Virus record (IMG/VR): IMGVR_UViG_3300041955_001933
Location: 1-38,697 of that record
DNA: 38,697 bases
Origin: a virus
Strand: one strand, 5' to 3'
The notes beneath the pieces are model-generated. The model worked only from the letters and a program-made list of their open reading frames with translations, was not told the DNA's origin and did not search any database. A program made the translations under genes and the position numbers. Positions 1 to 38,697 of this stretch are shown one piece after another; positions within the stretch are counted from its first letter, which is position 1; the number at the start of each line of letters is the position of its first letter.

Positions 1-1047
1 TCAAAGACCAGTAGAATGCGACTCAAGCGTCTTGCACCATGCCTGCCGCAAGGCCTCTGTTGCGTGGTAGGTAGCGGCGTGCCTGGCGTGGCCATGCCAG
101 GCGGCTACTACTGATCGCACATATTCTAGCGGGACCCGCCCCTGCGCGTACTCACGCGCCAGGTGCCGAACCGTGCGGCGCATTCCGACGATGCTGCGCC
201 GGCGCAAGAAACGATGGGTCGCCCAGATCCTGTATCCTAAGACATCGATCCCCTGGCCAACCGGGAATATGCTCGTCTTCGCGTTTAACCGAAGGTGAAG
301 CTCCTGGGCCAGGAAACCCTCGATCTGGCGGAGCCAACCGCGCAGTACTTCCTTCTCCGGGCGTAGAATTATGAAATCATCCATATACCGGACGTAATCC
401 CGCGCTCGGAGGTGTTCCTTCACGAAATGGTCCAGCTCGTTCAGGTAGATGTTGGCAGAGAGCTGGCTTGTCAGATTCCCGATGGGGAGGCCGACCGGTG
501 GGGGCACAGTGGAGTCAATAATGAGATCCAGCAGCCACAGCGTCTTCGGGCAGCGGACCGTTCGCCGGAGGATCCCCTTTAGATCGTCGTGACTGATGCT
601 CGGGAAAAACCGGGCGACGTCGCCTTTGAGACAGTAGACCGCAGGCCAGTTCCGGTTCGCCCGGCGGAGCATGAATTCGATCCGGTCGGCCCCGGCATGC
701 GTGCCGCGGCCCACCCGACAGGCGTAGGAATCCCTGATGAATTTCCTTTCAAAAAGGGGCTCAATCGCGCGGACGAGGGCATGATGAACGACTCGATCTC
801 GGAAGGGCAGAGCGGCGATCTCGCGTGCCTTGGGCTCGTATACCATGAATTTACGATAGACTCCAACGTGATAGGTCTGGGAGCACAGTTCCGTCTGGAG
901 ATCGAGGAGATTCGCCTCGAGATCTTGGCGGAAAGCGAGGGCCTGCCGCCCCCAACGTTTGCCCCGGGCAGCCTGGCGATAGGCCGCATGCAGGTTCCCA
1001 AAGGTCGTGATCTGCTCGAACAAATTACCCGCCATCTTTGGCATCAT
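1..1047 (-). CDS. DGR reverse transcriptase
   Basis: A 348-residue reverse transcriptase of the diversity-generating-retroelement type. In that family the enzyme copies the template-repeat RNA with errors at adenines, and the cDNA replaces the variable repeat of a target gene. The catalytic YMDD is at residues 221-224. The motif IGNLTSQ at 189-195 has the (I/V/L)GxxxSQ form typical of DGR enzymes, unlike group II intron or retron enzymes. There is no maturase or endonuclease domain, and the length is normal for the family. The start is uncertain: two ATGs at 1047 and 1044 and another at 1035 have no clear Shine-Dalgarno. The stop is at bases 1-3, so the gene is complete. It is the last gene of a target-avd-TR-RT cassette. 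The identification is very secure. Confidence 0.96.
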   Translation of the reverse strand: MMPKMAGNLFEQITTFGNLHAAYRQAARGKRWGRQALAFRQDLEANLLDLQTELCSQTYHVGVYRKFMVYEPKAREIAALPFRDRVVHHALVRAIEPLFERKFIRDSYACRVGRGTHAGADRIEFMLRRANRNWPAVYCLKGDVARFFPSISHDDLKGILRRTVRCPKTLWLLDLIIDSTVPPPVGLPIGNLTSQLSANIYLNELDHFVKEHLRARDYVRYMDDFIILRPEKEVLRGWLRQIEGFLAQELHLRLNAKTSIFPVGQGIDVLGYRIWATHRFLRRRSIVGMRRTVRHLAREYAQGRVPLEYVRSVVAAWHGHARHAATYHATEALRQAWCKTLESHSTGL

Positions 1048-1169
1048 GGATGATCGGAGGGAGCGGCGGTCGGCTGGTAGCCTACTGGTCGCCCCCTCCT
1101 GTTCAATGTTTCGCCCCGGGCCTGTGCCTAGGGCGTGGAGCGCGATCCGTGCTCATCATGGCCTGGCCG

Positions 1170-1183
1170 GTCCCCTTGGGGAC
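1170..1183 (-). other. small hairpin in the TR-RT spacer
   Basis: A 14-base near-palindrome (GTCCCC, TT, GGGGAC) lies 17 bases beyond the TR on the RT side. It may be part of the folded spacer that in characterised DGRs primes or positions the RT-Avd complex. This role is inference. Confidence 0.4.
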
Positions 1184-1200
1184 TCGACATCTGCCGGCGG

Positions 1201-1313
1201 TGAGCGCCGCGCGGGCGCCGATGTTCCAGTTGGCGTTGGACGGGCTGTTGTTCAAGTTCAGCGCGCCTGGGCACTGGGCCCCGTTGTTGCAATTGCCGCC
1301 ACGGATGGCCATC
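1201..1313 (-). repeat. DGR template repeat (TR)
   Basis: A 113-base copy of the variable repeat, offset by exactly 551 bases from it. Read in the target's frame it has nine AAY (Asn) codons. All nine are replaced in the VR, by Phe, Asp, Ala, Ser, Gly, Ala, Asp, Glu and Asp. I count 14 differences at coding-strand adenines and two at other bases. AAY codons cannot mutate at A to a stop codon, which is the known design of DGR templates. Confidence 0.95.
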
Positions 1314-1354
1314 CGCCCGCGGATGTGCGATCGCGCCCCAATCGCGCCGGGCAA

Positions 1355-1708
1355 TCACAGCGTGGCCGGCGCGACCTCTCGCTGGCTCCGGATCCATCCG
1401 CCCAACAGCCGGCCGATCTCCACATTCAAGGTCTGCCAGCGCTCGTACTGGCGAAGCGGGATCAACCGGACCGTATAGGCGATCCGGACCAGGGATTTCA
1501 ACACTGCCACTTCGATGTCGATCTCGGTCAACGCGGTCTTCTTGTAGTGCCGGCGGTTGCAGGCGACTACCAACCGGAGGAGGCGGTACATGCTGCATCG
1601 GAGATCGGCCCCTAGGACGTGCCGTTCAACCTTGGGGAAATTGCGGACGACGCCGAGACCGTAGCCGATCATATCCTCGACCTTCTGTTGGATCTTTAGG
1701 GCTTCCAC
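1355..1708 (-). CDS. avd: DGR accessory protein Avd
   Basis: A 117-residue basic, helical protein of the Avd/four-helix-bundle (bAvd) family, which binds the DGR reverse transcriptase and template RNA and is needed for cDNA synthesis. It shows the family-like start (VEALKIQQKVEDMIGYG), a FPKVERH motif near residue 24 and a helix rich in Arg/Leu (SMYRLLRLVVACNRR). The GTG at 1708 is chosen because GAGGAAG lies five to nine bases upstream and because the longer open frame reads back through the target's variable repeat in a different frame. It lies between target and TR, the usual place. The RBS overlaps the foot of the VR-side hairpin, so its translation may be weak or controlled. Confidence 0.88.
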   Translation of the reverse strand: MEALKIQQKVEDMIGYGLGVVRNFPKVERHVLGADLRCSMYRLLRLVVACNRRHYKKTALTEIDIEVAVLKSLVRIAYTVRLIPLRQYERWQTLNVEIGRLLGGWIRSQREVAPATL

Positions 1709-1715
1709 GGCTTCC

Positions 1716-1739
1716 TCGGGCGGGCTATCGCCCGCCCGA
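1716..1739 (-). other. DGR target hairpin downstream of VR
   Basis: A ten-pair perfect inverted repeat with a four-base loop reading GATA on the coding strand, 12 bases past the VR 3' end and absent beside the TR. In other DGRs a hairpin or cruciform with a 7-10 bp stem and a GRNA-type tetraloop just after the initiation-of-mutagenic-homing site is needed for target recognition. GATA fits that loop rule. It spans the target-avd junction and overlaps the avd ribosome-binding site. Confidence 0.85.
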
Positions 1740-1743
1740 CAGA

Positions 1744-2856
1744 TCAGGGAATGAGCACCGCGCGGGCGCCGATGTCCCACTCGGCGTCGGACGGGCTGGC
1801 GCCCAAGCTCAGCGCGCCTGGGCACTGGGCCCCGGCGTCGCAAAAGCCGCCACGGATGGCCACCATCTCACCGCTAGGCGCGTACCAGAATCCCATGCCG
1901 TCAAATGGCCCACCGCCCGCCGCACCCGTGCTGGCAGGAGTCCCATGCCGCGCGATCGCCGCCTCCCCGCGAAGGGCCGTCACAGACTGGCCCGACGTCA
2001 CGCCGGCGATCGTGAGGCCGGTGTCGGTATAAGCCGCACTGTTGTACGGTCCCGCCGGGTCGATCGTCTTTCCGGCAGACCAGATCTCCGTATTGTAGAG
2101 CCGGAGCCCGTCGGTGAATTCCCAGCGGTTGCCACAGAAATCGGAGACTGGCAGATCCCAGGACGGCGGACCGCCGCCGGCCACGTTCACGCCGTAAGCC
2201 AGGGGATGCGCGGTGTCCTGCTGGCCGAGCTCGCTCCCGTCTCCGTGGTACTGGGGGGCCTTGGCATTCGTGCCGTCGTAGCCCGCGGTGTTGCCCCGCA
2301 AGAGAATGCGGTTGATCCGGGTCCAAACATAGATTTCGAACCAGTGCTGGTCGGTGATGAGGCCGCCATGGGTCGCCCAGTACGCGGCGGACACCTGGGG
2401 GCCGTCGCCACGCAGGAACCCGGCCCCGGAGGCAAAGCGGGCGACGAGGTAGGTCTTAAAATGGGCGATGGCCTCGTTCACCCGTGGGGCGACGCCCCGC
2501 TGGCTGTGGTAGGCGATCTTGGTAGCCCCCCCGTCGGCGACGGTGCCCATACTGGCAGCGCTGGCGTCGCGGCTGCTGCAGAGGTACTGATCCACCCAGA
2601 AGCCGCCCATGGAATAGGTCACGAAATCCGTCGTCTCGACGGCGCCGGCCGGGGTGAGGATCGGGTGGAACCAGTCGCCGATCGTGCCGCTCGGCGTGGC
2701 ACCCGCGCCGAGCGTGGTCACCGCCTTCCTGGCAGTGAACGGCGGGATCCAACGCATCCACGAGATCGTGCCCTCCGGGTCGACAAAACGGCAGAGGGGC
2801 GCCGCGAGCAATTCGTGGCGCTTGCGCCCGGTCCACAGGCTCAGTTCTTCGCCCAC
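1744..2856 (-). CDS. DGR-diversified tail protein with FGE/C-type-lectin-like fold
   Basis: A 370-residue protein whose last 37 codons are the variable repeat. Motifs near the C-terminus (WDLPVSDFCGNRWEFTDG, about residues 230-247, and VAIRGG and IGARAVL at the end) match the formylglycine-generating-enzyme-type C-type-lectin fold used by most DGR targets. In these, the variable residues form a ligand-binding face on an invariant scaffold. The GTG start at 2856 follows AGGAGG with eight-base spacing, inside the end of the upstream gene. It lies at the distal end of the tail operon, so a receptor-binding tail-tip or fibre protein is the natural reading. The phage role is inferred; the DGR-target status is very secure. 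Confidence 0.92.
   Translation of the reverse strand: MGEELSLWTGRKRHELLAAPLCRFVDPEGTISWMRWIPPFTARKAVTTLGAGATPSGTIGDWFHPILTPAGAVETTDFVTYSMGGFWVDQYLCSSRDASAASMGTVADGGATKIAYHSQRGVAPRVNEAIAHFKTYLVARFASGAGFLRGDGPQVSAAYWATHGGLITDQHWFEIYVWTRINRILLRGNTAGYDGTNAKAPQYHGDGSELGQQDTAHPLAYGVNVAGGGPPSWDLPVSDFCGNRWEFTDGLRLYNTEIWSAGKTIDPAGPYNSAAYTDTGLTIAGVTSGQSVTALRGEAAIARHGTPASTGAAGGGPFDGMGFWYAPSGEMVAIRGGFCDAGAQCPGALSLGASPSDAEWDIGARAVLIP
1752..1864 (-). repeat. DGR variable repeat (VR)
   Basis: This is the 3' part of the target gene and aligns without gaps to the TR. Fourteen substitutions fall at positions that are A in the coding-strand TR (10 to G, 2 to C, 2 to T). Two others are C to G (1780) and C to T (1757). 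The C-to-T lies in the GC-rich 3' end, where IMH and its TR counterpart commonly differ. VR ends five bases before the stop codon. Confidence 0.95.
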
Positions 2857-2857
2857 G

Positions 2858-3076
2858 TCACACCTCCTGTCGGATCGTGGCCGCCGTCACCGGTCCCTGC
2901 GCGGGCACGCCGATGAGCCAGGCGGCCTCCGCCGGTCCGTCGGCGTCGATCGCGTAGCTGGCCTCGCCGAGGTTGTTCCGGGTCCGGCTGATCCGGACCT
3001 GCTGGCCGCGGCGGGCCTCGGCGTCGCAGATGGCCACGCCATCGCAGCGGATGGTCGTTCCGTCCCATGTAATCAT
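2858..3076 (-). CDS. small tail-operon protein, unknown function
   Basis: A 72-residue protein with no recognised family. The ATG at 3076 is supported by GGAGG six bases upstream; much longer open frames upstream of this start are shadows of neighbouring genes. The predicted protein is a compact beta-rich chain beginning MITWDGTTIRCDG. Its end carries the AGGAGG ribosome site of the DGR target gene, with one base between stop and start, so the two are translationally coupled. Placement suggests a tail-tip accessory or a partner of the diversified protein, but this is only context. Confidence 0.7.
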   Translation of the reverse strand: MITWDGTTIRCDGVAICDAEARRGQQVRISRTRNNLGEASYAIDADGPAEAAWLIGVPAQGPVTAATIRQEV

Positions 3077-3111
3077 TCTCGCCTCCACGGCACGAGGGTA
3101 CGCAGGCGGCC

Positions 3112-3537
3112 CTATGCGACGACGCTCAGCTCCACGCGGGCGGTGATCCCCGACGCCCCGCTGTTGTAGATCGTGCAGGTATTGGCGGCGCGCACCACCA
3201 CAACGTCGCCCACGCGGCTCAGGCCGGCGAGCGTGTCTGGCGTCACCTTCACCAGGTAGTCCGTCGCGCCACGGTTGTGGGTCACGACCACCCCATCCGC
3301 GCCGGCCAGGGTGACGGACCCGCTGCTGAAGACCGTCCCATTGGAGCCCGCCACCGCCGTTGGCCAGGCGGTTTTGACCACGCCGCCGACGCCTACGCCG
3401 TTCGCAAAGTTGAATTGGCCGGTGATGACCTCCGCTACGCCCTTGTCGGGCTTGGCCGCGTTCAGTTCTTGCATGCGGCTGTTCATCTCCGACGAATTCG
3501 CGGGGGTCGTGGTGCTGAACGGCGTCAGTGTCGCCAT
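3112..3537 (-). CDS. putative tail fibre or tail-tip protein
   Basis: A 141-residue protein. The N-terminus is Ser/Thr-rich, followed by a short helix (MNSRMQELNAAKPDKG, about residues 19-34) of the kind seen at the attachment end of phage fibre proteins. The rest is Gly/Val-rich beta sequence ending VRAANTCTIYNSGASGITAR. The ATG at 3537 is preceded by GAGGT. It lies between tail-tip genes and the DGR target and so probably belongs to the distal tail. The family is not recognised. Confidence 0.65.
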   Translation of the reverse strand: MATLTPFSTTTPANSSEMNSRMQELNAAKPDKGVAEVITGQFNFANGVGVGGVVKTAWPTAVAGSNGTVFSSGSVTLAGADGVVVTHNRGATDYLVKVTPDTLAGLSRVGDVVVVRAANTCTIYNSGASGITARVELSVVA

Positions 3538-3545
3538 GGCCTACC

Positions 3546-3971
3546 TCACACGAGGTCCTCGAGGAGGGTGCACCCCCACTCGACGAGGTTGACTGTGACC
3601 AGCGGCACATTGTGGGCCGGCTCGAGCAGGCGCACCCGCCGTCGCCCGCCCCACCACGGATAGTCGGTGCCGTTGAAGGCCCAGGATCCGTCGAAATAAG
3701 TCCAGTCGCCAATGAGGTAGAAGGGCGCCCTCTGTCCTGCGTAGTCGTCCAGAAAGCCCATGATCGCCAGATACGTGTCGAGCGGCTGGAGCTTGAACTG
3801 AAGCTCGAAGCGCTTCCGGACCTGCCCGCGCACCTGGGCCCGGATGAATCCCCCGAGGGACTCACCGACGACGACGTTCTGCTGGATACCTCGCCCGAGG
3901 GGGTACGAGGGCCCTCGCGTGAATTCGACCAGCAGGTTCCCGCTGAGATCCCGGAATTCAAACAGTGCCAC
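3546..3971 (-). CDS. tail-associated protein, unknown family
   Basis: A 141-residue protein rich in aromatic residues, with beta-strand-like segments (FYLIGDWTYFDGSWAFNGTD at about 80-99 and a WWGGRRRVRLLE stretch). The start is GTG at 3971 with an A/G-rich SD-like region. It overlaps the upstream gene by 14 bases. Similar-sized proteins follow tail-tip genes in transposable siphophages, and a baseplate or tail-tip component is the likeliest role. No motif proves this. Confidence 0.65.
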   Translation of the reverse strand: MALFEFRDLSGNLLVEFTRGPSYPLGRGIQQNVVVGESLGGFIRAQVRGQVRKRFELQFKLQPLDTYLAIMGFLDDYAGQRAPFYLIGDWTYFDGSWAFNGTDYPWWGGRRRVRLLEPAHNVPLVTVNLVEWGCTLLEDLV

Positions 3972-4221
3972 TTCCCTTATCCTGTTTCATCCGGCGGATA
4001 ATCTCCTGAACTAGGAGCTCGCGATCGATCGCGGCCAGAACGCAGGCCACCTCACCGCGCGCGTCCGCGAGGCTGCGATGGCGGTAGGCGATCTGGCCGC
4101 TCTGGGGATCCGCATAGATCCGGACCAGCTCGCCGGGCATCAGGTCAGCGCTCGCGGCATGTGGAAGCTGCGCCGGCGCCGCTGATCCATGCTGCCCCCG
4201 GGGAGCCTTCGACGCGCTCAT
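3958..4221 (-). CDS. small tail-operon protein, unknown function
   Basis: An 87-residue protein with an Ala/Pro/His-rich N-terminus and a helical, charged C-terminal half (ADARGEVACVLAAIDREL, then basic residues). The ATG at 4221 overlaps the stop of the preceding gene (ATGA), so it is translationally coupled. The function is not recognised. Position within the tail gene run is the only functional hint. Confidence 0.65.
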   Translation of the reverse strand: MSASKAPRGQHGSAAPAQLPHAASADLMPGELVRIYADPQSGQIAYRHRSLADARGEVACVLAAIDRELLVQEIIRRMKQDKGSGTV

Positions 4222-4610
4222 GACTGCACCGGGGTTTCGGCGGCCGCCGCCGGCGCTGGTGCTGTGGGGCCCGCCGGAGCTGGTGTTGCTGGAGCTGGTG
4301 TCGCTGGCGCCGGTGCTGCAGGCGCTGCCGGTGCCGGCGCTGATGCTGCCGGCGCCCCCGGATCAAGATGGCTCAGGTCCTCGGCCTGGCCGACCATTGC
4401 CATGGCCTCGTGGACAGCGGGTGGCGAGACCGGCCCGGCGACGAAATCCTTGAACCGCTGCTCGAGGACGGTCTCGATCTCCGCCTTCTTGATCTCGACG
4501 GGCCAGCCCAGGCGCTCGTCCTTCGTCACGCCATCAGCCCGCTCGTAGTGGACCCAGGCTACCAGGGCTTGGCCTCGCGTCTCCATTTTCTGTACGGTAT
4601 AGCCGGTCAT
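4218..4610 (-). CDS. tail-operon protein with Ala/Pro-rich tail
   Basis: A 130-residue protein in two parts. Residues 1-78 are an ordered alpha/beta-looking region (MTGYTVQKMETRGQALVAWV). The C-terminal 50 residues are almost only Ala and Pro with Thr, encoded by an imperfect short tandem repeat at about 4224-4365. Such segments are usually extended and flexible. The ATG at 4610 follows AGGAG. It overlaps the next gene by four bases. The function is unknown. Confidence 0.68.
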   Translation of the reverse strand: MTGYTVQKMETRGQALVAWVHYERADGVTKDERLGWPVEIKKAEIETVLEQRFKDFVAGPVSPPAVHEAMAMVGQAEDLSHLDPGAPAASAPAPAAPAAPAPATPAPATPAPAGPTAPAPAAAAETPVQS

Positions 4611-4623
4611 GGCGCAGCTCCTT

Positions 4624-7509
4624 TCACACTCCCACGCAGGTCAGCTCCGCCCGCCCCATCTGACCGGGCGGGCACAATGTGCGGACGATTCGTTCGACGG
4701 TGAACGGCTCAGCGTCCCAGCCACCGGGCATCCTGGCGCTGGTGATCCCAACGGGATCGCAGAGCTCAAGGTGCAGCGTGGGCAAGGCGAACGCGGTCGC
4801 CGTCGCCCGCCACTTCACGTCTTTCATGAAGGCGAGGTACCTGGCGGCGATCGCCGCCGCCGCGGTGTCGTCCCGAATGAAGTCATTCTCGATGGTGAGC
4901 GTATTTGCGGTCCGGTAGGTCGCCTGGGAGGTTGTATCCTCCACGTCGATGAGCGCCCAGTACGTGCCGCCCAGGACGCTCTTCCGGTACAGGAGCCAGA
5001 TATGGTTCACGAGGTAGATGGGGCGCGTCCGGCCGACCTTTATGGGGCCTCCCCCATGGTCGGGCCCCAAGACGTCCACGGGCTCGTCAATAGTCATCGC
5101 GGCGGTCCCGCCGAGCGGCAGGACATGCATCTTGAACCGGCCGTCCTGGCCGAGGAAGAGCCGCGAGGCCGTGGACCAGCGGATCCGCTCCAGCAGCTCT
5201 GCGCTGTCCATCGGCTGGTAGAGGCCCCAGTCGGCGCGGATCCCGGCGGCGGCGAAGGCCGCCCGGGCCGCCGCAAATGAGACCGGATCCACGTACTCGC
5301 TCAAGTCGAGGCCGAGCTGCTCGCCGACGATGTGGGCGACCTGGTCGGCGGGATTCGTGACCAGGGCGTTCGGCGTGCCCGTGTAGGTCCCCGAGCCGTC
5401 ATCCTGGTAGCCCTCGACGTCGCAGGTCACAACCTTCCCCACCTCGACGTCTGCGCCGCTCAGGACCACGTTGGCGGTCCGTGAGGTGCTGACGGCGGTC
5501 GAGCCGTTCAGCGCGGACATGCTCGTGGCGGTCGCGCCGGCGAGCCCGGCCATGCTGCTGGCGGTGGCCCCGGCGAGGGCCGCCATGCTGCTCGCGGTCG
5601 CGCCGGCGAGGGCGACCATCTGGGTGGCCGTGGCGCCGGTCAGGGCGGCCATGGCCACCGCGGTCGCGCCGGTCCGAGACGTGGAGACCCCGGTGGCCGC
5701 GTTGGCATTGCCGGTACCAACCCGCGTCAGGTCGCGTTCGACGACATCGATCAGGATCGTGCCTGCGCCAGCCATCTTGAGAGTGTACTGGGTGCCCGGC
5801 GATGCCTCCGTGAAGAAGTTGTCCCCCTGGGCCAAGGTCTCGACCACATTGGCCCCATTCTTCCACTGCCAGGTGCCGCTGATGACGTCGACGTAGATGT
5901 GCCAGTTCACGCTGGTGCTTGACGCCGGCGTGTTCGCGAAGTTGAAGACCTGGTCGGCCGTGAATTGCGCCGGGAGGCTGGGCGAGGACTGGTACTCGTG
6001 GCACATGTCCGCCGTCGTGTGGGTGTGGCTCCCGGTGTCGGTGGAATGGCCGTGCTCCGCCGTCGTCGCGATGGATCCCGGCGACTGCTCCGAGGTGGTC
6101 GAGATCGAGCCGGGGCTCTGCTCCGCGGTCGTCGCGATGGATCCCGGCGACTGCTCCGAGGTGGTCGAGATCGAGCCGGGGCTCTGCTCCGCGGTCGTGG
6201 AGATGGATCCGGGGGACTGTTCCGAGACGACCGCGGTGCTAAAGCTGGGCTGCTGGTGGACGATTGTCGCGACTATCGTGGCCGGTTTGGCGGCGAATTT
6301 TATCAGCGTCGGCCCGCTGAGATCGATGCTGTAGATCGATGGATCCTGAAGGACGCCGTCCACGATCACGTTGGCCACGCTCCTGCAACCGTGGCGCGCG
6401 ACCAGGTAGGAGTACTCGGCCTTGATCTCCCAGACGGCAGCGCCTGCGGCATGCGAGTCCGGGGTCGTAGTCGCGTATCCGCGCGTGCAGCCGGTGAGAT
6501 GGACGGCCATCGTCATGGCCACGACCGTGCCGCCGAGAGCCCCCCAGCCTGCGGAGTTCACGGGCACCGTGAAGGCGTTGGGATTTAGCACGATGACCGG
6601 CCATGTGCCGTTCAGCGCCTCCCACACGTCACCGATGCCGCCGGTGGCGCCCGTGATGACGACCCCATCCCCGGTCACCAGGCCGTGGCCCGCGCTGGTC
6701 AGCACAACCGGATTCGCATTGTTCGCGCCGGTGATCGGTATGGTCCTGGCCCCGAAATCCTTCCCGGTGTAGTAGATCTGCTCGTCGCCGATCTGCACCG
6801 TCCCGGCAGCCGGAAAGAGGGCGAGCATCCAGTCGTCGGAGAGAGGGATGATCGTGACGGCGGAGTCGATATCGCCGGCGAGTCGGTCTGCGGCGCCGGC
6901 GTCAACGGCGAGGCAGGGGGAGCCCTGCACGGCGCCGTAGATCTCGGGCTGCATAGACCCGACCGCGTCGGGGTCCGCACGGGGGAACTCCGCCGCGGTG
7001 ACCATGGTGCCGAGGACCTCATGGATGCGGTTCGGCTGCCGCCCGAGGGTATCCGGCGTGGCAGGCTGGCCCTCATCGAGCAGGTTGAGCGTGAAGGTCT
7101 CATCATCGAATGCGCCCTGCTCGGGGAGGAGGCCGACCCCCCGGAAGACGGGCAGCCAGTCACCTGCGGCCATTCCGACGAAGGCCTGGTCGATCTCGAT
7201 GGCGCAGTTGTCCATCACGCTGTCCGCGAGCAGGTCGCTGAACCGGGCCCCGCTGGCATCCGGCAGGTTGCTGATCACGAGATCTCCCGAGTTCCGCTCC
7301 ACGCGCCCGAGCCGGTCCACCGCCATGGTGAGCGTCAAACCCTCCTTGAGCAGTTCCTCGTAGACCTGGCCGTCGTAGGTGCCGGCGCGCGAGGTCAAAT
7401 AGACCGTGCTCCCGCCGAAGGTGATCCGCACCAGGACGACGGGCTCGGTCGGGGCATCCTGCCCGCCATCAGCCTGGGCCGCAAACGCCGCCGTGCGGGT
7501 CTGCGCCAT
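4624..7509 (-). CDS. tail tip / central hub protein with internal repeats
   Basis: A 961-residue late tail protein. The N-terminus (about 1-130, ITFGGSTVYLTSRAGTYDG onward) looks like a tail-hub beta domain. Residues about 255-332 are an E1_FCCH-like module (TSAGHGLVTGDGVVITGATG, LNGTWPV). Residues 430-484 are five 11-residue repeats, and 615-669 five different 11-residue repeats. The C-terminal 270 residues (NPADQVAHIVGEQLGLDL, then a domain with ADWGLYQPMDSAELLERIRW) resemble the central hub of lambda J/siphophage tail-tip proteins. It follows tape measure, as expected for the hub that anchors fibres. The ATG at 7509 has a GGTGAG upstream. The exact family is uncertain. Confidence 0.8.
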   Translation of the reverse strand: MAQTRTAAFAAQADGGQDAPTEPVVLVRITFGGSTVYLTSRAGTYDGQVYEELLKEGLTLTMAVDRLGRVERNSGDLVISNLPDASGARFSDLLADSVMDNCAIEIDQAFVGMAAGDWLPVFRGVGLLPEQGAFDDETFTLNLLDEGQPATPDTLGRQPNRIHEVLGTMVTAAEFPRADPDAVGSMQPEIYGAVQGSPCLAVDAGAADRLAGDIDSAVTIIPLSDDWMLALFPAAGTVQIGDEQIYYTGKDFGARTIPITGANNANPVVLTSAGHGLVTGDGVVITGATGGIGDVWEALNGTWPVIVLNPNAFTVPVNSAGWGALGGTVVAMTMAVHLTGCTRGYATTTPDSHAAGAAVWEIKAEYSYLVARHGCRSVANVIVDGVLQDPSIYSIDLSGPTLIKFAAKPATIVATIVHQQPSFSTAVVSEQSPGSISTTAEQSPGSISTTSEQSPGSIATTAEQSPGSISTTSEQSPGSIATTAEHGHSTDTGSHTHTTADMCHEYQSSPSLPAQFTADQVFNFANTPASSTSVNWHIYVDVISGTWQWKNGANVVETLAQGDNFFTEASPGTQYTLKMAGAGTILIDVVERDLTRVGTGNANAATGVSTSRTGATAVAMAALTGATATQMVALAGATASSMAALAGATASSMAGLAGATATSMSALNGSTAVSTSRTANVVLSGADVEVGKVVTCDVEGYQDDGSGTYTGTPNALVTNPADQVAHIVGEQLGLDLSEYVDPVSFAAARAAFAAAGIRADWGLYQPMDSAELLERIRWSTASRLFLGQDGRFKMHVLPLGGTAAMTIDEPVDVLGPDHGGGPIKVGRTRPIYLVNHIWLLYRKSVLGGTYWALIDVEDTTSQATYRTANTLTIENDFIRDDTAAAAIAARYLAFMKDVKWRATATAFALPTLHLELCDPVGITSARMPGGWDAEPFTVERIVRTLCPPGQMGRAELTCVGV
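5503..5667 (-). repeat. five 33-bp repeats in tail-hub gene (ATAxxMxALxG)
   Basis: Five in-frame copies of an 11-codon unit (consensus ATASSMAALAG) at protein residues 615-669. The period equals that of the second array, although the sequence differs. The regular small-residue/Met pattern would suit a fibrous shaft. Confidence 0.9.
6058..6222 (-). repeat. five 33-bp repeats in tail-hub gene (EQSPGSISTTA)
   Basis: Five near-identical copies of an 11-codon unit, EQSPGSI(S/A)TT(A/S), at protein residues 430-484. Alternate copies match best, which suggests duplication of a 66-base pair of units. Copy number is likely to vary between relatives. Confidence 0.93.
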
Positions 7510-7513
7510 CGCG

Positions 7514-9508
7514 CTAGCTCACCCGGATTGAGCGGTCGTCGATCAGCCGCTGCAGATCAGGGATCACCGCCCGGACGAGCTGCGCGCTGCCGACCCGGAC
7601 GTCGATCACCGCCGGCCCGGCAGGCCCCGAACGGCCGGCGCCGCCCCCCCTTGGGACGACCGTCTCCCCGCCGTGGACGATGGCCATCCGTGGCCGACCG
7701 ACGGGCCCGGGGATGACGCCGCCTTCCTGGTAGCTCTCGATGCTGGAGGCCCCGGCATAGACGCTTGGCAGCGCCGAGGGGTCCATCTGCGAGGCCGGCT
7801 TCCAGTCGGCGATTCCGCCTACCGGAGCCGGGACCTGGACCTGGGGGCCCACGCTGGACCCGGCCGGAAGGCCGGTTAGAGAGCCAGGGACCCCGCTCGA
7901 CGCCAATGGGCCACTCTTCCACCAATCCTCCGAACCCACGCCCGTTTTCGGTTGTTCAAAGAACTTCTTCCAGGCATCGCTGACCTGGCCGGGCTTGCTC
8001 TGGAAGGCGGATCCCGGCATCCCGATCACCTCGGTGTTGTCCGCGACCTCCTTCATCGCGGCGGCCGCGGCTTCGATGCCACCGACGAGCTTTGTCTGAA
8101 CGTCAGCAGCCATGCCCGTGACCTGGTCGCGCGCCTTGGCGACGGCATCATAGAGGTCGTTCGTCTTGACGACCGCCTCGGCAATCGCGTTCGCCCGCTG
8201 CATCTCGGCCGTCTGGTCGGCCTGGCCCACCAGTTTCGCCTTGTCCTCGTCTGCGATCTTCATCTGGTCGACGGAGGAGAGGTTCTTCTTCAGGGTGTCA
8301 TCGATCGCCATCAGCCGCGCCGTCTTCTCCTCCTCGATGAGCTGCTTCGCCAGGGGATCCACCGTGGGGAACATCCCGGTGATGTTGAAGTTCTTTTTGA
8401 ATTCCTCCTGGAGCTTGGCGCTCGCCTCCATCTGCTGCTTCAGGGCTTCGACCCTTGCGTCCTGCTGCTCGGCCGAGAGCTCGCCGCCCATCTGGGTCGC
8501 TCTCGTCCGCTGCTCCCCAACTCCGAGGGTCTGCTGGCGCGCCTGCTCCTCGACCTGGGCAATTTTAATGTCCTGCTTCGCGTACAGTTCCTCGAGGGAC
8601 TGCTTGTACTTGGCGGAGATCAGGGGCTGCTCCACCTCCAGTGTCCCGCGGCTGGCGGCCTCGGCCAGGGCCTTGCTGAGCTGGGTGGAAAGCTTCGTCG
8701 CCTCCGCTCCCGTCTCCTGCTGGATGAGCTGCTTTACGGCGTCGGCCGTCAAGGCGATCGTGTTCTCGCCCGCCATGCCCCGGGAGAGGTAGCTCTGGAG
8801 GCCCGCCTGCCGCGAGGTGACCTTGAGGCCGGCCATCGTGGCTTCGTGGCCGGCAGTCGCGCCCCGCATCTCCAGCCCGACGGCCTTGGCCATTCCCGCC
8901 TGCAGCGCATCCAGGGCCTGCCGCGCCTCAACTGCAGCGGGTTTGAGACCCTGCAGCATCCGCCACACCTCGGCGGCTTGCCCCTTCAAGGCGCCGGTCC
9001 AGGTCTCGCCCTGGCGCCCCATCTTGTCGAATTCCAGATTGACTTCCGCGATCCCGGACCGGAGGGCGCTCATGTCGAGCGCGCGCACCGCCTGGTCGAT
9101 CTTCGCGAAGCGCTCGGCGACTCTCTCGGTCTCCTGCGACTGGGCGGCGAAGTACGCGATGGCCCCGCCCGCGGCGATGATGCCTCCGCCAAAGAGCTTC
9201 GCGCCAAGGCTGGCCCCCTGGAATCGATCCACCACATGGCCCAGGCCCAAGGCGACCTGCGAAATCACGGGGCTGGTGGTGCCCATGGCCAGGGCCATGT
9301 CGTTCACGCCCATCCGCAGGGTGCGGTAGGAGACGCCGGCACCCTCGGCGGCCTGCCCCAGCCGGACCAGCCCACCCGCGTGGGTGGTGACGGCGGCCCC
9401 CGAGGCGTCCGCAACCGACTTCAGGCTCCCCAGGTTCTGGGCGAAGGCCTTGATGGCCGGCGTCCCCTTGTCGTCGACGACGATCTGGAGCGCCAGAACG
9501 TCCGGCAT
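7514..9508 (-). CDS. tape measure protein
   Basis: A 664-residue protein, long and mostly helical, with a hydrophobic Gly/Ala segment (FGGGIIAAGGAIAYFAAQ at about 105-122) and extended charged coiled-coil regions in the middle. The C-terminus ends in a Gly/Pro-rich part with GGETVVPRGGG. The tape measure sets tail length; by the common rule of about 0.15 nm per residue the tail would be near 100 nm. It follows the frameshifted chaperone genes directly, the usual order. The ATG at 9508 overlaps no gene, and an AGAGGG lies upstream. Length and context make the call strong. Confidence 0.88.
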   Translation of the reverse strand: MPDVLALQIVVDDKGTPAIKAFAQNLGSLKSVADASGAAVTTHAGGLVRLGQAAEGAGVSYRTLRMGVNDMALAMGTTSPVISQVALGLGHVVDRFQGASLGAKLFGGGIIAAGGAIAYFAAQSQETERVAERFAKIDQAVRALDMSALRSGIAEVNLEFDKMGRQGETWTGALKGQAAEVWRMLQGLKPAAVEARQALDALQAGMAKAVGLEMRGATAGHEATMAGLKVTSRQAGLQSYLSRGMAGENTIALTADAVKQLIQQETGAEATKLSTQLSKALAEAASRGTLEVEQPLISAKYKQSLEELYAKQDIKIAQVEEQARQQTLGVGEQRTRATQMGGELSAEQQDARVEALKQQMEASAKLQEEFKKNFNITGMFPTVDPLAKQLIEEEKTARLMAIDDTLKKNLSSVDQMKIADEDKAKLVGQADQTAEMQRANAIAEAVVKTNDLYDAVAKARDQVTGMAADVQTKLVGGIEAAAAAMKEVADNTEVIGMPGSAFQSKPGQVSDAWKKFFEQPKTGVGSEDWWKSGPLASSGVPGSLTGLPAGSSVGPQVQVPAPVGGIADWKPASQMDPSALPSVYAGASSIESYQEGGVIPGPVGRPRMAIVHGGETVVPRGGGAGRSGPAGPAVIDVRVGSAQLVRAVIPDLQRLIDDRSIRVS

Positions 9509-9511
9509 CGC

Positions 9512-10176
9512 CTAACCCTCTTCCTTCATCGAGCGCAACTCCTGCCGAATGAGACCGATCCGCTCGGTCACGTCCAAGATCTCCTCCGGCGTCCAGGTCC
9601 TCCGCCAGGCCGCGAAAGCGAGGTCCCCCGGGATCCCCATCCCGAGCATGTTGTGGATCGCCAGCGCCTCCGCGGCTTCCGGTCCGAGCGCTGTCCGCTC
9701 GCATTCCCAGCAAAGTGGCTGCCCGCCGGCCGGCAGATACGGGCAGTCGGGGCAGAGGGGATCGAGGACCGTCCCCTCGCGGCTTCCCGCCGCCGCCACG
9801 AGCACTAGGTAGCGGACGGCGCGGCGGAGTTTTTTCCCGTCTCCTCCTCGGACCCCACGGGCCCCCGCGCGTAGGTCAGGAGGATTTCCCGCACGCTCTG
9901 GGGGAGCAGGACCTTGTTCTCGGCGCTGCAGGGGGGATCGCCCTCCAGCTTCTCCCACCGGACCAGGGCATAGTCCAGCAGGTCATCCTCGACGTGCTCG
10001 CCTATCACGGCGAGCGCCTCGGAATCCACGCCCCCCGGGGCCCGCCGGATCTCCCGCCGCCGCCTGGCCCAGACCTCCCGCCGACGGCTCTCAGGGATCC
10101 TCCGCACCCAGAACGTGCTCTCGCCGATCGCCAGGGGCGCCGGCGCCTCATCGTCGGCAACCAGTCTCACGCGCAT
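9512..10176 (-). CDS. tail assembly chaperone, -1 frameshift fusion (G-T like)
   Basis: This is the predicted 221-residue fusion made when ribosomes slip -1 at 9829-9835. The first 116 residues come from the upstream frame and 105 more from the -1 frame, ending SMKEEG at 9512. Lambda gpG/gpGT-like chaperones coat the tape measure during tail assembly, and this extension is the T part. The -1 frame has no convincing start of its own; the open frame upstream of the slip is a shadow. The T part has a CxxC...CxxC cluster (CPDCPYLPAGGQPLCWEC). Coordinates are given as one span, although the frame changes inside it. Confidence 0.8.
9805..10176 (-). CDS. tail assembly chaperone, short form (G-like)
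   Basis: The unshifted 123-residue product. It starts at ATG 10176 with GGAGGG seven bases upstream and ends at TAG 9805. It is an acidic/basic helical protein with a mid-section of Arg-rich helices (RRIPESRRREVWARRRREI at about 29-47) and a C-terminal helix before the slip site. Position between tail-tube and tape-measure genes is the standard one for the chaperone pair. Sequence similarity to named families is not obvious by eye, so the call rests on context and on the frameshift signal. Confidence 0.82.
   Translation of the reverse strand: MRVRLVADDEAPAPLAIGESTFWVRRIPESRRREVWARRRREIRRAPGGVDSEALAVIGEHVEDDLLDYALVRWEKLEGDPPCSAENKVLLPQSVREILLTYARGPVGSEEETGKNSAAPSAT
9829..9835 (-). promoter_or_regulatory. 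-1 ribosomal frameshift heptamer A AAA AAC
   Basis: On the coding strand the zero-frame codons read GGA AAA AAC, a canonical X XXY YYZ slippery site at codons 114-116. The sequence directly after it can pair CCGCCGC (9821-9827) with GCGGCGG downstream (about 9788-9797), giving a GC-rich stem of the kind that stimulates slipping. Confidence 0.85.
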
Positions 10177-10204
10177 GGCGCTACCCTCCCGTTCAAGGTC
10201 CGAT

Positions 10205-10256
10205 GTCCAACGTCCAAGGTCCGGGAACTTCGGGCTTCGGACCGTGGACCTTGGAC
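10205..10256 (-). terminator. repeat-built hairpin after the tail-tube gene
   Basis: Two 18-base arms with 16 of 18 pairs and a 16-base loop lie between the tail-tube stop and the chaperone start. The arms consist of GTCCAAGGTCC-like units. There is no U-tract, so it may stabilise or attenuate the RNA and not fully terminate it. Confidence 0.5.
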
Positions 10257-11210
10257 CTAGCTGAAGGTGATCGTGATCTCGTTGTCCACGCCCGTCGGGC
10301 TGGTCAAGATGAAGGTCGCCTTGTACGTCACGACGCCGGCCTTCTCGCCGTGCTCGAGCTTCTCGAATTGGGCCACGGGGATGTTCACCTTGATCTGGTT
10401 CCACTGCGTCGTGCCAGCCTGGAAGGAGCAGCTGAGCTGCGTGCCCGCGACCAGGTCCGCAAAGAAGGGGAAGCCACCCTCGAGGGTTGCCTCCGCCTCG
10501 ACGGTCATCACGGGGACGCGGTCGGGCAGCATTTCCATCCCCGCATAGCCGGTAGTCGCGGTCGCATCCTCGCGCGGCGTGATCGTCCGCCCGAAGTCGA
10601 TCTTGATCTCTCCGTGCTTGGCTGCGAAATTCCCGGTCCCGATCTGGAATGCCGAGGCGAGCATCACCGGGTACCCGAGGCTCGGCTCTCCGGTGGGCAC
10701 GACGTTGGCCACGTCGGTGGGCGCCGCGTAGAGGGCGCGCAGATTGGCCTGGAGGCTCGGGACGCCACCCAGCGGGAAGGTCAGGACCGGTAGGCCCCGG
10801 CAGCCGAGCAGCTTGTAGAGCACCCCGCTCACGTACTGGTAGACGGAGAACGACTCGAAGCCGCTCGAGCGGAGGGTATAGCTCTGGCCGGTAGTGCCCG
10901 TGCCGAGGGTGCCAGCGAAGCCGCACAGGCGGAGGAGGCTGTCCGCCTTGGGCAGGACCGAGGTGCTATACGCGGTGCCGGCCCCTCGGAGGAGGACCGT
11001 CGCCTGGCCCTCGAACCGGCGAGACCCGACGACCGAGGGCAAAAGGGATCCGGCGCCCGTGTGGACGGCGACGCGGTGGACGTCCACCTTCGGGTTGGGC
11101 GGCTGGACCATGGCGAAGAAGCCGTCAGCCGCGGCAGGGGTTGCGTCAGTGCCCTCGGTCACCTCCAACTTGGCCAGCATGGTGGACAGCTTCAACATAC
11201 GCGGTGACAT
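10257..11210 (-). CDS. major tail (tube) protein
   Basis: A 317-residue protein with the general shape of siphophage tail-tube proteins. An N-terminal segment reads LAKLEVTEGTDATPAAADG, followed by a long Gly-rich beta region and a C-terminus of alternating strands (KATFILTSPTGVDNEITITF). The ATG at 11210 has a perfect AGGAGGT eight bases upstream, which fits a highly expressed virion protein. It precedes the chaperone and tape-measure genes. No sheath gene follows, which argues for a non-contractile tail. Confidence 0.82.
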   Translation of the reverse strand: MSPRMLKLSTMLAKLEVTEGTDATPAAADGFFAMVQPPNPKVDVHRVAVHTGAGSLLPSVVGSRRFEGQATVLLRGAGTAYSTSVLPKADSLLRLCGFAGTLGTGTTGQSYTLRSSGFESFSVYQYVSGVLYKLLGCRGLPVLTFPLGGVPSLQANLRALYAAPTDVANVVPTGEPSLGYPVMLASAFQIGTGNFAAKHGEIKIDFGRTITPREDATATTGYAGMEMLPDRVPVMTVEAEATLEGGFPFFADLVAGTQLSCSFQAGTTQWNQIKVNIPVAQFEKLEHGEKAGVVTYKATFILTSPTGVDNEITITFS

Positions 11211-11231
11211 GGCGATTCACCTCCTGGCCGA

Positions 11232-11726
11232 TCAGGTCGTGAACTGCGTGCGCCGGAAGCCGCACCAGTTCATGAGCCCGGCGGCAATGGGAACCTGCCC
11301 GACGTTGTAGTGGGCCACCTCGACGCGAAGCGGCTCGTTGCTGAGGTGGAAGATGCTCTTGTACCAGTACGGCTCGCTGATCCGATTGACGCGCAGGACC
11401 TCCTCCACGCGCCGGCAGAGCCTGATGATCTCCAGCCGGCTGTCCGTGGTATCCGTCGGCTCGCGGTACTGGTTCTCGACGAGAAGGGCTATGTCCATCC
11501 GCATCTCGTACTCCGAATCGGCGAAGAAGAGCTCCCGCGCGGAGACGTCGCCGAGGACGTAGATCACCGGATAGTCTTTCGGCACGATGATCGGATCCGT
11601 GAGGATCCTCTTCACCCGCCAGGACTCGTCGGACCAGCCGGTGAGGTCCGTGTCCGGATTCGCGTCCGCCGCCAGGAGCGAGACGATCTGGCTCACGGCG
11701 TCGGCAAGCTCGAACGTCAGGGTCAT
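11232..11726 (-). CDS. putative tail terminator / tail completion protein
   Basis: A 164-residue alpha/beta protein (MTLTFELADAVSQIVSLL start, later YPVIYVLGDVSARELFFAD and a helix LEIIRLCRRVEEVLR). Size and place between the gp10-like protein and the tail-tube gene match tail-terminator proteins that cap the tube at the neck. The start at 11726 uses a ribosome site formed by a GTGAGGC repeat that also covers the end of the upstream gene. Family assignment is by context. Confidence 0.65.
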   Translation of the reverse strand: MTLTFELADAVSQIVSLLAADANPDTDLTGWSDESWRVKRILTDPIIVPKDYPVIYVLGDVSARELFFADSEYEMRMDIALLVENQYREPTDTTDSRLEIIRLCRRVEEVLRVNRISEPYWYKSIFHLSNEPLRVEVAHYNVGQVPIAAGLMNWCGFRRTQFTT

Positions 11727-11736
11727 GCCTCACGCC

Positions 11737-12249
11737 TCACGGCTGAGCGCCGGCGGCGTCCAGGACGGCCTGCCGGATCCGCGCCCGGACCTGGATCGCC
11801 ATCTCCTGGAGGGCCCGCCGCATGAATGGCCGCTCGGGCATCTTGACGTCATGGGCCCGGGCGCGCATGGCAAAGACCTCGGCCGCGCCGTAGCCCGTGT
11901 GCCCCCCGCTGATGAAAAAGTGCAGCGCCTTCGCCCGGACAGGCCGGATCTCGGGGATGTGCAGGGTCAGGCCCAGCTCGTGCGTCGCGGCATAGGGCGC
12001 GCTGGCGCTGATGATCCCCCGGACCCCCCCTTCGAACGGCTCGACCCGCGAGCTGATGCTCCGGCGGAGCGTGCCGGTCCTGACCCGCAGGACGGGACCG
12101 CTGACGAGCTCCTTGGCGCGGCGCTCGACATCCAGCGCCGAATGGCGGACCGCCCGGATCAGGTTCGCCCGGAGCCTTGCGTCGAAGCCCTCGAACCGCT
12201 CGCGCACCGGATCCAGGTTTCCCAGGCTCACGTGCAAGTTGAAAGGCAT
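11737..12249 (-). CDS. HK97 gp10-like head-tail joining protein
   Basis: A 170-residue protein of the HK97 gp10/tail-component type. The N-terminal helix is LRANLIRAVRHSALDVERRA. Then VRTGTLRRSISSRV (about 65-78), a hallmark (V/L)xTGxLRxSI motif, and a C-terminal part with RPFMRRALQEM. The ATG at 12249 has GAGGT six bases upstream; the longer open frame overlaps the connector gene in another frame and is rejected. It acts at the head-tail interface. Confidence 0.82.
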   Translation of the reverse strand: MPFNLHVSLGNLDPVRERFEGFDARLRANLIRAVRHSALDVERRAKELVSGPVLRVRTGTLRRSISSRVEPFEGGVRGIISASAPYAATHELGLTLHIPEIRPVRAKALHFFISGGHTGYGAAEVFAMRARAHDVKMPERPFMRRALQEMAIQVRARIRQAVLDAAGAQP

Positions 12250-12251
12250 CG

Positions 12252-13121
12252 CTACCTCGGAATCACGCTCTTGTAGCGGTCCAGGCGCGCCCTCGCCTCC
12301 GGCGGCATGTCGTCGATCTTGAAGCTGGCGGTGCCGCCGCCCCCCTGACCCGACATTGAAATGCTCGCCGCCATCAGCCGGCGGGTGTTGCCGATCGTGT
12401 GCATGTGCGCGGCCATGATCACGATCGCCTCTTCCACGCCCTTCGGCAGGCTGGCGAAGCCGGCCCGGTACGTCACGGCGATGTTCTGGATTCCGTCCGG
12501 GAAGAACGAACGCTGCAGCGGGCCGCTCGGCGAAGACCAGAGAGCCATCGCCGCCGACGAGAGCAGTGTGATCTTGCCCACGTCCCGCTGGACGGCGTAC
12601 TGGTTCACCGCGAAGCTCTGGAGGTCGCCGTTGTTCCCCTCCTGGACGAGCTTCAGCAGGGTCACGCTGACGATCGGCCATTGCGGCGTGTAGATGAACG
12701 GGAGATCCTTCCCGTCCAGCAGGGCGTCGTCCGGCGTGCTGACGGGATCATAGTCGGCCACGGCGAATTTCCGATCGCAGTAGTCCTGGGCGACCTCGGA
12801 GGCTCGGTCCGCGCAGTCCTGGAGCTTGACGTCGTGCTCGCTGCCGGTGATTTCGAGCCACGCCTTGATCTGCTGGATCGTGACGAGGGCGCTAGTTGTC
12901 GTGGCCACCACCGTGCCGGTGAGGTCATCGAAACCGGTGGAGTCCACCGGCACGGAGAATGTGTCCTCGTCCACCCTGGTGATCGGCCAGGTGCCATTCA
13001 GCGGCGCCCACAGGCCGGTGGCACCCGTGACGGCGATCCTGTCCCCCGTCGCCAGGCCGTGGGCCGCACTGGTCAGGACGGCCGGATCCGCATTGCTCGC
13101 CGCGGTGATGGGGAGGCTCAC
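12252..13121 (-). CDS. head-tail connector (gp6-like) with N-terminal FCCH-like module
   Basis: A 289-residue protein. Residues about 2-75 form a beta module (TSAAHGLATGDRIAVTGATG, LNGTWPI, DTFSVPVDSTGF) of the E1_FCCH type that also occurs in the tail-hub protein of this phage. Residues about 85-285 look like a phage gp6-type head-tail connector (IQQIKAWLEITGSEHDVKLQ, then AQDYCDRKF and a late helix LPKGVEEAIVIMAAHM). The start is GTG at 13121, overlapping the upstream stop (GTGA). A fusion of a surface-like module to a connector is unusual. Confidence 0.75.
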   Translation of the reverse strand: MSLPITAASNADPAVLTSAAHGLATGDRIAVTGATGLWAPLNGTWPITRVDEDTFSVPVDSTGFDDLTGTVVATTTSALVTIQQIKAWLEITGSEHDVKLQDCADRASEVAQDYCDRKFAVADYDPVSTPDDALLDGKDLPFIYTPQWPIVSVTLLKLVQEGNNGDLQSFAVNQYAVQRDVGKITLLSSAAMALWSSPSGPLQRSFFPDGIQNIAVTYRAGFASLPKGVEEAIVIMAAHMHTIGNTRRLMAASISMSGQGGGGTASFKIDDMPPEARARLDRYKSVIPR

Positions 13122-15283
13122 GGTCGCTCCGCTCCCGCTGGCAGGCTGGCAGGCTGGCAGGCTTCAGAGTTTTCCAGCTTGCCAGCTTGCTCGCTTGCCC
13201 GCGGTCCTGCGGCGGGTCGCCGCAGCAGCATATGGAAATCGAACCAGGAGATGAAGCCGCACTCTGGCCCGTCATGCTTCTCGACCTCGGTCACCTCCAG
13301 GCCCGCCTTCATCGCCTGGGCCGCCAGGGCCGGCGCCGACCAGATGACGTGGTGCTCCTTCCGATGCAGGTGATCCTCCACGTGGGCGTTCTCCGCGTCG
13401 GGCGTGGCGATCAGGATTAGGCCACCCGGCCGGACGAGCTGGAGCATCTTTTCAAGGGCCTTCACGGGCTCCTTAAAGTGCTCAAAAACGTGGTTGCTGA
13501 AGACAACGTCCCATGTCTCCGGTCCAAGGTCCGAGGTCGGTATCGTCTCGAAGTCGCCGATGAAGCGAGGGAAGTCGCCGTTGGGCGAGGCCGGATTGAG
13601 CTCGACGCCGGCGACGTCCCATCCGCGCTCGCACGCCAGCATGAGGACTTCCGGCAGGCAGTACCCGATCTCGAGCAGCCGCGGTCGCTCAGCCATTCCG
13701 CATTCCGCATTCCCCATTCCGCGTTCGCGCATCAGCTCCTCGATGCGCGGCAGCCACCGCTCCCCGACGGCGCGGATCAGTTTGCGCGGCTCGGGAGAGT
13801 CGTACTTCTTCGTGTAGGCCTCATCGTACACCGAGTGGTCCACGTGCCGGACGTCCTGGAAGATAACGCCGCAGCGGCAGAGCGCCCAGCCCGGCTTCCC
13901 CACGGCCGGGACCCGCTCATAGGTGCCCACGTGGCAGACGGGACAGGTCATGGGCTCTGGCTCCGGGAAGGTGCGCTGGGGGGCGGCGGGCATCCCGAAC
14001 CTCGCCCCGCACGCGCAGATATAGACGCCGTCCTGCAGGATCCGGTTTTTCTGCCTCCCGCAGGCCGGGCACGTGCGATCCTTCCGCCCACGAAGGATCG
14101 AGCCGATCGTCTGGAACACGCGCCCGTGGTCCAGGTGGACGCAGCATTTCGCGCCCACCGCGCGGCCGCGTCCCTGGCCACCGACCGCTGACACCTGACC
14201 ACTGACCTCTGGCCCCTGGTCCCTGCCCGCCGATTCCTGGCAGGCGGGCGTGGTCCGTGGTCCGTTGTCGGCCCTCTCATGCTGGCCGGCTGCGGCCGCC
14301 CAATCCAGGTCCGCCTCATAGGCGCGGCAGCTCTCCGGCTCGCCGCTGATCAACTTGTAACAGGGGGCGCAGTCGCAGCGGTCCGTCGGGTAGATCGGGT
14401 AGGCGTTCCACCAATACAGGCTCAAGTTCTCGTGGCGGCTATGGGAGAAGAAGATCACCTTGGGGCTGTCCCAGCAGGCCGCTGCGTTGACGATCGAGCT
14501 TTCGGGCCCGACGACACAATCGGCGATCGAGGTCGCCAGGAGCTGCTGGCGGAGCGACCAAGTCTTGTACACGGGGACACAGCGATCGCGGACGACGTCA
14601 AGGATCTTGCCCGCGCCGATGAACTGCTCGACCCCGCCGTCGCCGCAGAGGTATATGACGAGCTCCGGGATCTCCTTCAGAAGCCCGGAGATATAGTAAT
14701 TCGCTTGGGGGAGGGCCTTGTTGTAGGCGGACCCGGCCGCGTGCCAGAGGAGCATCCGCTGCTTCTTGGACACGTGCTGGAGCCGCAGGCTATCAAGCCA
14801 CCGCCGCTCGGCCCTGCTCGGAAAGAGCTGGGGAAGCAGCCCGCCCAGCCATGGCATCGCCAGCCGGCGCACGATCTCGTCGGTGTAGTGCAAGTCGGTC
14901 TGGCGCTCCGCGAGCGGCAGATTGTATTCGAGGGGATGGTCCCTCTGCTTCCAGAGGGCGACACTTTCTACCGACCAGGTCAGGCAGACGGCACCGTCAT
15001 AGTCCTTCGCCAGGTCGTTGAACCACGCCTCGACTGCCCTGGGCATCAATTGCTGCCTGTTCTCCGGGTCCTGCAGCTCCTGGCCATCCGGGGTCCTCTG
15101 CTCTTCGAACGGGATCAGCCGGCGGACGTGCGGATTGTGCGCCAGGACCTCCCGCCCGCCGGCGTCCGTGCAGAAATCAATGATGAAGCCCTGGCGGCGA
15201 AGGACCGGCAGAGCGGCCGTGCACCAGATCAGGTCGCCGATCCCGCCGACTCGCCAAATCAGCAGCGTCTTTGCTGCGCTCAT
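13118..15283 (-). CDS. glycosyltransferase family 9-like / SAM methyltransferase fusion
   Basis: A 721-residue two-domain enzyme. Residues 1 to about 330 resemble a heptosyltransferase-like GT9 fold: RVGGIGDLIWCTAALPVLRR at 11-30, and VGPESSIVNAAACWDSPKV near 256. Residues 335-366 are a linker encoded by degenerate repeats. Two Cys pairs (CPACG about 401, CPVCH about 440) precede a class I methyltransferase (LLEIGYCLPEV about 534, then VVFSNHVFEHF and GGLILIATPDAENAH). The GT part would move a sugar from a nucleotide donor, and the MTase part would methylate an unknown acceptor. It lies between capsid and connector genes. The start ATG at 15283 has no good SD. It is probably cargo acting on host surface sugar or on the virion. 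Confidence 0.82.
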   Translation of the reverse strand: MSAAKTLLIWRVGGIGDLIWCTAALPVLRRQGFIIDFCTDAGGREVLAHNPHVRRLIPFEEQRTPDGQELQDPENRQQLMPRAVEAWFNDLAKDYDGAVCLTWSVESVALWKQRDHPLEYNLPLAERQTDLHYTDEIVRRLAMPWLGGLLPQLFPSRAERRWLDSLRLQHVSKKQRMLLWHAAGSAYNKALPQANYYISGLLKEIPELVIYLCGDGGVEQFIGAGKILDVVRDRCVPVYKTWSLRQQLLATSIADCVVGPESSIVNAAACWDSPKVIFFSHSRHENLSLYWWNAYPIYPTDRCDCAPCYKLISGEPESCRAYEADLDWAAAAGQHERADNGPRTTPACQESAGRDQGPEVSGQVSAVGGQGRGRAVGAKCCVHLDHGRVFQTIGSILRGRKDRTCPACGRQKNRILQDGVYICACGARFGMPAAPQRTFPEPEPMTCPVCHVGTYERVPAVGKPGWALCRCGVIFQDVRHVDHSVYDEAYTKKYDSPEPRKLIRAVGERWLPRIEELMRERGMGNAECGMAERPRLLEIGYCLPEVLMLACERGWDVAGVELNPASPNGDFPRFIGDFETIPTSDLGPETWDVVFSNHVFEHFKEPVKALEKMLQLVRPGGLILIATPDAENAHVEDHLHRKEHHVIWSAPALAAQAMKAGLEVTEVEKHDGPECGFISWFDFHMLLRRPAAGPRASEQAGKLENSEACQPASLPAGAERP
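13140..13205 (-). repeat. short-period repeat, C-terminus of GT-MTase gene
   Basis: Imperfect units of GCTGGCAG/GCTTGCCA on the plus strand encode the last Ala/Pro/Glu-rich residues of the enzyme. They look like a late, in-frame extension. Confidence 0.75.
13690..13735 (-). repeat. short-period repeat inside the methyltransferase domain
   Basis: Four imperfect copies of GCATTCC (plus strand) encode GMGNAECGMAE, inserted in frame just before the SAM-binding loop. A GGTCCAAGGTCC unit lies in the same domain near 13523. Confidence 0.75.
14180..14275 (-). repeat. degenerate repeats forming the GT-MTase linker
   Basis: The plus strand shows runs of CTGACCACTGACC, CTGGTCCCTG and GTGGTCCGTGGTCC type. 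In the coding frame they give a Gly/Gln/Arg/Ser-rich linker between the two enzyme domains, as if the fusion was made through repeats. Confidence 0.75.
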
Positions 15284-15305
15284 CCGCTGCGCTGGATGCG
15301 GGGAA

Positions 15306-15337
15306 GCTAGGAAGCTGGAACGCTCCAGCCTCCTAGC
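15306..15337 (-). terminator. 14-bp repeat-built hairpin after the capsid gene
   Basis: A 14-pair stem (one G-U) with a GCGT loop lies 37 bases past the capsid stop. It is made of GCCTCCTA repeats that extend to about 15362. There is no U-run. It probably protects the capsid transcript or lowers expression of the enzyme gene that follows. Confidence 0.55.
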
Positions 15338-15373
15338 CTCCTAGCCTGCCAGCCTCCTAGCGCGCGCTGCGCG

Positions 15374-16903
15374 CTACGCGTCCGCGATGTTCGTGATGAT
15401 CCCCCAGCCAGCCGGGAAGTAGTGCTTGAGCACGCCGTTGCCGTACACACCGTGCGGCCAGGCCCGGGTGGTCATCGCGAAATCCTGCGCCAAGTAGTCG
15501 AACAGCAGCTCGATCTCGAGGACGCTGGGCACCTCGCTGTTCGGGTAGGGCAGTCGATCCGTCTCGAACAGGATCGTCCCCGCCGGCAGCATCGGGTGCA
15601 CCTCGACGTCGATTTCCTCGCCCGTGAACTTATTCAGGTAGCCCTTGACAAGGATGCCGCCCACGACGTTGTTCTGACCGTCAGTGAGCTGCACCCGGAA
15701 GACCAGCCCGGTGGATCCCCCGATCTTCGCCGTGATGCGCCTGGCCTCCTGCGCGTTGCAGATGATCCGCTGCGGCCCGAGGCGCACGTTGTTCCACAGG
15801 TAGAGCAGGATCTCGTCGAACTCGGTGATCCCGCCCAGGTTGTCGGCGGTCAGCCCCGTGCCGGTGCCCGGCGTGCCGGTGTTCATCACGATCACCGGGG
15901 CCGAGGCTCCGCTGTAGTACAGGATCCCGTTGGTCAGGACCTTGACCTGGGTGAGACTCGAGCCGCCCCAGACCTGGGACAGGATCCCGTCATAGTCGTC
16001 GCTGTCGCCGCAGGTGTCCACGGTCGGCGTCGTGACCGTCCCGTAGCCCAGGTTGGTCCCGATCAGGTCGGCGTAATCGCCGAACCTCACGCTGTTCTTG
16101 AAGGTGATGGCCTCGAGCTTGCCCGCCGAGCCGGTGGTCCCGGCCTCGACGAACCAGGCGTAGGCCGCAGCGCCGGCCACGGGCGCGACGGTGCCCGTCA
16201 GGATGTTGGTCCCAGTGGTCAGGACCAGGGCCGCGCTCTTGGGCGAGATCGGCGAGTGGTAGGGCATGTTCCCGGATCCCGTCCCCAGCGAGGAGATGGT
16301 GGCACCATAGTACGGCAGCGCGAACACCCGGATGCTGTAGGTGCCGTTGGAGACGGACCCGCCCGTGCCGGTGCCGCCGACTGCGCTGCCAGGCGTGCCG
16401 AGGCCCACGGTCGTGAACGCGGCGCCGGCGGCGGAATCCATTCCGCCCAGGATCAGATCCTCCTCGCCGATCATCACGTTCTGCAGGCACGCCATCCGCG
16501 AGAACGCCAGGACGTCCTCGAAGTTGCGTCCCATGTACTGGGACTCCTGCAGCACCGTGTCATTGTGCCCGAAGGATTTGAAGCTCGCCGTCTTGCTCGA
16601 CGAGCCGTAGGAGACGTCGGTGTTCTTGGAGCCGAAGGGCACACTCACCTTGAGTCTCGCGGTGTTGATCCCAGTGATCGCCTTCCAGTTCGTCGCCGTA
16701 GCGCCCATCCCCTTGTGGGAGACGCGGGCGATCCGGTTCCGGAGCGGACAGAGCACCGGGTACAGCTTCTTCGCCGGCACCTCGAGGCTATAGCCGGTGA
16801 GGCCCGGGCTGGTAGGAGTGATAGCCTTGGTGGCGTCGGCCAGGAGCGCTTTCGCCTGGTCGATCGTCTGCAGGGTCATCCTGGAGAAGTCAATGCGATC
16901 CAT
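15374..16903 (-). CDS. major capsid protein
   Basis: A 509-residue protein. The N-terminal arm and E-loop region (TPTSPGLTGYSLEVPAKKLY about 30-49) and the C-terminal half (QRIICNAQEARRITAKIGG, EVHPMLPAGTILFETDRLPY, AQDFAMTTRAW) read as an HK97-fold shell protein. Residues about 165-300 are a Gly/Ser/Thr-rich beta segment (VGGTGTGGSVSNGTYSIRVF), probably an inserted surface domain. The ATG at 16903 follows AGGAG. It lies after protease and head genes as in other tailed phages, and is followed by a strong hairpin. Confidence 0.88.
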   Translation of the reverse strand: MDRIDFSRMTLQTIDQAKALLADATKAITPTSPGLTGYSLEVPAKKLYPVLCPLRNRIARVSHKGMGATATNWKAITGINTARLKVSVPFGSKNTDVSYGSSSKTASFKSFGHNDTVLQESQYMGRNFEDVLAFSRMACLQNVMIGEEDLILGGMDSAAGAAFTTVGLGTPGSAVGGTGTGGSVSNGTYSIRVFALPYYGATISSLGTGSGNMPYHSPISPKSAALVLTTGTNILTGTVAPVAGAAAYAWFVEAGTTGSAGKLEAITFKNSVRFGDYADLIGTNLGYGTVTTPTVDTCGDSDDYDGILSQVWGGSSLTQVKVLTNGILYYSGASAPVIVMNTGTPGTGTGLTADNLGGITEFDEILLYLWNNVRLGPQRIICNAQEARRITAKIGGSTGLVFRVQLTDGQNNVVGGILVKGYLNKFTGEEIDVEVHPMLPAGTILFETDRLPYPNSEVPSVLEIELLFDYLAQDFAMTTRAWPHGVYGNGVLKHYFPAGWGIITNIADA

Positions 16904-16936
16904 TCTTTCTCCTCGTTCGCGCGCCGAGGGGAGAAG

Positions 16937-18367
16937 TCAGACGCCGTACTTCGCGGAGAGGGTCACGTAGACCTGGCCCAACCCCTCCTTCTTCCTCGGG
17001 TCGCGCTCCTCTTCAATGCTCTTTGCGATGTCGGCGAGCACGGCCTTGGCCCCTTCTCCGGCCTGGCCGCCCCCGCCCTTCTCGACCGTCGCGATGCCAC
17101 GCTTGGCCAGGTCCTCCGGTCGAAGGACCGGGCCGCCCGGCGCCGGGGATGTCTCCAGTGTCTCGACGCGCTTCGCGATCGCCGCGAGGTCGGTCTTCAC
17201 CGCCTCCGTTGCGGCCGTCGCCTTCTGCACGCCCTCCGAGAGCGGAGCCAGGTCCGCCTTGCCGGCAAGATCCTTGATCGCCCCCGCGACCATCGCTTTC
17301 ACGCTCTCGCCGTGTTCGGCGAGGAGCGCCTTGATGCCATCCGGGTCCGGCCTGGCTGCCTGGGCAGCGCCTGCCGCCTCCGGCGCTTCCCGGTCCGCCA
17401 GCAGCTCGACCAGCTCCTTGGCGATGAACTCATGGACGCGCTCGAACGCCTCGACGAGCAGCTCGATGTCGTCCGCCTCGTCCTCGCCCATCGCCTGGGA
17501 GAAGGTCTCATTGTCGATCAGGGCCGTGATCGCGTGAAGCGCGTCCAGGGCCGCGTGGATGTCGCACGCCTCGCATTTCACAGCTTCGGTCAGGAGCAGG
17601 GCCTTCGCCGCGTCCCGCAGGATGGCCTTGCCCTCGTCTTTCCATTCCGCAGGCAGCGCGCTCTCGAAGCCCTTGCACTTGGCGATCGCCGTCAGCCGGC
17701 GCTTGAAGGTGGCGAACGGGATCTTCGGCTTGGCCCGCCCGTAGGAGCTGACCGCGTCCGAGACGTCGCCGGCCGTCACGATCGGGAACCGGCGCCGCTC
17801 GGGATCCACGAAGTCGGAGGCGGGCAGCTTGTCGCGATCGACCCCGCCGCCGACGTTGGGATCCACGTCTTTCTTCTCCGCCTCCGGCAGGACCGCCTTC
17901 ACGGCGTCGAAGAACGTCCCAGGGCAGCCCGGATTGTCCACCAGGCTGGTCTCGGCCAGGCTATCGAAGCGCACGCGGTTCACCGGGGTCTTCTTGTCAC
18001 CAAGGGCGAACATCTCTGGGGTACGCTTCAGGCCCTTCATGCCGATCGAGAAAGCGGTGAGCACGCCCTCCTGGATCTTCGTCCAGGCGTCCTCGCCGTC
18101 CCGGCTCTTGCTGATCTTGGCGCTGAGGTAGATCCCCCGCTTCTCGTCGTCCGGGACGACCTCGATCGCCTTGCCGACGGCGATCGGCAGGTGCATCTCC
18201 CGGATGTTCCCGATCCATGAGGCGAAGGCCGCCTTCGCGCTGTCGTAATCCACCACCTCCGGGATCGGCGTGGTCTTGTCGGGGACCTCCAGGGTGGCAT
18301 AGCCAGAGACGACCCGGCTCTCCTTGTCCACCTTCGTGAAGGGGGCGATCAGCAGCTTCTCGGCCAT
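16937..18367 (-). CDS. S78 (HK97-type) prohead protease with scaffold-like tail
   Basis: A 476-residue protein. Residues 1 to about 165 match the HK97 prohead protease family: His59 in IREMHLP, Ser107 in GVLTAFSIGM and the conserved LAETSLVDNPGCPG. The middle (about 190-270) holds RRFPIVTAGDVSDAVSSYGR and KIPFATFKRRLTAIAKCKGF, a domain seen fused to such proteases. The rest is helical and acidic, like a scaffold (delta) domain. It would cut itself and the capsid arm during head maturation. The ATG at 18367 has AGGAGG seven bases upstream. True Mu uses a different I/Z protease, so this is a mosaic feature. Confidence 0.87.
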   Translation of the reverse strand: MAEKLLIAPFTKVDKESRVVSGYATLEVPDKTTPIPEVVDYDSAKAAFASWIGNIREMHLPIAVGKAIEVVPDDEKRGIYLSAKISKSRDGEDAWTKIQEGVLTAFSIGMKGLKRTPEMFALGDKKTPVNRVRFDSLAETSLVDNPGCPGTFFDAVKAVLPEAEKKDVDPNVGGGVDRDKLPASDFVDPERRRFPIVTAGDVSDAVSSYGRAKPKIPFATFKRRLTAIAKCKGFESALPAEWKDEGKAILRDAAKALLLTEAVKCEACDIHAALDALHAITALIDNETFSQAMGEDEADDIELLVEAFERVHEFIAKELVELLADREAPEAAGAAQAARPDPDGIKALLAEHGESVKAMVAGAIKDLAGKADLAPLSEGVQKATAATEAVKTDLAAIAKRVETLETSPAPGGPVLRPEDLAKRGIATVEKGGGGQAGEGAKAVLADIAKSIEEERDPRKKEGLGQVYVTLSAKYGV

Positions 18368-18368
18368 T

Positions 18369-18998
18369 TCATTCCTCCTCTGCCGGCGGCGGGAATGTCA
18401 CCGCGGCAAACGCCCGCACGCAATTCGGATGGCCGACGGGGTACCCCGCCGCCTCGTCCAGGCTCCAGATCTGTCCGTTGGCCTCCGCGTCTTCCTGGAT
18501 CCCGTAGACGTCCGGGGCCGGCGGACCCGCGTCGTCGTCATGGCCATCGGGTAGGCAGCCCGGCCCGTCCAAAACCTCCACATATTCAACCCCGGCATCG
18601 CGGTACCCGCCGATCGTCCCATGGTTGAAGGCCAGGGCCGTTTCCGTCCGCGCGATCCGCTCGGCCCGGTACTCGGCGAAGTCACCAAAGGCTTTCATCA
18701 GATCGTCGGTCAGGTCCTGGATGACCACGCCCGCCCTCAGTTCCTCGGTGACCAGGTTCCGGATCAGCTCTTTGCTCGTGTCGTCCACCTGGGTCACAAG
18801 CCGCGCCCCGTAATCCCGGGCCCAGGCGACCGCGCGATCGTTCGCCACGCCCAGCTCGATCGCCCCGCCGATGGCCTTCGTCCCGGACATCAGGCCATCC
18901 TGGAACGGCTCGCTGAGGACCCCGACCAACTCGTCGAGGAACTGGGGGTCCTCGGGGCCCGAGGGGAACCGGGCCAGCAGATCGTCAACGGCGCTCAT
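18369..18998 (-). CDS. minor head protein, SPP1 gp7 / Mu F-like
   Basis: A 209-residue protein with the family signature RAERIARTETALAFNHG (about 103-119) and the C-terminal GHPNCVRAF. SPP1 gp7/Mu F-type proteins sit in the head near the portal and affect DNA ejection and head assembly. The start ATG at 18998 overlaps the portal stop by four bases, so the two are coupled. The protein is shorter than Mu gpF. Confidence 0.87.
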   Translation of the reverse strand: MSAVDDLLARFPSGPEDPQFLDELVGVLSEPFQDGLMSGTKAIGGAIELGVANDRAVAWARDYGARLVTQVDDTSKELIRNLVTEELRAGVVIQDLTDDLMKAFGDFAEYRAERIARTETALAFNHGTIGGYRDAGVEYVEVLDGPGCLPDGHDDDAGPPAPDVYGIQEDAEANGQIWSLDEAAGYPVGHPNCVRAFAAVTFPPPAEEE

Positions 18999-20842
18999 GT
19001 GGCCTTCGCCAGGCTGTGCAGCTCGTGCGCGGCGACGGCCATGGCCACGCCCTGCTGGCGGAAGCGCCGGGCGAAGATCTCCTCGATCCGCCGCCTGGCC
19101 TCCGGATCGTCGCCCCGCCGCCCCGGAGTAACCGATGACGGGCGACCGGCGACCGCGGCCTTCTTCCCGTCCTCCGTTCCCAGCCTCCCGTCGAATGCCT
19201 TGAGGACATCCGCCTCGCTCTTCGCGCCGGCCAGCCGAGCCGCGATCGCGGCGCGCACGCTGGGAGCGATCGCCGCGCTCTCGAACTTCGCATGCTTCCC
19301 CTCACGGAACGCCTTGAGGGCCTTGCGGCGCCAGCGGGAGAGGTCTGCGACCGCCGCCTTCTGGGCGGCCTCCGTGCCCGGGGCCTGAGGTCCGAGGTCC
19401 GATTCCCGGCCCCCGGAGCCGGGGAACGGCGGACCTTGGGCACCGGACGCTGGACCCTGGACGCCTGCGGCGTCCAGCAGCACCGGTCCGGCCGGCGTAG
19501 TGACCGTGGGATTCTCCGTGAACGGCAGGCCCAGGGGGTCGTGACCCTCCAGCACGCGCACTTCGTCCCGCGTGAAGATCCCCGTGTTCACATAGGTGGC
19601 CCGCTTGGTGGTATCCGCCGCCTCGTCCTGGGATTCCCCGCCGACGAACTGGTGGCGCAGGAACGGCATCTTGAAATCGCGCGCGATGATGCGCGTGATG
19701 AGGCCGCTGATGAATCGCTTGTCGGGCTCGAGCCCGGTGTCGGCCGTCTCACTGGCCGCCTGCTGGGCGGTCGCGCGCACGACCCGCTGGACGAACCGCT
19801 GATAGTTCACCCCATAGGCCGCCGTGATGATCCGGGCCAGCCATTCCTCGTGCGCCACCTCGAAGTTCATGTCGCGGAAGCGCGTGAAGGTGAAGCCATG
19901 GCCCACGAAGCGGAGCTTCCGGATCTCCTCGATGTTGCCCGCCACGACCGCGTTGAACCACTGCTCGAATTCGCGGATCTGCTCGGGCGTCCAGCCTTCC
20001 GGGGTGGAGATGAAACCTTCCGGTATGTTACCGAAGGTATAATACCCAAGGTTGAACTGCTCCCGCCGCATGTACCAGTTGACCGCCAGGATGATCCACT
20101 CCACCGGCGAGCTGCCGTAGACGCTGCGGGGCCGGCGGTTTTTCGGCGCGTACAGAAGATCCTCGGTGGTGAGGTCCACCGAGGGGAAGCCGTAGATGAT
20201 CTGCTGGTAGGCGGGCAGCGGCGGTTGCGGCGTCCGGCCCCGGCCATCTAGGAGCGGCTTGATGCTGGAGCCGTCCACGACCTCGAGGGCGTACAGCTCG
20301 CCGTTCCGCGCCCGCCTCCGGTAGATCGAGACCGCGTCGTTGACGAGCAGGTCCTCCAGCACGGACCGCAGCCAGCCGTCCCAGCTCAGCTCGCGGTCGG
20401 GCGACTCGAAGAAGGTCGAGACGGTTTTGATCTCTCCCGGGTACTTGTCGCTGTCCTTCTTGTCCTTCGAGACGATAGACCATTCGAGCCGCACCAGGTC
20501 GGCCTTCCGCATCTCGACCGCGATCCGGACCAGGTCGCAGTAATCGGCCAGGTTCCGGAGCATCTCGAACGACGTCGGCTCGGCGCCCCGGGGCGTGATC
20601 TGGAGGTTCGCCCCCACCGGGAACTGCCACTGGCGCGGCGGGGCCCCGGGCGGCTCGCGCACGGCGAGCGGGATCCCCGGCGTGAAATCGCGGGGCGTGA
20701 ACACGGCGCTGAGCGCAGCCGGATCCCGGCTGGCGCCGGTGGCCCCAGGGGCGGGCTGATCGGGACGGAGATTTCCCCCGTCGCGCAGCCGTGCCGCGAC
20801 CGCATCCGCGACCTTCCCGATCACCCGGTCCACGATCCCCAT
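18995..20842 (-). CDS. portal protein
   Basis: A 615-residue portal. The core runs from about 75 to 430, with the stretches RIAVEMRKADLVRLEWSIV, ISTPEGWTPEQIREFEQWFN, and FVGHGFTFTRFRDMNFEVAH followed by EEWLARIITAAYGVN, typical of phage portals. After about 465 there is a Gly/Pro linker encoded by degenerate repeats (19385-19475), then a helical C-terminal domain with LSRWRRKALKAFREGKHAKF and many Arg/Ala. The dodecameric portal is the DNA gate and docks the terminase. The ATG at 20842 has a GGA-rich upstream region. Confidence 0.88.
   Translation of the reverse strand: MGIVDRVIGKVADAVAARLRDGGNLRPDQPAPGATGASRDPAALSAVFTPRDFTPGIPLAVREPPGAPPRQWQFPVGANLQITPRGAEPTSFEMLRNLADYCDLVRIAVEMRKADLVRLEWSIVSKDKKDSDKYPGEIKTVSTFFESPDRELSWDGWLRSVLEDLLVNDAVSIYRRRARNGELYALEVVDGSSIKPLLDGRGRTPQPPLPAYQQIIYGFPSVDLTTEDLLYAPKNRRPRSVYGSSPVEWIILAVNWYMRREQFNLGYYTFGNIPEGFISTPEGWTPEQIREFEQWFNAVVAGNIEEIRKLRFVGHGFTFTRFRDMNFEVAHEEWLARIITAAYGVNYQRFVQRVVRATAQQAASETADTGLEPDKRFISGLITRIIARDFKMPFLRHQFVGGESQDEAADTTKRATYVNTGIFTRDEVRVLEGHDPLGLPFTENPTVTTPAGPVLLDAAGVQGPASGAQGPPFPGSGGRESDLGPQAPGTEAAQKAAVADLSRWRRKALKAFREGKHAKFESAAIAPSVRAAIAARLAGAKSEADVLKAFDGRLGTEDGKKAAVAGRPSSVTPGRRGDDPEARRRIEEIFARRFRQQGVAMAVAAHELHSLAKAT
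19385..19475 (-). repeat. degenerate repeats in the portal linker
   Basis: The plus strand has GAGGTCCGA, GGACCTTGGG, CTGGACCCTGGACG-type units. They encode a Gly/Pro/Gln linker between portal core and C-terminal domain. Confidence 0.7.
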
Positions 20843-20857
20843 CTTCCGCTCTCGGCC

Positions 20858-21148
20858 CTATCGGGCGTATTGCCCGAGTCGGCAGCCGGCTCGGCCACTG
20901 GTGAATCCACCGGTCTTGCAGAATAGGCGGACGTGCTGGTGCTCCGCCGCCTCGGCATTCTCGGCCACGGCCGCCCCGAAGCTCGTGACGTCCTCGGAGG
21001 TCAGCCCGGCGTCGAACGAGCGCTGGAGATAGATCGTCGCCGAGAAGCTCCCCTGGACGCTGACGGAATAGAGCCCCGGATCCACCGGCAGCCAGTCCGT
21101 CCCGGTGTTCTCGGCTAGGATGTCTGTCGCGACAGATCGCCTCGCCAT
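20858..21148 (-). CDS. small virion-region protein, unknown function
   Basis: A 96-residue beta-rich protein (NTGTDWLPVDPGLYSVSVQGSF...). It could be a single jelly-roll-like or Ig-like fold. The ATG at 21148 follows GGGAGG. Similar small beta proteins between terminase and portal genes are often head decoration or fibre parts, but this one is not recognised. Confidence 0.65.
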   Translation of the reverse strand: MARRSVATDILAENTGTDWLPVDPGLYSVSVQGSFSATIYLQRSFDAGLTSEDVTSFGAAVAENAEAAEHQHVRLFCKTGGFTSGRAGCRLGQYAR

Positions 21149-21161
21149 CGCCGCCTCCCTT

Positions 21162-21539
21162 TCAGTTCCACCGCCATGGCCAGCCGCGCCGGCGGGCGCC
21201 GCCGGTGCTCATTCGGTTGTCTGCCAACAGGGCGACCGCGCTCACGGCCGAGCCGGCCACGGCGCCGACCGAGATTGGCCGCGTCCTGTTTGCCCCGCAG
21301 GGTGCCGAGCCGCCGGCCCTGGCGCCGCCGGAGCCGGCTGCCACGTGGTCCCGGTCGAGCGTCGCCGAGCCCCCGGCATGGGATCCGCCGGAGCCGGCTG
21401 CCACGTGGTCCCGGTCGACCGTCGCCGAGCCCCCGGCATGGGATCCGCCGGAGCCGGCTGCCACGTGGTCCCGGTCGACCGTCGCCGAGCCCCCGGCCGT
21501 CGCCCCGCCGGAGCCGATGTACTGCCACTCCGTGGCCAT
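21162..21539 (-). CDS. repeat protein with 20-residue tandem units
   Basis: A 125-residue protein. After MATEWQYIGSGG come three near-identical units of GGSHAGGSATVDRDHVAAGS and a diverged fourth, then an Ala/Val segment (ISVGAVAGSAVSAVALLADN) that could be a short membrane or oligomer helix. The Gly/Ser/Asp-His pattern suggests a flexible or beta-roll-like extracellular or virion surface protein. No SD is visible before ATG 21539, and the gene lies two codons from its upstream neighbour, so reinitiation is likely. Confidence 0.6.
   Translation of the reverse strand: MATEWQYIGSGGATAGGSATVDRDHVAAGSGGSHAGGSATVDRDHVAAGSGGSHAGGSATLDRDHVAAGSGGARAGGSAPCGANRTRPISVGAVAGSAVSAVALLADNRMSTGGARRRGWPWRWN
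21301..21516 (-). repeat. 60-bp tandem repeat array
   Basis: About 3.6 copies of a 60-base unit. The copies at 21361-21420 and 21421-21480 are identical base for base, which points to a very recent duplication. Confidence 0.97.
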
Positions 21540-21543
21540 CGCG

Positions 21544-21948
21544 CTAGGTTAGCGTGATCTGGGGAGTCACCCAGATCTTCTGCGTGTTCTTGCTCACCGC
21601 GTAGGGGCCGTCTGCGAACCGCTCGGCATACACGAGCTTGCCGCTGGTATGCTGCACCAGGTAATAACCGTAGATGTTCTGGGCCGACTGGTCCGCGCTG
21701 CTCGTGAAGACCTGGGCCGCGTAGCTCGCGACCGCGGGATCCGCCGTGGTCACCGCCCAGGACGCGCCGGTCAGCGCGATCCCGACGTAGCCGGTGAAGT
21801 CGGCCTCGGTGGCTTGGACCTCCGTGTCCCCCTTCGCCGGCGCCCAGTCGTTCTTGAACAGCTTCAGGTCCAGCGCTTGCGGGGCGAGCTTGTTCACCAG
21901 CGCTTGGAGCTCCAGGTTCGCCCCCTGGTTGCACAGCATCAGCGTCAT
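21544..21948 (-). CDS. virion-region protein, unknown family
   Basis: A 134-residue protein with a helical start (MTLMLCNQGANLELQALVNK) and a beta-rich rest ending KIWVTPQITLT. The ATG at 21948 follows AGGAG. It belongs to the head-gene cluster between terminase and portal. The segments SSADQSAQNIYGYYLVQHTS and GKLVYAERF resemble uncharacterised phage head or fibre proteins found in such positions, but I cannot name a family. Confidence 0.65.
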   Translation of the reverse strand: MTLMLCNQGANLELQALVNKLAPQALDLKLFKNDWAPAKGDTEVQATEADFTGYVGIALTGASWAVTTADPAVASYAAQVFTSSADQSAQNIYGYYLVQHTSGKLVYAERFADGPYAVSKNTQKIWVTPQITLT

Positions 21949-21960
21949 CGGTTTCTCCTC

Positions 21961-22158
21961 TCACCACCCAGCCAGGCCGTACTCGGCCCGCAGGTCGTCG
22001 GACGACACCCGCCAGTTCCCGGCCCTCCGGCTCGCGTCCCTGGCCATGGCAAAAGCGTCTGGAGCTGCCGGTTTTTGCCCCGCCACGGCCGCCCGGATGC
22101 GCCCAGGCTTGCTTTTCCGGCCTCTCCGGCTATCCCTCATGCTGTTTTTATTTCCCAC
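21961..22158 (-). CDS. small basic protein, unknown function
   Basis: A 65-residue Arg/Lys/Ala-rich protein ending SSDDLRAEYGLAGW. It fills the gap between terminase and the next head gene. The GTG at 22158 has an AGGAGG 13 bases upstream, at the end of the terminase gene; an alternative ATG at 22140 lacks a clear SD. It might bind nucleic acid. The assignment as a gene rests on the RBS and tight packing. Confidence 0.5.
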   Translation of the reverse strand: MGNKNSMRDSRRGRKSKPGRIRAAVAGQKPAAPDAFAMARDASRRAGNWRVSSDDLRAEYGLAGW

Positions 22159-22173
22159 CGATTGCAGCGCCTC

Positions 22174-23745
22174 CTACGCGGCCGCCGCTGCGGGCTGTCG
22201 GTTGCCTTCTTCCTTCTGCCTCGCCGCTTGGGCGATGGCCTCCGCTTGGGCGATGGCCTCCGCCTGGGCTTTGTAGTACCCGTAGATCCCCATCCCCTTC
22301 GCGGCCCAGTTATCCAGGAGGCCCACGGCGATTTCCAGGCTGTCCGGGCCGTCGTCGTGGACCGTGGGTTCTGGGAAGGAGACGAGCTGCTCGATCAGCA
22401 CGTCCGTCATGGCATCCCCGGCCAGGAACCGGAGGGCCCCCTGCTCCACGTAATTCGAGAGGCGGCCCACCCGGGCCTCCTTGGCGACGCTCTGCTTGAT
22501 GGTCCGCAGCGGCAGGTACTGGCCGCGGAGCCTGGCCTCCTGATCGTAGGCCAGCTTCAGCCCGAGGAAGCCGTTCTCCTCGAGGCCGATGTCCTGGGCC
22601 GGCTCCTCGGCCTGGCGGGCACAGGTCGTGGAGACGATCTGGTGGAGGGACCGCCGGTCGATCAGCGGCCGCCGGACGTACAGGATCCCGTCCGGGGCCT
22701 TAACGACCTTGCAAAAGGCCCTGAAATCCCCGGATTGCCCCTGGCCGGTGGAGGGATCGATCCCCTCGGCCGTCCGGATCCTGCCAGCCGCCAGGATCGC
22801 CGCGAAATCCGCCTCCGTGTACCGGCGGATCCAGTCATCCTGGAAGAGGCCCTCGTCATCGGCCGGGTTGAGGAGGATCTCTTTCGCGTAGGCCTTCGAG
22901 CCCATGGCCTTCTTCAGCTTGTCCAGGACCTCACGCGGGAACCTGGCCGGCCAGGCCGGCGACCCGTCGGGATTCTCGCCCGGGAACTCGGCGTGGATCC
23001 AGGCCCCGTCCTTGAGGAGCTGGGCCAGGGCGGATTTCTTGCTGAGGAGCGTCCCCACCAGGAAGAGGACGCCGGCCTTCGGCTCCAGGGCCGGCATGAC
23101 GGCGCCTCGGACCCACTCGAGCAGCTCCTTCACCCGCTTCGGGTTCCGGACCATCTTGTCGGACTCGAGGTCGTCCAGCTTGATCTTGCCGGGGCGGTGC
23201 GGGCCGTGCTTCTGCCCGCGGATGGCCTGGCCGGCGCCGCGCGCCAGGACCTTGCAGCCCGTGCGCGTGACGAACTCGGAATCCGCCCAGGGCGAGCTCT
23301 TGAGGTCACCGAAGTCGTTCCGGATCCGGACGTTCTCCTCCAACTCGATCTTGATCGCGCGGGTGATCTCCGTCGCCAACTCCTCGGTCTCGCTGCCGAT
23401 GATGGTGAAGGGGCAGAGGGCGAAGCAGAGGTCGTGGACCGTGTCGGCGAATGTGATCCGCGTCGTCTTAGCGAACCCACGGGCCGCGGCGACGGCGACG
23501 GGCTGGTCCGTGATCTGGGCGAGGCGGTCCATCTCCAGGTGCATGGGGGCCGGCGGCTCGTGAAAGTAGTGCGGCAGGTACGTCTCGTTGAAGAACTGGC
23601 GGTCGTCCCGGGCCCGGAGGGTCCGCGACTGCTTCTTCCCGCCCGTATCCCCCTCGAAGGCGGAGACCGACCGGCGGACCAGGTCGCGCAGCTCCTGCTC
23701 CGTCTTCTTGAACTGCTTTTCGCTGATCGCCCGCGGCCGCCTCAC
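22174..23745 (-). CDS. terminase large subunit, Mu gp28-like
   Basis: A 523-residue packaging ATPase/nuclease. The ATPase P-loop-like ARGFAKTTRITFADTV lies at about residues 92-107, as in Mu gp28-type terminases. The C-terminal nuclease region includes GIDPSTGQGQSGDFRAFCKV (about 326-345), with acidic residues for metal binding. It follows the gp27-like small subunit. The start is GTG at 23745, with its GAGG ribosome site inside a CTCACGCTTCACG repeat. It docks to the portal and drives headful packaging in transposable phages. Confidence 0.9.
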   Translation of the reverse strand: MRRPRAISEKQFKKTEQELRDLVRRSVSAFEGDTGGKKQSRTLRARDDRQFFNETYLPHYFHEPPAPMHLEMDRLAQITDQPVAVAAARGFAKTTRITFADTVHDLCFALCPFTIIGSETEELATEITRAIKIELEENVRIRNDFGDLKSSPWADSEFVTRTGCKVLARGAGQAIRGQKHGPHRPGKIKLDDLESDKMVRNPKRVKELLEWVRGAVMPALEPKAGVLFLVGTLLSKKSALAQLLKDGAWIHAEFPGENPDGSPAWPARFPREVLDKLKKAMGSKAYAKEILLNPADDEGLFQDDWIRRYTEADFAAILAAGRIRTAEGIDPSTGQGQSGDFRAFCKVVKAPDGILYVRRPLIDRRSLHQIVSTTCARQAEEPAQDIGLEENGFLGLKLAYDQEARLRGQYLPLRTIKQSVAKEARVGRLSNYVEQGALRFLAGDAMTDVLIEQLVSFPEPTVHDDGPDSLEIAVGLLDNWAAKGMGIYGYYKAQAEAIAQAEAIAQAARQKEEGNRQPAAAAA

Positions 23746-23762
23746 GCTTCACGCCTCACGGT

Positions 23763-24428
23763 TCATGCCGCGCCCGCCTTGATCTTCGCCATCACCTGAT
23801 CGAAGTGCCGGTTGATCACCTCGGCGCCCTCGGGGCTGGCCTGGGCGATCGTCTCCACGACCGTCTTCCAGAACTCGAGGAAGAGGCCGGGCCGGTCGAT
23901 CGCCGCCGCCTTCTCGCGCTCGAGCTCCAGCCGCGCCTTGTCCAGCAGCAGCTTCTCGTCGCCCAGCTTCTTCTTTTCCTGGTCCAGCCCCAGCTTCTTC
24001 TTCGCCAGCTCGAGCCGGTCGCTGGCGAGGGCCAGGTACGCCACGTCAGTCGGGTCCGCCGCCCCCAGGTTGCTCAGGGCGATCAACCGCTGGTGCTCGA
24101 GGAGCTGGCTCAGGAGCGCCTTGCTGTCGCCCGAACTGTCCATCAGGAAATGCTCGGCCAGGGCCACGGCCTGGTCGTGCGCCTCCCGCTCGACGCGCAG
24201 CCTCTGCTCCCAGAAGCCGTAGTACCGGCTGAGCGAGCTGTCGTTCCAATCGACGTTGAAGCGCGTTTTAAGGTCGGCCAAAAGCTCGGCCCACGTGGGT
24301 CCCGCGCCCTGGCGCTTCCGCTCGAAGACCTCCTGGAGATAGACGAGGGCCTCATCCGGCCAGCCCTTCAGCGTGGTGAAGCTTCGCGCCCGGTCCGCTG
24401 CGACCTCCCGCGTCCGATGCCGGCCCAT
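23763..24428 (-). CDS. terminase small subunit, Mu gp27-like (DUF3486)
   Basis: A 221-residue protein of the DUF3486/Mu gp27 family. The N-terminal DNA-binding part (LLADLKTRFNVDWNDSSLSR about 45-64, an HTH) is followed by a long coiled coil (DQEKKKLGDEKLLLDKARLE) and a C-terminal amphipathic region (FLEFWKTVVETIAQASPEG). It probably recognises the packaging site and recruits the large subunit. It overlaps the upstream gene by one base. Confidence 0.85.
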   Translation of the reverse strand: MGRHRTREVAADRARSFTTLKGWPDEALVYLQEVFERKRQGAGPTWAELLADLKTRFNVDWNDSSLSRYYGFWEQRLRVEREAHDQAVALAEHFLMDSSGDSKALLSQLLEHQRLIALSNLGAADPTDVAYLALASDRLELAKKKLGLDQEKKKLGDEKLLLDKARLELEREKAAAIDRPGLFLEFWKTVVETIAQASPEGAEVINRHFDQVMAKIKAGAA

Positions 24429-24763
24429 CAGACAACCCGCACGCCTGCGTCGGCCTTCGTCCCCTCCAGGACCTGGAGGCCGTCATGCGTGATCCGCCAG
24501 GCGAGCAGCGTCGGTCCCTTCGGCCCCGCCGGCTGGCAACTTTTATAGACCACCAGGCCGCCGTCCTTGAGGTAGGTCATCACGCTGCCGTTGAGCTGCG
24601 ACCGGAGCATGGGATGGCCGAGCCGGGCGAGCCAGGTGAGCAGCAGCTCCTCCACCATGTAGGCGCCGAGGCTTTCCTCGCCCACGGGCCGCTCGCGGTC
24701 CAGGTGGGCCTTCAGGATCTCCAGGGCCTTGCCGCGGGCGAGGCCCAGCTCAACCGGATCCAT
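24428..24763 (-). CDS. Mu gp26-like small winged-helix protein
   Basis: A 111-residue protein: an N-terminal helix (ARGKALEILKAHLD), a central helical pair (MVEELLLTWLARLGHPMLRS) and a C-terminal strand-rich wing (LLAWRITHDGLQVLEGTKAD). Size and place, immediately before the gp27-like gene, resemble the gp26/VpaChn25_0724-type proteins of Mu-like phages. Their function is not known. The ATG at 24763 follows GGAGG. Confidence 0.7.
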   Translation of the reverse strand: MDPVELGLARGKALEILKAHLDRERPVGEESLGAYMVEELLLTWLARLGHPMLRSQLNGSVMTYLKDGGLVVYKSCQPAGPKGPTLLAWRITHDGLQVLEGTKADAGVRVV

Positions 24764-25028
24764 GGTCCAACCTCCGCTCCATCATCTCCTGGCGATGCAA
24801 GACGAGCTGCACGCCGACGAGGATCTCTTCGAGCTTATTGTTGTCGCGCTTCGTCGCGTCTTCCACCGCGGTGGCCATTTGGCTCATCGCCACCGCCTGG
24901 CTTTCCTGCGCCTTGATGAACTGGCCGACGAACTCGGGCGGCCGGCGGACCAAGACGAAGATCCCGACCAGGATCAGGATCCCGGGCCCCCACATCACGG
25001 CCGCCTGCATCGCCTGCGTCCAGGTCAT
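24750..25028 (-). CDS. small membrane protein with coiled coil
   Basis: A 92-residue protein: one N-terminal membrane helix (MWGPGILILVGIFVLV, about 12-27) followed by an amphipathic coiled coil (QAVAMSQMATAVEDATKRDN...). This topology resembles inner-membrane spanins and similar phage membrane proteins beside lysis genes. It overlaps the next gene by 14 bases. The role is inferred from topology and place. Confidence 0.65.
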   Translation of the reverse strand: MTWTQAMQAAVMWGPGILILVGIFVLVRRPPEFVGQFIKAQESQAVAMSQMATAVEDATKRDNNKLEEILVGVQLVLHRQEMMERRLDHGSG

Positions 25029-25055
25029 GGCGCCCCCGGTCGGTGGATCACGGCC

Positions 25056-25310
25056 TCAGGCGGCGGCCTCTTTGACCAGGTCGTCCCAAGACTCCGGGGC
25101 GAGCAGCGCCCGGATGTCCGCCGGGGTCATGTTGTCGTACTTCGCCGGGTTCGTGGTGCAGTCCTCGATGATCGGGATGGCCTGCTGACAGATGGCGATC
25201 CCGGCCAGGACGTACTTCTCCCACGCGGGCGTCCCAAAGAGCTTCGCGGCGATCTCGAATGCCTCGTTCGCGAAGGAAAGCGCGCCGTTTGCGATTGTGA
25301 GGGGATCCAT
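25056..25310 (-). CDS. small protein of the lysis region, unknown function
   Basis: An 84-residue protein with an Ala-rich hydrophobic first half (IANGALSFANEAFEIAAKL, YVLAGIAICQQAIPIIEDC) and a polar end. The ATG at 25310 follows GGAGG. It may be a peripheral membrane protein. No family is recognised. Confidence 0.65.
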   Translation of the reverse strand: MDPLTIANGALSFANEAFEIAAKLFGTPAWEKYVLAGIAICQQAIPIIEDCTTNPAKYDNMTPADIRALLAPESWDDLVKEAAA

Positions 25311-25378
25311 GTCAACCTCCAGTTTTCCGTGCCCCTAGCAGCGCCGCGGCCGCGACGACGGCCACGCCAGGCCTCTTC

Positions 25379-25771
25379 CTAGCCCCCGATCTTCGCGGCG
25401 ATCGCCTTGAGGTCCACGTACTGCCCGATAAAGCTGAGGTACTCCGAGGCGAGCGCTTTAACCGCGTTTAGGGCGGCTGTCAGCTTCGACTCGTTCGGGT
25501 CGGACTGCACGACCGCCCACTCGGCGAGGCTGTCCGCGAGGACCTGCTCGCCCGAGGCCCACGCGAGGTAATCCGACTCGACCTTGGCGCAGTTCGCTGG
25601 CGTCAGCTGAGCTGTGTTGCACATCTTGATGACCTGCACGGTCGCCTGCTGCACGAGCTGCTTCTGGATCGACGCGGCCTGGATGCTCTTGCCGAGCGTG
25701 GTGCTCGCGCAGGCGGCAGCGAGCAGGCAGACCACGATGATGGAGAGTACGCGGACTCGCTTCGGGAACAT
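25379..25771 (-). CDS. lipoprotein, possible outer-membrane spanin-like
   Basis: A 130-residue lipoprotein. MFPKRVRVLSIIVVCLLAAAC is a lipoprotein signal with lipobox LAAAC (Cys21). The mature part is helical (SIQKQLVQQATVQVIKMCNT...). The longer open frame is rejected because ATG 25771 starts a perfect signal peptide and has a G-rich SD. In lysis cassettes an outer-membrane lipoprotein often acts as o-spanin, but this one is longer than typical and the partner is not certain. Confidence 0.72.
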   Translation of the reverse strand: MFPKRVRVLSIIVVCLLAAACASTTLGKSIQAASIQKQLVQQATVQVIKMCNTAQLTPANCAKVESDYLAWASGEQVLADSLAEWAVVQSDPNESKLTAALNAVKALASEYLSFIGQYVDLKAIAAKIGG

Positions 25772-25847
25772 TGGGCAACCCCCTTTCGTGAGACCCTGTT
25801 CAACTGGAATGGCCTGAGGCCCACCCGTCCGCCGGCCTGCCGGCCTG

Positions 25848-26378
25848 CTAGCCGGTTCCGCCCACCGCCTTACTTGCGCCCAGTCCAGCGAGGCTGCCGA
25901 GGGCCGAGTGAATCGCGTTAGCGGCCTCGGTCGGATCCACCCCCGGTAACTTCGACGTGACAAAGGTCATGGCGGCCGCGAGCTTATCGGCTCCGGAGGC
26001 AGGCGCCTGGCCTAGCTTGGCCTTCTTCGCGGCCCACTCCTCGGTATAGTAGACGGCGGACTTCGCGACGCTCTGGAGCAACGCGAACTGGTCAGCGGAG
26101 ATCGTCAGCTTGAATTTGCCGGCTAAGAGCTTCACCGCCCAGGCGATCAGTCCGGCCAGGACCAGGGCCACGAGCTGCATGATGGACGTCAGGACATCCT
26201 GAAAGGGGGACGTCGTCGTGGCGTCGGCCGCGAGCGCCAGTGCCGGCCACAGCAACACGCTGAGCGCACCGGCGAAGCAGATGTGCCGATCAAAGGGGTT
26301 CTTGAGCCAGCGCCGGATCAGCCAGATTCCTCCGAGCAGCAATCCCACCAGGGCCAGCAGGGCCAGCACGATCTTCAT
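25848..26378 (-). CDS. holin, LLH-family-like
   Basis: A 176-residue membrane protein. There are hydrophobic segments at about 3-18 (IVLALLALVGLLLGGI), 34-50 and 62-84 (FQDVLTSIMQLVALVLAGLI). The soluble C-terminal part reads AKSAVYYTEEWAAKKAKLGQ followed by KLAAAMTFVTSKLPG, the pattern of LL-H type phage holins. Holins open the inner membrane to release the endolysin. The ATG at 26378 follows AGGAGG with an eight-base gap. It is longer at the N-terminus than simple LLH holins. Confidence 0.72.
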   Translation of the reverse strand: MKIVLALLALVGLLLGGIWLIRRWLKNPFDRHICFAGALSVLLWPALALAADATTTSPFQDVLTSIMQLVALVLAGLIAWAVKLLAGKFKLTISADQFALLQSVAKSAVYYTEEWAAKKAKLGQAPASGADKLAAAMTFVTSKLPGVDPTEAANAIHSALGSLAGLGASKAVGGTG

Positions 26379-26429
26379 CACCGTTCCTCCTTCTCCACCA
26401 CGTTCCACATGTCAGATTTCAAGAGACGC

Positions 26430-26555
26430 TCACCCCGAGGGCGGCGGCGCGGCGACGGGGAGGGGGGCCGCCGCCAGCGCCGCCACCAGGACCAGGGGCA
26501 TCAGCCCCGCCGGGGAGGCAGCGGGGCGAGCCGCGCCCGGCCGCTTGCCCGTCAC
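26430..26555 (-). CDS. tiny membrane protein coupled to the endolysin gene
   Basis: A 41-residue frame beginning with GTG at 26555, overlapping the endolysin stop (GTGA). It has an Arg/Pro/Ala-rich start, one hydrophobic stretch (LMPLVLVAALAAAPLPVAA) and a Pro-rich end. It is too short to appear in usual gene calls. Its place between endolysin and holin suggests a lysis role, for example as a small antiholin or spanin part, but there is no lipobox. Support is the overlap and the hydrophobic segment only. Confidence 0.45.
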   Translation of the reverse strand: MTGKRPGAARPAASPAGLMPLVLVAALAAAPLPVAAPPPSG

Positions 26556-26944
26556 GAATAAAGCCACACGTCGTCCTGGGGCTTCCAATGGTCAATGTCC
26601 ATGTGGATGAATGTCCTGCCGATCCCTACCCGCCGGAACCCTCCTGCGCTCACGGCCGCCGCCAGCACGGCGAACCGATCGTGGCCCGTAGGGGTTTGCA
26701 CATCGGCCGCCTGGCAGATCTCGCTCTGTGCGGGATCGGTCAGATGCGCGGAGTCCGGCTTCGCCTCCCCTTGCTTCGCGTTCCAGGCGGGGCACCGGCA
26801 TCCGGAAAGGATCACGATCGGACTCCCGAGCGCCGCCCGCAACTGCTCGAGGCGAGTGATCAGCTCGGGATCCACTGCATCCGCTCCGCAGCCGCACTTG
26901 CAGGCGAACTCGCTCTTGGAAAAATGCTCGCTCAGGTCACCCAT
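26552..26944 (-). CDS. endolysin, M15-type peptidase
   Basis: A 130-residue protein of the M15 D,D-/L-alanyl-D-glutamate peptidase type. The zinc and active-site motifs are SAHLTDPAQSEICQAADVQ (His and Asp about 75-90) and HMDIDHW near the C-terminus. Upstream lies FSKSEFACKCGCGADAVDP, the usual M15 phage/bacterial start, and ILSGCRCPAWN. It cuts peptide bridges in the host wall. The ATG at 26944 has GGGAGG upstream, placed directly after a transcription terminator. Confidence 0.88.
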   Translation of the reverse strand: MGDLSEHFSKSEFACKCGCGADAVDPELITRLEQLRAALGSPIVILSGCRCPAWNAKQGEAKPDSAHLTDPAQSEICQAADVQTPTGHDRFAVLAAAVSAGGFRRVGIGRTFIHMDIDHWKPQDDVWLYS

Positions 26945-26954
26945 CGAGCCTCCC

Positions 26955-27006
26955 AAAACAAAAAGCCGGCACCGATCCGGATCCGCAGATCCGGGGGTGC
27001 CGGCTT
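26955..27006 (-). terminator. strong intrinsic terminator before the late genes
   Basis: On the minus strand an 11-pair outer stem (AAGCCGGCACC with GGTGCCGGCTT) and a seven-pair inner stem with a TGCG loop are followed by TTTTTGTTTT. It ends early transcription but also lies in the leader of the endolysin RNA if the promoter at 27110-27137 is used. Confidence 0.85.
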
Positions 27007-27109
27007 CTTGGGCTGCCGTGCCTTCCCTGGCCCTCGACGTGGCCCGTGGGCCATCCGCCCCCTGAGGGTCCGCCGCTTGCGCAGCGGGGGGCCTACTATG
27101 TGGCCTTGG

Positions 27110-27137
27110 AGATTACCAGATTCCTCCCGGTTGTCAA
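27110..27137 (-). promoter_or_regulatory. candidate late-operon promoter
   Basis: Minus-strand TTGACA (27137-27132), a 16-base spacer and TAATCT (27115-27110). The leader to the endolysin start, about 158 bases, is highly structured (several GC-rich stem-loops) and contains the terminator. Bases 26945-27168 hold no gene. Confidence 0.55.
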
Positions 27138-27168
27138 GTCTTTTCCAAGCTGCCTTCCGTCCCCTCGA

Positions 27169-27492
27169 TCAGGCGATCTTCTCGAACTGGTCCGCCTGGC
27201 CTAACTCGACGGCGGCCACGATGGCCTTGTAGCTCTTGTCGTTGTAGGTGACGAGCACCCCAGGCCCCTTGGGAAAGAAGTCCCCGTCGGGATACTTGAA
27301 GGTGTCGATGGTGCCGAGGTCTTTCTGCTTGAAGTAGGCCAGCACCACGTTGCACCTCGTCGCCATCGGCGTAATCTCAAGCACCTGGCCGACGATCTCC
27401 TTCAGCTCGCCGTCCGGCCCCTTCACATTATAGCCCTTGCCCTTCACGATGTCCCCGACCTGCGCCAGTGTCCCGTCCTTGTAGTGTGGCAT
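27169..27492 (-). CDS. conserved-looking small protein, unknown function
   Basis: A 107-residue beta-rich protein (MPHYKDGTLAQVGDIVKGKG start, then KYPDGDFFPKGPGVLVTYND). The N-terminal VGDIVKGKGYNVKG resembles an SH3/KOW-like strand pair, but this is only a shape impression. The ATG at 27492 has a strong AGGAGGAGAGG. It is the last gene before the late switch. The function is not recognised. Confidence 0.75.
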   Translation of the reverse strand: MPHYKDGTLAQVGDIVKGKGYNVKGPDGELKEIVGQVLEITPMATRCNVVLAYFKQKDLGTIDTFKYPDGDFFPKGPGVLVTYNDKSYKAIVAAVELGQADQFEKIA

Positions 27493-27510
27493 TTCCTCTC
27501 CTCCTTGTGT

Positions 27511-27780
27511 CTACTGCCTTCCGCCCATTCCGGCACGGCGCGCCAGCGCGCGCAACTCCCCCACCGCTGTCATCACCCTCTGCACGGCCTTCCGCGCCGT
27601 TTGTAGGGTGGGGTCCGCCGCCATCGTCCCCGGCATCTCCAGCTGGAGCCGGACGTCCAGCGGCGTGATGGCGTTGATCATGCGATCCTCGACCCACCGG
27701 CAGACGCGGGCGAGGTCTTCGGCGCTGAGACGACTGAGGTCGTCGTCTGGTGCCTTCCACGTGCGACGCTCACCGTTCAA
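27511..27780 (-). CDS. small helical protein, unknown function
   Basis: An 89-residue all-helical, charged protein (PDDDLSRLSAEDLARVCRWV, later AVQRVMTAVGELRALARRAG). The start is set at TTG 27780, which overlaps the stop of the preceding gene; internal starts are possible. It could be a regulator. No family is recognised. Confidence 0.6.
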   Translation of the reverse strand: MNGERRTWKAPDDDLSRLSAEDLARVCRWVEDRMINAITPLDVRLQLEMPGTMAADPTLQTARKAVQRVMTAVGELRALARRAGMGGRQ

Positions 27781-28322
27781 CGTCGGCCCCCCGCCAAAGC
27801 CGGCTCTTCGCTTCTGGGGCCTGCAGCGGACCGGCGGCGCTTGATCGACTGCAGGGCGGCAACGAATTTGCTGTGATCGCTCATCCGCGACGAGAAGTAC
27901 TGCCCCGTCGCCTTTCGGAAAATCCCCTCGACCTCGCCCTCGGACAAATGCAGCTCCTCAATGAGCTGCTGCTCGAACCGGGTCTGCGCCAGGGACACTC
28001 GCGCCTCCCCATCCGCCCGCACCGCCGGCGCCTGCTGCCGTCTGCCCTCCGCCCTCTGCCTACTGCCCGCTCGCCGGTACTCCTGCACCGGCAGCCCGAG
28101 GGCACGCTTGACCCGGACCAGGATCCGCCCGATCTCCTGGTCGGTGCAGGTGGTCAGGCCGAACCCCGCCTGCAGCAGCCGCCCGATCTCGGCGGAGGCC
28201 TCGGCATAGAGCCAGGCGTCGTCGCGGCCGTGCGTCCGGACCACCGCCCACACCGCCGCGATCGTCCGATTCCGCAGGCTGGGCCTGCTGCCCCCTGGCC
28301 TCTGCCCTCTGTCCTCTGCCAT
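27777..28322 (-). CDS. early/middle protein at the gemA position, unknown family
   Basis: A 181-residue protein. Starts further upstream are excluded because the upstream part of this frame lies on the next gene; ATG 28322 overlaps that gene's stop (TGATG). Two ordered parts (RTIAAVWAVVRTHGRDDAWL about 22-41, and FEQQLIEELHLSEGEVEGIF... to FVAALQSIKRRR) are separated by an Arg/Gln-rich linker encoded by CCCTCTGCC-type repeats. The N-terminal 20 residues are also repeat-encoded. In Mu-like phages gemA (gp16) lies near here, but the sequence match is too weak to name it. Confidence 0.6.
   Translation of the reverse strand: MAEDRGQRPGGSRPSLRNRTIAAVWAVVRTHGRDDAWLYAEASAEIGRLLQAGFGLTTCTDQEIGRILVRVKRALGLPVQEYRRAGSRQRAEGRRQQAPAVRADGEARVSLAQTRFEQQLIEELHLSEGEVEGIFRKATGQYFSSRMSDHSKFVAALQSIKRRRSAAGPRSEEPALAGGRR
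28025..28075 (-). repeat. CTGCCCTC-type repeat inside an early gene
   Basis: Plus-strand units of GTCTGCCCTCCGCCCTCTGCC encode the EYRRAGSRQRAEGRRQQAPA linker. A sister run at 28290-28322 encodes the N-terminus of the same protein. Confidence 0.75.
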
Positions 28323-28549
28323 CAGTTCCAGACCTCTTCGCCGAGCCTCCAGCACGGCACCTCGGGCTGGATCCCGTCCGGCGCCTCGTTCCACTCCACA
28401 TTCCGAATCGGCCTGCGCCCATCGAGGACGCCGCTCAACCACAGGACGCGGATCAACGGCCAGGCGCGCACCGGGCCGCCCTGCAGGTCGCAGAGGATCC
28501 GCATGGCCCCCGCGCTCACGTGCCGCCGCAGCGCCCACGTTGCGTTCAT
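28322..28549 (-). CDS. small early protein, unknown function
   Basis: A 75-residue protein (MNATWALRRHVSAGAMRILC start, PEVPCWRLGEEVWN end), with hydrophobic-basic composition. The ATG at 28549 overlaps the preceding stop by four bases and its own stop overlaps the next start, so it is part of a coupled chain. The function is unknown. Confidence 0.6.
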   Translation of the reverse strand: MNATWALRRHVSAGAMRILCDLQGGPVRAWPLIRVLWLSGVLDGRRPIRNVEWNEAPDGIQPEVPCWRLGEEVWN

Positions 28550-28743
28550 GGTGCGACGCCCTTCACCCGCTTGACCGCATCAACGACTCTTCGGCATCGA
28601 TCGCAGAACTTGGCATGCCTAACGAGATCCTCGTGGCGCTTCGCTTGGCTCCCGGGATCATCCAGGGGGTCCCCCCTCCAGCCAGTTTCCCCATGCCGGG
28701 AAATGCGCCTGCCCTCGACGCACAGCCTATACAGCAACCTCAC
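28546..28743 (-). CDS. small Cys-containing protein, possible zinc knuckle
   Basis: A 65-residue basic protein with RHAKFCDRCRRVVDAV near the end, so His-x3-Cys-x2-Cys could bind zinc. The start is GTG at 28743, with AGGGAG upstream and a four-base overlap with the preceding gene. It is probably DNA- or RNA-binding. Confidence 0.6.
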   Translation of the reverse strand: MRLLYRLCVEGRRISRHGETGWRGDPLDDPGSQAKRHEDLVRHAKFCDRCRRVVDAVKRVKGVAP

Positions 28744-29096
28744 GCCGCAATCTCCCTTTGGCCCGCCAGCCGGGCCCTATGCCTCCTCAGCGCTCGCAGG
28801 ACGACGAGCGTACTGATCGCCTTGCGCCGCTGCTCCCGGATGCAGATCTCCAGCTCCTCAGCCGTTGCCGCCCACCAGTACCCCGGCGGCTTCCCCGCGC
28901 TCGACAGGATCGGGCACCCATGCTGCTCCCGCAGGCGTTTGACGACGTCCTGGATCTCCCGAGGGGAAGTCCCCACGAGGGCCGCCAAGTCGGGGACGCG
29001 CACCGCCTGACTCCGGCCCCGGCGGACCCGCAGGAGGGACATGGTCCTCCTCTCGAGGCTGTCCAGGGTCCAATCAAGGGCGAGCTGTTCGGTCAA
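28740..29096 (-). CDS. winged-helix DNA-binding protein
   Basis: A 118-residue protein with VRVPDLAALVGTSPREIQDV then VKRLREQHGCPI (about 32-63), a clear winged-helix recognition region, a wing (KPPGYWWAAT) and a basic helical tail. It may regulate the middle or late genes, as Mor/C do in Mu, although it does not resemble Mor closely. The start is TTG at 29096 with GAGAGGA upstream; ATG 29042 is an alternative. Confidence 0.65.
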   Translation of the reverse strand: MTEQLALDWTLDSLERRTMSLLRVRRGRSQAVRVPDLAALVGTSPREIQDVVKRLREQHGCPILSSAGKPPGYWWAATAEELEICIREQRRKAISTLVVLRALRRHRARLAGQREIAA

Positions 29097-29307
29097 GTTG
29101 AAGATCCTCTCGCGGCGCCCGGGGGCAATGGTAGATCCGCTCCCGGTACCCGAATATGTCCCCGGCCTGCTCCTTGGTGATCGTCACCGCCGCCAGCGCC
29201 GACTCGGCCCGCAGGCCGCTCGTTCGCTCGTACCGCCGGCCCAGGAGGAAACTCAGGGCAACGATCGCCGCCAGGATCGCCGCCCAGACGACCACCTGCC
29301 GGATCAT
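29074..29307 (-). CDS. small membrane protein
   Basis: A 77-residue protein: N-terminal membrane helix MIRQVVVWAAILAAIVALSF and a polar tail with LAAVTITKEQAGDIFGY. ATG 29307 has GAGG six bases upstream and overlaps the next upstream stop. It is perhaps an inner-membrane exclusion or accessory protein. The function is unknown. Confidence 0.65.
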   Translation of the reverse strand: MIRQVVVWAAILAAIVALSFLLGRRYERTSGLRAESALAAVTITKEQAGDIFGYRERIYHCPRAPREDLQLDRTARP

Positions 29308-29486
29308 ACGATCCTCGCCGAGCAGCACTCCGTGCACCAGGCGAGGAAGATTCCCATCCAGGGCGACCTGTGGCAGAGCACCACAGTCAGCGCCCCGCAG
29401 TAGCTGCAGGCCTTCGCGGCCGTGATCACGGGCCGGCCTGCCGGGGGTTTCGGCTTTGGCATCGGAACGGGCGGCGTCTCAGCCAT
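29304..29486 (-). CDS. small zinc-ribbon protein
   Basis: A 60-residue protein with a Pro/Lys-rich start and a CSYCG...CTEC pair (about 28-31 and 51-54), typical of a zinc ribbon. ATG 29486 overlaps the Gam stop. The function is not known. Confidence 0.65.
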   Translation of the reverse strand: MAETPPVPMPKPKPPAGRPVITAAKACSYCGALTVVLCHRSPWMGIFLAWCTECCSARIV

Positions 29487-29887
29487 CACGCCGTCTCGTA
29501 CCCAAAGACATCGCCGCTCTTGCGGCCTACCCCGAGCTCCTCCAGGAACTCGTCCTCGCACTTTTCCAGGGCCTCTTTGTTGACCTTGGGCTTGATGTGC
29601 ATGAGGTCCAGCCTCTTGCGGTCGAGCAGAACCTCCAGGACCCGCTTCCAAGACCTCGTATAGAGCTTCGTCGCCCAGCGGAGCCACACCCGGCCGTGCG
29701 AGAGATTGCGACTCTTCTCCTTCAGGTCCTGGGCGTGCTCGCGCACGAACTCCTCGAGGGCCTTCTCGGTCCTCTCGATCTCACCCTCACGCTCCTCAAC
29801 GGTGGCTTTAGCGATGGCGAGCCCCCTCGCAGTGAGAGCGATCTGCAAAAGGGCCTCATCGGCCTCCTCCCAGCTCTTGATCTTCAT
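29486..29887 (-). CDS. gam: Gam-like host-nuclease inhibitor
   Basis: A 133-residue protein beginning MKIKSWEEADEALLQIALTA, with a long helical pair (RGLAIAKATVEEREGEIERT) and a middle NLSHGRVWLRWATKLYTRSW. This is the Mu Gam pattern: a dimer that coats double-strand DNA ends and blocks RecBCD-type nucleases during transpositional replication. It is shorter than Mu Gam (about 174). ATG 29887 follows CGGAG. Confidence 0.85.
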   Translation of the reverse strand: MKIKSWEEADEALLQIALTARGLAIAKATVEEREGEIERTEKALEEFVREHAQDLKEKSRNLSHGRVWLRWATKLYTRSWKRVLEVLLDRKRLDLMHIKPKVNKEALEKCEDEFLEELGVGRKSGDVFGYETA

Positions 29888-30171
29888 GCTGCGCTCCGTT
29901 TCACCGATTCCCCGTTTCTCCGTTTCTCCTCGGCGGCGCGCTCCTCGGCGCTCCAGACCCTCCCCCGCCACCTCGTCGCCAGCAGATGCTCTGCGATGGG
30001 ATCCCCGCGCCGGGCCGGCTCGATCAGGTCGCGCGCCTCCGACTCGATCTGGTACAAGGGGACGCACATCTCGGCGTGCAGCCGCGTGCGCGTCCCCGGG
30101 TTGCTCCGCAGCCAGGCCAGGCTCGCCGGCTCGACCCGCTTCCGCTTCAAGATGTAGATCGGCACAGCCAT
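29884..30171 (-). CDS. small basic protein, unknown function
   Basis: A 95-residue Arg-rich protein (MAVPIYILKRKRVEPASLAW). The C-terminal tail EERAAEEKRRNGESVKRSAA is encoded by TTTCTCC/CTCGGCG-type degenerate repeats at about 29905-29955. The ATG at 30171 has GGGGAG upstream, and the gene ends inside the gam start. Confidence 0.62.
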   Translation of the reverse strand: MAVPIYILKRKRVEPASLAWLRSNPGTRTRLHAEMCVPLYQIESEARDLIEPARRGDPIAEHLLATRWRGRVWSAEERAAEEKRRNGESVKRSAA

Positions 30172-30172
30172 T

Positions 30173-30607
30173 TCAGCTCCCCACGAGCCTCTTCATCTTC
30201 GCGAGCTCCGCCTGCACGACCTCGCCGACCGCGACGGGATGCGACGAGGGGCGGGGGACGGGGGACGGGGGACGAACGAAGTCCCGGTCGCCAGTCGCCG
30301 GTCTGCGGTTGCCTCGCGGCTCGCGGCTCTCCCCGCTGATCAGCGGATCCCACTCTGCACCGCCCTTCACCCAGTTCTGCCACCGTCGCCGCCAGATATG
30401 CGGCTTCGTCGCCCCCCTCGGGTACCAGTGCATCCGGAAGTTCGCCAGGACCGGGATCAGCCGGATCTGCGGGTACATGATCAGCGTCGAATCGAGGAGC
30501 ACGCGCTCGAGCATCGGGTCGATCATCCAGCCAGGGAATTTGCCATCCTCCTCGGTCATCCACTCCAACGCCTCCGCGATCGCCCGCTCCCGTTCCGCCT
30601 TGGTCAC
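30173..30607 (-). CDS. early protein with repeat-encoded tail, unknown function
   Basis: A 144-residue protein. The ordered first part (RAIAEALEWMTEEDGKFPGW, then MHWYPRGATKPHIWRRRWQN to about 90) is followed by an Arg/Pro/Ser linker encoded by GGGGGAC and CTCGCGG repeats, and a short C-terminal helix. GTG 30607 has GGAG. The function is unknown. Confidence 0.62.
   Translation of the reverse strand: MTKAERERAIAEALEWMTEEDGKFPGWMIDPMLERVLLDSTLIMYPQIRLIPVLANFRMHWYPRGATKPHIWRRRWQNWVKGGAEWDPLISGESREPRGNRRPATGDRDFVRPPSPVPRPSSHPVAVGEVVQAELAKMKRLVGS
30240..30345 (-). repeat. GGGGGAC and CGCGGCT-type repeats inside an early gene
   Basis: The plus strand shows GGGGGACGGGGGACGGGGGA, then CGCCAGTCGCCGGT and CTCGCGGCTCGCGGCTC units. 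They encode a low-complexity linker in the 30173-30607 gene. Confidence 0.75.
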
Positions 30608-30768
30608 TGGCGCTCCACTCCCCCGGCGAGGATGGCCGGCTGCGGGACCACGTGCTCGGGGAGCCGACTGGTTTGGGCGAGGCTAAAAAGGCGTGAGTGG
30701 CAGGCGGGACATTCGCCGCTCCACACGACCTCGCCGTTGATGACCTTCGCCTGGAGACCGACGGGCAT
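30604..30768 (-). CDS. small CxxC protein
   Basis: A 54-residue protein, MPVGLQAKVINGEVVWSGEC..., with CPACHSR near residue 20 and a hydrophobic tail. It begins at ATG 30768 and its stop overlaps the next gene's GTG. It is too short for most gene finders; the coupling supports it. It belongs to the string of small zinc-ribbon-like early proteins. Confidence 0.6.
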   Translation of the reverse strand: MPVGLQAKVINGEVVWSGECPACHSRLFSLAQTSRLPEHVVPQPAILAGGVERQ

Positions 30769-30774
30769 CCTCCC

Positions 30775-30909
30775 CTATCCTTCACACCTCATCCGGTAAC
30801 CGGGAGCGCACGACGAGAAGTTGATGGCCCTGGCTCCGCCCAACGGGCAGCCTGGCGCGTGCTGCCCGGCGGTGCTCGGTGAGCAACAAGGGCAATTGGT
30901 CGCCATCAT
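30775..30909 (-). CDS. small Cys-rich protein
   Basis: A 44-residue protein, MMATNCPCCSPSTAGQHAPG..., with CPCC, a single Cys in GCPLGG and a late Cys pair. ATG 30909 follows AGGAGGG. The longer frame upstream is repeat-encoded and is rejected. It probably binds zinc. Confidence 0.58.
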   Translation of the reverse strand: MMATNCPCCSPSTAGQHAPGCPLGGARAINFSSCAPGYRMRCEG

Positions 30910-31166
30910 GCCGTCCCTCCTGGCCCGCTGCCCCCTGATCTCTGGCTTCTGACCGCTGGCAGCGCGTGCCGCTCCAGCCACCGCACGTCGAGGTCCCGGT
31001 GGCAGCGATCGCAGCGAAAGAAGAACCGCCGGCCCGCCTCCACCTTCTGGTGCATGGGCCCCGACCAGATCGGTTCCTGGAAGATCACCACCAGCGTGCC
31101 GCCGCAGGGGCAGCCCTGTGGCTCCCCGGCGCGCAACCCCCGATGGAGATCCCCAGTTCCGCTCAC
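30906..31166 (-). CDS. small zinc-ribbon protein
   Basis: An 86-residue protein with CPCGG (about 24) and CDRCHRD (about 54) flanking a beta hairpin, and a Ser/Gly-rich tail encoded by CTGGCTTCTGACC-type repeats. GTG 31166 overlaps the previous stop and has GGGAG upstream. Confidence 0.62.
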   Translation of the reverse strand: MSGTGDLHRGLRAGEPQGCPCGGTLVVIFQEPIWSGPMHQKVEAGRRFFFRCDRCHRDLDVRWLERHALPAVRSQRSGGSGPGGTA

Positions 31167-31348
31167 GCCCCTACTCCCAAGTCCCTGGCATGCTCGTCCG
31201 GCGCATCCGGCCTCGGCTGCGGGCGGAAGATCTCCCGCAACGCGCGGCTGATCGATGCCTTGAGCCAGTAGCCGACTGCGACGCAAGCCACGCCGTAGAG
31301 GATCAGTGCAGTGGCAATGCTCAAAGCGTAATCGTCGTCGAAAGTCAT
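31163..31348 (-). CDS. small membrane protein
   Basis: A 61-residue protein with one membrane helix (LSIATALILYGVACVAVGYW) and a polar basic end. The ATG at 31348 has GGGGGTG. Its stop overlaps the next start. Confidence 0.6.
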   Translation of the reverse strand: MTFDDDYALSIATALILYGVACVAVGYWLKASISRALREIFRPQPRPDAPDEHARDLGVGA

Positions 31349-31518
31349 GGCGTCACCCCCGCCTTGTGCAGCGCCTGGAGAATCACCGCCAGGCCGGCGC
31401 CGAGCGCGATGCCGCCGATCCACCAGAGCAACTCGCCCAGGATCCTGGCTAGAAGCGAGGGCTCCGGCTGCCAGCTCTGCAGCGTCAGCGGGTGCCTGAC
31501 CAGGTGCCGCGGCCTCAT
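31345..31518 (-). CDS. small membrane protein
   Basis: A 57-residue protein with a membrane helix (LLWWIGGIALGAGLAVILQA). The ATG at 31518 overlaps the preceding stop and its own stop overlaps the next start. It forms a pair with the following membrane gene; both may act together at the inner membrane. Confidence 0.6.
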   Translation of the reverse strand: MRPRHLVRHPLTLQSWQPEPSLLARILGELLWWIGGIALGAGLAVILQALHKAGVTP

Positions 31519-31772
31519 GATTGGACCATCCCGCCGCGGTGCGCGGCCCTTTGGCATCCTGCGCAGCGGCAACGGACCGTGCTGCGCAGGTCGCGGATCG
31601 CCCCGAAGGCACCCGGCGTCGCCCATGTGCGCTTTCGCCCGCGCTTGCGCTCCGGCCGTCCGCCAGCCCGATACGAAATGCGCCGCGCCAGGAGGTCAAT
31701 GGCTCGCCGGAATGCCTCGCCTATCCTCGCCTTCCGCTCCAGCGGATCCCCGGGCAACTCCCTCCGCTTCAC
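31515..31772 (-). CDS. small basic protein with Cys cluster
   Basis: An 85-residue Arg-rich protein. GTG 31772 overlaps the previous stop and follows GGAGGG. It ends with VRCRCAGCQRA, a Cys cluster that could bind metal. It is probably DNA- or RNA-binding. Confidence 0.6.
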   Translation of the reverse strand: MKRRELPGDPLERKARIGEAFRRAIDLLARRISYRAGGRPERKRGRKRTWATPGAFGAIRDLRSTVRCRCAGCQRAAHRGGMVQS

Positions 31773-31954
31773 GCGGCCCTCCGATCTCCGACAAAGCAAT
31801 CAGCCAGTTCCTGCCTCTCCATCTCCTCGCGCCATGCCCGCAACTCGTCGAGCGCGTCACCCAGGAGGGCCTCGAGACTCGGGTCAACAGTCACTTGATG
31901 CTCTATTAGCCCTTCGATCTCGTCGATCCTTCTGATGACGTCGCGCGGCCTCAT
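31769..31954 (-). CDS. small acidic helical protein
   Basis: A 61-residue protein (MRPRDVIRRIDEIEGLIEHQ, then EALLGDALDELRAWREEMER), all helical. The ATG at 31954 follows GGGAGGG. The function is unknown. Confidence 0.62.
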   Translation of the reverse strand: MRPRDVIRRIDEIEGLIEHQVTVDPSLEALLGDALDELRAWREEMERQELADCFVGDRRAA

Positions 31955-31988
31955 GGACCCTCCCGCTTAATTCCCCCCGGCTGCCAGT

Positions 31989-32987
31989 TCACCGGGGGGC
32001 CGTGCCATCCTGCGCAACCGCCGGGCGCTGCCCTCCTTTGCCCCGAGCGGCCATGCTATCGTCGGGCGCGGCTTCGGGAGCACCGCTGGCTCGGCTTGCC
32101 GGGTTCCCCGCGCTCACCCCGGCCCCAGCCCTCACGTCCGATAGCATGTCTCGCTGTGTGTGGGATTCAGGGAATTCATTCCACTCCCGCCCGTCAAGCA
32201 ACCGCCCGCCCGACGTCGGCCTCGGCCCGCCCCATTGTTTGAAGAAGAAGGGGACGCCGGCTGCCTGGCACTGGTCCCGGATCGAGCGGACCCAGGCGAG
32301 CGATTCTGCTTTTGGTTCCCAGGAAGAGAGGATTGGCTTCGTGTAGATATTGAATTGGTGGGACACTAGTTCCACCAGCGCCCGCTCCGGGGGTCCGCCG
32401 CTCTCGCCGCCGACGACGACCCACTCGAGCCCAGGCTTGTGGTAACTACATCCGGTATGCCCAAACTCTCCGAATAGATCCACCGGACCTAGCAGCGGCT
32501 CCAGGTTGACCCCGCGCACGGCCGCCCTGGTCTCCATCAGGGTCTGCACCTCGCGGTCGGACTCCTCCTGGGCCGATACGCTGACCAGCAACCAGACATT
32601 CGGCCAGGGGTCCCGCCAGAAGAGGCCCTCCTGGATGGGGGCGCGCCAGGGGAGAAGTTCACTCCCGCGCAGCATCCGCTTCGTCGGGATAATGAATGTG
32701 TGGTCCGGGCAGGCCTTCATGATCGCCCAGGCATCGGCCCGCCACGGATCCGCCTCCTCGATGAAGAAGTCGCTCCAGGAGCAGACAAGGATCCGCTTGG
32801 GCTCCTTCCAGTGCAGCGGCGCATGGAAGGTCCCGTCCTTCGAGCGCACGACGGTCTTCGGATCCTGCCCGTACATCCGCTTCTCGCGGAACATGTAGCA
32901 GTGCGCGCACCCCGAGGAGACCGGATGGCATCCCTGCCACGGGTTCCAGGTCGCGTCGCACCATTGGATCCCGGTCGTCTTGCCCAT
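31989..32987 (-). CDS. DUF5131 (phage gp37/gp68-like) protein
   Basis: A 332-residue protein of the phage gp37/gp68 (DUF5131) family. It begins MGKTTGIQWCDATWNPWQGC, with Cys20-x6-Cys27-x2-Cys30, and continues with SWSDFFIEEADPWRADAWAI and NVWLLVSVSAQEESDREVQT. The barrel-like order and Cys triad recall radical-SAM proteins, but the spacing differs from the classical CxxxCxxC and the activity is not known. ATG 32987 is seven bases from AAGGG; GTG 32990 is an alternative. The family is widespread as phage cargo. Confidence 0.85.
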   Translation of the reverse strand: MGKTTGIQWCDATWNPWQGCHPVSSGCAHCYMFREKRMYGQDPKTVVRSKDGTFHAPLHWKEPKRILVCSWSDFFIEEADPWRADAWAIMKACPDHTFIIPTKRMLRGSELLPWRAPIQEGLFWRDPWPNVWLLVSVSAQEESDREVQTLMETRAAVRGVNLEPLLGPVDLFGEFGHTGCSYHKPGLEWVVVGGESGGPPERALVELVSHQFNIYTKPILSSWEPKAESLAWVRSIRDQCQAAGVPFFFKQWGGPRPTSGGRLLDGREWNEFPESHTQRDMLSDVRAGAGVSAGNPASRASGAPEAAPDDSMAARGKGGQRPAVAQDGTAPR

Positions 32988-32997
32988 CACCAGGCCC

Positions 32998-33156
32998 TTA
33001 GACCATCGCCAGCAAGCGCGGAATGCCCGTCAGCCACCAGAACCGACGGAACCAGCCGAACCGACCGTGTTCCCGGCAGCACGGGGCGTCGTCTACCTCG
33101 GTCGTGAACTCCTCGCCGCACCTCGGGCACAGCCTGAGACCTCGAACCTTGGACAT
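32998..33156 (-). CDS. tiny zinc-ribbon protein
   Basis: A 52-residue protein, MSKVRGLRLCPRCGEEFTTE..., with a CPRC pair and a later CC, then aromatic FGWFRRFWWL. Two ATGs (33159, 33156) follow GAGGGG. It sits tightly between two supported genes. Confidence 0.55.
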   Translation of the reverse strand: MSKVRGLRLCPRCGEEFTTEVDDAPCCREHGRFGWFRRFWWLTGIPRLLAMV

Positions 33157-33166
33157 CATCCCCTCA

Positions 33167-33595
33167 CTATGCGCCTCCGCGCTCCTCGATCCGCCGGGCC
33201 GCCAAACGGATCAGGTCGATGGCCCGATGGCACTCCTCGATCACGGCCAGCAGTTCCGCACTGATCCGCGCCGCGCCCAGGGCGACAGCTGCGCCGTCCT
33301 CCCGCCGCTGCGCCGGCATCGGATGCGCCGCCAACTTCCGCCTGACCGGCAGGTTCGACCTGCGGCTCGCGGATCGCGGCTCCCCATTGCATGCCGCCTC
33401 GTGCCGCGCGAGCTGGTTGACCCCGATCTCCCGCCCACAGCCCTTCTTACAGGCCTCCTTCCGAAATTCCATTGGCATCGCTCCCTTCTTGCCGTCCGAC
33501 CCCCCGAGCAGGTCCAGCCCCTTGGCGTGGCAGTCCCCACAGATCTCGCCGATGAAGTACGCCTTCTCGTTGTGACACCTCGGGCACTCGCGCAT
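33167..33595 (-). CDS. double zinc-finger early protein
   Basis: A 142-residue protein: CPRCH...CGDC ribbon at about 4-22, CKKGCGREIGVNQLARHEAA (a C-x3-C with a downstream His, about 47-66), then a basic repeat-like linker and a C-terminal helix (AELLAVIEECHRAIDLIRLA). ATG 33595 follows AGGA. The second Met pair near 33479 could be an internal start. Confidence 0.62.
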   Translation of the reverse strand: MRECPRCHNEKAYFIGEICGDCHAKGLDLLGGSDGKKGAMPMEFRKEACKKGCGREIGVNQLARHEAACNGEPRSASRRSNLPVRRKLAAHPMPAQRREDGAAVALGAARISAELLAVIEECHRAIDLIRLAARRIEERGGA

Positions 33596-33602
33596 CCCAA
33601 TC

Positions 33603-33866
33603 CTACTGCTCCGCGGTCCGCTGGCATGCTGGCAAACTGGCGGGTTGCGCTGGCGGCTTCTCTGCCGCCCTCGCCGCGATCTGCTTAGCGGCCGCCCGCA
33701 GGCACCCCAGGCACCGAAAGACGCCTTTGTCCCATCGCTCGAACGCCACGAACGCTCCCCACTCACGCTTCAGGCACGGGCGGCAGAATCCCCGGTGGAC
33801 CGGCCCGACGAATACGACCAGGCCGGGTACCGCGATCAGCCCCCGCGCCTCCGGTTCTCCCCTCAC
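33603..33866 (-). CDS. small zinc-ribbon protein
   Basis: An 87-residue protein with FCRPCLKREWG and FRCLGCLRAA, two Cys pairs about 20 residues apart, and a Pro/Ala/Cys tail encoded by GGCATGCTGGCAAACTGG repeats. GTG 33866 overlaps the previous stop. Confidence 0.58.
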   Translation of the reverse strand: MRGEPEARGLIAVPGLVVFVGPVHRGFCRPCLKREWGAFVAFERWDKGVFRCLGCLRAAAKQIAARAAEKPPAQPASLPACQRTAEQ

Positions 33867-34015
33867 GTTTCACGCCCGCCATCAGGCGCCGGCGCCCCGC
33901 ATTGAAGCGGGGGATGGCTCATGAGGCCGATCCTGCGCCTGCGCGCCGGTGCCCGTGGCTCGCCGGCCTGGGGGTATATGCGGCCGGCTGTGGCGGTGGG
34001 CCCGCCCTCGTGCAT
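33863..34015 (-). CDS. tiny coupled protein
   Basis: A 50-residue frame, MHEGGPTATAGRIYPQAGEP..., that fills the gap exactly: ATG 34015 overlaps the previous stop (TGATG), and its stop overlaps the next start (GTGA). It is Arg/Pro-rich with no family. Support is the double overlap. Confidence 0.5.
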   Translation of the reverse strand: MHEGGPTATAGRIYPQAGEPRAPARRRRIGLMSHPPLQCGAPAPDGGRET

Positions 34016-34302
34016 CACGGCCAGTCCCCGTAGCCCATGGGGAACGGCTTCAAGTCTTCATGTCCCCCCCTCTGCTCCCCGCCCCGGTCTGCCCCCGCCG
34101 CCTCCACGGCCAGGCGCCGGGCCTCGATGTACTCCGGCGTCACGAGGCTCAAATCATCCTGCTGGCCCTCGTGGTACGTCGCCCATACTGCTCGTTTGAG
34201 CAGTATCGGCACCCGCCGCCAGTGCGGCCGGCACATGAGCCAGTAGTACGGGATCCGCTGGTCGCACCCCAGCACCGGACATGGCCTCGTCGCCGGCCTC
34301 AT
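34015..34302 (-). CDS. small Cys-containing early protein
   Basis: A 95-residue protein with CPVLGCDQRIPYYWLMCRPH (Cys/His quartet, about 8-27), a pattern of small phage zinc fingers, then a polar helix. ATG 34302 has GGAG and overlaps the ATPase gene's stop. Confidence 0.62.
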   Translation of the reverse strand: MRPATRPCPVLGCDQRIPYYWLMCRPHWRRVPILLKRAVWATYHEGQQDDLSLVTPEYIEARRLAVEAAGADRGGEQRGGHEDLKPFPMGYGDWP

Positions 34303-35414
34303 TTCTCCGCGTCCTCGAGCTGGGCGTCCACGACCGCCGCGACCCGGTCCAGGGTGGTCATCGTCACGCGGCCGCCATCCTTCGCGGCCTCGATCGCCGC
34401 TTGCTGGCAGTACAGGGCGACAGCGCGGAAGGCGCCGGGCCCCTGGGCCCGCGCGACGAGCCGCTCCAGGACCTCGGCGTCATAACTCTCCAGGTGCCTC
34501 GCGACAATGGCCTCCACGTCCTGGCGGTGGGCCTTCCGGCGAAGGAACTTCTTCGCGCCGAGGCGGGTGGTGAACTTCTCCATCCGCTCGGCCGTCCGGT
34601 CGTTCTCCAGGTTTCGCCAGAAGCGCTCGTTGCTGACAAAGGCAAGGCCGATCGCCGTCCGTTCCCAGAGCTGGCGAAGCATCTCCATGGTCTTCTCCCC
34701 CAGCTCTCCGTCCAGGTGCTCCGCCTCGTCCACGATCAAGAGCCGACCGCTGTTGGCCAGCTTGACCACGACCTGCTCGTAGAGGTCGGCGAACCGGGCG
34801 TGCGCGGCCATCTTCAACTTGCCCGCGAGGTGCCCCAGGAAGGCCCTGGGCGCCCGGATCTGGTACCCGCAGAGGACGTAGATCACGCCCTCGTTGGTCT
34901 CTGCGTAATGGCGGCAGGAGATCGTCTTGCCCATCCCGCTCCGCCCCACGTCCGCCACCATCCGGTGGCCGTCGTGCGCATCCTGGAGCACGGCCAGGGT
35001 GTGGCGCGCTGGGCGCGTCTCCACAAATTCCGCCTCGGTCACCTGATCCGCCCGCCGCCCCTCGCGCGCGAGGTAGCGGGAGATCGTCCGGGCGAAGGCC
35101 GGCTCCTGCTTTGGGACGGGGAACTTGCCGGACAGGAACTGGTTGACATAAGCTGGATTTGAGCCGATGGCCCGGGCGACGTCGGCCTGCGTAGCGCCGC
35201 TGCGCTCGATGTAGCCGGCCAAGTCCGACCGGACGAGGGAGATAAAGGCGTCGGTGCGCGCCACCTTACTGGCGGCCCGGACCTGTTCCGGATCGCGACT
35301 CAGTCCTTCGATGATCCGCGCCGCACTCGCCTTCGGATCGAGCCTGACGGGCCCGTCCTCGGTCTCCGGTCTTGGCTCATGGCTCATGGCTCGTACTGCT
35401 GCTGCCTGTGGCAT
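34299..35414 (-). CDS. MuB-like AAA+ target-DNA activator
   Basis: A 371-residue protein. The first 25 residues are partly repeat-encoded (AVRAMSHEPRPETEDG). Then comes an XRE-like HTH (ATQADVARAIGSNPAYVNQF, about 74-93), an AAA+ core with Walker A GRSGMGKT at 157-164 and Walker B LLIVDEAEH (Asp229/Glu230), and a C-terminal helical domain (FRAVALYCQQAAIEAAKDGG). In Mu, B binds ATP and target DNA, activates A and gives target immunity. ATG 35414 follows AGGAG and lies one base past the transposase stop. Confidence 0.9.
   Translation of the reverse strand: MPQAAAVRAMSHEPRPETEDGPVRLDPKASAARIIEGLSRDPEQVRAASKVARTDAFISLVRSDLAGYIERSGATQADVARAIGSNPAYVNQFLSGKFPVPKQEPAFARTISRYLAREGRRADQVTEAEFVETRPARHTLAVLQDAHDGHRMVADVGRSGMGKTISCRHYAETNEGVIYVLCGYQIRAPRAFLGHLAGKLKMAAHARFADLYEQVVVKLANSGRLLIVDEAEHLDGELGEKTMEMLRQLWERTAIGLAFVSNERFWRNLENDRTAERMEKFTTRLGAKKFLRRKAHRQDVEAIVARHLESYDAEVLERLVARAQGPGAFRAVALYCQQAAIEAAKDGGRVTMTTLDRVAAVVDAQLEDAEK
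35360..35402 (-). repeat. TGGCTCATGGCTCATGG-type repeat at the 5' end of the MuB-like gene
   Basis: The plus strand reads CTCGGTCTCCGGTC followed by CTTGGCTCATGGCTCATGG. It encodes the N-terminal low-complexity residues of the ATPase. Confidence 0.75.
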
Positions 35415-35415
35415 G

Positions 35416-37545
35416 TCAGTCTCCTGTGACTCTCGCGGCCCGGGCCGCGTACCGTTCCTCCAGGACCTGATCGCTCAGATCCGCGGCATTCGGCTTCCGA
35501 ACCCGCGCGGCTCTCGGCTCTAGGCTCCCCGGCTCCTCATCCTGGATCCTCGCCCGCACGGCATGGAGCCGCGCATCCTCCGTCGGCGGATGCGCCACCA
35601 GGCGAGCCGATTCCCGGGCGCCGGTAGAGACCGGAAGGATCTGGGGGACGCCGGGCCGACCTGGCGGCGCGGGGGGCCGCGCCGTGCCGTGGGCGTCGGT
35701 GGGCAGCGCGTTGGCGTAATGGTCGCGGAGGACCCGCTTGAGCCCGTCGGGTTCGTTCCGCGCAGCCCGCTGCTCGGCCTGGACCGCCCGCCCCTGGGCC
35801 CGATGGCGGGCCTGCTGCCGCTTCGCCTCGGCGATCGCGGCGCTGGGCACTGCGCCGAACCCGAGCAAGGTCTTCTCCACGAGCCAGCCAATGGGGCTGT
35901 CGTCGGCGTCCACCAGGAAGACGCGGCTGGCGTCCTGTGGGTCGTAGCGCGCGCGGGCTTCTTTCCCCTCCCACCCATAGAGACAGTCGAGGTTCTCGAC
36001 GGCGGGCGTGTAGCGACGTCCCAGCAGGCTCACCTGGTTGCGCCGCACGGTGACCGTCGGGGATCGCATCAGGAAATACCTGAGCTGCTCCCGCGTGGCC
36101 CTGCGGACCTGCACCTGGCCGATGAGCTCGGCCCACACCTGATTCGGGCTCCGCCCGTTCATGCCCTGGCCGGCGTGCGCCCGCTCGTGGTAGTCAGTCT
36201 CGATCCAGCCGGTGATCACGCGCTCCACCTCGGCGAACGTGGGCAGCTTGCCTGCGCTGAGGACTTCCTTCAGCCGCTCCGGCTTCATTTCGGTGGACCG
36301 GCCGCAGTAGGTATCGAAGAATTTCCCGACGTTCTCCTCGAGGGTCCCGAACCAGCGCTCGATCGGCTTTGCGCGGGCATTAAACGGGTCCGCGAAATGC
36401 GCCTGCACCCCGAGCTGGTCGCACAAGCTCCGGCAGCGCCCCTCATCCAGGCCGAGCCGGAAGACCTTGCCCCGGCCGCCCGTGACGGACCGGGCGCGGA
36501 AATCCTTCCCGTTGTCCACGTAGAGGTGATCGGGGATCCCCCAGAGAAGGATGGCCTTGCCCAGGCAGTAGAGGACGACGTCCTGGTTCGGCTGCGTGGA
36601 GAGGACGATCACCACGCGGCGGGTCCGGAGGTCCTGGAGCGCCGTGATATACGGCCGGCACCGCCTTCCCTGCTGGTCGAGACAGATCACGTCGAGGGGC
36701 GAGTGGTCCATGCAGAACCACTCGAGGGGGAGGATCGTTTCGTAGTCACGCTCGATGAATGGCCCGACGTTCCGATAGGCCTTCGCTCCCATCCGGAGCG
36801 CGGCCTTCTCCTCGGCGGAGAGGTGCCCCAGCATGTAGCGGACCGCGTGCAGCGTGGGCGCCGGCCCGGGACTCGCCTGGCGGGCCCGCACGATGAGAAA
36901 GGCACGATAGCTCGTCGCGGCCTTTGGCTGGGCCTGATCGCCCCACACGCTCAGGAAGAGTGCCTTGTCGGCGCCGGCCAGGCTGGTGCTCCGTCCACCG
37001 GAGTAGCGGGGAACGAGGCCGGCAGGCCCCTGGGCCTGGTGCGCCGCCGCCCAGGCGTACAAGCTCGCCTTGCTGACGCACTGGCCGGCCTCGCGCTGGA
37101 TCCGCACGAATTCCCGCGTCGCCTCGGTCCTGCCTCGTGGTCCGTGGTCTTGTGGTCCCGTGGTCCCGACGAACTGGCGCCAGCCAGTCAGGAGGGCGAG
37201 CCTTCGATCCGCCTCCGCCCGATCCCTCGGGCTCGCCGTCTCGTACCCGCTCCCCGCCTTCGGTTCCTGGACCTCCGACGTCGGACCTTGAACATTGGAC
37301 GCCGCGCGCTGGAGCGCGCGGACCTGCACCACTCCCGGCAGCGCGGTCAGCGCGATCTCGAGCCGCTTCCCCCGGCTCTCCCGGGCCGAGACATATCGGT
37401 GATCCCAACCTTCGGCCAGGATCCGCTTGCGCACGGCCCGCGCCGTGATCCCCAGTAGCTCCGCCGTCACGGTCGCGGGGACGAAGGTCTCCTGCGCCCC
37501 GGCTCTCTCGTCCTCGGTCTCAGCATGTGGACTTATCTTTTCCAT
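35416..37545 (-). CDS. MuA-like DDE transposase
   Basis: A 709-residue transposase. The N-terminal DNA-binding region (TAELLGITARAVRKRILAEG, about 28-47) is followed by repeat-encoded linkers, a second helical domain and the RNase-H core with Asp280 (WFCMDHSPLD), Asp344 (LYVDNGKDF) and Glu396 (AKPIERWFGTLE). This spacing is close to MuA 269/336/392. A beta-barrel-like and basic C-terminal part contacts the MuB-like partner. It joins phage ends to target DNA for integration and lytic replication. ATG 37545 follows GAGGT. Low-complexity insertions at about residues 77-95 and 125-139 are unusual. Confidence 0.95.
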   Translation of the reverse strand: MEKISPHAETEDERAGAQETFVPATVTAELLGITARAVRKRILAEGWDHRYVSARESRGKRLEIALTALPGVVQVRALQRAASNVQGPTSEVQEPKAGSGYETASPRDRAEADRRLALLTGWRQFVGTTGPQDHGPRGRTEATREFVRIQREAGQCVSKASLYAWAAAHQAQGPAGLVPRYSGGRSTSLAGADKALFLSVWGDQAQPKAATSYRAFLIVRARQASPGPAPTLHAVRYMLGHLSAEEKAALRMGAKAYRNVGPFIERDYETILPLEWFCMDHSPLDVICLDQQGRRCRPYITALQDLRTRRVVIVLSTQPNQDVVLYCLGKAILLWGIPDHLYVDNGKDFRARSVTGGRGKVFRLGLDEGRCRSLCDQLGVQAHFADPFNARAKPIERWFGTLEENVGKFFDTYCGRSTEMKPERLKEVLSAGKLPTFAEVERVITGWIETDYHERAHAGQGMNGRSPNQVWAELIGQVQVRRATREQLRYFLMRSPTVTVRRNQVSLLGRRYTPAVENLDCLYGWEGKEARARYDPQDASRVFLVDADDSPIGWLVEKTLLGFGAVPSAAIAEAKRQQARHRAQGRAVQAEQRAARNEPDGLKRVLRDHYANALPTDAHGTARPPAPPGRPGVPQILPVSTGARESARLVAHPPTEDARLHAVRARIQDEEPGSLEPRAARVRKPNAADLSDQVLEERYAARAARVTGD
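37130..37176 (-). repeat. GTGGTCC-type repeat inside the transposase gene
   Basis: Plus-strand CGTGGTCCGTGGTCTTGTGG and two GTCCCGTGGTCCC units encode GTTGPQDHGPRGRTEA within the transposase N-terminal half. Confidence 0.78.
37255..37315 (-). repeat. GGACCTTGAACATTGG-type repeat inside the transposase gene
   Basis: Plus-strand GGACCTCCGACGTCGGACC and TTGAACATTGGACG units encode RAASNVQGPTSEVQEPKAG. The same TTGGAC/GTCCAAGGTCC family recurs at 10197-10257, 13523 and 19430. Confidence 0.78.
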
Positions 37546-37578
37546 GTGACCTCGTGTGGTGTCGCCTGCCTCATCGGT

Positions 37579-37615
37579 CCCGGGTGGCGCCCGGGAGACC
37601 CCGCCGAAGCGGGGT
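37579..37615 (-). other. two hairpins before the transposase gene
   Basis: CCCGGG-TGGCG-CCCGGG and ACCCCGC with a four-base loop (TTCG on the minus strand) lie between the exported-protein gene and the transposase gene. No U-run follows. They may tune transposase expression. Confidence 0.5.
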
Positions 37616-37620
37616 TTCGG

Positions 37621-37932
37621 CTATCGTTGCGGCATCCCGACCGCACACGGCAGATCGCTCCAGCGCAGCCTTTCACGCGCCTCGGCGCACGTTAGCCCGT
37701 AAGGCCCGATCTGCCCTCCCCCGCCGCTCGCCGCCGGCGGAAAATCCGTCGGGCGGCTCTTCACCCGGGTCTCCTCCGTCGCGATCACATCGAGACTTTG
37801 CTGGATCGTCCGGACCTCGCGGCTCTCTGCCCTCGGCTCTCGGCTCCCCTTCATCTGTGCCAACGCCGGTCTCGCCGCCCCAGCGAAGCCACCGACTACC
37901 AGGACCATGACTGCGACGATCAACCTTTTCAT
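37621..37932 (-). CDS. exported small protein in the early region
   Basis: A 103-residue protein with a Sec signal peptide, MKRLIVAVMVLVVGGFAGAA then RPALA, and a predicted cut after ALA. The mature part starts with a repeat-encoded stretch (KGSREPRAESREV) and ends in a Cys-containing segment (YGLTCAEARERLRWSDLPCA). Two Cys could form a disulfide. A periplasmic protein between regulator and transposase genes is not part of Mu; exclusion of other phages is possible but unproven. ATG 37932 follows AGGAGGG. Confidence 0.68.
   Translation of the reverse strand: MKRLIVAVMVLVVGGFAGAARPALAQMKGSREPRAESREVRTIQQSLDVIATEETRVKSRPTDFPPAASGGGGQIGPYGLTCAEARERLRWSDLPCAVGMPQR
37815..37855 (-). repeat. CTCTGCCCTCGGCTCTCGG-type repeat in the exported-protein gene
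   Basis: Imperfect CGGCTCT units on the plus strand encode the start of the mature protein. The same family is found at about 35505-35530 in the transposase C-terminus. Confidence 0.72.
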
Positions 37933-38378
37933 TGCTGCCCTCCTTCCAGGATCTTCAACAGCGCACCCTCTTTTCGTGAGGCTTCCCGCCGGCGCCGGTA
38001 GAGCCTCCCCAGTTCGGCGTGGACTACGTCCTCCCTGCTGGCGATCCTCGCCCCCACAAGTCCCGCGGCATCGCGGACCAGGTCGAGGTCAGCCGTCACC
38101 GCACAGAACGCCGGCAGATACTCAGCGGGAAAGCGATGGCCCGCCTTTGACTCGGCGAGCCACGAGTTGATCTGGTGGGCTGAGATTTTCTCTCGGAGAA
38201 GGCAGGACATCCCGTCCGCGATTTGCTGGCGCGAGAGGCCCGAGCGCTTGATCGCCTTGGACATGAGGGCCTGCATGCGCCGGCCCCAGGCCATGTCAGT
38301 CCCAGGCTCGGCGGACTGGGCGGCGAGAGCGTCTAAGAGATTGAGCTGGGAAGGGCTCGCAGGGCCGCTTTTAGGCAT
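37929..38378 (-). CDS. putative early DNA-binding regulator
   Basis: A 149-residue helical protein with a probable HTH region (IKRSGLSRQQIADGMSCLLR, about 43-62) and conserved-looking LREKISAHQINSWLAESKAG. It is followed by EYLPAFCAVTADLDLVRDAA, as in proteins found just before the A gene in other transposable phages. The gene ends inside the start of the exported-protein gene. It might be a repressor or a Ner-like factor. Confidence 0.68.
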   Translation of the reverse strand: MPKSGPASPSQLNLLDALAAQSAEPGTDMAWGRRMQALMSKAIKRSGLSRQQIADGMSCLLREKISAHQINSWLAESKAGHRFPAEYLPAFCAVTADLDLVRDAAGLVGARIASREDVVHAELGRLYRRRREASRKEGALLKILEGGQQ

Positions 38379-38393
38379 TGACTTGCCCCCCTG

Positions 38394-38416
38394 CTACGGG
38401 ATAGATTTCCCAGTAG
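38394..38416. promoter_or_regulatory. operator-like inverted repeat
   Basis: Plus-strand CTAC-GGGA-TAGATT-TCCC-A-GTAG, an interrupted eight-base inverted repeat with one extra base in one arm, in the leader of the 149-residue regulator gene. It is a candidate binding site for one of the two adjacent HTH proteins. Confidence 0.45.
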
Positions 38417-38450
38417 AAAAAAGATCGACCCGCCGCGCGAGCTCTGCGGG
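38417..38450 (-). terminator. weak intrinsic terminator after the first HTH gene
   Basis: A five-pair GC stem with a 12-base loop, followed closely by six T on the minus strand. The stem is short, so it may be leaky. Confidence 0.42.
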
Positions 38451-38451
38451 C

Positions 38452-38697
38452 CTACGCGGCGAGCCGACCGACGCACAAGACATCGGGATCCACGCCCAAG
38501 CGCTTCGCCAGGGCGACGATCACGGCTGTGCGCTTTTCCGGTGCGACGCTCCGGAAATTGCGGAGGACCCGCGTCACCGTTGAGGGATGCACTGCGGCGG
38601 CCTGCGCGATCTCTCGGCAACTGACTTGGTGCGCCGCCATCGCCATCACGATGTACTGGCGATTGACCCGTACCGGCCTTGCAACGGATTGCAGCAT
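38452..38697 (-). CDS. small HTH regulator (Ner/repressor-like)
   Basis: An 81-residue protein. CREIAQAAAVHPSTVTRVLR (about 27-46) is a clear helix-turn-helix of the LacI/XRE type, followed by VAPEKRTAVIVALAKRLGVD. Its first base is the window's last, so whether ATG 38697 is the true start cannot be tested. As the first gene of the early region it could be the lysogeny repressor or a Ner-type regulator. Confidence 0.72.
   Translation of the reverse strand: MLQSVARPVRVNRQYIVMAMAAHQVSCREIAQAAAVHPSTVTRVLRNFRSVAPEKRTAVIVALAKRLGVDPDVLCVGRLAA

Follow-up and report, generated by a model that had tools for sequence, protein, structure and literature searches.

A Bordetella-type diversity-generating retroelement as the last module of a Mu-like phage

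The reference for diversity-generating retroelements (DGRs) is that of Bordetella phage BPP-1, ordered mtd-avd-TR-brt, where a template repeat (TR) and a variable repeat (VR) differ specifically at adenines, where an Avd protein is encoded, and where a hairpin follows VR. The prophage DGR of Thermus aquaticus has the order taqvp-avd-TR-rt, and its variable protein TaqVP has a CLec fold of the FGE subtype (PMC6328139). Association of DGRs with transposable phages has itself been known for over a decade. They were reported in 2013 in Mu-like phages of Firmicutes, as the title of that work tells (Toussaint, 2013, as cited in PMC5883640). The Bacteroides hankyphage (p00), compared here through the descriptions in the papers and belonging to a different host group, combines a flexible siphovirus tail, a Mu-like transposase and a terminase with a DGR comprising an Avd-like ORF (PMC6199706), and this DGR is active in culture (PMC12135933). 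Chromohalobacter phage YPCBV-1, described as Mu-like with DGR genes (PMC9769972), and the Mu-like Bacillus phage BalMu-1 carry a target-(avd)-TR-RT cassette near their right end. Finally, Vibrio phage vB-Vv-ZX4290 displays MuA, a MuB-like ATPase, terminase, tape measure, tail tip, target, avd, TR and reverse transcriptase (RT), again with the cassette at the right end.

We analysed a 38,697-nucleotide stretch of viral DNA (the whole of the IMG/VR record IMGVR_UViG_3300041955_001933, hereafter the window) against this background. Its parts and their order are those of BPP-1, but the carrier is Mu-like and the target, which is nearer to TaqVP, does not match Mtd in sequence. ZX4290 has the same gene order as the window, with a longer target (465 aa) and with an RT and an Avd that are 46% and 48% identical to their counterparts here. 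YPCBV-1 differs by its baseplate module, of contractile type, and by an Mtd-like target domain, while BalMu-1 has XkdT-type baseplate genes and places lysis genes after the RT. The preliminary description of this DNA had seen novelty in a DGR joined to a transposable phage; this has to be given up, as the hankyphage (2018), YPCBV-1, BalMu-1 and ZX4290 already show the combination. That DGRs occur in Mu-like phages, that they close the tail module, that their targets can be of CLec/FGE type and that a hairpin follows VR was all known before, so that no concept is changed: the locus adds a clear and compact example to the known transposable phages that use a DGR.

With a probability of about 0.96, we read the first 2,856 positions of the window as a complete, canonical Bordetella-type DGR that forms the terminal module of a temperate, Mu-like phage (Table 1). 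On the minus strand, target, VR, hairpin, avd, a non-coding gap holding TR, and RT succeed one another as previously proposed, and the view that no extra gene intervenes holds in this phage. The RT carries IGNLTSQ at residue 189 and YMDD at residue 221, in keeping with the DGR-type signatures [ILV]GxxxSQ and YxDD; its match to phrog_1423 spans nearly its full length, and it is 38% identical to BPP-1 brt over the whole length. In a tree of phage DGR RTs, it falls in no well-supported subgroup. The accessory protein, which in DGRs may be of Avd or HRDC type, is here an Avd; the start of its gene is placed near 1708 because of the reading frame and of a GAGGA just upstream. The hairpin, a tetraloop structure of Bordetella type, begins 12 nt past VR and is more stable than shuffled sequences (z = -5.0).

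Table 1. Positions of the DGR components and of the transposition genes in the window.
Feature	Positions	Strand	Evidence
DGR reverse transcriptase, 348 aa	1..1047	-	RVT_1 8.5e-17; phrog_1423 1.2e-137; IGNLTSQ, YMDD
Template repeat TR, nine AAY codons in VR frame	1201..1311	-	repeat comparison
avd (accessory variability determinant), probable GTG start 1708, exact start uncertain	1355..1708	-	bAvd PF22296 2.4e-29; phrog_3206
Post-VR hairpin, 10-bp stem, GATA loop	1716..1739	-	folding vs shuffles; comparable hairpins in relatives
Variable repeat VR, target residues 333-368	1752..1862	-	repeat comparison; hypervariable in relatives at nine predicted residues
DGR target (variable protein), 370 aa, GTG start	1744..2856	-	relatives L014 76% / L024 53% identical; phrog_2889 and tail family phrog_5302; profile match to TaqVP 5VF4
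MuB-type ATPase	34299..35414	-	AAA_22, Phage-MuB_C; phrog_296
MuA-type transposase	35416..37545	-	DDE_2 and Mu-transpos_C; phrog_310 2e-107

The repeat pair is real, even though the ends initially given to it (1313 and 1864) lay 2 nt too far and must be corrected to 1311 and 1862. TR and VR, the latter at the 3' end of the target gene, are 111 nt long each and 86% identical. Thirteen of their 15 mismatches fall on the 24 adenines of TR (hypergeometric p = 7e-9), a pattern that is beyond chance, and the VR letter is never A at any mismatch. All nine AAY codons of TR are altered in VR, against none of the five other complete codons that contain A. Asparagine is thereby replaced by F, D, A, S, G, A, D, E and D at residues 338, 340, 341, 350, 352, 353, 357, 359 and 361, respectively. 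The earlier expectation that changes would be limited to TR adenines is thus borne out for the 13, not for the two that remain, both at C: one is the third position of an AAC codon, and the other lies close to the 3' end.

Relatives give an unusually clean picture of this process, with the nine predicted residues hypervariable and the rest of the repeat conserved. Using the target of a relative as the query, we collected 15 loci of the target family. In an alignment of the VRs of eight members, mean entropy reaches 2.45 bits at the nine residues as compared with 0.37 at the other 27 (p = 1.1e-6); similarly, the VR of the window differs from that of the related locus L022 at 9/9 predicted positions and at 4/27 of the others (p = 7.6e-6). 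Residue 358 is variable as well, and the TRs of relatives carry an AAY codon there (AACAACAAT in L026, L027 and L029). An absence of VR variation in relatives had been named beforehand as one of the outcomes that would speak against a working DGR. It is the opposite that we find, exactly the predicted nine residues being hypervariable, which supports the identification of a complete cassette in a Mu-like phage and implies that VR diversification has operated in this lineage. No further copy of this phage turned up in a search for its exact VR/TR pattern. In another, more distant phage, with an RT 42% identical to that of the window, two near-identical contigs sharing the same TR (L006 and L007) differ at 9 of 12,346 bases (12.3 kb); six of these nine differences are inside VR, and five of the six are at TR adenines. 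The comparison of these contigs shows such a cassette working in nature, in a phage other than this one.

The RTs most similar to that of the window, whether from IMG/VR or from named phages, are surrounded by DGRs of the same layout: TR lies 517-574 nt on the 3' side of VR, and most mismatches fall on TR adenines. Two distant RT relatives (L012 and L013) have a different layout. Stems of 7-12 bp closed by 4-nt loops occur at the same place in L024-L027, L029, L030, L004, L017 and L019. Two related genomes, G016 (L030; 40 kb) and G010 (L022; 36 kb), have MuA near one end and, at the other, a target (about 52% identical), the hairpin and avd; G016 also carries TR and RT, whereas the G010 contig ends before them. 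MuA was sought in related contigs with phrog_310, since the Pfam family Mu-transpos_C matched neither these contigs nor any control genome, and the transposase used as a query found no relative among IMG/VR contigs. At L022, target and avd are separated by a gene for a D12-class N6-adenine methyltransferase (6538-7335). In L026-L030, more DNA than in the window lies between target and avd, and the distance from VR to TR there is about 1.55 kb, which suggests an insert at the same place as this methyltransferase gene.

Some members of the target family stand apart from any recognised DGR. L014 and L037 are the two ends of a 46-kb contig (G001, IMGVR_UViG_3300032020_000013) and overlap inside a target gene 76% identical to that of the window, with a diversified VR and the hairpin after it: this is an orphan DGR target, and neither RT, TR nor a MuA-type transposase was found on the 46 kb. 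Likewise, L023 and L033 are the two ends of a 41-kb contig (IMGVR_UViG_3300005393_000010) split inside the same target gene, in which no RT or MuA-type transposase was recognised. It is conceivable, but very unlikely, that a DGR like the present one, resident in the same host, could rewrite in trans the VR of a G001-like phage; were this true, such a DGR would be a shared rather than a private mutator.

The target has no match among Pfam families, nor in 50,697 phage records, and neither its alignment nor that of the capsid protein has a match in 84,980 bacterial and archaeal genomes. Two PHROG families match it, phrog_2889 and, weakly, the tail family phrog_5302. A profile of 13 members finds a single solved structure, 5VF4, which is TaqVP (E 1.7e-5); about 100 residues are well covered, while the VR part aligns weakly (4.2 bits). 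Homologous targets are found in ZX4290 (E 1.7e-5) and in BalMu-1 (E 2e-10), the latter itself matching FGE-sulfatase. AlphaFold models built with 2 and 13 sequences had a pLDDT of about 30 and were not used for fold searches, so it is through homology to TaqVP that the nine variable residues are predicted to be exposed. Taken as a prediction from sequence, a tail-end variable protein of CLec/FGE type is well supported.

Could the repeats have nothing to do with the RT, as an ordinary duplication of a gene end that diverged by chance? Two of the 15 differences do lie off adenines, yet the 13 others single out the adenines of one copy, this adenine-biased copy adjoins RT and Avd, and related loci show the same pattern; adenine bias and comparison with relatives together refute this explanation, to which we leave practically no credit. 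That the DGR has decayed, as a relic in a defective prophage where VR is no longer rewritten, deserves more attention. Activity in this phage is judged from sequence, and G001, a relative with the same target family that has neither RT nor TR, indicates that loss of a DGR can happen. Against decay, every ORF is open, the RT retains YMDD and IGNLTSQ, and VR is free of frameshifts, all nine AAY codons having been altered without creating a stop; furthermore, the repeat has hardly changed outside its adenines, as recent copying predicts. We therefore hold decay to be quite unlikely. The DGR looks intact, and adenine bias, open ORFs and variation in relatives suggest that the cassette probably works, in which case it would rewrite VR in this very phage.

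Even with a working DGR, the target might be something other than the receptor-binding tip, for example another displayed or secreted protein such as a lysogen surface protein or a capsid decoration protein. Indeed, CLec/FGE domains bind many kinds of ligands, and Pfam and PHROG matches revealed no tail-fibre attachment domain in the target. This is nevertheless rather unlikely: the target gene comes immediately after the genes presumed to encode the tail tip, an arrangement shared with ZX4290 and YPCBV-1, the match to phrog_5302, albeit weak, is to a tail family, and the targets of BPP-1 and of the hankyphage are tail fibres (PMC12135933). Because of this position after the tail-tip genes, a role of the target in adsorption, in contact with the host surface, is likely; by analogy with homologues, it may bind a receptor, and its diversification may change host range. 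One of the presumed tail-tip proteins (4624-7509, minus strand, 961 aa) has internal repeats, with SEQSPGSI.TT and GATASSMAALA-like units, and its counterpart at L022 bears different short repeats (SVSDTI, SKSGSA) in a comparable location.

The components, their order, the adenine bias and the hypervariability of the same residues in relatives are observed; how they work together would follow the known DGRs. TR would be transcribed as part of a non-coding RNA, as in BPP-1 and the hankyphage, and this RNA would be copied by RT and Avd with errors at template adenines. The resulting cDNA would then replace VR at the end of the target gene, presumably beginning at its GC-rich 3' end if the direction is that of known DGRs, and the hairpin may aid this replacement. 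The outcome would be the rewriting of nine Asn codons in a domain of CLec/FGE type, part of a tail-end protein in probable contact with the host surface.

As for the carrier, a MuA-type DDE transposase and a MuB ATPase qualify it as Mu-like. Genes for terminase, portal, head protease, head-tail connector and endolysin match known families, whereas the sole match of the putative major capsid protein is to a family whose function is unknown; the label of an HK97-type head comes from the portal, protease and terminase matches. The presumed tape measure has no family match. Baseplate_J was not found in the window genome, while it was detected in a P2-like control, and it is from this absence of a recognised baseplate-J gene that a siphophage may be proposed; a search for a contractile sheath had no match in the window, but missed the P2-like control too. 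The record starts exactly at the stop codon of the RT gene and ends at a start codon, and was therefore probably trimmed to gene boundaries, its true ends presumably lying beyond it.

Two further features of this genome may be recorded. The gap immediately preceding the MuA gene contains a type II hammerhead ribozyme (RF02276, 47.9 bits, E 6e-7) at 37560-37622 on the minus strand, the sense strand of that gene; ZX4290 also has one, elsewhere in its genome (L018, 8547-8617). According to PMC10085705, hammerhead and twister ribozymes of bacteria show a strong association with genes of Mu-like phages, for reasons that are unknown. The head operon contains an unusual cargo for its position: a 721-aa ORF (13118-15283, minus strand), situated between the genes for the putative capsid protein and the head-tail connector, with a SAM methyltransferase domain (PF13489) at its C terminus and an N-terminal region that looks, by eye, like a glycosyltransferase.
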